From the IMG/VR virus record IMGVR_UViG_3300029449_000008, positions 1 to 37,252 of that record: 37,252 nt of DNA; one strand, 5' to 3'. The first letter of the stretch is position 1, and the number at the start of each line of letters is the position of its first letter. Source of the stretch: a virus. The position numbers and the translations under genes were made by a program. The notes beneath the pieces are model-generated. The model saw only the letters and a list, made by a program, of their open reading frames with translations, was not told the origin of the DNA and ran no database searches. Below, piece after piece: positions 1-37,252 of this stretch.

Positions 1-127
1 GTTTCCGCTGTTACTGTTTCCGCTGTTACTGTCTCCGCTGTTACTGTCTCCGCTGTTCCTTATACCAGTATTTCCTTTGCCAGTATTAGCAAGCTTCAAC
101 ATTTCTTGCCATGAAACTTCTCGAACT
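1..127. repeat. Terminal overlap, copy 1 (circular contig end)
   Basis: Bases 1-127 are identical to 37126-37252. A perfect 127-base end overlap is what a de Bruijn assembler with k=127 leaves when it closes a circle, so I read it as an assembly overlap rather than a biological terminal repeat. The genome is therefore circular or circularly permuted, with a 37,125 bp unit. The overlap lies inside one gene, the pentapeptide-repeat gene, whose reading frame continues across it. Confidence 0.93.
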
Positions 128-369
128 ATTTTAATATTATCTGTAACTGATTTATCATTACCTGATTCAACTTTACCTAAGGCTTTAATTTCAGCAATCT
201 TGTTTTCAGGATCAAAATCATAATAGTTAAAACAATCTGCTATCTTTTCACAAAAATGGAAACCAGAACCGCACAACTCTAATTCGCCATCGTGTTTGTA
301 TGTTTCGCCTACTTCGTACTTAAAACCTCTGCAAGTCCAATCCTTATCAAATACTTTATATCCTTTCAT
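1..369 (-). CDS. Pentapeptide-repeat protein, N-terminal part (continues at 37125)
   Basis: The frame opens with ATG at 369 after a strong AGGAGG site and stays open to base 1. It continues in the second copy to a stop at 36454, giving 346 residues in all. Residues 1-89 are a compact domain starting MKGYKVFDKDW, with a Cys/His stretch (CGSGFHFCE). I have seen this type of domain before NSG repeats in gut phage proteins, but its function is not known to me. Residues 90-104 lead into repeats with the pattern N-S-G-x-x. An apparent start at 102 (37227 in the other copy) is internal and only looks like a start because the contig is broken here. It is part of the early operon, 9 bases after the gene at 379-738. 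Confidence 0.88.
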   Translation of the reverse strand, partial: MKGYKVFDKDWTCRGFKYEVGETYKHDGELELCGSGFHFCEKIADCFNYYDFDPENKIAEIKALGKVESGNDKSVTDNIKIVREVSWQEMLKLANTGKGNTGIRNSGDSNSGDSNSGNSNSGN

Positions 370-378
370 GTTACCCTC

Positions 379-738
379 CTAGTCCATTTGTCCGAGTGTT
401 GTAAACTCTTGTCTTATATAGCTCATTTTACTTTGCAGAATGCTTATGGCATCCCTGCAAGCTTCTACATTTATTTTGCAATTACTATATAGTATTCTTT
501 GAGTATCTCTTTTCATTCTCAATAGTGAAACCTCTTCGTCGCCTCTAGCTAAATCATTAATTAAGGTTGCCGGATACTTTTCAGACCTCAATATTAACAT
601 TTTACTAGCCAACGCCATTTTGTATAACCTTTCAGATTCCAGCTTAGTAATAGCAAACTCTTTCAACTCTTCTCTGCACTTGTCTAGCCGTATGTTGCAC
701 TTTTCCCATTTAGCGTTTATTTCTTCAGCCGTGTCCAT
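379..738 (-). CDS. Small coiled-coil protein of the recombination block
   Basis: This is a 119-residue, charged, mostly helical protein without cysteines in a zinc pattern or membrane segments. It resembles small proteins that often lie beside annealing proteins in Firmicutes phages, but I do not recognise a named family. It has a GGTGAT-type ribosome site and lies 10 bases downstream of the HNH gene and 9 bases upstream of the pentapeptide-repeat gene. A role beside recombination is suggested only by position. Confidence 0.75.
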   Translation of the reverse strand: MDTAEEINAKWEKCNIRLDKCREELKEFAITKLESERLYKMALASKMLILRSEKYPATLINDLARGDEEVSLLRMKRDTQRILYSNCKINVEACRDAISILQSKMSYIRQEFTTLGQMD

Positions 739-748
739 TTAATCACCT

Positions 749-1024
749 CTATAAATAGTTTCTTCTAAACTTTTCCATGAAGAACTCATAACTATATTTT
801 TTTTGGAATTGTTTTTGTCCCCATGCCTTTAGTGCATCATCAAATACTTTGTTATGGTGAACTCCTGTCTTGCTGTCGTGGTGGCAATGCCAGCATAGTG
901 TTATTTGTAGTTCGTCGTATTTATCGCAAATTTTGCGGTTGCCCCTACCGTATATAATGTGGTGGTTTTGAAGCATGAAGGTACTTCCGCACAACTCGCA
1001 ATAGTCTTTTAATGGCCTGCTCAT
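749..1024 (-). CDS. HNH-like nuclease of the recombination block
   Basis: The protein has 91 residues. It carries a zinc-finger nuclease pattern: C9-x-x-C12, a paired H21-H22, and C44-x-x-C47-H48-H49. This matches compact HNH/Rap/NinG-like phage proteins that cut recombination intermediates. Its stop abuts the start of the annealing protein gene (1025-1621), so the two are almost certainly co-translated and may act in the same pathway: annealing, then resolution. The C-terminal stretch (FMEKFRRNYL) is typical of this small phage group. The exact substrate cannot be read from sequence. Because the genome also has a RusA-type resolvase at 27807-28166, this one may have a different target. Confidence 0.75.
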   Translation of the reverse strand: MSRPLKDYCELCGSTFMLQNHHIIYGRGNRKICDKYDELQITLCWHCHHDSKTGVHHNKVFDDALKAWGQKQFQKKYSYEFFMEKFRRNYL

Positions 1025-1621
1025 TTACTTAGCCTTTAATTGCTGCAATGTCTTTGCATACTGCGACTTCGTCAACTCTGACAACTCTTTGATTTTGTAA
1101 GCTTTCATAATCGGATCAGCTTTAAAACCTTTAACTTCTAGTAGTTCCGTTAGTGTTTTGAGTTCTGTTTGTGTAGCTTTGGGTTCTTCAGGTTTCTCGC
1201 TATACTTATTTCTATCAGATTGCCAGTAGATATCCGCCCCTATTCCTATAGCTTTACACGATACCGATATAGCATCCGTTAACGCCATCTTGAAAGCTTC
1301 ATCCGATGTATATAATCCTCTACTCTCCGAATCAATCAACTTTGAGCCTCCTGTACCGGGTATAGGCTTTGACCATTCTCCATCAACTTTTACAAACAAA
1401 TGTATGTTGCAGCAAGCTATTACTTGGCCTTCGGACCCTTGCTCTGTCCATTGTTTTATAATGTCATAATACCAACCTATCCCAACCATTCCAAACGTCT
1501 CTGTAAGCTTCTTAATACGCCACATCGGGTTAATATCTGTCATACCTTTAAGCCTACCACCCTTAATAGGCTTTTGTGCTTCTTTCGGGACCTCTCTAAC
1601 TTTGTTATATATCGTTAACAT
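1025..1621 (-). CDS. Phage single-strand annealing protein (Rad52/Sak-like)
   Basis: The protein has 198 residues. The core runs from about 31 to 133, with the motifs NPMWRIKKLTETFG, GIGWYY and a later GSK...YTSDEAFKMALTDAIS...IGIGADIYW. That layout is typical of phage single-strand annealing proteins of the Rad52-like (Sak) group, which pair complementary strands during phage recombination and replication. The C-terminal 60 residues are lysine-rich with a probable short helical tail. Neighbours fit: the HNH protein directly follows, and SSB and RusA are encoded elsewhere in the early region. No exonuclease partner was seen. Assignment to the annealing class is good; placement in a specific subfamily is less certain. 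Confidence 0.78.
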   Translation of the reverse strand: MLTIYNKVREVPKEAQKPIKGGRLKGMTDINPMWRIKKLTETFGMVGIGWYYDIIKQWTEQGSEGQVIACCNIHLFVKVDGEWSKPIPGTGGSKLIDSESRGLYTSDEAFKMALTDAISVSCKAIGIGADIYWQSDRNKYSEKPEEPKATQTELKTLTELLEVKGFKADPIMKAYKIKELSELTKSQYAKTLQQLKAK

Positions 1622-1890
1622 TCTCCTACCTCCAACCTTAATTTGTAATTTTCATAACGTAACTCGTTGATTTTGTTCTGCTTAACCTCTAACTCTGCAT
1701 CCTTTGCGTTTAACTTCTTATATAACCCTGCTATCTTGTCCTGCAGGGCATTTATATCCTCATTGGGGTATGTTAGCCCCACTATTCTAAAAGAACCGTC
1801 TGACGTCGAGTTATACTGCCCTAATAATCCATAGGGCTTTTGTGCAAAGGCTTCTTGATGTACATCTCCGTTAGCTATTATATAAATCAT
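1615..1890 (-). CDS. Small protein with C-terminal coiled coil
   Basis: The protein has 91 residues. The first half is a short mixed region (MIYIIANGDVHQ). Residues 45-88 form a clear coiled coil with regular Leu/Ile spacing. Its end overlaps the annealing protein start by 7 bases, and its start overlaps the stop of the 32-residue gene upstream (ATGA), so translation is coupled on both sides. I do not recognise a family. Confidence 0.7.
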   Translation of the reverse strand: MIYIIANGDVHQEAFAQKPYGLLGQYNSTSDGSFRIVGLTYPNEDINALQDKIAGLYKKLNAKDAELEVKQNKINELRYENYKLRLEVGEC

Positions 1891-1985
1891 GCTTCCCTAT
1901 CCTCCTCCTCAAAATACCTCTCAATGTACTCTTTCCATTCTTTCTCCGTCCAACCCTGGGCTATTGCCTGTTGTTGTGTTATCAT
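1887..1985 (-). CDS. 32-residue acidic peptide, coupled small gene
   Basis: A short frame starts with ATG at 1985, 5-6 bases after a GGAGGGG ribosome site, and encodes MITQQQAIAQGWTEKEWKEY followed by an acidic tail. Both ends overlap the neighbours by ATGA, the usual sign of a real coupled gene in this genome. The C-terminal half is probably helical and rich in Glu. Function unknown. Confidence 0.68.
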   Translation of the reverse strand: MITQQQAIAQGWTEKEWKEYIERYFEEEDREA

Positions 1986-2335
1986 TTCCACCCCTCCAAT
2001 ACTTTCCACATTTCGGCTTGTGTGATTTTCTTTCCAGTTACGCTACCGTTATATATGTTTCCGTTGTCAGTAACTATTATCTCGTCTATGGTGTTAAATC
2101 CTTCGTCCATCAATATTAAAAATATCCATCCTGTGTGAGATGTTCTAAAGGATGCGTTTTTAACTTCACGTTGGAATTTCAATAACGCATACTCTAGATC
2201 GTCCTCTATGTCCTTCAACTCTCCCTCTAATTCCTCAACTCTTTCCTGCAATTCTTGTACTTCATCATCGTGTCTCGCTTGGTCCTCTCTTGCTTCGTTC
2301 CTGTTTTGTAGTTCTTTTTCGTATTTGTAATCCAT
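1982..2335 (-). CDS. Small coiled-coil early protein
   Basis: This is a 117-residue protein. Residues 1-60 are an extremely charged coiled coil (repeated E/Q/L heptads). The C-terminal part has a short beta-like region containing GNIYNGSVTGKKITQAEMW. It is the second gene after the early promoter at 2551-2579 and overlaps the next gene by ATGA. A related C-terminal end (...W..IE.W) is seen in the 84-residue protein at 28156-28410, which hints at a shared small domain. Function unknown. Confidence 0.7.
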   Translation of the reverse strand: MDYKYEKELQNRNEAREDQARHDDEVQELQERVEELEGELKDIEDDLEYALLKFQREVKNASFRTSHTGWIFLILMDEGFNTIDEIIVTDNGNIYNGSVTGKKITQAEMWKVLEGWK

Positions 2336-2336
2336 C

Positions 2337-2528
2337 TTATTTCCTCCCTTTTATTTCTAAATCATAATCCAGTGCATCAAGAATCTTCTCTGTTACCGTT
2401 ATAGAAGGCGATGCACCTTCATTCATAATGCGGTAAATAAATCTCAATGAAACCCCGGATATATCTGCCGTCTCTTTGTAGCCCCTGCCCTCTATAAGCC
2501 CTTTTAATTTGTTTAACGTTTTGTCCAT
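2337..2528 (-). CDS. Cro-like helix-turn-helix regulator, first early gene
   Basis: This 63-residue protein is essentially one XRE/Cro-type helix-turn-helix. Helices two and three are around residues 17-36 (YKETADISGVSLRFIYRIMN). Start is ATG at 2528 with AGGAGG directly before it, only about 16 bases after the predicted transcription start of the consensus promoter at 2551-2579. Being the first gene of the early operon and small enough to be a pure DNA-binding domain, it is the best candidate to bind the inverted repeat beside this promoter and its two relatives (26460 and 27593). That link is inference. Confidence 0.82.
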   Translation of the reverse strand: MDKTLNKLKGLIEGRGYKETADISGVSLRFIYRIMNEGASPSITVTEKILDALDYDLEIKGRK

Positions 2529-2550
2529 TTCGTAACCTCCTTATGTGTCT

Positions 2551-2579
2551 ATTATATTGCATTATGCGTCATATGTCAA
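2551..2579 (-). promoter_or_regulatory. Early promoter P1, perfect sigma-70 consensus
   Basis: On the minus strand, TTGACA (2579-2574) and TATAAT (2556-2551) are separated by exactly 17 bases. Predicted start is near 2544, just before the ribosome site of the Cro-like gene. The bases upstream (2575-2596) are repeated exactly at 26484-26505 and nearly so at 27617-27638. Confidence 0.92.
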
Positions 2580-2582
2580 TAG

Positions 2583-2595
2583 TTTATTTAATAAA
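2583..2595. promoter_or_regulatory. Candidate operator beside P1
   Basis: TTTATT-T-AATAAA is a perfect inverted repeat 3 bases upstream of the -35 box. Equivalent repeats stand at the same distance from promoters P2 and P3. It could also act as an A/T-rich UP element for RNA polymerase. Confidence 0.55.
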
Positions 2596-2599
2596 ATTT

Positions 2600-2635
2600 T
2601 AAAGTAAAAGAAAACCGCTGATTTCCAACGGCTTT
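2600..2635 (-). terminator. Probable terminator at the end of the late operon
   Basis: In the minus-strand RNA, AAAGCCGUUGG pairs with UCAGCGGUUUU (three G-U pairs, three-base loop), then the RNA is U-rich (UUUUCUUUUACUUU). The G-U pairs are mismatches on the other strand, so the hairpin is strand-specific. It would stop late transcripts running past the endolysin gene before they enter promoter P1. Confidence 0.6.
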
Positions 2636-2636
2636 C

Positions 2637-2773
2637 CCATAAAATAAAGGAGGTGTTTATAAATAAGTATAATTGCTTGGCATAGTGTGTGTGAATGTCA
2701 ATTCAAAGGATTACTACATATTAGTATATAATTTTTAATCACTATGCCTGATAAATAAATTATACTACATTAA
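2637..2773. other. Non-coding control region with a 9-base inverted repeat
   Basis: No gene is supportable in 2529-2873. Besides the promoters, it holds GGCATAGTG (2679-2687) and its exact complement CACTATGCC (2740-2748), 52 bases apart. It also has an isolated GGAGGTG ribosome-like site at 2649-2655 with no usable start codon after it. The repeat may be a paired operator or the base of a long hairpin. No iterons or tRNA were seen. Confidence 0.5.
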
Positions 2774-2802
2774 TTGAAATTGTGCAAGGGTTATGGTATA
2801 AT
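2774..2802 (+). promoter_or_regulatory. Promoter of the plus-strand HNH gene
   Basis: TTGAAA (2774-2779) and TATAAT (2797-2802) are spaced by 17 bases. Predicted start is about 2809, immediately before a strong hairpin. It is the only convincing plus-strand promoter seen. Confidence 0.85.
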
Positions 2803-2810
2803 ATAGGTAT

Positions 2811-2843
2811 AGAGGTTATGGCCTGTCGTGAGATAGCCCCTCT
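2811..2843 (+). promoter_or_regulatory. Bulged hairpin at the 5' end of the HNH mRNA
   Basis: AGAGG pairs with CCUCU, then a UUAU bulge, then GG/CC, a single bulged C, then CUGUC pairs with GAUAG around a GUGA (GNRA-type) loop. That is 12 pairs with two one-sided bulges at the very 5' end of the transcript. No U run follows, so it is not a terminator. It may stabilise the mRNA or bind a regulator. Confidence 0.65.
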
Positions 2844-2873
2844 AACCTTCAATTTAATTGGAGGTATTTTTTT

Positions 2874-3260
2874 ATGCTAAAAAATGAGTACAAAGAGTAT
2901 TTGAAAAGTAAGCACTGGAAAAATAAACGTAAAGAATTTTACAAAACTACTGAAGCCAAGTGCAGTTGGTGCGGTGAAACTAAGAACTTGAACTTGCATC
3001 ATCTAACTTATGACAATATAGGTAATGAAAAATTAGAGGACCTTATTTGTCTATGTGCATCTTGTCACAAGAAACTGCACCAAGAAACCGATAAGTTTAA
3101 AGTAAAAAGAAAACCTATAAAGAAAAAGAAAAACAAGATCCCCAAAAGAATTTTATGCCCTAATTGCAAATATTTTAATTTTGGGTATTATTGTGAAAGA
3201 TTTAAAAAAGCTGCCCCATATACTATGAAGATAAATTGCAAGGGTTACAGGAAGGGATAG
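2874..3260 (+). CDS. HNH endonuclease with C-terminal zinc ribbon
   Basis: The protein has 128 residues. The HNH core has C30-x-x-C33, H42-H43, C61-x-x-C64-H65 and H69, the pattern of zinc-stabilised HNH nucleases. A lysine-rich linker (73-92) leads to a second cysteine set (C95, C98, C107, C122) that probably forms another zinc site. Start is ATG at 2874 after GGAGG with a U-run between. It is the only gene on the plus strand, has its own promoter and a structured leader, and faces the endolysin gene tail to tail. A free-standing homing-type nuclease or a phage nuclease acting on competitor or host DNA are both possible. A packaging role is less likely because it is far from the terminase genes. 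Confidence 0.85.
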   Translation: MLKNEYKEYLKSKHWKNKRKEFYKTTEAKCSWCGETKNLNLHHLTYDNIGNEKLEDLICLCASCHKKLHQETDKFKVKRKPIKKKKNKIPKRILCPNCKYFNFGYYCERFKKAAPYTMKINCKGYRKG

Positions 3261-3301
3261 TCTGCTCTTTCCTGCATTCACCAACAAACATTATAAAAAC
3301 C

Positions 3302-4513
3302 TTAATACTGCAACGTGTCATATCCTACTAGTACATAGTTACCATATACACTATCAAACCCTGCTTTTAACACTCTGCCGGCAAAACGCCTGTTCCATAG
3401 TATATCATAGTGAGCAGTTGTGTTGTGGCGATCTTCAGGTACTACATCATAAGCGTAGTGATTAGCATATCCCAACCATCCATTGGTTATATACTCTTCA
3501 GTATTAAAAAGTGTTTCATCTACAAAGTAATCAAGTTGTGTTTTACTGGGTAGGTATGCAGCTTTGTTCATATCTGCTAGATGCCATAATTCTTTATGTA
3601 TTCCGTTTACAACTGCAATGTGTAGGTGCGCTCCTTGACTTGCACTTCCGGTATTTCCCATCCTGCCAATATTACTTGCAGCTCTCCAAGGTAGTTCGGC
3701 GTTTACTGTGTCACCTTCTGTACAATATACTTTATCTAAATGTGCATACATAACTGTAAAAGTTCCGTTCATTTCTTTTTCCTCCAACATATCTATTTTA
3801 TCGGGCAATACTGGAACACCCCAACCAAAGTTAGTATCATATCCAACATCTCCTGCGTCTACTGAAATTGACTTCAATACTTCTATCATTTTATCTTGTG
3901 TCATTATTCCATACCTGGACATTATCAACGCAATGATACCCGATAGGGTAGGTTGTGAGAAGGAAGTTCCTTCCAGTTCTCCATGTAATGTTGCAAAATG
4001 CAAAGTATCTTCTCCGCAAGCCGAATAATATTCTTTTGTTATTTCGTCATCTTTAAGCCAAATAGCACCTACATTAATTGCTATATCTTCAAGGGTTGCC
4101 GTTACTCCATCGGTTCCGTCATTACCCGCTGAAGCCACCAGGATGACATTGAGAGACTTCAAATAATCCTCTGCAGGCTTTGCCATGCTACCACTAGTTG
4201 AAAGCCCTATAATGTGTATATTATTATCTTCTACAAACTTCTTTATGTCTATGTATTCACCGTCAACTTTTACATCAAAGTAAATCAATTCATTACCGGA
4301 ACACCTGGACCGATAACCATGTAGAAAGGTTTTAGCTTCAGGTGCAACCATGTTAAACACACTTACTACATTCTCGCCATGCCCTGAATCTTCCAACTCC
4401 AGGAAGTTTATTCCTTTACCTTTACGGCCTAATTCGTGCCATCTGCTAATGCCATGATAGTCAAGTGTTTCTTTTATTAATCTCCGTTTGCGTTCTTCAT
4501 ATGTTTCTGCCAT
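3302..4513 (-). CDS. Endolysin: subtilase fused to a circularly permuted M23 peptidase
   Basis: The protein has 403 residues. Residues 1-240 are a subtilase (S8)-like domain: H45 in DSGHGENV, oxyanion N131 in ASAGNDG, and nucleophile S184 in GTSFSQP. The catalytic Asp is not obvious; E41/D42 is nearest. Residues 250-303 match the second half of an M23 (LytM) zinc peptidase: YAHL, GDTV, IGRMGNTGS, then H296-L-H298. Residues 346-403 match the first half: H352-x-x-x-D356, then AGRVLKAG and YGNYVLVGYD, ending at the point where YAHL would normally follow. All metal ligands are present but in permuted order. As the last late gene after a holin it is the probable cell-wall lysin; the subtilase part might process the protein or cut cell-surface protein. 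Confidence 0.82.
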   Translation of the reverse strand: MAETYEERKRRLIKETLDYHGISRWHELGRKGKGINFLELEDSGHGENVVSVFNMVAPEAKTFLHGYRSRCSGNELIYFDVKVDGEYIDIKKFVEDNNIHIIGLSTSGSMAKPAEDYLKSLNVILVASAGNDGTDGVTATLEDIAINVGAIWLKDDEITKEYYSACGEDTLHFATLHGELEGTSFSQPTLSGIIALIMSRYGIMTQDKMIEVLKSISVDAGDVGYDTNFGWGVPVLPDKIDMLEEKEMNGTFTVMYAHLDKVYCTEGDTVNAELPWRAASNIGRMGNTGSASQGAHLHIAVVNGIHKELWHLADMNKAAYLPSKTQLDYFVDETLFNTEEYITNGWLGYANHYAYDVVPEDRHNTTAHYDILWNRRFAGRVLKAGFDSVYGNYVLVGYDTLQY

Positions 4514-4528
4514 TTAAACCACCTAACA

Positions 4529-4560
4529 CCGCCTGACAGATGTTTTTATCCATCAGACGG
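4529..4560 (-). promoter_or_regulatory. 13-pair hairpin before the endolysin gene
   Basis: On the minus strand, 13 bases pair with 13 (including G-U pairs) around an AAAAAC loop. It sits between the holin stop and the endolysin ribosome site (GGTGG at 4519-4523). No U run follows, so it is not a standard terminator. It could set the holin/lysin ratio by mRNA processing or stability. Confidence 0.5.
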
Positions 4561-4573
4561 GTATTTATATTAC

Positions 4574-4762
4574 TTAGTCTGTTATGCCTGTTGTGGTTGG
4601 GTTAACCAGTATTCCTGCAAGTACAAGAATTTGTATTACTGCAGTAGCTACGCCATTCACCATTTCAACCTCTGACAATGTTAATACTCCTGTAATTTGT
4701 AGTATTACTACTACTTGTGCTAATATTGCGATCCATGTTGCGTTACTCTTGATTCTTTTCAT
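4574..4762 (-). CDS. Phage holin, phi-LC3 family
   Basis: The protein has 62 residues from the start chosen here, ATG at 4762, placed 7 bases after AGGAGG. An in-frame ATG at 4780 has no ribosome site and is less likely. Two membrane segments are visible (about TWIAILAQVVVILQITGVL, and VATAVIQILVLAGILV), with a charged N-terminus. The ending NPTTTGITD matches the phi-LC3 holin signature (DPTTKGLSDS-like). The role is to make membrane lesions that let the endolysin reach the wall or trigger it. It lies directly upstream of the endolysin gene and downstream of a coiled-coil membrane protein. Confidence 0.88.
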   Translation of the reverse strand: MKRIKSNATWIAILAQVVVILQITGVLTLSEVEMVNGVATAVIQILVLAGILVNPTTTGITD

Positions 4763-4772
4763 TTGTTTCCTC

Positions 4773-5156
4773 CTAGTCAATTTGTCTTATCCATTCTATT
4801 ATACCCATTAAAGTTAATGTACATAATCCGGCACCAAGTACCGCCATTATTCCGAACACAACTTTAGTGAACACGCCTGATCTGAAATCATTTCTTTTCT
4901 TCGTTTCCGTTTCTTCGTTTCTCATTCTCATTTCCAATTTATCTATTGAATTTGCAAGTTTTAAGTTCGATTCATTTTGTTTATCTATTGAGTTGTTAAG
5001 ACGTTCGATACATTTGTCTAACTTTTTATCATTTTCCCATAATGATTTTATACTCGCCACGTTACGAGCGTTTTCTTCAAGTAGATGTTCAATCTTGTCA
5101 TCGTGCTTCATCAATTTTTTTTCATTATTATCAACTCGCTTTTCAAGGTTTTCCAT
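4773..5156 (-). CDS. Coiled-coil protein with C-terminal membrane anchor (XhlA-like)
   Basis: The protein has 127 residues. Residues 1-90 are a long, highly charged coiled coil. Residues 97-122 are one membrane segment (VVFGIMAVLGAGLCTLTLMGII), with a short tail. This layout and its place just before the holin resemble XhlA-type lysis-associated proteins. It may help holin function or link membrane and cell wall. The gene ends 10 bases before the holin start. Confidence 0.75.
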   Translation of the reverse strand: MENLEKRVDNNEKKLMKHDDKIEHLLEENARNVASIKSLWENDKKLDKCIERLNNSIDKQNESNLKLANSIDKLEMRMRNEETETKKRNDFRSGVFTKVVFGIMAVLGAGLCTLTLMGIIEWIRQID

Positions 5157-5166
5157 GAGTCACCGC

Positions 5167-8100
5167 CTATTTATCAGAAAGGTATTTCAATAATGAGCGG
5201 TATTGCTGTTCAGGAATGCCCTTCCGCTTCATGCTTGATTTAAGGTTCTGTTGCGTAACTCCATCATTTCTAAGGTCCGTTAACACTCTAGTTAAATACT
5301 TGTTGTCTTTAGACTCTAAGGCATCACTGAAGCTACTATATAAGTCAGACCGCGTTGGCTCTTTCCATATTTGTTGATATTCATAATATCTCTGTGGGCT
5401 TGAAATTCTCAAGGCGTCATCAAAATATTTTCTTATGTTAGCCACAGGCACACCGCCGAGTCTAGCGATTGCTTCTGTAAGGTCTTTTGTTTTGCCCGCA
5501 AATGTCTTACTACCTCTATTGTCTGCAATGTTGCGTACGGCGTCGAATAGGTCGTTTATACTTGACTCTGCGATGTTATCAACGTCCCATCCATCAACCA
5601 TTTTACTGAATATGTCTCCTATTAGATATGGAGTTCCTATTACACTACTTACAAAGTTTTGACCGATGTTACTTTCTTGGCCCCTTATCTCTTGTTGCGC
5701 TGTATTCAATCCGGCTATTACCATAGATGAAGTTATCAGTGCAGGAGTAACTTTCTTTATTTTGCTAAAATCTCCGGTAGCTTTAGCAGTTGCAATTGCA
5801 TCATACATCAGATTATAGTTTTTGTTTCTTTGTGTGCCAAACAATGTCATCAATTTAGGCAATGCACCTTTTTGACTTCCTGCCCTACTTCGATATAAAG
5901 CTTCATAGTTTGGTTGTGTCTTGTGTATGACGTCTTCTGTCCTACGTGCTACAGCTTCATAGAAAGCGTCTGATCCTTGTTTCAATGCTGTTGTATCAAG
6001 TATTTCCTTTTCAACTCCACTCCATATCTTCTTGATAGCCATTCCATCAAATACAGAAATAGGTTTTGTGAATATATCTGAAGCACCTTCTAATTTAAGT
6101 TGTCCAGTTTCTCTAGTTATGAAACCCTGGTTTCTTTTCCAAATCTCGGGAGAAAACTTTTCCATTATCTCTGTAGAAGGTAGTTTCTCGGTTAATCCGG
6201 CCACAAGATACTTTGGTGATAACTCTGCCGTTGCTGTTGGTAATGATGCTAACTGATTCAACCATACTTTTACATTTGCACCCAATACAGCTTTTTGACT
6301 GTTGGATATTAGCTTACCTGTAACATCTTCAGCTATATTGCTTTTATTATAACCGCCTTCCAGGTTCTTGAAAAGGTCATCCATGTAGTTTTCAACTTGA
6401 TTTCCGTATGATGATTTTAAAGCACGTCTAACTTTTGAGTTTCCAAATACCGCCTTGACGTTTCGTATTGGGACAGCAAGACCACTATAAGTAGATACTT
6501 GATTGATATTCCTATCCAATACATCAAACACATCCTCTATTACAATAGGGTTGCCTGAAGTTTGTCTTTCTTTTAATATGCCCATACCCTCTATAGACGG
6601 CGCGTTTTCAAACTTAGAAAAATCTTTGCTTCTATAATAAGCATCTGTGGTGATAGGATAGTATTTCTCAACTCTTGCTATGTCAAAGCCATCTAGGTCA
6701 ACCGAGGTCTTGTTTAAAGCGTCTTTCGATATCTTGTCGAAGTAATACCCCAAGTTGTCAGCTAAAGCCTTTTCCTGTGGCGTTAATGACTTTATAACGT
6801 CATCTATACCTTCCTCGGTGAACTTTAATGTATAAGCCATGTCTTTAGTTCTACCGCCACCCTCTATAAGATGCTTCATGTTTTGTGCATTCTTAGAGTG
6901 TAAGTATACAGATATCTTTTGTTGCGGTGTTAAATAGATGTTTTCATCACCCATTTTAAAAGCTTGCACTTGTGTTCCTAGGTCCTTATCGGATATACCG
7001 GCATTCTTTATGAAGTTTCTTGCTTTCTGTTCAAAGGCATTTTTTGCCCTAACTCCATCTTGTAATTGTTGATATGTCTTGTAAATCAAACTATTTTCGT
7101 CATAGTTGCCTAGCATCCTTATAACATGTTCGGGATCAGTAGCACCCATCTTAAAATACATATTAAATGCTTCTTTCCACTTATCGTCTTTGGCTAAAAA
7201 CTTACCAGGTTTGGAATTGTTTTGTACAACTTCATTCTGTACAGCTTTCAAATCTCTAACTCGTGAGTTGTTTATTAAGGCATTCTTTGTTTTGTTTAAG
7301 TGTTGGATGTGAGCGACAACATCTTGAATGTCTTTGAGTTCTTCAGTTGTTAATTCATTGATTTTCAACTTGTTTAATCGTTCAAGGTCTGCAGCAATCT
7401 TTGGATTCATAACAAAATCTTTGTTGTCAGCCTTTAAACTATCAAAGTAAGCTTGTGTTTTCTTCAGTGATATTTCTTTCTTAGGACTCATACCCTTAGC
7501 TTTTGTGTCAACCAAGTCAAGTATTTCGTTAGCCATATCATTGTACTCGTTGCGGAGTTTTGTTTTGTCTAATTTTTTAAGGTCCTTAAACACTTTGTTT
7601 CTGAATTCCTTTTCAGCCTTCTCATATTGGTCCGTAACGCGTTTGGCTTTTATTTCAGCCTTGTATGTTTCAAGCTTCTTTGTACCTCTTATACGTTCGG
7701 TTTCTTTGGCTACTTGGCCTTTTTGTTTCTGTAAGTCTAGTTTACTGGTTTCTTTTATTTTGGCATCAATAGAAGAAATTTGTTTATTAAGGCTGTCAAT
7801 CGCTTTTTGTTTAGCAAGTTTGTTTTCTTCCGCAATCGCCTTTGGCGTATCTATTGGTAATTCGTACTTTTTAACTTCATCCAACTGTTCAATCAATTCA
7901 TACCTATTAGCCTTTAACTCGTCAAGTTGTTTAGGTATGATTTCAGCCTTGCCTATTTCGGATTGCTTGAGTTCTTCAGCTTGCCTAAGTGCATCTTGGG
8001 TTTTGCTTAACCTTGGTTCTATTTGGTCAAATTGTTTTAATGGTGTTTTAGGAATGGTTATGCCATCATCTGTTTTGATGGTGGGAACTTCGGGCACTTT

Positions 8101-9750
8101 AGGTTCAATCTTAGGCGAAACTTCTCTCTCAAGTCTTTTAATCATCATCCTTGCGCTTGCTTCGCTTTGTTTACTTGCTGTCTTTTTATAAATCTTTTCT
8201 GAAACCTTCTCCCACCCTGCTTTTTCCAAATTATCAAGTGCTTTTTCGGTAGGTTTAATTTTAAACGAAATAAAAGTATTATCACCGTGAGTTTTATACT
8301 CACCTATAATAGATGGGATTTCAGGTGCTTTAGGCTCTATCGGTACAGGTTGTTCAACTTTAGGTTCTTCAATCTTAGGTGTTGGGACTTGTTCTTTTAT
8401 CTCAACTTTAGGTTTAGATTGTGCATCTTTAGAGAAATAAGCAAACTCATTGATGTCATTTCCATCCCAAATTATTTCATCCGCCTTAACTTCTTGGGAT
8501 ATAACCTTGCCATTTTTTGGTGCTTCTAGTTCTGCATATCCCTTTGACAAACTTATCCAATCGCCGTCATTTATACTCTTTGCATTTTCAGGAACACCAC
8601 GATATATTGTAACGACTGCATCAGGGTTGTTTCTAACATTTAACATAGCGTCAAATGATTCTTTAGTATTTATATCATTTACATCCATATACCATTCGGG
8701 GTTTGTATAAAAATCTTGCGGTATTAATTCTTCACCTTCAGATGTATATGTTAAATTATGCAACTTGCTAGTTTCTTCAGGGTTATAATCTATTCTATGG
8801 GACATTTTATAATCAGGTATTTCTTGCTTTATAACATTTTCTATTTCTGACTTTGGTAAAGTTGTTTCTTTTGCAGTAGCTTCAACAACTTCATCTATTT
8901 GAGTTTTTTTCATTTTCCTTAAAGCTGTAAACCCTTTACCAATTCCCATAAATGCAGCGTTAGCAACAATATCAATTATAGCCTGTTCGCCCATATACTT
9001 CGCGAGTTCGGTTCCTTGCAAACCTTTTTGTTTTCCTTCGATATAGTTAAGTGGTTGTCCTATTGCAACATCCTTTGCAAATTCAGTTGCCATTGTGCCT
9101 ATAACTTGACCAGTCTTACCGCCTATTGTCTTAGCTAAAGCACCAGTAGCAGGAGACACAACTTTTTCAACTGCACCACCACCCAATGCGTAAGCTGTTC
9201 CAAATTTTCCTACTGTTCCGATAGTTTCACCAATTTTATAAGGTGTTGTTTCTTTTATTTCGTCACCTTTATAAATTGATTTATCAACCAATCCGGCTTG
9301 TTTGTATTTATCGTAGGTTGTTTGATATGTCTTTTCTACATCGGGAATGTTATATCCTTGCGTTATACCGGCTTGAATAGGACTAGCAACCCTTTGACTT
9401 TCTTGGTATTGTAAACCTTCTGTAAGTCTTTGTTTAGCTTCTGCATCCGTTACCGTTTCTTTAGGTGTGAATATAGCTTTTATTCCTGCAAATGGGTCTG
9501 ACAACCTGGATGCAACATCAGTTTGTGGTGTGGTAATGTTATCCATAGTTTTACCAACAGCCTGTGTATAACTATCTAATCCACCCTTAACGCTGTCTTT
9601 GTAAGCTTGTAGTTTAGAAGAAACTTCCGGGGCAGCGGTTGAAGCTGCACTTTTAACGGAGTTCTTGTATTGTTCCAACTTGCTAGAGGTAGCTGTGTTT
9701 ATTCCGGTACTTTGGCTTTTTATATTTTTTTTATATTGTTCTAAGTCCAT
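5167..9750 (-). CDS. Giant virion protein with ADP-ribosyltransferase-like domain
   Basis: The protein has 1,527 residues. The N-terminus has a 22-residue repeat (LEQYKKNIKS at 3, LEQYKNSVKS at 25, LQAYKDSVKG at 47). Residues 170-275 are Gly/Ala-rich with hydrophobic stretches. Residues 345-440 look like a phage ADP-ribosyltransferase domain: R384 in TIYRGVP, GDWISLSKGYA with S400/S402, and E435 in NEFAYF, an R-S-E arrangement. Residues 450-800 are Pro/Lys/Glu-rich with long coiled coils. The C-terminal 700 residues resemble large polyvalent phage proteins. As the last gene before lysis, after the other tail genes, it is likely packaged and injected, with the enzyme domain acting early in the host. 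The enzyme call rests on motifs only. Confidence 0.72.
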   Translation of the reverse strand: MDLEQYKKNIKSQSTGINTATSSKLEQYKNSVKSAASTAAPEVSSKLQAYKDSVKGGLDSYTQAVGKTMDNITTPQTDVASRLSDPFAGIKAIFTPKETVTDAEAKQRLTEGLQYQESQRVASPIQAGITQGYNIPDVEKTYQTTYDKYKQAGLVDKSIYKGDEIKETTPYKIGETIGTVGKFGTAYALGGGAVEKVVSPATGALAKTIGGKTGQVIGTMATEFAKDVAIGQPLNYIEGKQKGLQGTELAKYMGEQAIIDIVANAAFMGIGKGFTALRKMKKTQIDEVVEATAKETTLPKSEIENVIKQEIPDYKMSHRIDYNPEETSKLHNLTYTSEGEELIPQDFYTNPEWYMDVNDINTKESFDAMLNVRNNPDAVVTIYRGVPENAKSINDGDWISLSKGYAELEAPKNGKVISQEVKADEIIWDGNDINEFAYFSKDAQSKPKVEIKEQVPTPKIEEPKVEQPVPIEPKAPEIPSIIGEYKTHGDNTFISFKIKPTEKALDNLEKAGWEKVSEKIYKKTASKQSEASARMMIKRLEREVSPKIEPKVPEVPTIKTDDGITIPKTPLKQFDQIEPRLSKTQDALRQAEELKQSEIGKAEIIPKQLDELKANRYELIEQLDEVKKYELPIDTPKAIAEENKLAKQKAIDSLNKQISSIDAKIKETSKLDLQKQKGQVAKETERIRGTKKLETYKAEIKAKRVTDQYEKAEKEFRNKVFKDLKKLDKTKLRNEYNDMANEILDLVDTKAKGMSPKKEISLKKTQAYFDSLKADNKDFVMNPKIAADLERLNKLKINELTTEELKDIQDVVAHIQHLNKTKNALINNSRVRDLKAVQNEVVQNNSKPGKFLAKDDKWKEAFNMYFKMGATDPEHVIRMLGNYDENSLIYKTYQQLQDGVRAKNAFEQKARNFIKNAGISDKDLGTQVQAFKMGDENIYLTPQQKISVYLHSKNAQNMKHLIEGGGRTKDMAYTLKFTEEGIDDVIKSLTPQEKALADNLGYYFDKISKDALNKTSVDLDGFDIARVEKYYPITTDAYYRSKDFSKFENAPSIEGMGILKERQTSGNPIVIEDVFDVLDRNINQVSTYSGLAVPIRNVKAVFGNSKVRRALKSSYGNQVENYMDDLFKNLEGGYNKSNIAEDVTGKLISNSQKAVLGANVKVWLNQLASLPTATAELSPKYLVAGLTEKLPSTEIMEKFSPEIWKRNQGFITRETGQLKLEGASDIFTKPISVFDGMAIKKIWSGVEKEILDTTALKQGSDAFYEAVARRTEDVIHKTQPNYEALYRSRAGSQKGALPKLMTLFGTQRNKNYNLMYDAIATAKATGDFSKIKKVTPALITSSMVIAGLNTAQQEIRGQESNIGQNFVSSVIGTPYLIGDIFSKMVDGWDVDNIAESSINDLFDAVRNIADNRGSKTFAGKTKDLTEAIARLGGVPVANIRKYFDDALRISSPQRYYEYQQIWKEPTRSDLYSSFSDALESKDNKYLTRVLTDLRNDGVTQQNLKSSMKRKGIPEQQYRSLLKYLSDK

Positions 9751-9765
9751 ACGCTACCCCCCTTG

Positions 9766-11097
9766 TTATTCAAGTAATTCCTCTAATCCATATTGATAAA
9801 ATAATGTATCGAACGTTGCATCATCTACTTGCCCATTTCTTAATAATGCACTCAATGTTGAAAGCACTTTGTTTTTATCTGTTGAACCAATGATAACATT
9901 ACCGTCTGCATCAAGTTGGCCTATATCTTGTGATTTAATGTAAGCATCGGCATTAGGCAAATCAAAGGTATAAGTCGGATCCGGTGTGACCTCTGTTGTA
10001 GGTTGATACCCTATAACGCTTTCGGGTGTAGTCGTTGTGGTCATTCCACCTCTTGCACCGATTCCAGGAGTTGCACTTCTCGGGTCAATGGTTGTGGTTG
10101 TAGTTGCTGCTTGTACACCTGTCAAGCCTTTCAAGTAATTTTCCTCTTCTGACGTAAGACCTATTGTTGATTTAAGGTTATTGATATAATCTATCCTGTT
10201 TTGTCCTTCTAATCCGAAAGCTATGTTTGCATAGTCTGACAAATCTCTAGTCGTGCCTGTTGCAGTAGGTGCGTTCATAGCATCTATTTGTGCTTGTTTA
10301 TATTGTTGGTTAAGTGCTGCAGTTTGTGCATCTAATCCATATTCTAATCCGAATTGCCTTTGTTGTTCGGCTTGCGTAACATCGAACTGTCTTGTTGATT
10401 CGGCTTGTGCTGCTTGATTAGCTTCTAAAGTTGCTTGTCTATAGGCTTCGTCTGCTGTGAACCCTTGTTCTTGTAGTTCTGCACTTCTTAAAGCTAATTG
10501 ATTACTGAATTGTTGTTGTTGCAAAGCGTCCTGCCTTGCTTGTTCTTGTGCAATCTGTGCGTCTCTAGCACTTACTAATTCAGTAGCACGTTGTTGTTCC
10601 GCTAGGGCTTGTTGTGCCTGTAAATCTGCTGTTTGATAAGCTTCGGTCCTTGTGAGTCCTTCTTCTCTTGCCGTCCTTACCCCACCTAATGTCTGACCTC
10701 TAGCACCTAAAGCCTGTGGTGTTGCCTGTCTAGTTGTTGCGACTTGTTCCCTCATTTGACCTATTGCTGATTCATAGCCGGGAGCAATCTCTGCCTGTGC
10801 TTGTTTTAATGCTTGTGCCCTGTTCAATGGAGAATAAACTTGCGATGCTTGTGTAGGTTCTTTTGTGGCTTGGTTCATTTCTTTTTCTAGTAGCAAATCG
10901 GATCGTAGTTGGTTATAATCCTTGATAGGTTCATTAAAATCTAACGTTCCACCACCTGCATAATTACCTTTGCCCCTAAGATTAGAAACGAACATATCTG
11001 TAGCTGCACCCAAGTCAACATTATTCTTTGTTGAAATTCCGGCAATATTCTTTCTGTACTTTTTCTGAAAATCCTTCATGCTTGCAAGTTCGCTCAT
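9766..11097 (-). CDS. Gln/Ala-rich internal virion (ejection) protein candidate
   Basis: The protein has 443 residues. Residues 110-290 are a long Gln/Ala/Glu-rich helical stretch typical of phage proteins stored in the capsid and ejected with DNA. A Thr-rich linker (around 335-370) precedes an acidic C-terminal domain. It starts with ATG at 11097 after AAGGAGGG and overlaps the stop of the nozzle-like gene. With the giant protein that follows, it probably forms the ejection set that replaces a long tail. There is no enzyme motif. Confidence 0.65.
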   Translation of the reverse strand: MSELASMKDFQKKYRKNIAGISTKNNVDLGAATDMFVSNLRGKGNYAGGGTLDFNEPIKDYNQLRSDLLLEKEMNQATKEPTQASQVYSPLNRAQALKQAQAEIAPGYESAIGQMREQVATTRQATPQALGARGQTLGGVRTAREEGLTRTEAYQTADLQAQQALAEQQRATELVSARDAQIAQEQARQDALQQQQFSNQLALRSAELQEQGFTADEAYRQATLEANQAAQAESTRQFDVTQAEQQRQFGLEYGLDAQTAALNQQYKQAQIDAMNAPTATGTTRDLSDYANIAFGLEGQNRIDYINNLKSTIGLTSEEENYLKGLTGVQAATTTTTIDPRSATPGIGARGGMTTTTTPESVIGYQPTTEVTPDPTYTFDLPNADAYIKSQDIGQLDADGNVIIGSTDKNKVLSTLSALLRNGQVDDATFDTLFYQYGLEELLE

Positions 11098-13973
11098 TTT
11101 CTCCCTCCTTCATATTCGATTGAGAAACTATCAAATTCGCATTTGTATGAAGATGTAACGACAACATTCAACTCTACGAAAGTTCCCCTTTTCTTGATAC
11201 TTCTCTTTGATTCCATTAAATCTTGTCCTCTATATTGTGTATAGTAAGTTGTGGATTCTCGCCACCTACCACCACTTAAATCTAACGTTCGTGAATGGCT
11301 ATCCGCTGATACAATTATATCACACTTTGTCGCATTATCGAAATCACTGTCAGTAGTTGCTTTTATTTTCATTTTGTGCAAAGTAGCTTCATACTCTCCT
11401 AGGTCAAAACGCATCACTGCAATCATCTCAATATCTGAACCATCATCATCTTCACCACTTAATAATTCAAATAGTTTTGTAGTATCTGAAGAACTTCCGT
11501 ATAGTTTGTTGTTAAATATGCACATATCATTGAGAGCGATATTCCACACCCCATCTATAATAGTTCCATTTGTGAAATCCCACACCAGTATAGAGTCAAT
11601 ATAATCAGCCGGGACAACTCCACTATTAAAACCCACGTATAATTTTCCATCAGAATACATAGAATAAGCTGTGTCAAACTTTCCGTTGTCTATGTATGTC
11701 CTAACTGGGTCCGACAATGGGGCTTGTTGTAGAGCGTTTTCGTAACTACTTCCAGTAAGATACCTTATACCATCATTTGTTGTTATAGCCAATATAGTAC
11801 CGCTTGAAGTTGTACATATAGTCATAGATTCTTGATTGACTGCTCCAATATTATCTATTATGTATACTATGGTATCATCTGAATCACCACCGAAAATAGA
11901 TCCACTTACAAAGGCTGTGAAGTTTTCGCCACTTACTACAAGTTTACCTTCAAATGTTTTAACTGCTGTAATCTCACTGGGGAACTTCTTATAACTTGTA
12001 GAGTCGACTAACTCAAAATCTCCCAATGGATTGGCTAATGTTTGGCCGTATATGTCAGAAAAGTAAAGCCTGGTCGGGTCAATTGAAGGAACATAGAACA
12101 TGTAGTTTTTGTGTTCGTAAATTATATTTGAATTAGGAACGGTTTCTATTTCCGTCACTGTTGTTCCATCGTACTTCTTAACATTCGTACCATCACAATA
12201 ATACACATAATTTTTACTTGAAAACAGTTCTATTCTTACATAACCATCCGTAATATCTTCTGATGCACTGTCAGTAAGTGTTATTGTAGTTCCCGATATG
12301 GCATCAATGGTTGTCGTTAAATCCGCCCCTGAAAGTCCGGCACCATCAATTATTATAGTTTGGTCAACTTCAAAGTCCGTAGCATCATCAACTGTGAGAG
12401 TCGTTGCACTTGTAGAAACGTCAATAGTTCCCAATGCCGTATACTCTTGGCCTTGGTAGTTTACCCATCTTATTTTATTTCCAGTAAGTCCGCTATCAAA
12501 TTGAGTTTTTGTATCAAATGCAGTTGTGTATGATATTGTAAAGTTATCTAATGAAGCGCTTGACATTACCGTCAAGTCTGTTCTTTCAAACAATGCCCTT
12601 ACTTGAATATATCTCTTTAATGGAATAGAATCTCCACTTGTAGCAATTCCCCAATTTCCAAACCTTACTCCGTCATCAGAACCCCTGGAATATATAGAAA
12701 GCGTTCCTTCACCGCTTGTAGTGGTGTTAGATATCAATACATTAGCTACAGGAGTTTGACCGAGATCAATTATCTTTGAAATGTATTCTCCTGTTAAAGA
12801 ATACGATATGTAAAAATTAGTTGCATCGATATCACCAGGAGTGCCAGTATTACCTTCTACTATGTTTTTTATATTATTAAATGAAGTTGTAGAGGTATAT
12901 TTCAAAACATCATTAAGATAAAAATAAGTTTCTTCCTCTTTGGCATCCTTTACAACTTTTATAGTTTGTGTGCTCGAATCTCCACCGCTTATATCTTCTG
13001 TATAAACTTGAACCCCAAATTCATAAATTTTAAATATATCTGTTCCGCTTTCATTTATTCGTCTATAGACTCTAAATTGTTCATCAACACTAACGTCATT
13101 GAAACATAATTCTCCTGTTTCGCTTTCACCACTCTCTAAATCAAATACCCATTGAATTTGTGCTGTGAATTCATCTAGTGCAGTATCTAAAGTATAGTCC
13201 ATAGAATTTGCATCTTCTAAAAAATATTCATCCATTATTACTGAATCTCTTGTACCATATACAGAAAACCTCAAGTCATATGACTGTGCAACTCCATCAA
13301 AGTAAGCTTGTCCGCTTGCGTAATCAGTATTGTAGTATGTACTTGTAAAATTTGTAGTTGCCATTTCAACTTCAAAATATATACTATCATAGTCCGATAC
13401 ATCAAGGTCAGAATCAAATATAAAATCATAATCATCAACAGCTGAATCAATAGCCGTTGTTTTGCTGCCTATTGTTGTTCCTTTTAATGGAGTGTCGTAC
13501 ACCGTTAATGTTCCGTTTTCACTCGTGGTAGCATCTAACCGCACGGTTATTTGGCTCAAATCCTCTATAGTTGATACATCTACAGTTTGTCCCAGCAAAT
13601 CATAGTTCGTGGTGGTGCTGTCTTCTGAAGAACTATTGTCTATTTCAATACTTATTGTATAGCTTTCGGTATTGTCGTAAGTACCTAAATCAAATTCGGT
13701 TGTTGTGTCAACGTCCTCTGTGTATTCTGTTCCACTCAATTTATAGGCCTTATCATCTGCACCCACTACTAAGGTATCACCTGAAGCAAAACGCGCCGTA
13801 TGAATACCTTTAGGACTTCCAGTAGTGCCAAGGTCCAGGAGTGAAGCATAACCCGGACGTTTGGTCAATCTGCCTTTAGAACAGTCAACATTGTAAGAAA
13901 ATGGTAGCACGTTTGATGCAAGGTTTTCATCTTCTGTGTTCGTACCTTTAAAATTGTCTAGAGTTAACGTAGC
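11094..13973 (-). CDS. Tail nozzle / stabilisation-like protein
   Basis: The protein has 959 residues from ATG at 13973, chosen because a GGGAG site stands 8 bases before it. A longer frame from 14012 would overlap the connector gene by 65 bases. The N-terminal pattern (VDCSKGRLTKRPGYASLL) is typical of short-tailed phage nozzle proteins of the P22 gp10 / T7 gp12 type. Residues about 210-390 look like an inserted beta-sandwich (LamG-like) domain. The rest is rich in short beta strands, consistent with a propeller. It follows the connector gene, as expected for a tail extension built on the portal-connector stack. Identity to a particular family needs a profile search. Confidence 0.68.
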   Translation of the reverse strand, partial: ATLTLDNFKGTNTEDENLASNVLPFSYNVDCSKGRLTKRPGYASLLDLGTTGSPKGIHTARFASGDTLVVGADDKAYKLSGTEYTEDVDTTTEFDLGTYDNTESYTISIEIDNSSSEDSTTTNYDLLGQTVDVSTIEDLSQITVRLDATTSENGTLTVYDTPLKGTTIGSKTTAIDSAVDDYDFIFDSDLDVSDYDSIYFEVEMATTNFTSTYYNTDYASGQAYFDGVAQSYDLRFSVYGTRDSVIMDEYFLEDANSMDYTLDTALDEFTAQIQWVFDLESGESETGELCFNDVSVDEQFRVYRRINESGTDIFKIYEFGVQVYTEDISGGDSSTQTIKVVKDAKEEETYFYLNDVLKYTSTTSFNNIKNIVEGNTGTPGDIDATNFYISYSLTGEYISKIIDLGQTPVANVLISNTTTSGEGTLSIYSRGSDDGVRFGNWGIATSGDSIPLKRYIQVRALFERTDLTVMSSASLDNFTISYTTAFDTKTQFDSGLTGNKIRWVNYQGQEYTALGTIDVSTSATTLTVDDATDFEVDQTIIIDGAGLSGADLTTTIDAISGTTITLTDSASEDITDGYVRIELFSSKNYVYYCDGTNVKKYDGTTVTEIETVPNSNIIYEHKNYMFYVPSIDPTRLYFSDIYGQTLANPLGDFELVDSTSYKKFPSEITAVKTFEGKLVVSGENFTAFVSGSIFGGDSDDTIVYIIDNIGAVNQESMTICTTSSGTILAITTNDGIRYLTGSSYENALQQAPLSDPVRTYIDNGKFDTAYSMYSDGKLYVGFNSGVVPADYIDSILVWDFTNGTIIDGVWNIALNDMCIFNNKLYGSSSDTTKLFELLSGEDDDGSDIEMIAVMRFDLGEYEATLHKMKIKATTDSDFDNATKCDIIVSADSHSRTLDLSGGRWRESTTYYTQYRGQDLMESKRSIKKRGTFVELNVVVTSSYKCEFDSFSIEYEGGRK

Positions 13974-14565
13974 CATATCCACCACTCCCATCTTCAAATT
14001 GCACTTCGTCAAAGCCTATCTTTGATTTAAGTTGTTTGAGTCTTGTTTCATATTCGCTATAATGTATTGTAAACTCTGTGTTTTGCCTGTCTGATAACTC
14101 CACTCTTGACAGTGCGTAGTATCCGATGATGTAAGGATCATCAAGTTCAATCTCATCTGTAGTAGCCGTAAAATCACTAAGCTTCTTATAGTAGTAAAGC
14201 TTCAATCCTTCAGTTATATCCTCCGTAGGCGCTGCAATCTTCAAGGTCCTATCCCACAGAGTGTACTCACAAAGCCCTAATATCGTCTCTATGGGCATTC
14301 TAACCATTTCGCTATAAATTGTACCATCAGAACTTGAAATCTCGTACAAGTCATATAATACGTCACAATCTTCAGGTATGGCATATTCTTCAGTCCCGTT
14401 TACTTTATCTGCTGTAGCTGTAACACTAACTTGTGTATGCGGTCTTATTTGGTTTATTGCTTCATTAAAAAACAACATCCATTTACTGTCTGATATTTCA
14501 TAATCTGAACTTTCATCCGGTTCGTATATTGCATTACACCATGCTATTAATTCTGATACCGTCAT
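13948..14565 (-). CDS. Head-tail connector (adaptor) protein
   Basis: The protein has 205 residues. It opens with MTVSELIAWCNAIY and a predominantly helical N-terminal part. It then has YAIPEDCDVLYDLYEI and ends with a helical stretch (IIGYYALSRVEL...YETRLKQLKSKIG) and a flexible Gly-rich tail. This is the usual make-up of adaptor proteins that sit under the portal in short-tailed phages (P22 gp4 / T7 gp11-like). It is directly followed by the nozzle-like gene with an overlap. Confidence 0.7.
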   Translation of the reverse strand: MTVSELIAWCNAIYEPDESSDYEISDSKWMLFFNEAINQIRPHTQVSVTATADKVNGTEEYAIPEDCDVLYDLYEISSSDGTIYSEMVRMPIETILGLCEYTLWDRTLKIAAPTEDITEGLKLYYYKKLSDFTATTDEIELDDPYIIGYYALSRVELSDRQNTEFTIHYSEYETRLKQLKSKIGFDEVQFEDGSGGYGYVNSRQF

Positions 14566-15987
14566 TTATTGCACCTCCCATGTAGTAATTGTTTTATCTA
14601 TTTCCGTCCAAATTGTAGCCACTCCATCTACTACTGTCCATATACTTGTCGGCAATGGAACAAATACTATTAATTCCGGGTATCCTTCATCACCAATAAC
14701 CCAAACTTCATCAAAGTCCCAATCAATATAAGTTGATTCTAGTCCCATTTCTGCTGTGGTTTTAGGTGTTGTATAATCGTCAGTTTGTCCTGCCGTATCT
14801 GAATTATAAAATGAATTTACAATTGAACTTCCTTCTTCTAAATAATCAGCAAATGCACTTGCAGTCGAATGAACACCATCGCCTTTTGTAACTTCGCCAG
14901 TACAATAACAATCAGTCACAACACTTCCGACATCATAATAATCGGTAGTAACATCGCATATAAATCCACTCGCTGTTCCATAATCATAACCAACAGTTAC
15001 ACTGGCGTCCACATTTCCAGTGCAATAACAATCAGTCACTGTAGTTGCTTCAACTTCGCCACAAAAACCGCCTATTACTTCATCACCTTCGATATTTCCG
15101 GTTGAATAGCATTTTGAAATTGTACAATCGTCCGCCGTCCCTAAAAACCCGCCATTGTAAGCCATAGCGTTCCCAACATCATAATAACCTATCGTAACAT
15201 TGCCTGTGGAATAACATTCAGATATCACTACATCTCTTAATTCGCCTATAAATCCGCCCGAGTAATAATCACATGATACTTCACCAGTAGAGTAACAACC
15301 TGATATATTTCCCTCTGTTATAAATCCTAAAAATCCTCCAATGTCATATTCACCATTTATATTTCCTGTTGCGTAACAATTAACAAAGGTCGAGTCTCCC
15401 CAACCACATAATCCTCCAACATACCATTGGCCCGATACATCGCCCGTAGCATAACTATTTGTTATAGTTGATTCAGTGACGTATCCACACAATCCTCCAG
15501 CTGCACCATATGTAGTTGTTACAGTAGCAGAACTACTACAATCAACCATTTCTGAACCGTCTAAATACTCAACCAAGCCGCCCGATTCCCTATCAACCGT
15601 TGTTACAGTCCCGCTACTTGTACACGTGTCAACTTTGCCAAGATATACATAAGATGCCAATATTCCCGAATAATCATATGCTGATACCGACGCATCTATA
15701 ATGTTGATATTGCATAGTTCACCACCATTAATATACTCAAATAAACCTTGATCGCCCAATGTTGGTGAGTTTATCACAAGATTTGTTATATTGTACCCGC
15801 CACCATCATACTTTCCTGACAATTCCTCTATTGGTGTCCAATTCGAATAATAACTCAAACTTATGTCTTGATTTTGTAAAAAATATGAAGTGGCATCATT
15901 TCTGACTTCGTTTAAATCTAGTGCGTCCTCAACTATGTAGGGGTCTAACTCTGTACCAGTTCCACCACCAAAACTACCATTAGCCAT
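14566..15987 (-). CDS. GLUG-repeat beta-helix adhesin or tail spike
   Basis: The protein has 473 residues. The N-terminus has GGGTGTELDPYIVEDALDLNEVRND, a leader often seen in phage surface proteins. Residues 75-385 hold about ten imperfect repeats of the form GGF-x-G-...-I-x-x-CYSTGNV (GLUG motif), with a conserved Cys in most copies. They would stack as a beta-helix. A short Trp/Thr-rich end (SIWTVVDGVATIWTEIDKT) may be an attachment site. The role is probably host or mucus binding as a fibre. The start overlaps the preceding stop (TAATG). Confidence 0.75.
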   Translation of the reverse strand: MANGSFGGGTGTELDPYIVEDALDLNEVRNDATSYFLQNQDISLSYYSNWTPIEELSGKYDGGGYNITNLVINSPTLGDQGLFEYINGGELCNINIIDASVSAYDYSGILASYVYLGKVDTCTSSGTVTTVDRESGGLVEYLDGSEMVDCSSSATVTTTYGAAGGLCGYVTESTITNSYATGDVSGQWYVGGLCGWGDSTFVNCYATGNINGEYDIGGFLGFITEGNISGCYSTGEVSCDYYSGGFIGELRDVVISECYSTGNVTIGYYDVGNAMAYNGGFLGTADDCTISKCYSTGNIEGDEVIGGFCGEVEATTVTDCYCTGNVDASVTVGYDYGTASGFICDVTTDYYDVGSVVTDCYCTGEVTKGDGVHSTASAFADYLEEGSSIVNSFYNSDTAGQTDDYTTPKTTAEMGLESTYIDWDFDEVWVIGDEGYPELIVFVPLPTSIWTVVDGVATIWTEIDKTITTWEVQ

Positions 15988-16340
15988 TAGACCACTTCCT
16001 CTACTTGTGGTGGTTCCAAACGCATACTTTCTGCTCCATAAGCTTCAACCCACGCATTCTGTTCTTCCAATGATATAGGCCCTTGGTAGTTGCCTGTAGG
16101 AACGCCATTCACTACCTCTGTGCGTGCCATTACTACATAGGTGTATTCTCCTACCTCTACACCGTAAAACTGGACAGACATCTTATATCTGCCATCTCCC
16201 AACAACGAATCACATTTAGCATTGTAATCTTCAGTGGGTACCTTGCACCACACTCGCATATTTGGGATCAGTACACCTAATCCCATAAAAGCCTGTAGTT
16301 GTTCATCTGTTTCAAATATTACATTAGTTTCTACACTCAT
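15987..16340 (-). CDS. Small structural-region protein, unknown
   Basis: This is a 117-residue protein with no recognised family. It contains many aromatic and Val residues in a beta-rich pattern (VQFYGVEVGEYTYVVMARTEVVNG) and a Pro/Glu-rich end. It is placed among fibre genes between the 161-residue putative fibre protein and the GLUG protein. A small tail-fibre accessory or chaperone is possible. Confidence 0.65.
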   Translation of the reverse strand: MSVETNVIFETDEQLQAFMGLGVLIPNMRVWCKVPTEDYNAKCDSLLGDGRYKMSVQFYGVEVGEYTYVVMARTEVVNGVPTGNYQGPISLEEQNAWVEAYGAESMRLEPPQVEEVV

Positions 16341-16351
16341 ATCCTACCCCC

Positions 16352-16837
16352 CTACACCATCTTAGTTAATGCCGTTCCAAATGCTGTTGTTGTTGCTGTA
16401 AATGACGAATCACCTTTTATCTGTATTTCAACTGTGTCACCGTCCGCAAGTTCAATTACATAAACTGCTGTTGCCCCGTAAGGGGAGCCTGCTGTTCTGC
16501 AAGTTATCGACCTCTCAGCAACTACTTCTGTAGTTCCATTTCCATATTCAATTCCTATTGTGACAATATCCCCAACACCTGGCGCCGAAACTTGCGCCGA
16601 CCATAAAAGAAGAAATGTTCTTGTTATTCCGTCACTAGGATGATACGTTAATTTATTGTCGTTCTCTGTGTCGATAAAGAAGCCCTCTATAAACTCATTT
16701 TCAAACGTTCCAAGCAATCTAGTATAAGATGTTGTTACCGCTGTGTCTGCCGATGCTGTAAGCCTTGCCCCGGCTCCGACTTTTGCGGTTCTGTTGTCAA
16801 CTGCCGTCCACGATTTGTTTAATTCCTTAGCCATCAT
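16352..16837 (-). CDS. Putative trimeric fibre-head (jelly-roll-like) protein
   Basis: This is a 161-residue, beta-rich protein. The spacing of its strands (FIEGFFIDTENDN, RTFLLLWSAQV, ATAVYVIELADGDTVEIQIKGD, ...ALTKMV) recalls the C1q/TNF-like heads of phage fibres, but no signature is decisive. Start is ATG-ATG at 16837 after GGAGGTGG, overlapping the stop of the receptor-binding protein gene, so the two are coupled and probably part of one structure. Confidence 0.6.
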   Translation of the reverse strand: MMAKELNKSWTAVDNRTAKVGAGARLTASADTAVTTSYTRLLGTFENEFIEGFFIDTENDNKLTYHPSDGITRTFLLLWSAQVSAPGVGDIVTIGIEYGNGTTEVVAERSITCRTAGSPYGATAVYVIELADGDTVEIQIKGDSSFTATTTAFGTALTKMV

Positions 16838-19011
16838 TCCACCTCCGTAGTGGTTGTTTTAGGTGCGTATGCTATCTCACCCTCTGAATCTACTGCCATA
16901 TCACCTACTGAATCTACTGCTGTTTCAATCAATCCTAGATACTTCTTAATTCTGAATGCTTCATCATCCGTCATTGCTTCATCATAAAACACATACTTTG
17001 TCAAATCTCCATCATCGTTCTTTTGTGCGTAGGCTTGTTGGTACTCAATGTTGTTTATATCATCCACCGCCCTGACTCTGTTAGTCTTAACGTCCACTGT
17101 TCCTTCTGTGAGGATGTCGTTGGTGTCGGCTTGTTGTATGAGTGGGTAGAGTTGTTCTAATCGTATCGGTGATTTTGGGTATTCAACTGTGGATTGCTTT
17201 CTAAAACAACAGCGCGCGCCAACAAACTGATAGGGACTAGCCGACGAAGCATAGAAAAACCAACAAGCGCAGCCCGCTACAGAGCCACTATCCCAATAGC
17301 CACCGAGATGCGCAACACGATTTCCTGTCGCTTGATAATAATAATCTGTCAAGTAAGTTGAACTTGAACCACTTGTTGCGGTTGCAAACAAGCCAAATTC
17401 AGTGTCCAATATGTTTGAAACATATCCATTTGCGTTATGCAATGTTCCTTTGTCAATATATGGACTTATAAAGCTATCTGACACAAAGTCTTGGTTAGTG
17501 GGATTTATCCACAGCTCATTGTCTGCTTGAATGTTTATACCATCAATCCAACTCCATATATTGCCCCAAAAGTTCTCGATGCCTCTGTAAGATATTGACG
17601 TTAATCCATCTGTACCACCTGCGTCACCTGTAGTGTTGCCTAGCGATGAAGTACCACCTGTAAGTTCTGATTCGTTACCTGTTCCAATTGCTTTGTTAAC
17701 TACGCCTTGACCTATTACGGATTGCGAGTTGAATGATTTGTACTCTGATATTAAAAGTTTCTGTATTAAATTTACCGCAGTAACATCTAGCAATCCCCAG
17801 TTAGTACCTCTGTTTTGTGCGAGTATCCTTGAATTTGGTAATGTTAATTGTTGAGTTAATCCACTACAAGGTTTTGCATTAGCTATTGAAGACAATACAT
17901 CTCCTGTTCCTGCTGTAAAGTCTGCTATCTGTTCATCTGCTAGCAAGTAAGCACTTGCTGAGGTATCGTATATTGAACCTTCATAAGCTGATACATACAA
18001 GTGACTTGCATATCCTGTTCCTAAATTGAAAGCAGGGTCAATTTTAAATCCATCATCTGCATACTTTGAAAACTCCCAAGCGAATATTCTATCGCCTGTT
18101 AAATCATCAAAAGTGTACTTGGTGTAGGTGAGTGGTATCTCAACCATTACCTGACCATTTGAACCATCCTCAACAAATCCTGCATCGCCATAGTATGCGT
18201 TTACTATTCCATCATCTGCCACGTTGCATCTTCTCATTTCTGAATAAGGATAAATATTGTCAAAGTCTACTTGGCTGTGGTCAAATCCAGTATATGTCAT
18301 TGTGTCAGTAGCTTGATTCCACTGCACTCCCCACTGTTCAACTGTTGCTATCTGATGCTTCACCCTCCCCACAAATTCAAGTGGATAAGGATTACCCTCA
18401 CTGTCATACCCCTTGCAGTATTGCTTGGAGTAGGTGCCTCCGATTAGTTTTGCGGATATGGGTTGATTAAGCGCGTAAAGGTTGATTGTTTCAGGTTCTT
18501 TGTATATTGAAACTCCATCACTTAGGGTGTAGCCGTATAAATCACAAATTGAGAGTGCCCTGTAGTCATCCACCACTGTATCAGCATCAGACAAATAAAA
18601 TTGTGCTGTGTGTAGTCCGTCTGTGGATACTAGGGATGTTTGGGTTGTGATGTCTACTATTTCTTCAATAACCCACCTATGACCATCAACATCTATATAT
18701 GATATTCCGTTAGTAGGTAGTATAAATTGACCACTTGCATCCGTTGCGGTCGTTACTTCTGTGTCTAGCACTAAATCATAATATACAAGTGTTTCAGATA
18801 GGAAGTCCGCAAACTCTAAGTACGTAGCACCATCCCCAACTATTTTCTTTGTCATGATGGAGGTGCGGTCTGATATGCCCGTGCGGTCCTCGCCTATTAG
18901 TGGTGTTTTAGAGTAGTGTAGCGCGTCTGCGGTGTATGGTGGGTTGCCATTTGAACGGAACCCTGGTGGATTAAACCCATAATGTGGAAATCCTGCATTT
19001 TTCATTCCCAT
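16834..19011 (-). CDS. Receptor-binding tail protein with C-type-lectin-like variable domain
   Basis: The protein has 725 residues. After an N-terminal attachment part (1-160), the region from about 200 has the features of phage proteins with a C-type-lectin/formylglycine-like fold: ENFWGNIWSWIDGINI at 479-494, followed by GGYWDSGSVAGCACWFF and VGARCCFRK at 570-605. The last part is the hallmark of variable regions diversified by a diversity-generating retroelement. The final 120 residues are a separate C-terminal extension. Start is ATG at 19011 after GGAGGTG. Its job is probably receptor recognition. No reverse transcriptase or template repeat is present in the genome. Confidence 0.78.
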   Translation of the reverse strand: MGMKNAGFPHYGFNPPGFRSNGNPPYTADALHYSKTPLIGEDRTGISDRTSIMTKKIVGDGATYLEFADFLSETLVYYDLVLDTEVTTATDASGQFILPTNGISYIDVDGHRWVIEEIVDITTQTSLVSTDGLHTAQFYLSDADTVVDDYRALSICDLYGYTLSDGVSIYKEPETINLYALNQPISAKLIGGTYSKQYCKGYDSEGNPYPLEFVGRVKHQIATVEQWGVQWNQATDTMTYTGFDHSQVDFDNIYPYSEMRRCNVADDGIVNAYYGDAGFVEDGSNGQVMVEIPLTYTKYTFDDLTGDRIFAWEFSKYADDGFKIDPAFNLGTGYASHLYVSAYEGSIYDTSASAYLLADEQIADFTAGTGDVLSSIANAKPCSGLTQQLTLPNSRILAQNRGTNWGLLDVTAVNLIQKLLISEYKSFNSQSVIGQGVVNKAIGTGNESELTGGTSSLGNTTGDAGGTDGLTSISYRGIENFWGNIWSWIDGINIQADNELWINPTNQDFVSDSFISPYIDKGTLHNANGYVSNILDTEFGLFATATSGSSSTYLTDYYYQATGNRVAHLGGYWDSGSVAGCACWFFYASSASPYQFVGARCCFRKQSTVEYPKSPIRLEQLYPLIQQADTNDILTEGTVDVKTNRVRAVDDINNIEYQQAYAQKNDDGDLTKYVFYDEAMTDDEAFRIKKYLGLIETAVDSVGDMAVDSEGEIAYAPKTTTTEVE
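17200..17320 (-). other. DGR-type variable region (VR) candidate
   Basis: This segment encodes residues about 565-604 of the tail protein. Compared with the AT-rich gene around it, it is rich in codons such as GCG, CGC, TCG, TGC and GGC, and poor in Asn codons at positions where template repeats usually have AAC/AAT. It ends with GC-rich GGCGCGCGCTG, like the homology stretch at the end of known VRs. No matching template repeat was found by eye. Confidence 0.55.
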
Positions 19012-19025
19012 TTAAAACACCTCCA

Positions 19026-19178
19026 TTATTGAACATACCAAGTTCCTTCATAGTATACATACCACAAAGCCGTATCAACTTCTAGCAATACATCTCTGTT
19101 TTGTTTTCCTTCAGTTGGTTTGACATCAGTAGACAAACATATATCCCAACTTCTATCATATCCTAAAGTAGTTATCAT
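19026..19178 (-). CDS. 50-residue structural-region protein
   Basis: A short frame starts with ATG at 19178, after GGAG at -9, and encodes MITTLGYDRSWDICLSTDVK, then an acidic stretch and an aromatic end (LWYVYYEGTWYVQ). It begins 1 base after the stop of the upstream gene and ends 14 bases before the tail protein start. Location and aromatic beta-like end suggest a small virion or fibre-assembly protein. Confidence 0.68.
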   Translation of the reverse strand: MITTLGYDRSWDICLSTDVKPTEGKQNRDVLLEVDTALWYVYYEGTWYVQ

Positions 19179-19179
19179 T

Positions 19180-19488
19180 TTATACACTCCTTATTAATTT
19201 TATCATTTCCGAGTTCTTTATTCCCACTTTGTAGGTGAAGCCTTTCTCTTTATATAGCTTAATTAACTCGTTTCTTTTCAGGCTTTCGAGGTTTGGTTCT
19301 GTGGGATTTTCTTCCTTTGGTAATGCAATTGTATCATCATGTTTAAACTTACGCTTCATACGTCTGATTATCTTAGGGTCGGTTACTTCAACTTCTCCAT
19401 TCTTGTCAAATCTGATATGTTTTACTTTTTCATTCGGTCTATTTTTCAAAATTGTTATTAATTGATTAGGTGTACCATAAAACTTCAT
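19180..19488 (-). CDS. Small basic head-region protein with SAP/Rho-N-like C-terminus
   Basis: The protein has 102 residues. The first half is basic (IRFDKNGEVEVTDPKIIRRMKRKFKHD). The second half (LESLKRNELIKLYKEKGFTYKVGIKNSEMIKLIRSV) fits a LEM/SAP/Rho-N-like three-helix motif, common in short phage head-completion proteins. It lies directly downstream of a terminator that follows the decoration gene. Confidence 0.66.
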   Translation of the reverse strand: MKFYGTPNQLITILKNRPNEKVKHIRFDKNGEVEVTDPKIIRRMKRKFKHDDTIALPKEENPTEPNLESLKRNELIKLYKEKGFTYKVGIKNSEMIKLIRSV

Positions 19489-19504
19489 AGCTTCACATCC
19501 TTAC

Positions 19505-19533
19505 AAAGAAAGGGGCTGACTTTCGCCAACCCC
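19505..19533 (-). terminator. Hairpin terminator within the structural operon
   Basis: The minus-strand RNA has a 9-pair stem (GGGGUUGGC with GUCAGCCCC) and a GAAA loop, followed by UUUCUUUG. It lies right after the decoration protein gene. A partial terminator here would give more head protein mRNA than tail mRNA. Confidence 0.75.
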
Positions 19534-19540
19534 TAAAGTC

Positions 19541-19927
19541 TTAGAGTATTTCTATTGCCTTTGCCACAAACGCATGATCCGTAAGTAGTTTTTTGCCTGA
19601 TGCAGGAGTAACGGTTATTGCAAGTTTTCCGTCACTATCCTTATACTTTCCGCCTTCAAGAACTATTGCATCTTTGGTACCTTGTTCTACTGTTCCCGTT
19701 AATGCTGTACCGCCTGCCCAGTAGTCACCTGCCGCTACTGAATAAGTTATAGAACCATTTGCGCCTGATACGTTATCAAGAATAACTACGGTTCTTCCGT
19801 CCGCTGTTTCAGTTGCTAATTCAAACACTTCTGCTGTATCTGCTACTGTAGAAGTGGCTGCTGCATCTGCTACCGCATATCCTGTATTTAATGCTACTAC
19901 TTTAGCACTTGTAATTGTTATAGCCAT
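19541..19927 (-). CDS. Capsid decoration-type protein
   Basis: This is a 128-residue, Ala/Thr/Val-rich, beta-rich protein. It lies immediately downstream of the coat gene with a strong ribosome site (GGAGG). Segments such as TVVILDNVSGANGSITYSVAAGDYW and GKYKDSDGKLAITVTPASGKK are typical of head decoration or head-fibre subunits that coat the capsid. It is followed by a terminator, consistent with high, separate dosage. Confidence 0.7.
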   Translation of the reverse strand: MAITITSAKVVALNTGYAVADAAATSTVADTAEVFELATETADGRTVVILDNVSGANGSITYSVAAGDYWAGGTALTGTVEQGTKDAIVLEGGKYKDSDGKLAITVTPASGKKLLTDHAFVAKAIEIL

Positions 19928-19943
19928 TTAATTTCCCTCCTAA

Positions 19944-20777
19944 TTATATTGCTGATTCAGCATTGTACGTTAGGTTAAGTCTAACCATTTCTTTAGGTTT
20001 AACCACTTTTGCTCCGTATGTTCCAAGACCTCTGACACCTGTATCGAATGAGTTCTCAAGTCTGATATCTTCAGTTTCAGTAATTTGTTGTGCAAACACT
20101 ATCGCATCTGAAGAACATGCGATACATTGCGAATTGTACGTTCCGAGGTCAACTACGTTGTTAGAAACGTAAATCTTGAATCCTAAAGCTTCGGCAAATG
20201 CTACGCCACCCTTGCCAGTTTTAAGACCATCATTTACACTGAATACAATTCCTGCGAGTTCCAGTTTCAATTGTACCCAAGGTGGAATAACAAGGTTCAT
20301 GTCATTCATAGGAACATTGTTCTCTGCTAGATATTGCTTAGCAAGTCCGATGTCGCTAAAGATTGTTGCAGTATCGCATGTTGCATCTGTTACTGTTCCG
20401 GCTTCTGCTCCTGCATAAAGACCGAGAATGTATTCATCAACTGCGTTAGCCATCTTGTATCCAGCTCTAGCTGCTTGCGATCTTCTAAGGTCAACATTTG
20501 CTTGTGCCTTTTCAATGTCTTTTACCTTAAATGCGAAATAATCTTCTTGGTCAATCAGTAGTCCGACTTGTGCGTTCCCAAGTTCGTCATAAGAAACAGA
20601 ACCGGAATAAGTCTTTACGTCTACATCAGAAAGTCCATTAAACCATACAGTGTCACCCTTTTGTTTGATTTCACCTTCATATGCCATGTTACATATCTGT
20701 TTTGCTACCAGGTTGTTTTCAAGTTCTCTTAATACCGTTGCGGCCCATATTTGAGGGACAAATCCTTTTGCGCTCAT
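19944..20777 (-). CDS. Major capsid (coat) protein, P22-coat-like
   Basis: The protein has 277 residues. It starts MSAKGFVPQIWAATVLREL, then GDTVWFNGL, a domain with DYFAFKVKDIEKAQA, the helical spine LRRSQAARAGYKMANAVDEYIL, and ends with a beta-rich segment (GAKVVKPKEMVRLNLTYNAE). This order is that of the P22-coat (Gp5-like) HK97-fold group. It follows the scaffold gene and precedes the decoration gene. Start is ATG at 20777, after AGGAGG. Confidence 0.85.
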   Translation of the reverse strand: MSAKGFVPQIWAATVLRELENNLVAKQICNMAYEGEIKQKGDTVWFNGLSDVDVKTYSGSVSYDELGNAQVGLLIDQEDYFAFKVKDIEKAQANVDLRRSQAARAGYKMANAVDEYILGLYAGAEAGTVTDATCDTATIFSDIGLAKQYLAENNVPMNDMNLVIPPWVQLKLELAGIVFSVNDGLKTGKGGVAFAEALGFKIYVSNNVVDLGTYNSQCIACSSDAIVFAQQITETEDIRLENSFDTGVRGLGTYGAKVVKPKEMVRLNLTYNAESAI

Positions 20778-20786
20778 AGTATCCTC

Positions 20787-21659
20787 CTATTGTTTACGCC
20801 AGTACGCATAAGATTTAATTATCTTGTCGTAGTTCTCTGGCTTTGCAGCTTCCTTGCTGCTCATTGATTTTATTTCATCCATTGTGAAATATTGTTTGCT
20901 TGCTTTCTTGCTTTCGCTCTTCTTAGGCATTGTTTTCTTTCTGCCCTCGGAGATATCTGCCATCATTGATTTTTTACTTGATTGAAGTTTCTTATCCAGG
21001 ATAGCATCAAAGTTTTTTACCTTGTATGCTTCCATTAAGCTTATACCATGCTTGCCTGCATATTCCCTTATCTCAACTGGTAGGTCTTGATAAGACTCGT
21101 AGGCTTCACCATATAAACCATTGATTGACTTAACATCTTTCTCGAAACTTGCAATTTCTTCATCTGTGTTGATTTTAATTGGTTCTATATTCTTTAGGTT
21201 ATTGTATCTTTCATCACCTTTTAGAACCTTCTCCCATGCGTCCGGGTACTTTTCTTTAGCTTCATTTTCTATGTAGGTGATTTCATTATTCACCATAGCT
21301 TGAAGCAATTCTTCCCCACTTTTCACATTGTCAGGATATAGTGTTTTGGCAATAGTGTCAAAGGACTTCAGTTGGTTTTCTAAAGCGGTCTTCTTTTCCA
21401 GTTGCCTTGTATAGTCAAGCCCTTTTTGATATCCCTCGACAAGTTCATCAATATTGTTTATTTTGACTTCTTCATCCATATATTTAACTTTGGACTGCAG
21501 ATCATCAAGAAAACGCCTTGTGTCCTCGTCAAGTTCTTCGCTCTCTACCTCTTCAGTGGTGTTCTCTTCGGTATCAAGTTCGGGACTTTCGACTTCTTCG
21601 GTTTGTTCCTCTGTTGTTTCTTCAACTTGTTCTTCTACTACTTCGTTTACTTCTTCCAT
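20787..21659 (-). CDS. Scaffolding protein
   Basis: The protein has 290 residues from ATG at 21659 (a GTG three codons upstream sits inside the ribosome site region and is not needed). The first 50 residues are almost all Glu, Thr, Val and Ser (EEVNEVVEEQVEETTEEQ). A helical middle and a basic C-terminal end follow (ISEGRKKTMPKKSESKKASK, then a short helical end with YAYWRKQ). An acidic N-terminus with a basic C-terminal coat-binding end, in a gene directly before the coat gene, is the standard scaffold layout. Confidence 0.82.
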   Translation of the reverse strand: MEEVNEVVEEQVEETTEEQTEEVESPELDTEENTTEEVESEELDEDTRRFLDDLQSKVKYMDEEVKINNIDELVEGYQKGLDYTRQLEKKTALENQLKSFDTIAKTLYPDNVKSGEELLQAMVNNEITYIENEAKEKYPDAWEKVLKGDERYNNLKNIEPIKINTDEEIASFEKDVKSINGLYGEAYESYQDLPVEIREYAGKHGISLMEAYKVKNFDAILDKKLQSSKKSMMADISEGRKKTMPKKSESKKASKQYFTMDEIKSMSSKEAAKPENYDKIIKSYAYWRKQ

Positions 21660-21703
21660 TCTATACACTCCTATGGTCGGGATTTATTTTCAAAGCCGTT
21701 AAG

Positions 21704-23437
21704 CTATTGAATCAATGGTTGTTGTGTTTGTTGTTGCATCAACTCTGCTTGTTCTGCGTCAAGTCGTTCAAGTATTGTCTCTTTGGGTGGTATTTTACCC
21801 GTTTCTACGGCTTCTAAATACGATACCCTATCTATTAGACCCCTTTCAAGTAAAAGGTTCGCCATATTGATATAATACTCTCTATCAGTGGGTTTGGCGT
21901 CTATAATGTTGATTCTTACCTCATACTCCGGCATGTATTGCTCCATTATTGTTTCAGTCTCGCCTTCTTCATCTGTGATACTTCTGTCCCACTGTGCCAT
22001 TATATTATGCGGGTTGTATTCCATTTGGTACGGCATAGCACCGTCATTAACAGTGATTTTTCTTTCTATCTTATAAAACTCTCTTATCCTGGATATTATC
22101 AATTCGACAACTTCCCTGTGGAACATTTCAGCTTTCTTTAATATTCCTATGGTTCGGACGTCCGCCCTTGAACCTAACTCTTGTATAGCTTTGTATGGCG
22201 TGCCAGACTTTGCAACTCCTTGTTGTATGCCTGTATAGCCGACTATTTCGTTCGCTATAGCCTTCTTATACTCCTTGTAGTTGACTATTGAAGCTGGTAT
22301 TTGTGGTGGCGTTCTATCTTCTACCCCATCAAGGTTATCGACTTCTAGGATTGCTCCACCTTTATGAGAATTCTCTATCATCATCTTCTTTTGTTGTGCG
22401 TTTATGGACCCAGCTTCATACAGCAATCCACCTAATCCTTGTCTCGAATAGGCTTCTGCTTCTATGCTGTCAACCTTGTTCATCAATATCTGTGGCTGTA
22501 TCATGTTCTTAATTTCGCCAAATCCCCACTGGTTCTGTTCGTCTACGTGGACCACTTTATAAGCGTATGGATACAATCCATCTTCATATATGTAGGGAAT
22601 GTATTCCAACAGCACACCTTCGGAGCATATCGCTAAATGTACACCATTCAAGTTTTTATCCAAGTAATCTTGGTACTTCCTTCTATCGAGTAGATTATCG
22701 GCTTCTTCGAGTCTTTCTTTCCATATATTCTTCCACTCTCCCGGGATCACTTCCGGTTTACCTTTATGGAAATACAGATACAAAGGTGCTTCTTGACTCT
22801 TGTCACCCTTCTTATTGTCTACTTGGATTTGGTCATACTTCTTTGGGTACTTTTCCTTGAACCACTTCAGATTTTTAACTTGCTTTTCTATTACAAATTC
22901 GCATTCTTGGAAATTTTGCTCCAGGTCTGTTATAGCCGGATCGGGGAAGAAATCTTCTTTCGCAATGTAATTAATCTTACACTCTCCTACCCATCTGTCT
23001 TGCCCAACTCCACCAGTCCAATCACCATCCCAGTTTACACCTATTATTAATGGTCCATGCATTAACCCTTGTAGTATCGCACGCTCCCAAATTAATTGAT
23101 AATGGTTTTTGTATAGAATAGAACTAATTCCATATGTGAGCATTTTAGACCTATCATCTAGTTGGTCATAATCTCCGGGTGTATCAGTCAGCATTATAGC
23201 CACTGTATCAGGTGTAGAGGATGTTAGAATGTACTTCTTATACTCTACGGCAGGGAATATTATATTATCGACTGTATTGGCTCTATTAGTCCGTTTCTTT
23301 CCCATGAATGATAGTGTGTTTTGTTCGCCTATGTAGCACTTGCGTTCATCTTCCCACTGTGTAAGTATCATGTTCTTGTTTTGTTGCGACTTCTCAAAGT
23401 GTTCCTTCATATCATTTAAAAACTTATCTTCCTGCAT
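21704..23437 (-). CDS. Portal protein
   Basis: This 577-residue protein has the length and composition of P22/T7-type portals. It carries NTVDNIIFPAVEYKKYILTSS, LQGLMHGPLIIGVNWDGDW and IANEIVGYTGIQQGVAKSG, plus a long helical stretch (TIGILKKAEMFHREVVELIISRIREF). The C-terminus is Gln-rich (EQAELMQQQTQQPLIQ). It forms the ring at one vertex through which DNA enters and leaves. It stands between terminase and scaffold genes, as usual. Start is ATG at 23437 after GGAGGTG. Confidence 0.85.
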   Translation of the reverse strand: MQEDKFLNDMKEHFEKSQQNKNMILTQWEDERKCYIGEQNTLSFMGKKRTNRANTVDNIIFPAVEYKKYILTSSTPDTVAIMLTDTPGDYDQLDDRSKMLTYGISSILYKNHYQLIWERAILQGLMHGPLIIGVNWDGDWTGGVGQDRWVGECKINYIAKEDFFPDPAITDLEQNFQECEFVIEKQVKNLKWFKEKYPKKYDQIQVDNKKGDKSQEAPLYLYFHKGKPEVIPGEWKNIWKERLEEADNLLDRRKYQDYLDKNLNGVHLAICSEGVLLEYIPYIYEDGLYPYAYKVVHVDEQNQWGFGEIKNMIQPQILMNKVDSIEAEAYSRQGLGGLLYEAGSINAQQKKMMIENSHKGGAILEVDNLDGVEDRTPPQIPASIVNYKEYKKAIANEIVGYTGIQQGVAKSGTPYKAIQELGSRADVRTIGILKKAEMFHREVVELIISRIREFYKIERKITVNDGAMPYQMEYNPHNIMAQWDRSITDEEGETETIMEQYMPEYEVRINIIDAKPTDREYYINMANLLLERGLIDRVSYLEAVETGKIPPKETILERLDAEQAELMQQQTQQPLIQ

Positions 23438-23449
23438 GGTTCACCTCCC

Positions 23450-23683
23450 TTAATAGAATGTATCTGTTTTCAATTGGTCAATTTGCAACTTCTGCAGTTC
23501 TATCACTTCTTGCATGTCTTTGTTGCTTTCAATAACACTTGATAGTTCTAACTCTCTTTCGTCAAGCTCTATTTGCCGTTCTAAGAGCTTTTTTCGTCCA
23601 TTCCTATACTGTAGGTATGCAACTATGCTCAACGTCATTGCTGTTTGAAAAAACAATATAGTCAGTATCATTATACTAGTCAA
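23450..23683 (-). CDS. Small membrane-anchored coiled-coil protein
   Basis: This 77-residue protein has one N-terminal membrane segment (IMILTILFFQTAMTLSIVAYL) and then a charged coiled coil. It overlaps the end of the large terminase gene by 8 bases and precedes the portal gene. A membrane protein in this position is unusual. A lysis accessory or superinfection-related role is possible but unproven. Confidence 0.68.
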   Translation of the reverse strand: MTSIMILTILFFQTAMTLSIVAYLQYRNGRKKLLERQIELDERELELSSVIESNKDMQEVIELQKLQIDQLKTDTFY

Positions 23684-25100
23684 AGAAATTTACCTCCTCG
23701 GTTGTATTTCGTTGGAATGTTTCGCTTCTATTTCTTGGTGCTGCAGGTTTGATCGTTCTACCCCTTCTCATTATACAATACCCTCTCAGCGCGTCAGGTG
23801 CGTGTGTTAATTCGTGTGGTTCATTCGCTACGTCATTCGGGTTCTTGTCACTTGTCAATAACTGGGGTAGTGTTCTGATTAAATCTGTGCAGGTTCTGAA
23901 TATCTTCAGCTTGGCATTCTTCTTTGGTTCGCCTGTGAATATATCTCTTGTTTCATAAACCTTCAAGTATTCCTTAACTGCAAGCCACCCAGGTACCCTA
24001 CTGTTATCCGACTTCCTGAAGGTTACTCCACCTTCCCTGAATCCATCTACTATACTTTTCCCGGTATCCTTTGTTCTGCTCCATAGGTCGGGTGGTGCGT
24101 ATCTTTGTGTCAATCTGTCTCCGTCATTAACCTCTAGTATTCTCTTGGCTGCTTCAGTAATGATTAAATCACTTTCATATATCATTTTATATACGTAGCT
24201 TGCCCCTCGTTCGTCCTCCGCTATCCACAAGGCAGCCAGTTTGTCTAATCCGTAGTCTACTGTTAGATATCTGTTCCAGTGGTCTGGAATAACAAATGGA
24301 TCCACTACATGAATACCAGGATTGAATTCCATAAAGTATGTATTGGAAGGTCTAACGAATTTACCATTAGCCAACATTTCCCACAAATCTTTGTTGCTGT
24401 GCTTCAACTCCTCGATATCTGCCCGTTGTTCCGGTGTCAGGTATGGATTGTCCCAGTGTGTCGATACAACTACCATACAAGGAATATCTGTGGATGCTCC
24501 ATCAATCTCTACACCTATGTTGCGTTCAAATACCTTTGGCCTGCCATCGTCAAAATACTCAAACACTTTGTCGGGCGGCTTTTGAAAGAATTCTTGATTA
24601 ATGTAGGAATCAGGGTTAACAGGGTTCATTGTTATGTATAGCTTTCTGTCCTCTTTGTCTCCACCTCTAAGCTGCATCCTAAGGGCCTTGAATTGCTCAT
24701 ATGTGATGTTCTCCCCTTCTTCATACCAGGCAGCTGTCACGCTGTTTAATGACTTAACTTGTTTTTGTTGTTGTTTGCTGTGGTATCCTCGGAATATTGT
24801 CTTGCTTCCGTTTCTATGTGTAATTTCCGGAGGGTTCTTTGTTTGTGAGAATACTGGATCATATCCAAACTCTTCGGTTCTTTCTTCAATTCCTGCTTTA
24901 ACTCCGGCACCTATGTTGGTCTCAACATCCTCTATCACCAGTAGTTTGTAGTCTGATTTGTTGTGCATATTGATGACTGCTTGTTGTTCCATGAAATGCG
25001 ATTTACCACTATTTCTACCGCCTACCAATATATATACAGGGTAATCGGTGGTCAAAACGTAATCATAATATATAGGTATTACTTCAATTTCTCTCTTCAT
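23676..25100 (-). CDS. terL: Terminase large subunit
   Basis: The protein has 474 residues. The ATPase domain has Walker A GGRNSGKS at 27-34, a coupling/Walker B segment (TAAWYEEGENI), and the packaging-motor motif RMQLRGG. The C-terminal nuclease domain has the expected acidic residues (TVDYGLDK..., later ...HAPDALRGYCIMRRGR). It moves DNA into the capsid and cuts it. Start is ATG at 25100 after AAGGTG. It is followed by a small membrane protein and the portal gene. Confidence 0.92.
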   Translation of the reverse strand: MKREIEVIPIYYDYVLTTDYPVYILVGGRNSGKSHFMEQQAVINMHNKSDYKLLVIEDVETNIGAGVKAGIEERTEEFGYDPVFSQTKNPPEITHRNGSKTIFRGYHSKQQQKQVKSLNSVTAAWYEEGENITYEQFKALRMQLRGGDKEDRKLYITMNPVNPDSYINQEFFQKPPDKVFEYFDDGRPKVFERNIGVEIDGASTDIPCMVVVSTHWDNPYLTPEQRADIEELKHSNKDLWEMLANGKFVRPSNTYFMEFNPGIHVVDPFVIPDHWNRYLTVDYGLDKLAALWIAEDERGASYVYKMIYESDLIITEAAKRILEVNDGDRLTQRYAPPDLWSRTKDTGKSIVDGFREGGVTFRKSDNSRVPGWLAVKEYLKVYETRDIFTGEPKKNAKLKIFRTCTDLIRTLPQLLTSDKNPNDVANEPHELTHAPDALRGYCIMRRGRTIKPAAPRNRSETFQRNTTEEVNFFD

Positions 25101-25159
25101 CTGATCACCTTGTATCCGGACGGTGGGGCAAGTCCATTTTGTGTTGGAATTTCAACGTT

Positions 25160-25594
25160 TTATTTTTCAGCTTTTTTTATGACAATCTCTGGGAGTTTGA
25201 GTTCTCCGGAGTGTTCAATGTCTTGTTTATCTCTCCACTTCTTGGGCTGTCTATTCTTCAGCCACGCCATTGCAGCTCCTGTATCAGGTGGGTAATGTTT
25301 TGTAGTATGTACAACCATTTCTTCACCGTTGTTATTAAATATTTTATCTTCGGGGTGGCTATATCCTTTAGCCCTGTGATACAACGATTCAGCTATTTCA
25401 GCGTCTGCAATATCCTTTCCCCTTTTTATGGAGTCGCAAAACTCTTTGTGAGCCTTCTTCCATCTGTGTATTGTAGCAACATCAACCTCAAAGAAATCAG
25501 CAAGGGCTTCATCTGTAGCACCTAGCAATAAACATAATTTATAAGCCTGTCCAGCATATTCTTTTTTATACTTCGTTGGTCTACCACCTGCCAC
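25160..25594 (-). CDS. terS: Terminase small subunit
   Basis: The protein has 144 residues. It begins MAGGRPTKYKKEYAGQAYKLCLLG-like and has a helix-turn-helix at 28-48 (DEALADFFEVDVATIHRWKK). A central oligomerisation region and a basic portion (WLKNRQPKKWRDKQ) follow. It recognises the packaging site. The start codon is GTG at 25594, with GGAGGTGAGG before it. It is the first gene of the late operon, after a structured leader of about 145 bases. Confidence 0.9.
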   Translation of the reverse strand: MAGGRPTKYKKEYAGQAYKLCLLLGATDEALADFFEVDVATIHRWKKAHKEFCDSIKRGKDIADAEIAESLYHRAKGYSHPEDKIFNNNGEEMVVHTTKHYPPDTGAAMAWLKNRQPKKWRDKQDIEHSGELKLPEIVIKKAEK

Positions 25595-25613
25595 AACCTC
25601 ACCTCCATTAATT

Positions 25614-25740
25614 AGCTACCTAACTATATACATAAAATAATAGCCACTTAATAGTAGCTTAGTCCGGGCTTTTCTCTCGGGACATTACAGGTCTTAACCG
25701 TATTCCCACACCTTAGCAATTAATATTAATCCTTATCTCC
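25614..25740 (-). ncRNA. Structured 5' leader of the late operon
   Basis: The late transcript begins near 25738 with about 145 untranslated bases. Hairpin A is GGGA...UCCC (25707-25679) enclosing UAC-GGU / ACC-GUA with a UAAG loop. Hairpin B is GUCC...GGAC (25683-25662). A and B share the same UCC bases, so they exclude each other. Hairpin C pairs AGCUACU with AGUGGCU (25659-25642); its first arm can instead pair with GGUAGCU (25620-25614), close to the terS ribosome site. This looks like a two-state regulator, but it could also be a packaging (pac/cos) structure. Confidence 0.45.
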
Positions 25741-25744
25741 CTAT

Positions 25745-25773
25745 ATTATATCATTATTTATTATTTAACGCAA
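25745..25773 (-). promoter_or_regulatory. Late operon promoter
   Basis: TTGCGT (25773-25768) and a perfect TATAAT (25750-25745) are 17 bases apart. The -35 box is weak, which suggests help from an activator or lower basal activity. It lacks the inverted repeat seen at P1-P3. Confidence 0.72.
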
Positions 25774-25797
25774 ATAAAAAGACCCTTTTAAGAGTCC
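25771..25797 (-). terminator. Terminator before the late promoter
   Basis: In minus-strand RNA, GACUC pairs with GGGUC around UUAAAA, followed by UUUUUAUUUG. The stem overlaps the last codons of the 60-residue gene, and the U run overlaps the -35 box of the late promoter. It closes the small P2 operon. Confidence 0.78.
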
Positions 25798-25970
25798 TCA
25801 TTTTCTTCCTCGTATATTTCCCTAAGTACCGCAGCCACCGCATGCCACCCACACATCCCTACAAATATTCTAACCTGTTTCCTCATCCTTCTGAAATTCT
25901 TTGCCTGTATACTCTCTTCCTCTAGGCCGGCGTCGTGCATTGCCGACCAGTTCGCTCTATGCCTGTTCAT
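25788..25970 (-). CDS. Small basic protein, unknown
   Basis: This is a 60-residue protein with a basic first half (QAKNFRRMRKQVRIF) and an acidic end (EIYEEENEDS). It starts by ATGA overlap with the 75-residue gene and ends in the terminator. No family is recognised. Being the last gene before the late promoter, it could be a late regulator, but nothing in the sequence shows it. Confidence 0.65.
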   Translation of the reverse strand: MNRHRANWSAMHDAGLEEESIQAKNFRRMRKQVRIFVGMCGWHAVAAVLREIYEEENEDS

Positions 25971-26194
25971 TGTTTCCCCCTGTTAGCCCTTAACGATGGG
26001 CACATACTGTACTTGCCTAATGGGTGAACCATTTCAGCACCGTCATATTCTTTTATCCTGCAAGCTTTATTTTTGCCCTCTACCTCTATAGTTATAGTTT
26101 TAGCGGTTCTTTTCAATACCTCATAATTCCATGTACAATTGTGATCGCATATACTTCTCATGCCGTATGTTTTACCTACTTCAAATTTAATCAT
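25967..26194 (-). CDS. Small conserved phage protein with Cys residues
   Basis: This 75-residue protein has C17/C21, C46 and C64. It begins MIKFEVGKTYGMRSICDHNC and has a beta-rich stretch (AKTITIEVEGKNKACRIKE), followed by YSMCPSLRANRGKQ. I have seen similar small proteins in Firmicutes phages but know no function for them. It has a strong ribosome site (GGAAGG) and is the second gene of the P2 operon. Confidence 0.75.
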   Translation of the reverse strand: MIKFEVGKTYGMRSICDHNCTWNYEVLKRTAKTITIEVEGKNKACRIKEYDGAEMVHPLGKYSMCPSLRANRGKQ

Positions 26195-26215
26195 CTTGTT
26201 ACCTTCCTTGTTTTT

Positions 26216-26431
26216 TTATATGTAAAGTGTATAACTCAAGTTAGAATGAAAATATACTGTAATTTGGTTTTCTTTGGCTTGCCAAACTTTAAACATTTTT
26301 GGAAACATCTCCACATCTTTCTTTACTGCTTCTATGCTCGATTCGTTCCATATCATTGTAACTACATCAACTTTTTCTACTTTGTCCCATATGTTCTTAA
26401 ATTCTTTTGAGTTCCTTCTAATTGTTCTCAT
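26216..26431 (-). CDS. Small protein, first gene of the P2 operon
   Basis: The start is set at ATG 26431, after GGGAGG, giving 71 residues (MRTIRRNSKEFKNIWDKVEK...). A longer frame from 26488 is rejected because its first bases are the -35 box of promoter P2 and it has no ribosome site. The protein is mixed helix and strand with no recognised domain. Confidence 0.7.
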   Translation of the reverse strand: MRTIRRNSKEFKNIWDKVEKVDVVTMIWNESSIEAVKKDVEMFPKMFKVWQAKENQITVYFHSNLSYTLYI

Positions 26432-26459
26432 TTTGTTACCTCCCTTATCTCTATAACTA

Positions 26460-26488
26460 ATTATAACATCCATTGTCCTATCCGTCAA
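26460..26488 (-). promoter_or_regulatory. Early promoter P2
   Basis: TTGACG (26488-26483) and TATAAT (26465-26460) have 17-base spacing. Bases 26484-26505 are identical to 2575-2596 at P1. It drives the three small genes down to 25788. Confidence 0.9.
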
Positions 26489-26491
26489 TAG

Positions 26492-26504
26492 TTTATTTAA
26501 TAAA
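26492..26504. promoter_or_regulatory. Candidate operator beside P2
   Basis: TTTATT-T-AATAAA, identical to the inverted repeat at 2583-2595 and at the same 3-base distance from the -35 box. Confidence 0.55.
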
Positions 26505-26512
26505 ACTTTAGA

Positions 26513-26538
26513 TAAATAAAAAGGACCTTTTCAGATCC
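26513..26538 (-). terminator. Terminator of the PP-loop cassette
   Basis: Minus-strand GGAUC pairs with GGUCC around UGAAAA, followed by UUUUUAUUU. It overlaps the stop codon of the 33-residue peptide gene and closes the cassette that begins at promoter P3. Confidence 0.75.
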
Positions 26539-26632
26539 CCGCCTTCACCACATCCACCCACCTATATAATTCTACCAGACAGTAGGATAGTATGCTGCAG
26601 ATCGTTATACCTATTATAGTTAGTCTAATCAT
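26531..26632 (-). CDS. 33-residue single-pass membrane peptide
   Basis: The frame starts with ATG at 26632, inside the last codons of the PP-loop gene (ATGATTAG overlap), with GGGAGG 9 bases upstream. It encodes MIRLTIIGITICSILSYCLV and then a short polar end (ELYRWVDVVKAGI). The hydrophobic stretch (residues 4-20) is long enough to span a membrane. The overlap means it is co-translated with the PP-loop protein, so a functional tie is likely. It could be a membrane tether or toxin-like peptide; nothing decides this. Confidence 0.7.
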   Translation of the reverse strand: MIRLTIIGITICSILSYCLVELYRWVDVVKAGI

Positions 26633-27383
26633 TTAGTATATCCTCCCATGTTATTTGGTTTTCTATTTGCTGCAGTGTTTTTAAATTATGTTTAATATTA
26701 AACTGTCCAGGTTTCACAAATCCACCTTTTGTCGTTTCACTTACATAAAACATTAACTCTTTCCATTGATCCGGGAAACATCTTTGTAACTTCTTTAAAC
26801 TTTCATCCCCTTGTTTTGGACAAAGGAAGCAGCCTAATCTTTCAAAATAATCATACAAAGGATTTAATATTCCCTCCTTCTCGCAATACTCTCTGCAATC
26901 TATTTCCTGCATGTTCCAATCTATCAAAGGATATCCATGTGTGGGATCTCCACTACCTTCAAGATATCTTTTTATTATCTTCTGTCTTTTGGTTGATTTT
27001 TCATCTATTGCATAACCTATGTATTGTATATAATCATTCCCCAATTCCTTCAAATAATTTTGTATGGGCTTAACTTTGGCTTCTCTTGTCCAATAACAAC
27101 TAAATGCTACTAACGGGAATCCCCTTTTCTTACCTTCGCTTTCGCCTCTTGTAACTTTACCATAAAACCAATTATCAAAAGTATCCTCTGTTTTCAGAAC
27201 TGTGCATTCTTTGCCTTCGTGTTGCCATTTAGATATAAGTTTGTGTCTCATTTCTTTTTCTTGCGGAAACTCCTTTTCGATAGCCACAAACACAATTTCA
27301 TCAAGGGGCATCCCTTTCTTGATTATTAAATCCGTCATTGCTACAGAATCTTTTCCACCGCTGCAAAATGATATATATTTCAT
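26625..27383 (-). CDS. PAPS reductase-like PP-loop ATPase
   Basis: The protein has 252 residues. The PP-loop is SGGKDS at 8-13, which binds the ATP or PAPS phosphates. A Cys-rich part near the end (RLGCFLCPKQ, C185/C188) is as in phage members of the PAPS reductase/DndC-like superfamily and could hold zinc or iron-sulfur. Other cysteines (C96, C163, C167) stand in the middle. Family members reduce PAPS in sulfur assimilation or activate substrates for nucleic-acid modification; which applies here cannot be told. It overlaps the genes on both sides, a CxxC protein and a membrane peptide. Confidence 0.82.
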   Translation of the reverse strand: MKYISFCSGGKDSVAMTDLIIKKGMPLDEIVFVAIEKEFPQEKEMRHKLISKWQHEGKECTVLKTEDTFDNWFYGKVTRGESEGKKRGFPLVAFSCYWTREAKVKPIQNYLKELGNDYIQYIGYAIDEKSTKRQKIIKRYLEGSGDPTHGYPLIDWNMQEIDCREYCEKEGILNPLYDYFERLGCFLCPKQGDESLKKLQRCFPDQWKELMFYVSETTKGGFVKPGQFNIKHNLKTLQQIENQITWEDILND

Positions 27384-27559
27384 CCTCTCTTACACCTCTC
27401 ACATATAAATTTGTTCTCACACCCGTCATATGTTTTACTTTCTTCAAAATTCAACGTGTAGTCCCTCTCTTCCCTCTCGTATATCAAACTCCCGGTAAAA
27501 GTACCGCACACCTCACAATTACCGGATAGCCCTGTTTGTTTGTAGTGGTAGTATCTCAT
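27380..27559 (-). CDS. 59-residue zinc-ribbon-like protein
   Basis: The frame starts with ATG at 27559, after AAGGGAGG, and overlaps the PP-loop gene by ATGA. It has C15-x-x-C18, C47 and C53-x-x-C56, a plausible zinc site at both ends of a charged middle part. It is the first gene after promoter P3. Coupled to a PAPS-reductase-like enzyme, it could be an electron- or sulfur-carrier or a nucleic-acid-binding partner (inference). Confidence 0.75.
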   Translation of the reverse strand: MRYYHYKQTGLSGNCEVCGTFTGSLIYEREERDYTLNFEESKTYDGCENKFICERCKRG

Positions 27560-27592
27560 ATTGTTACCTCCCTTAATTTCTTACTATACCTA

Positions 27593-27621
27593 ATACTACC
27601 ACATATTGCATCATAGGTCAA
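27593..27621 (-). promoter_or_regulatory. Early promoter P3
   Basis: TTGACC (27621-27616) and TAGTAT (27598-27593) have 17-base spacing. The -35 box and the 20 bases upstream closely match P1 and P2. It drives the PP-loop cassette. Confidence 0.85.
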
Positions 27622-27624
27622 TAG

Positions 27625-27639
27625 GTTTATTTTATAAAC
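27625..27639. promoter_or_regulatory. Candidate operator beside P3
   Basis: GTTTAT-TTT-ATAAAC is a perfect 6-3-6 inverted repeat, 3 bases upstream of the -35 box and related to the 13-base repeats at P1 and P2. Confidence 0.55.
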
Positions 27640-27640
27640 T

Positions 27641-27814
27641 TTACTCTTTATTTTTAAACAATTGATTGTAGGTTGATTCTCCTATACCCCAATCAATCCC
27701 AATCTTCGGACTACTCACCTCATGAATAGCCCCTATCACCTCGCCTAACACCTCTGCTGTCTCTGTCTCCACTATATACTTTATTCCTTTTATTTCAAAT
27801 GTACATTTAATCAT
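27641..27814 (-). CDS. 57-residue protein, unknown
   Basis: The frame starts with ATG at 27814, after GGAGG, and overlaps the RusA stop. It encodes MIKCTFEIKGIKYIVETETA, then a mixed region with GIDWGIGESTYNQLF. It is the last gene of the replication operon, before promoter P3. No family is recognised. Confidence 0.7.
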   Translation of the reverse strand: MIKCTFEIKGIKYIVETETAEVLGEVIGAIHEVSSPKIGIDWGIGESTYNQLFKNKE

Positions 27815-28166
27815 TGTTGACCTCCACTATTGTAATTTCCACACCTTCACCAGTGTAGAATTCCTGCGTTACCTTTTTTACATATTTTCTGTTATCGTCC
27901 TCTATCAAGTACCCTTTAAGGCCATCAATCAGCATTTTAACCAGGAACCCATGATTGTCAATGTCTAGTCTTGAATTAAACTTAAACCCTATCTCTACTG
28001 GATTCTTGAAGATATTTCTTTTGATTCCCTGTTCCATCAATGAGTACAATACCAACTCGTGAACTTCTTCGGCTACTCTTCGGCGTTTGCTCCAGTGTAC
28101 ACCGGCATAGTAGGTATTCGATCCGTATTTCTTACCCGTCACTTTCAAATTTACTTTAAATGTCAT
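27807..28166 (-). CDS. RusA-family Holliday junction resolvase
   Basis: The protein has 119 residues. The RusA core is clear: NPVEIGFKF, then SRLDIDNHGFLVKMLIDGLKG with the catalytic acidic residues D68 and D70, then LIEDDNRKYVKKV with the DD pair. RusA cuts four-way DNA junctions and helps resolve branched DNA before packaging. It has a GGAGG ribosome site and lies near the end of the replication operon. Confidence 0.88.
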   Translation of the reverse strand: MTFKVNLKVTGKKYGSNTYYAGVHWSKRRRVAEEVHELVLYSLMEQGIKRNIFKNPVEIGFKFNSRLDIDNHGFLVKMLIDGLKGYLIEDDNRKYVKKVTQEFYTGEGVEITIVEVNND

Positions 28167-28410
28167 TTTGCCTCCAAGTCTCTATAATATCCCACATTTC
28201 CTTTTCATTTATGTCTAAATCCGGACTGCCTTTATCACTATATGTAATTTTTTCATCATCAATAAAGATATCATTGATTTTTATTATATATATTTCAGGT
28301 TTCAATATCAGCCTTCTAATCCATATACGTTTATTATTTGCAAAGTAATTAATTGTCACCCCTTCTATCCCATCACACCTCACCACCAACCTCAACTTCA
28401 ACTCTAACAT
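28156..28410 (-). CDS. Small protein, unknown
   Basis: The start is set at ATG 28410 (MLELKLRLVVRC...), which has GGAGGGG before it; the longer frame from 28452 has none. 84 residues, with alternating hydrophobic and charged strands and a C-terminal helix (EKEMWDIIETW) like the end of the 117-residue early protein at 1982-2335. It overlaps RusA by 11 bases. Confidence 0.68.
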   Translation of the reverse strand: MLELKLRLVVRCDGIEGVTINYFANNKRIWIRRLILKPEIYIIKINDIFIDDEKITYSDKGSPDLDINEKEMWDIIETWRQNDI

Positions 28411-28541
28411 TCCAACCCCTCCTCGTACTCGAAACCCTCGCATCCGCTCCAAGCATATTCAATCATATCAACATCATACTTACTGCAGTAAATTGTTCCG
28501 GGTTCTCTCTCTTCTCCATATTTGCACAAATCACATGTCAT
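28404..28541 (-). CDS. 45-residue Cys-rich peptide
   Basis: The frame starts with ATG at 28541 by overlap with the upstream gene's stop (ATGA) and encodes MTCDLCKYGEEREPGTIYCS with further Cys residues at 34 and 45. It is acidic and probably zinc-bound. Confidence 0.65.
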   Translation of the reverse strand: MTCDLCKYGEEREPGTIYCSKYDVDMIEYAWSGCEGFEYEEGLEC

Positions 28542-28729
28542 CTATGGACCCTCCTTTTAGTTTTCGCAATGCTGCCAATTTGATATCCGCTAACATCTTC
28601 AAATATACCCTTATTCTCATTTCTAACGCGTTTCTTCTCTTCCATGACACTATGGTATTCTTTATATCTTTTGCAATCACTGTGACAATTCTCGTGTCTG
28701 TCAGCACAATTATAACAAGGTGTTTTCAT
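28538..28729 (-). CDS. 63-residue Cys/His-rich phage protein
   Basis: C5-x-x-C8, H12, C15, H16 and C19 form a compact zinc knot, followed by a basic helical tail (EEKKRVRNENKG). This CYNC...C...C..Y.EY pattern is common among small proteins of Firmicutes phages; its function is not known to me. Both ends overlap neighbours by ATGA. Confidence 0.75.
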   Translation of the reverse strand: MKTPCYNCADRHENCHSDCKRYKEYHSVMEEKKRVRNENKGIFEDVSGYQIGSIAKTKRRVHR

Positions 28730-28899
28730 ATCCTTTTCCCCTTACTGTAATATATATCCATGCTTTCCCTTTTTGCCCTCATTTCGTCCGCTGCCTTTTT
28801 ATTCCGTTCCCTGTCTGCTTTTTCTTTTTGGTCTAGCTTGCAGTATCCAAACCCTACAAGCGTCAATCCTATCAATCCTATCAATAAGCCGTTTATCAT
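28726..28899 (-). CDS. 57-residue single-pass membrane protein
   Basis: The frame starts with ATG at 28899, overlapping the upstream stop, and encodes MINGLLIGLIGLTLVGFGYC, a single membrane segment, then a highly charged helix. The start of the gene contains a short direct repeat (TTGATAGGA twice). It was probably a membrane-anchored coil; function unknown. Confidence 0.68.
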   Translation of the reverse strand: MINGLLIGLIGLTLVGFGYCKLDQKEKADRERNKKAADEMRAKRESMDIYYSKGKRI

Positions 28900-29147
28900 T
28901 TCATCCCCTCCAATAGTTTCGGTAAACCTTTTCTGACAATTTCTTTTGATGCACGGTCAACTACTTTTTCGATTATATCGTCTTTGTTTGCGTATATGTA
29001 TTGCTTGACCGCCTTATCCATTCCATCCCTTACCCCAAATTTTGCTGCCCTACCTTGATATGCTTCGTTAATCATTATTTGCCTTACAATTTCTTTTTCC
29101 ACTAACTCAGTTATTCTTCTTTCGTCTATTTCAATGCTAAAATTCAT
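28896..29147 (-). CDS. Small helical phage protein, unknown
   Basis: This is an 83-residue, predominantly helical protein with regular hydrophobic spacing (ITELVEKEIVRQIMINEAYQ...IIEKVVDRASKEIV). No cysteine or membrane part. Similar small proteins are frequent in Firmicutes phage early regions. Confidence 0.7.
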   Translation of the reverse strand: MNFSIEIDERRITELVEKEIVRQIMINEAYQGRAAKFGVRDGMDKAVKQYIYANKDDIIEKVVDRASKEIVRKGLPKLLEGMK

Positions 29148-29362
29148 ATCTTACCTCCATAGTATCTATCTATAGCTTCCGCCATTCTATCCCAGTATTC
29201 CCCTTCTTCTTTGTCCAACTCGTCCGCTTTTACTTGTCTTTCTTTTAATGACTTATGGCACCATTCAACATCCTCATTTACTCTGCAACCGCTATCTGTA
29301 TATTCCCCCACTTCTTCCCATGACAATGGGCATCTTTCGCAATCACCTATATATTTACTCAT
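29144..29362 (-). CDS. 72-residue Cys-containing protein
   Basis: C8, C11, C26 and C35 lie in the first half (GDCERCPLSW...GCRVNEDVEWCHKS) and could bind one zinc. The second half is an acidic helix (ADELDKEEGEYWDRMAEAID). It is joined to both neighbours by ATGA overlaps. Confidence 0.7.
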   Translation of the reverse strand: MSKYIGDCERCPLSWEEVGEYTDSGCRVNEDVEWCHKSLKERQVKADELDKEEGEYWDRMAEAIDRYYGGKI

Positions 29363-29559
29363 CTATCAAACCCTCCTAATATATTTTCCTGTGGTATCTT
29401 GTAATATGCAACATATCTGTTCAACTTCTTTAGTATGTCAATGTAATCATCGATATACTTCTCTTGTTCTGCTTCTGTCCGCTTCGGATCATCTAACCAC
29501 TTTACAGCTTTTCGCTCCCGTTCCAGGAGTTTGTTGTATTCTTGTTTGTAGGTTTCCAT
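29359..29559 (-). CDS. 66-residue helical protein
   Basis: A short, strongly charged protein (METYKQEYNKLLERERKAVK...), likely all helical. It overlaps both neighbours, ends with a short Gly/Asp tail, and is of unknown function. Confidence 0.66.
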   Translation of the reverse strand: METYKQEYNKLLERERKAVKWLDDPKRTEAEQEKYIDDYIDILKKLNRYVAYYKIPQENILGGFDR

Positions 29560-29777
29560 TAAAATTCATTCACTTCCGGTTCACCATTTGTCACTATATG
29601 TTCAATAGCCGACGTTTTAAGTATACATTCCACTCCGTATCTGTCATAAACGTTAATATATTCATGTTCTTGCAAGCGTGCAACTATATCCGGTTCATAT
29701 AAATAAATTAATGCATAACTATAATGATTACCGCCAATCGTATGTAGCATAAATTTTTGTCTATACATTTGCTTCAT
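29559..29777 (-). CDS. 72-residue protein, unknown
   Basis: A small protein of mixed composition, rich in Tyr and His (MLHTIGGNHYSYALIYLYEPDIV). The start at 29777 is preceded by GGGAGGG. The C-terminal half has beta-like strands ending in an acidic tail. No family is recognised. Confidence 0.66.
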   Translation of the reverse strand: MKQMYRQKFMLHTIGGNHYSYALIYLYEPDIVARLQEHEYINVYDRYGVECILKTSAIEHIVTNGEPEVNEF

Positions 29778-29801
29778 CTTCTATCCCTCCCAAGGATTTT
29801 A

Positions 29802-30125
29802 TTATAACTCTTTTAATTTATTTTCTATTTCTTGCTTCTGTTTAATTAACTCCTGCTTTTCAAACTCTTTATTTTGCTTTCTTACCAAACTTGCATCTTT
29901 ACGATTTAACATTTTTAATTTTGGCATTTTAGCTTTGATATGTGTATACCTATAATATTTTTTATTCCACATATCAATTTTCCATTGTTTTTCAAACCAA
30001 TAATGTTCAATACCTACATTTTTTAACCACTCCGCGTATTGTTTTTCATAACGTTTGTGTATCGATAAAGTTATTTCTCCTGATTTAAATTTTTCAATCA
30101 CTTCATCTGTTAGTTTTGGATACAT
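29802..30125 (-). CDS. 107-residue basic protein, unknown
   Basis: A basic protein (Lys-rich) with an aromatic middle (HYWFEKQWKIDMWNKKYYRYTHIKAK) and a helical C-terminus. It lies directly downstream of the primase-helicase gene and may bind nucleic acid; no motif proves it. Confidence 0.68.
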   Translation of the reverse strand: MYPKLTDEVIEKFKSGEITLSIHKRYEKQYAEWLKNVGIEHYWFEKQWKIDMWNKKYYRYTHIKAKMPKLKMLNRKDASLVRKQNKEFEKQELIKQKQEIENKLKEL

Positions 30126-30162
30126 CTTTTAACCCTCCCAAGGTGGTGTATTTAAATACTCT

Positions 30163-32001
30163 TTAATCCCAAGGTGCTTTTTCAGCCGTTTCCTGGAATG
30201 CTTCCGATACTTCGTTTATTCCTAAAGCCTTCTCCCATCCAAAATATGTCTGCGGTGAATTGTTATCGTTAAAAAACCTATTGCTTTGTATGTCAAAATG
30301 GTAATTAAAATATGCCCTTCCTGCAGCAACTCTGTCTTTTAACGCTCTTATGATAGTTGAATACCTTTGGTTGTCTTTATCCATTTCCATATATCCTATA
30401 CCTGTTAATTCAGATTCAAAGTCCCATACTCTTTCAACTGCGATTATATTATCCATCAAGTTGGTTATGTTTTTAGATCCATTTACAAAAGCTTTTGTTT
30501 GTTCTTGGTGTTCTAAACTTCCGATTTTATTTGGATGGCCTATTACAATCACAATAACATTATATCTTTTGGCAAACTTCTTGCATTCTTTTATAAGCTC
30601 TGTCTGTTCCGAATTGCTTTCACTATCTCCGTTTATAGCTGTCATTATATTGTCTATTACAAATACTTTAACTCCATGCTTCATATAGGAATTTTTCATT
30701 GCAACAAATATATCTTCATTTGCTTCATCGTCATACATAAAGAACTTATCTTTGTACCATGATTTTATAGCTAGCTTGACATTGTTTTTTATTAAAAACT
30801 CTTTATCACCCCATTCATTACGAACAACCTCTATCATGTTTCTTCTTCGCCCGATTAATTGTCGCATTATCCAGTTTTCAACTCTGCTTTCACTTAACTC
30901 CCCTGAATACAAGAACACTTTGTAATTTTTCAGCATGTTTGATATAACTTGTGAAATAAAAGTCGACTTACCTTCGTTGTCTCTGCCGAATATCAAAGTT
31001 AAATCTCCACCCTTCAACTTTTTGAAATGTCTATCTATTTCATATATTCCAGTGTAAAAGGTTTCGTTGTATTCCTCTTTGTCTGTCCTTCGTCCCATAT
31101 CAACAACACCGTTGACTTTTTCAATTAGTATTTCATCTATAAAACTTTTTACACCATTTTCACCCGTAGCCTTTAACAAATCATTAGCGTCTTTATATTT
31201 ATCATTTATGGCAATGCTCGTTTTATCGCTTCCTAGACGTTTTTTTATTTCTTTAGCCCCATTAATCCCTTGTTCGTCGTTATCGGCCCATATGATGAAA
31301 TTAGCACACGTAGAAAGGAAATCAAACGAGTTCATTATCCAATTTTTATCATTTATTCCCGATGGTATAGATACAACATTTTTATAACCTGATTGCCAAA
31401 CTGCCATTGCATCGAATTGACCTTCTGTAATTATAATCGGCTTCTTGGTGTCGATGTGATCCAATCCCCATAGTATAGATTTTGTTCCAGGCTCACGCAT
31501 ACACTTTTTTTCACCAACTTTGCGAAAGGTATTACAAACAACATTCCCTTTTTCGTCAAAGTATCGAAATGAATACCAACTGCCTTTTGATGTCTGAACT
31601 TTCCAATCAATCAAAGTTTCTTTATTTATCCCTCTAGCTGCAGCATCTTTTATTACTGAATCATTTAACTCTTGATATTCTTTAGTAGCTTTCTTGTACT
31701 GTTTCTTTACCGGTATAACTGGTTCCACTCTTGCTTCGCCTATTAATTCTCTCACATTGTCAACCGCTTCAGGAAATGTCATGCTTCTGTAATTTTGAAA
31801 ATATGAGTAAATGTCTATGTTTCCATTACAAGCAAAACAATGAAATTGATGTGCGTTATTATCCCAACTCATAGATGGGTTTTTATCCGGATGCAAAGGA
31901 CACAATACTTTTCCATTTACTTCTCTCATCCCCGTCCCTTGAAGTATAATATCTTTTGCCCTATTCCCTAATGTGTTTTTATAGTGTTGTGCGTCATTCA
32001 T
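30163..32001 (-). CDS. Primase-helicase (T7 gp4/Twinkle type)
   Basis: The protein has 612 residues. It starts with a zinc-binding domain (C34, H37, C55, C58), then a TOPRIM primase core with E193 in ITEGQFDAM and D240/D242 in WADNDEQG. The helicase domain has Walker A GRDNEGKST (339-347), Walker B VFVIDNI and a later IGHPNK motif (H4-like). It makes primers and unwinds DNA at the fork. It follows a replisome-organiser-like protein with an ATGA overlap. No phage DNA polymerase was found, so the host enzyme is likely recruited. Confidence 0.93.
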   Translation of the reverse strand: MNDAQHYKNTLGNRAKDIILQGTGMREVNGKVLCPLHPDKNPSMSWDNNAHQFHCFACNGNIDIYSYFQNYRSMTFPEAVDNVRELIGEARVEPVIPVKKQYKKATKEYQELNDSVIKDAAARGINKETLIDWKVQTSKGSWYSFRYFDEKGNVVCNTFRKVGEKKCMREPGTKSILWGLDHIDTKKPIIITEGQFDAMAVWQSGYKNVVSIPSGINDKNWIMNSFDFLSTCANFIIWADNDEQGINGAKEIKKRLGSDKTSIAINDKYKDANDLLKATGENGVKSFIDEILIEKVNGVVDMGRRTDKEEYNETFYTGIYEIDRHFKKLKGGDLTLIFGRDNEGKSTFISQVISNMLKNYKVFLYSGELSESRVENWIMRQLIGRRRNMIEVVRNEWGDKEFLIKNNVKLAIKSWYKDKFFMYDDEANEDIFVAMKNSYMKHGVKVFVIDNIMTAINGDSESNSEQTELIKECKKFAKRYNVIVIVIGHPNKIGSLEHQEQTKAFVNGSKNITNLMDNIIAVERVWDFESELTGIGYMEMDKDNQRYSTIIRALKDRVAAGRAYFNYHFDIQSNRFFNDNNSPQTYFGWEKALGINEVSEAFQETAEKAPWD

Positions 32002-32747
32002 GGTGTCACCTCTGTTATATCGTCAAATCCATCATCAAATACATATGTCTGTGTGCTAAATGTTTTTTTAGGCTTTGTCGCTATTACTTGATTAAGATAT
32101 CCCTCAAACTTGTTACTAAATAAGGTTTCCGGTCTAAGATATTTATTCATGTTTTCGTTATTGCTCCACTCTTTAACTTTTACATCTATCACCTTCTTAA
32201 AATCATCTAATACAAAACCTTCGTTAAATCTTGCTTGTATACAGTCTTTTGTTTTAGCAGATGTATGTCTGAAACTTTTCCCTGTACATTCATTTAAATA
32301 ATCAACGATTTTAGCGTACGGGATATTACTTTTTCCTTCTTCTCCTTCTTTACATTCTTGTTTGTTGCCCTTTGTTTGCCCTTTGTTTGTCTTCGGATTG
32401 CCCTGTTGCTCGCCCTTTTGCTTGCCCTTGTCGTCATCTTTAGACTGGTAAAAGTCGTAATTTACAATGGTTACAAGCGTATTCTTGTTTGTCCCTTTGG
32501 TCGCCACTTCGTTCGTCCTTTTTAGCTTGTCCATTGCAAGACGTATTTGTTTAGGACTCAGGTCTAATGCTTCAGATAATTTGTTTATACTGGTAATATG
32601 TTGCCCTCTTTTTACGTCTTGCCCTCTCCATGTATTATCTTGGTGGTTAGCTTTCAAGACTAAATGAAAGAACAATCTAAATACATTAGGGTCAGTGTAC
32701 CATTCCCATTCTTCGATTTTCCTGTGAAATCTAACCCATCCTTCCAT
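31998..32747 (-). CDS. Replication initiation / replisome organiser-like protein
   Basis: The protein has 249 residues. The N-terminal domain (1-105) is a winged-helix typical of phage replication initiators (WVRFHRKIEEWEWYTDPNVFRLFFHLVLKA... and KLSEALDLSPKQIRLAMDKL). A Lys/Gln/Glu-rich linker follows. Residues 140-220 match the Phg_2220_C domain (IPYAKIVDYLNECTGKSFRH ... DDFKKVIDVKVKEW ... YLRPETLFSNKFEGYLNQ). Such proteins bind the phage origin and load the helicase. It lies immediately upstream of the primase-helicase gene. The origin may lie within this gene, but no iterons were clear. Confidence 0.85.
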   Translation of the reverse strand: MEGWVRFHRKIEEWEWYTDPNVFRLFFHLVLKANHQDNTWRGQDVKRGQHITSINKLSEALDLSPKQIRLAMDKLKRTNEVATKGTNKNTLVTIVNYDFYQSKDDDKGKQKGEQQGNPKTNKGQTKGNKQECKEGEEGKSNIPYAKIVDYLNECTGKSFRHTSAKTKDCIQARFNEGFVLDDFKKVIDVKVKEWSNNENMNKYLRPETLFSNKFEGYLNQVIATKPKKTFSTQTYVFDDGFDDITEVTP

Positions 32748-32750
32748 ATG

Positions 32751-32900
32751 TCACCTCGTTTTAATTATCAAACCCAATCCAGTCTTTATAAGTTTGTCTA
32801 TTTCTTTTATGTCGTGTTCTGTTTCTACAATTACATCAATTTCTTCACCGAACCATTCTTCAGATAGTTCCAAAATATTAATTAATTCTTTTGATTTAAT
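32751..32900 (-). CDS. 49-residue acidic protein with apparent ATT start
   Basis: An open frame of 50 codons lies directly after the TAA stop of the HTH gene, in the same frame. It encodes (M/I)KSKELINILELSEEWFGEE, then IDVIVETEHDIKEIDKLIKT and a short hydrophobic end. No ATG, GTG or usable TTG is near the front. ATT at 32900 is 6 bases after a good GGGGGTG ribosome site, which favours a rare ATT start. Read-through of the stop, or an ATG damaged by mutation, are alternatives. The protein pattern (KSKELI...L) is that of normal small phage proteins, so the frame looks genuine. Confidence 0.5.
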   Translation of the reverse strand: MKSKELINILELSEEWFGEEIDVIVETEHDIKEIDKLIKTGLGLIIKTR

Positions 32901-33059
32901 TTACTTCACCCCCATATATTTATTTAGATCAATTTCAGTTATCCTCCATTGACCACCAACCATAGTTCCTTTTAAATCGCCACTCTTTAAAATCTTTAAA
33001 AGTGTTGGTTTTGAAATACCAAGTGTTTCTTGAACTTCTTTAAATTTAAATACCTTCAT
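32901..33059 (-). CDS. Excisionase/MerR-like helix-turn-helix protein
   Basis: The frame starts with ATG at 33059, after AAGGAGG, giving 52 residues. MKVFKFKEVQETLGISKPTL is a HTH_17-type recognition motif, then KILKSGDLKGTMVGGQWRI is the wing and ITEIDLNKYMGVK the end. Such small proteins act as excisionases or local regulators. Since no integrase is seen, regulation of this operon is likelier. It is the first gene after promoter P4. Confidence 0.82.
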   Translation of the reverse strand: MKVFKFKEVQETLGISKPTLLKILKSGDLKGTMVGGQWRITEIDLNKYMGVK

Positions 33060-33084
33060 AATTACCTCCTTGTCTATTTACTAT

Positions 33085-33113
33085 ATTTTACCAAGATTAA
33101 CTAAGTTTGTCAA
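33085..33113 (-). promoter_or_regulatory. Promoter P4 of the replication operon
   Basis: TTGACA (33113-33108) and TAAAAT (33090-33085) have 17-base spacing. It lacks the A/T inverted repeat of P1-P3, so it is probably controlled differently. Confidence 0.85.
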
Positions 33114-33125
33114 CCCCTAAAACCA

Positions 33126-33139
33126 TGCAAATTCTTGCA
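33126..33139. promoter_or_regulatory. Inverted repeat upstream of P4
   Basis: TGCAA-ATTC-TTGCA is a perfect 5-4-5 inverted repeat 12 bases upstream of the -35 box. Its position fits an operator, perhaps for the HTH protein encoded just downstream. Confidence 0.45.
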
Positions 33140-33141
33140 AT

Positions 33142-33165
33142 AAAAAAGAGGTGATTTCTCACCCC
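33142..33165 (-). terminator. Strong terminator at end of early block 1
   Basis: Seven-pair stem (GGGGUGA with UCACCUC) and a GAAA loop, followed by UUUUUUAUU. It starts at the stop codon of the transglutaminase-like gene and separates the two early operons. Confidence 0.88.
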
Positions 33166-33752
33166 TATTCTATCCACCCCTGCACCCTTACAACTACATC
33201 ATCCAGGGATATGTCTACAGTTTGCCATTCTCCGTTAATGTATACTTGATTCCAGGCGTGTCGTACACTTTTCAATTCTTCTGAATATACTTGTCCCACT
33301 ACTACTTTGCAAGGGATGTTCAATCTTCGTAAATACCAAGCCAGATACTTGGCGTCTTGCTCGCATACCCACCCTTCTTGTTGGCTGCAGTATTCTTTGA
33401 CTTGTTGAATTATCGGATCAATATTAATTTCCAGTTCTTCAAATCCGAAACAATCATAAGTATTTTCCAGGTAGGTCGGCTCATAGTCTGAATAAACCTT
33501 ATCTCTTTGATAATACCTATAAACTCCGTCATCATCTTGGTGATACAACCTTATATCATATGTTCCTGTCCCAAGCCTTAGAGGTATCGTGTAAGGGCTT
33601 ATCCCGTGCGTCCAATAGTATTGTATGCCTTCGTCGTGTTTGATGTATACAAGTGGTGCATCGACTGTTACATATCCGTCTTCGATATCTTCATTTGTGA
33701 AACCTACTAGCATTATTGAAAACGCTAGTAGGAGTATTAATATCTTTTTCAT
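33165..33752 (-). CDS. Secreted transglutaminase-like protein
   Basis: The protein has 195 residues. The N-terminus is a signal peptide (MKKILILLLAFSIMLVGF). No lipobox Cys follows, so it is probably secreted. Residues 115-185 form a transglutaminase-like core: C130 in GWVCEQDAKYLAWYLRRL, H165 in RHAWNQVYINGEW and D180 in VDISLD, the classic Cys-His-Asp order. Such domains cut or cross-link peptides at the cell surface. As an early gene on a lytic phage it could modify the wall or block superinfection; this is inference. It ends at a strong terminator and follows the dUTPase gene without a gap. Confidence 0.82.
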   Translation of the reverse strand: MKKILILLLAFSIMLVGFTNEDIEDGYVTVDAPLVYIKHDEGIQYYWTHGISPYTIPLRLGTGTYDIRLYHQDDDGVYRYYQRDKVYSDYEPTYLENTYDCFGFEELEINIDPIIQQVKEYCSQQEGWVCEQDAKYLAWYLRRLNIPCKVVVGQVYSEELKSVRHAWNQVYINGEWQTVDISLDDVVVRVQGWIE

Positions 33753-34085
33753 CTAATAACCTTCATCCTGTCGGTTGATATTCTTGGTCCATTTATCTTG
33801 ATATGCGTTTTCTATTTCGTCCGGTGTAAATCCTAGTTGATTGCCGATTGATAGCCAAAAGAACAAAATATCAACATATTCCTCTATGGTTTTTTCTTTG
33901 TCTATGGACTTGTCTTTTTTCCAATATTTGAATGACTTGGTTTCATTTGCAAACTCGCTGCATTCCACCATCATAGCTAGAGTTAGGTCTGTAAGGCGTG
34001 TATTTGGGTCTTGTTGTAGTTCTTTTTTCCTTATGATGTAATTGTCTAGGTCTTTCTGTAAAGTCATTAATTCTTTAATTTCCAT
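33753..34085 (-). CDS. Dimeric dUTPase (MazG-like superfamily)
   Basis: The protein has 110 residues with the start at ATG 34085, after GGAGG. Key motifs are MVECSEFANETKSFKYWK and IEEYVDILFFWLSIGN, the EExxE/ExxD helices that bind metal and nucleotide in all-alpha dUTPases. It then has TPDEIENAYQDKW. It hydrolyses dUTP to dUMP, keeping uracil out of new phage DNA. The start overlaps the previous stop (TAATG). Confidence 0.87.
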   Translation of the reverse strand: MEIKELMTLQKDLDNYIIRKKELQQDPNTRLTDLTLAMMVECSEFANETKSFKYWKKDKSIDKEKTIEEYVDILFFWLSIGNQLGFTPDEIENAYQDKWTKNINRQDEGY

Positions 34086-34228
34086 TATTCTTCCTCCTTC
34101 AATATCTCGCAATCTCCACGGTCCCACACTTTAATAAAATGTGCGTTACCTTCTTGGATGTCTACTTTAATTTGGTAGAGGTTGGATTCTATTACAACCC
34201 CTACTCCTTCCGGTGTTTTTACTCTCAT
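34085..34228 (-). CDS. 47-residue small protein, unknown
   Basis: The frame starts with ATG at 34228, after AAAGGGG, and encodes MRVKTPEGVGVVIESNLYQI, then IKVWDRGDCEILKEEE. It is a short beta-strand-rich protein. The start overlaps the previous stop by ATGA, and the end overlaps the dUTPase start. Confidence 0.7.
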   Translation of the reverse strand: MRVKTPEGVGVVIESNLYQIKVDIQEGNAHFIKVWDRGDCEILKEEE

Positions 34229-34374
34229 TTTTTTCGCCCCTTTCGACGTCTTAATTCTTGTTTCAATTGCGTTGTGCTGTATTTTTCTAATTCGCCTTTT
34301 GAATTTCTTTCATTGTTTTCTTTTTCAAGTTCAAGTTTTAATTTATCAATATATACTTCGTCATATCCTTTCAT
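34225..34374 (-). CDS. 49-residue basic helical protein, unknown
   Basis: The frame starts with ATG at 34374 after GGAGGAAG. It encodes a charged helix followed by a very basic end (QLKQELRRRKGRKK). It overlaps both neighbours by ATGA, which supports it as a real gene. Confidence 0.7.
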   Translation of the reverse strand: MKGYDEVYIDKLKLELEKENNERNSKGELEKYSTTQLKQELRRRKGRKK

Positions 34375-34511
34375 TCTTCCACTTCCTCCGGGAATGCTCC
34401 CTCTCTGACTACTGCTCCGCCTTCCATGTACTCTATAATGTACATGCCCTTGATTGTGTCAACATGGTCTACTTCAATTGATTCTTTATATCCTTCAGGT
34501 TTATAACGCAT
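34371..34511 (-). CDS. 46-residue acidic small protein, unknown
   Basis: The frame starts with ATG at 34511, after GGAGGGGAG, and overlaps the stop of the HTH gene. MRYKPEGYKESIEVDHVDTI is followed by MYIIEYMEGGAVVREGAFPE, a beta-like fold with an acidic end. Confidence 0.68.
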   Translation of the reverse strand: MRYKPEGYKESIEVDHVDTIKGMYIIEYMEGGAVVREGAFPEEVEE

Positions 34512-34773
34512 TCTCCCCTCCTATGGCATCATATACAGCTTGTAACTCTTGTATCCTGTGTTTTGTCTCGTACAAGAAACTTTTTATATCTGCATCATTT
34601 TCAGCTATGTAATACCCTTGACTATCGCTATGTGATATTACTGGTATACCCCTCAATCTTAGCTGTTGGACCTGCCTTCTTAGGCTCCTGTCACTTACGC
34701 CTAACTGGATTGAAAGGTGTTGCCTGGAAAGGGAATTTCGTTCCCCTTCCTGTAGTAAATCTATAAGATTCAT
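34501..34773 (-). CDS. HTH_11-type winged-helix regulator
   Basis: The protein has 90 residues. Residues 14-60 form a winged helix-turn-helix (SRQHLSIQLGVSDRSLRRQV, then a wing GIPVISHSDSQGYYIAEN). The C-terminal helix (ETKHRIQELQAVYDAI) may dimerise. It is in the middle of early block 1, next to SSB. A role as a middle/late switch is plausible; no target site was identified. Confidence 0.78.
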   Translation of the reverse strand: MNLIDLLQEGERNSLSRQHLSIQLGVSDRSLRRQVQQLRLRGIPVISHSDSQGYYIAENDADIKSFLYETKHRIQELQAVYDAIGGENAL

Positions 34774-34784
34774 TTAATCCTCCT

Positions 34785-35201
34785 TTATTCCCAGGGAATT
34801 TCCCCTCCGTCGGTAGGCTCAAAAATGTCGTCCGTAAAGTCCGGGAATGTATCATCGTGTCCGAGTCCTGGATCGGCTTTCTTCGATTCAGCAAAGTCTA
34901 TGATTTCAACATTGTTTCCGATTATCTTTATTGTAGACCTTTTCTGTCCGCTTTTATCTGTCCATCGTTCCTGCTTCAAACTACCATTTACGGCTATTCT
35001 GCAGCCTTTATCTGTCATTTTGTAGATATTTTCTGCTGTTTTGCCGAATAGTACAAAGTCAAAGAAGTTTGCTTCATCCTCTTTCTTGTACCCATTTACC
35101 GCAATGGTTCCGTTCATAATAGCTATGTTTTTAGAACCTGCGTGTCTTAATTCACCTTGCTTTGTCATGCGACCAGAAATTGTTACTACGTTTATATTCA
35201 T
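34785..35201 (-). CDS. ssb: Single-stranded DNA-binding protein
   Basis: The protein has 138 residues: an OB-fold (INVVTISGRMTKQGELRH..., NFFDFVLFGKTAENIYK, KGCRIAVNGSLKQERWTDKSGQKRSTIKI) and an acidic tail ending GGEIPWE. The usual tail end is Pro-Phe, here replaced by Pro-Trp-Glu. That tail recruits partner proteins, so host interactions may differ. It has a strong ribosome site and precedes the winged-helix gene. Confidence 0.9.
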   Translation of the reverse strand: MNINVVTISGRMTKQGELRHAGSKNIAIMNGTIAVNGYKKEDEANFFDFVLFGKTAENIYKMTDKGCRIAVNGSLKQERWTDKSGQKRSTIKIIGNNVEIIDFAESKKADPGLGHDDTFPDFTDDIFEPTDGGEIPWE

Positions 35202-35396
35202 TTATTTACTCTCCTTGTAATAGTTTTTATAAAAATTAATAGCTAATCTATTTTGAATTGGTTTAACTTTCCTATTCCATTCTAAGGTATATGCTTGTTC
35301 TGCTTTTTTACCCTCTTCGCTGTTCATCGATAGGTACTTTTCACACCTACATTTGCTATAACACACTCCTAAAACTCTCCATATACAATCATTCAT
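35202..35396 (-). CDS. 64-residue Cys-containing protein
   Basis: Four cysteines lie in the first 18 residues (MNDCIWRVLGVCYSKCRCEK), followed by a helical tail rich in Lys and Asn. It probably binds zinc. Its stop abuts the ssb start. Function unknown. Confidence 0.68.
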   Translation of the reverse strand: MNDCIWRVLGVCYSKCRCEKYLSMNSEEGKKAEQAYTLEWNRKVKPIQNRLAINFYKNYYKESK

Positions 35397-35605
35397 TGTG
35401 TTTCCTCCCTATTTTTAATTGCTTTTTTTATTACTTCTTCAGCTATGTTCTTTTCAACTTCTGTTAATCCATCGTCGTTGTGGATTAGTCTTAGAGACCG
35501 CCTTAATGTGCTGCGTTCCTCTATCAACTTTACCCGTTCTGCGTTGCGTTCTTTGTATTCCTTTTGATACTTTCGTCTTTCTCGCTTATTGTACACTTTT
35601 TTCAC
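35393..35605 (-). CDS. 70-residue basic helical protein
   Basis: A very charged protein (MKKVYNKRERRKYQKEYKER...), with a second helix ending in basic and acidic mixed residues. It could bind nucleic acid; no motif decides. It overlaps both neighbours by ATGA. Confidence 0.67.
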   Translation of the reverse strand: MKKVYNKRERRKYQKEYKERNAERVKLIEERSTLRRSLRLIHNDDGLTEVEKNIAEEVIKKAIKNREETQ

Positions 35606-35874
35606 ACTCCTTTGTTTATATTGTAATATTTTTGCTTTCCTGCGTCCTTCCTGATCTTATCAGCCACCTTTTGCTTGTATTGACGGTCTAGTGTTAACCT
35701 TAATACGCTTTCCCGTAAATACGGGCTGTCCGGGACTGTATGGTGTTCCATTAGTTGTATCAGTTTTCTGCACACGTTAGGGCTACGAAAATGACCATGC
35801 ATATTGTAATCCCCATTCTCATTCCTGATTATCCAATCACTTTTACATTTAACAACCTTAAATCTGTCTTTCAA
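35602..35874 (-). CDS. 90-residue protein with TTG start
   Basis: The start is placed at TTG 35874 (MKDRFKVVKCKSDWIIRNEN...), 7 bases after GGGGTG and 17 bases after the upstream stop. A longer frame from ATG 35973 would overlap the previous gene by 82 bases without a ribosome site. The protein has a beta-like N-terminus with HGHFRSPNVCRKLIQLM, then helices with basic residues. Similar proteins occur in Firmicutes phages, but I know no role. Confidence 0.66.
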   Translation of the reverse strand: MKDRFKVVKCKSDWIIRNENGDYNMHGHFRSPNVCRKLIQLMEHHTVPDSPYLRESVLRLTLDRQYKQKVADKIRKDAGKQKYYNINKGV

Positions 35875-35891
35875 AGGTACACACCCCTTTG

Positions 35892-36452
35892 CTATTTTAT
35901 CAAACCTAACCACCTGCAACCTTTTTCGTATGATGGCTTGTTTCGTTTCGGATCTTTGAGAGCATTTGACCATGTTGACTGTGGAATTCCTGTGGCTTCA
36001 ATCAACTCATTGTGCGATATTCCAAACTCTTTCATCCTCTTTCTTACAGTATCGGGTTTAACTGATTTTGGCAATCCATCAAGTCTGCCTTTTAATGTTT
36101 GATTCTGCATCCTTAAATGTGCATTGGCTTTTTTAAGATTAGCAACGTCTTTTCGAGTATATCCGTCACTCCTGGAATTTTTCATAAGTGTAGCCATTTT
36201 ACTATTAGATGCACTTAGCTTAGCTATTTCTGCAGTCTTTTCTTCTAATAATGACTCATAGTACCCTTTTACGTTTTTATCTTCTTCAGCCTTAAATACA
36301 AACCTCGCTTCGCATGTTACGCAATCACTTATCATTTTAATGTCTTTGATGCTGTTGTATTGTAGCATCTCCTGAATGTTCTTAATTATTTCTTTTTGAC
36401 TTTGGGCTATTTTCATTGATAACCCGTATGGATGTTTCTGATCATTAGTCAT
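35892..36452 (-). CDS. Coiled-coil protein with C-terminal helix-turn-helix
   Basis: The protein has 186 residues. The middle (65-130) is a coiled coil. Residues 136-175 are an XRE-like helix-turn-helix (RKRMKEFGISHNELIEATGIPQSTWSNALKD). An N-terminal part has C44 and C47. It may be a transcriptional regulator of the switch to late genes. It starts directly after the stop of the pentapeptide-repeat gene. Confidence 0.72.
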   Translation of the reverse strand: MTNDQKHPYGLSMKIAQSQKEIIKNIQEMLQYNSIKDIKMISDCVTCEARFVFKAEEDKNVKGYYESLLEEKTAEIAKLSASNSKMATLMKNSRSDGYTRKDVANLKKANAHLRMQNQTLKGRLDGLPKSVKPDTVRKRMKEFGISHNELIEATGIPQSTWSNALKDPKRNKPSYEKGCRWLGLIK

Positions 36453-36453
36453 G

Positions 36454-37252
36454 TTACACCTCTATTCCCATTATCATTTTAAACTTTTCAGAATCAAAAT
36501 TCGGAATATCTTTGATTATTTGTTTTTCGTCATCGGTCAATTTTTCCCACCATTCTTGATTTACTTTCGATAAATCATTTTTCTTTAGATAACCACCAGT
36601 TGTCTTATAAGAAGGATGGCTTTCTTTTTCTTCTTCATACATAGCATCTTCCCAAACCCATTCGCAAGGGATATAATTTATTCGTCTTAACAATCTACAT
36701 GCTTTGCTGTTTCTCCATTGGTCTAATGTCATATAGGTTTCAATATCAAATATTCTTATTTTGTGTTGTTCGGTACAGAAACAACCAGTTTCATTGTCAG
36801 ATATATTAAAATCTCCTGTACATCTGTCTCCGCTGTTCCTGTTTCCGCTGTTACTGTCTCCGCTGTTACCGTATCCGCTGTTCCTGTCTCCGCTGTTACC
36901 GTTTCCGCTGTTACCGTATCCGCTGTTACTGTATCCGCTGTTCCTGTCTCCGCTGTTACCGTATCCGCTGTTACCGTATCCGCTGTTCCTGTATCCGCTG
37001 TTACCGTATCCGCTGTTACTGTATCCGCTGTTACCGTATCCGCTGTTACTGTATCCGCTGTTCCTGTTTCCGCTGTTACCGTATCCGCTGTTCCTGTCTC
37101 CGCTGTTCCTGTTTCCGCTGTTCCTGTTTCCGCTGTTACTGTTTCCGCTGTTACTGTCTCCGCTGTTACTGTCTCCGCTGTTCCTTATACCAGTATTTCC
37201 TTTGCCAGTATTAGCAAGCTTCAACATTTCTTGCCATGAAACTTCTCGAACT
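36454..37252 (-). CDS. Pentapeptide-repeat protein, main part (5' end at 369)
   Basis: In-frame continuation of the gene that starts at 369. It has 24 consecutive perfect repeats of the form N-S-G-x-x, where x-x is mostly D/N/Y then S/R/G, followed by CTGDFNISDNETGCFC and a C-terminal domain of about 100 residues (KIRIFDIETYMTLDQWRNSKACRLLRRI ... WWEKLTDDEKQIIKDIPNFDSEKF). NSGxx repeats should stack as a beta-helix like the pentapeptide_2 family. Similar gut phage proteins exist; the function is unknown. It could bind a host factor or mimic DNA, but this repeat differs from the A(D/N)Lxx type of DNA-mimic proteins. It is in the early operon. Confidence 0.86.
   Translation of the reverse strand, partial: VREVSWQEMLKLANTGKGNTGIRNSGDSNSGDSNSGNSNSGNRNSGNRNSGDRNSGYGNSGNRNSGYSNSGYGNSGYSNSGYGNSGYRNSGYGNSGYGNSGDRNSGYSNSGYGNSGNGNSGDRNSGYGNSGDSNSGNRNSGDRCTGDFNISDNETGCFCTEQHKIRIFDIETYMTLDQWRNSKACRLLRRINYIPCEWVWEDAMYEEEKESHPSYKTTGGYLKKNDLSKVNQEWWEKLTDDEKQIIKDIPNFDSEKFKMIMGIEV
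36823..37182 (-). repeat. 15-base tandem repeat array coding NSGxx
   Basis: Twenty-four units of 15 bases, coding AAC-AGC-GGA-x-x. The first 9 bases are nearly invariant and the last 6 switch among a few combinations (GACAGT, AACAGG, TACGGT and so on). Units this regular can expand or shrink by slippage. The array also extends over 1-57 as the second copy of the same bases. Confidence 0.93.
37126..37252. repeat. Terminal overlap, copy 2 (circular contig end)
   Basis: Same 127 bases as 1-127. Treat one of the copies as redundant when joining the circle. Confidence 0.93.

Follow-up and report, generated by a model that had tools for sequence, protein, structure and literature searches.

The window, the whole 37,252-nucleotide stretch of viral DNA that we analysed, contains a lysin gene (3302..4513, minus strand; 403 amino acids plus stop) that very likely encodes a holin-dependent phage endolysin, whose wall-cutting part is predicted to be a circularly permuted M23 (LytM-type) zinc endopeptidase. 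The open reading frame and its Pfam matches describe a fusion of a subtilase-like domain with the M23 domain (residues 248–403; 3305..3772, minus strand), the latter delimited by alignment with the lysins of two other phage contigs (L036 and L037) and by profile tests. It is the only M23 domain in the 37-kb window. The canonical C-terminal half now stands first (residues 248–325; 3539..3772, minus strand), carries YAH258L, H296-L-H298 and a tail, and aligns to positions 42–88 of the PF01551 profile. The canonical N-terminal half now stands last (residues 326–403; 3305..3538, minus strand); it contains H352-xxx-D356, YDIxWNRxxxGxV and the YGNYV strand, and was assigned from its identity to L036 and L037 and from a shuffle test. 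The canonical order, HxxxD before HxH, is reversed in the window protein, L036 and L037, and because the halves are swapped in all three we class them as a permuted M23 variant rather than as ordinary members. The permuted M23 is probably the active endolysin domain. With at least three divergent members, the permuted group is a real and apparently undescribed version of the enzyme, and we found no description of a permuted M23 in the open-access papers that we searched.

Swapped order of the M23 halves

The first-pass annotation had placed the HxH half ahead of the HxxxD half with all zinc ligands kept. Its residue numbers are exact in the open reading frame (Y256-A-H258-L, H296-L-H298, H352-YAY-D356, AGRVL at 378 and YGNYV at 390), the order is as it described and recurs end to end in the two other phage contigs, and every M23 motif residue is present in the window domain. 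The HxH motif is accompanied by YAH258L and GNTG, and H352-YAY-D356 is invariant in the window protein, L036 and L037. Pfam detects residues 249–302 as M23 (PF01551, 1.1e-7), covering only the second half of the profile, positions 42–88 of 96; the score, 32.4 bits against a curated cut-off of 28.7, is reached over half of the model and rises to 39.1 in the rejoined order. The Pfam match of the ordinary M23 protein P0002 begins at model position 2 (77.7 bits), whereas those of the permuted proteins begin only at 42–44. The window domain shares HxxxD, YAHL, GNTG and HLH with ordinary M23 enzymes (PF01551; lysostaphin, LytM and the phage lysins at L024:5927-6403 and L010:7417-8010) but has its halves swapped, its new ends in the GNY/YAHL hairpin and the usual ends joined. 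The normal-order lysin at L010:7417-8010 is itself followed by an apparent partial SLH tail.

Three sequence tests, together with stand-alone relatives in the same order, support the circular permutation. We built a normal-order profile from eight phage M23 domains and compared native proteins with rejoined ones, in which the C-terminal half was moved ahead of residues 248–325. The earlier annotation had suggested comparing residues 346–403 joined to 250–303 with M23 profiles. The rejoined window protein scores higher, reaching 48.0 bits in a single domain where the native protein has 35.1 in its best one; L036 and L037 rise from 41.0 and 41.8 bits to 62.0 and 65.3. When the C-terminal half of each of the three proteins was shuffled 1000 times, 0/1000 shuffles reached the rejoined score in every case. 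About ten extra residues behind the HxxxD motif leave it outside the profile alignment; we assigned it from the motif itself, its place and its conservation. In tblastn searches of phages the rejoined query found M23 matches with E values from 2e-5 to 4e-5 (87% coverage at 4e-5), and the M23 part in native order found none better than about 0.1.

For the reverse direction, we combined the three permuted proteins into a profile of 153 positions. At 12 distinct loci (L010, L019, L022, L024, L040, L041, L015–L018, L020 and L021) it aligns to ordinary M23 domains in two adjoining segments whose order is swapped. Profile positions of about 130–152 come first and about 4–78 follow shortly behind, as in L010, where the segments are residues 56–81 and then 83–157. 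The first segment is weak on its own (−2 to 13.5 bits), and its place is identical each time. These swapped, abutting segments locate the opening of the chain in the hairpin between the GNYvvi and YAHL strands; the earlier annotation had remarked that the protein ends where YAHL would normally continue.

A scan with the rejoined domain found L036, L037 and L038, whose matches end precisely where the C-terminal half of the window protein ends. The first-pass annotation had suggested seeking relatives of this order in other phages, and they exist as small stand-alone lysis genes. The L036 lysin has 156 residues (MNAYTVRFAHL...NHLHI...DHPAYDVVPEDRH...GNYILIGFEA-stop) and that of L037, which begins with TTG, has 152 (KYTVRYAHL...NHLHI...LHLAFDVVPENRH...GNYIHVLFEA-stop). 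L038 carries the same lysin as L037 and is counted with it as one relative, leaving two independent permuted relatives, both from metagenome contigs. Both are collinear end to end with window residues 248–403 (38–40% identity, blastp E 3e-34 to 5e-33), reach 46–47% identity over residues 326–403, and keep the histidines of YAHL, HLH and HxxxD and the aspartate invariant. Their start codons overlap the stop of an upstream membrane-protein gene (ATGA and TTGA) and the genes stop immediately past the GNYI strand, which makes the permuted unit a whole protein in its own right. A holin (phrog_3427, 1.5e-24) sits two genes downstream of the L037 lysin. The L036 contig has a portal, an S49-like protease and a different type of head genes; since the L036 and L037 contigs differ in gene content from the window, the permuted gene is distributed over unlike phages.

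Searches of 50,697 phage and 72,556 plasmid records turned up no full-length permuted protein. A tblastn search of phages and plasmids with the whole protein gave half-domain or general subtilase matches only, and two scans of genome contigs gave no match. Several candidates were rejected: the faecal phage contigs L004–L007 have M23 in normal order, L001 was a chance peptide match, and a match at E 0.6 in Bacillus phage phiAGATE is near a tail sheath gene.

The stretch between the HxH and HxxxD motifs had been taken for a new linker (residues 304–345), a view that needs correction. Residues 304–351 resemble an ordinary M23 C-terminal tail, DMNKAAYLPS (compare DIDPAAYLAE in L004), followed by an N-terminal head, ITNGWLGY; in ordinary M23 proteins the tail lies behind HLH, and the head, with an ITxxFG strand, lies ahead of HxxxD. 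The spacing from HLH to HxxxD is 54, 64 and 61 residues in the three permuted proteins. Read as tail then head, the region makes the permutation a clean swap, with the old ends joined and the new ends in one hairpin. Duplication followed by loss of the ends is a plausible route to it; we saw no leftover repeat or other trace of a tandem duplication. Circular permutation has a precedent in another wall-hydrolase fold, the permuted LRAT/YaeF branch of the NlpC/P60 superfamily (PMC6403190), whose members differ from M23 in being cysteine enzymes of an unrelated fold.

Predicted fold and zinc site

AlphaFold gave a pTM of 0.70 with three sequences and, with 17 rows, a compact single domain (pTM 0.75, mean pLDDT 72), in which the stretch just before HxxxD has low confidence (pLDDT under 50 at model residues 88–105). 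MAFFT had placed the HxxxD halves of normal M23 proteins wrongly on the permuted frame, and for this reason the second AlphaFold job took only safe fragments. By analogy with ordinary M23 enzymes, H298, H352 and D356 would converge in one site to bind zinc, and H258 and H296 would be the catalytic histidines.

A Foldseek search of the PDB and BFVD with the model returned nothing significant, and no M23 entry was among its matches. With a second structural aligner the matches were weak (Z no higher than 4.1); almost all were RNA-polymerase chains and none was an M23 chain, although a sequence-order aligner would tend to miss a permuted target. We read the RNA-polymerase matches as barrel-sandwich-hybrid domains, which have the duplicated hybrid motif fold. 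A 2024 paper groups barrel-sandwich-hybrid domains with peptidase M23 and describes their topologies as related by circular permutation (PMC11515920). Taken together, the modelled matches and that grouping agree with a permuted M23 fold and prove little by themselves.

The subtilase part, the lysis cassette and an internal start

Residues 1–247 (3773..4513, minus strand) form a subtilase (S8)-like part, detected by Pfam at residues 56–232 (PF00082, 8.9e-10; 38.8 bits against a curated cut-off of 21.8). A five-protein alignment (window, L009, L012, L013 and L014) shows E41, H45, N131 and S184 to be invariant. The triad residues His45 and Ser184, the latter in GTS, and the oxyanion Asn131 are kept, Glu41 stands at the position of subtilisin Asp32, and the Asp-to-His loop is almost absent. 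The triad Asp position holds Glu in most relatives and Asp in L011 and L024. The window part shares the HG, AGN and GTS..P motifs with family S8 (PF00082) but differs from it in having no normal Asp block, the Asp being replaced by Glu in most relatives too, and in the lack of any hydrophobic export signal that we could see. On balance the predicted subtilase is somewhat more probably active than inactive; with Glu where Asp is usual, it may instead be inactive.

The union with a subtilase had been listed as a further oddity, a description that does not hold, because successive scans, each with an enlarged alignment, located subtilases of this kind within or close to the lysis genes of 12 other loci (L012/L028 being cut off at the contig end). 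Subtilases with this short loop recur in phage lysis cassettes (L009, L011–L014, L024, L027, L029 and L031–L035). Unlike the S8 family at large, this kind is found in phage lysis cassettes fused to SLH (L009, L029 and L031), to a copper-amine-oxidase-N-like domain (L011–L013, L024 and L032–L035; by Pfam for L013 and L024, by similarity for the rest), to amidase_2 (L014, and L027 by similarity) or, as here, to M23. None of the subtilase relatives has a permuted M23. The closest of them, L024, is 48% identical over residues 1–237 and has its genes in the same order. Its M23, of normal order, is encoded by a separate gene directly behind the subtilase gene; the window accordingly fuses into one gene the L024 layout of a subtilase plus binding domain followed by an M23 gene.

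Upstream of the lysin gene, in the same direction, lie a holin gene (Phage_holin_1; 4574..4762, minus strand; PF04531, 1e-6; phrog_297), whose product has two hydrophobic segments, and a gene for an XhlA/hemolysin-like membrane protein with a coiled coil and one C-terminal hydrophobic segment (4773..5156, minus strand; phrog_937, 9.8e-6). These two genes put the lysin gene in the endolysin position, a place in the lysis cassette that it shares with phage M23 endolysins. Further upstream, a gene for a 1527-aa protein without a Pfam match (5167-9750, minus strand) occupies a position that in L014 and L024 is also taken by a gene for a protein of similar size (1076 and 1156 aa, respectively). About 40 nt past the lysin stop codon, on the opposite strand, is an HNH endonuclease gene (2874-3260, plus strand), a possible homing element. 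Elsewhere on the minus strand the window encodes a PAPS-reductase-like protein (26625-27383; PF01507, 2.7e-13), a transglutaminase-like protein (33165-33752) and a pentapeptide-repeat protein (36454-37227).

At the domain junction, an internal Shine-Dalgarno sequence, GGAGG (3781..3785, minus strand), lies 8 nt ahead of an in-frame ATG for M248 (3770..3772, minus strand), which aligns with the start codon of the stand-alone L036 lysin. From this alignment and the kept Shine-Dalgarno sequence we infer that the gene probably makes both the S8–M23 fusion and a free M23 of 156 aa. Internal Shine-Dalgarno sequences with a start codon are frequent at the junctions of lysis-cassette subtilase genes. 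In 13 such genes, sites of at least five Shine-Dalgarno-like bases precede 7 of the 28 start-like codons within 30 residues past the subtilase, against 4 of 171 elsewhere; the Fisher p of 1.2e-4 is optimistic, because some of the genes are related and the 30-residue span was chosen after the pattern had been seen. Endolysins with internal starts ahead of a C-terminal domain are known (PMC4777826, PMC9430671). The window gene has the in-frame Shine-Dalgarno sequence and start before the C-terminal domain in common with two-product endolysins (CTP1L and CD27L, PMC4777826; survey, PMC9430671), but their short product is the wall-binding domain, whereas that of the window would be the catalytic M23 itself.

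Origin, competing readings and meaning

We propose that an M23 chain was opened in the GNYvvi/YAHL beta-hairpin and its usual N- and C-terminal ends were joined via residues ~304–345. The permuted domain probably came from a small stand-alone lysin gene, such as those of L036 and L037, which would have been fused in frame behind a lysis-cassette subtilase, in that direction, and would have kept its own ribosome-binding site and the M248 start codon. In the fusion, the subtilase would probably cleave envelope proteins; the domains that usually accompany it bind walls, which makes S-layer or wall proteins a likely target. The M23 part would cut peptide bridges.

The two halves might instead not form one domain, being remnants of separate M23 proteins or having their zinc site completed by another chain through a domain swap or a split enzyme. 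Two-polypeptide endolysins are indeed known to form multimers (PMC4777826, PMC9430671), but we judge this reading unlikely: three divergent proteins keep the same order and a similar length, two of them as whole genes of 152–156 aa, all motif residues are kept, unlike in decaying remnants, and AlphaFold returns a single compact model (pTM 0.75). A domain-swapped dimer, moreover, would still be a permuted M23 at the level of sequence. That a normal S8–M23 gene was scrambled by metagenome assembly or rearrangement is barely credible; the window is an assembled contig from an IMG/VR virus record, but its open frame is uninterrupted, and we reject an assembly error because the same order occurs in the independent contigs L036, L037 and L038, with intact neighbours.

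It is also unlikely that the subtilase is the working part and the permuted M23 has a structural or regulatory role, such as that of a non-catalytic LytM activator. EnvC and NlpD are degenerate LytM factors and give such a role a model; here, however, the catalytic and metal motif residues are all present and invariant in three proteins, and in L036 and L037 the permuted M23 is itself the lysin-position gene of the cassette. Returning to the permuted endopeptidase, a broader and rather speculative proposal is that a permuted M23 gene of about 150 residues forms a distinct phage lysin lineage across diverse phages, in which the new N-terminus lies near the active site and a fusion partner could thereby control activity. 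In the window, the subtilase fusion would then be latent, and active M23 would be freed by the protease domain of the fusion itself or by the internal start.

Few wall hydrolases are as common as the M23 enzymes, which are much used in work on enzyme antibiotics and whose motifs are taken by profile databases to come in a single order. If a permutant occurs naturally, the duplicated-hybrid fold must be able to accept new termini next to its active site, and fusions of a new geometry become available. The permuted order would also explain lysins that are missed, or seen as half-domains, in Pfam, PHROGs and NCBIfam. Finally, the gene draws attention to a recurrent and little-noticed subtilase of phage lysis cassettes.
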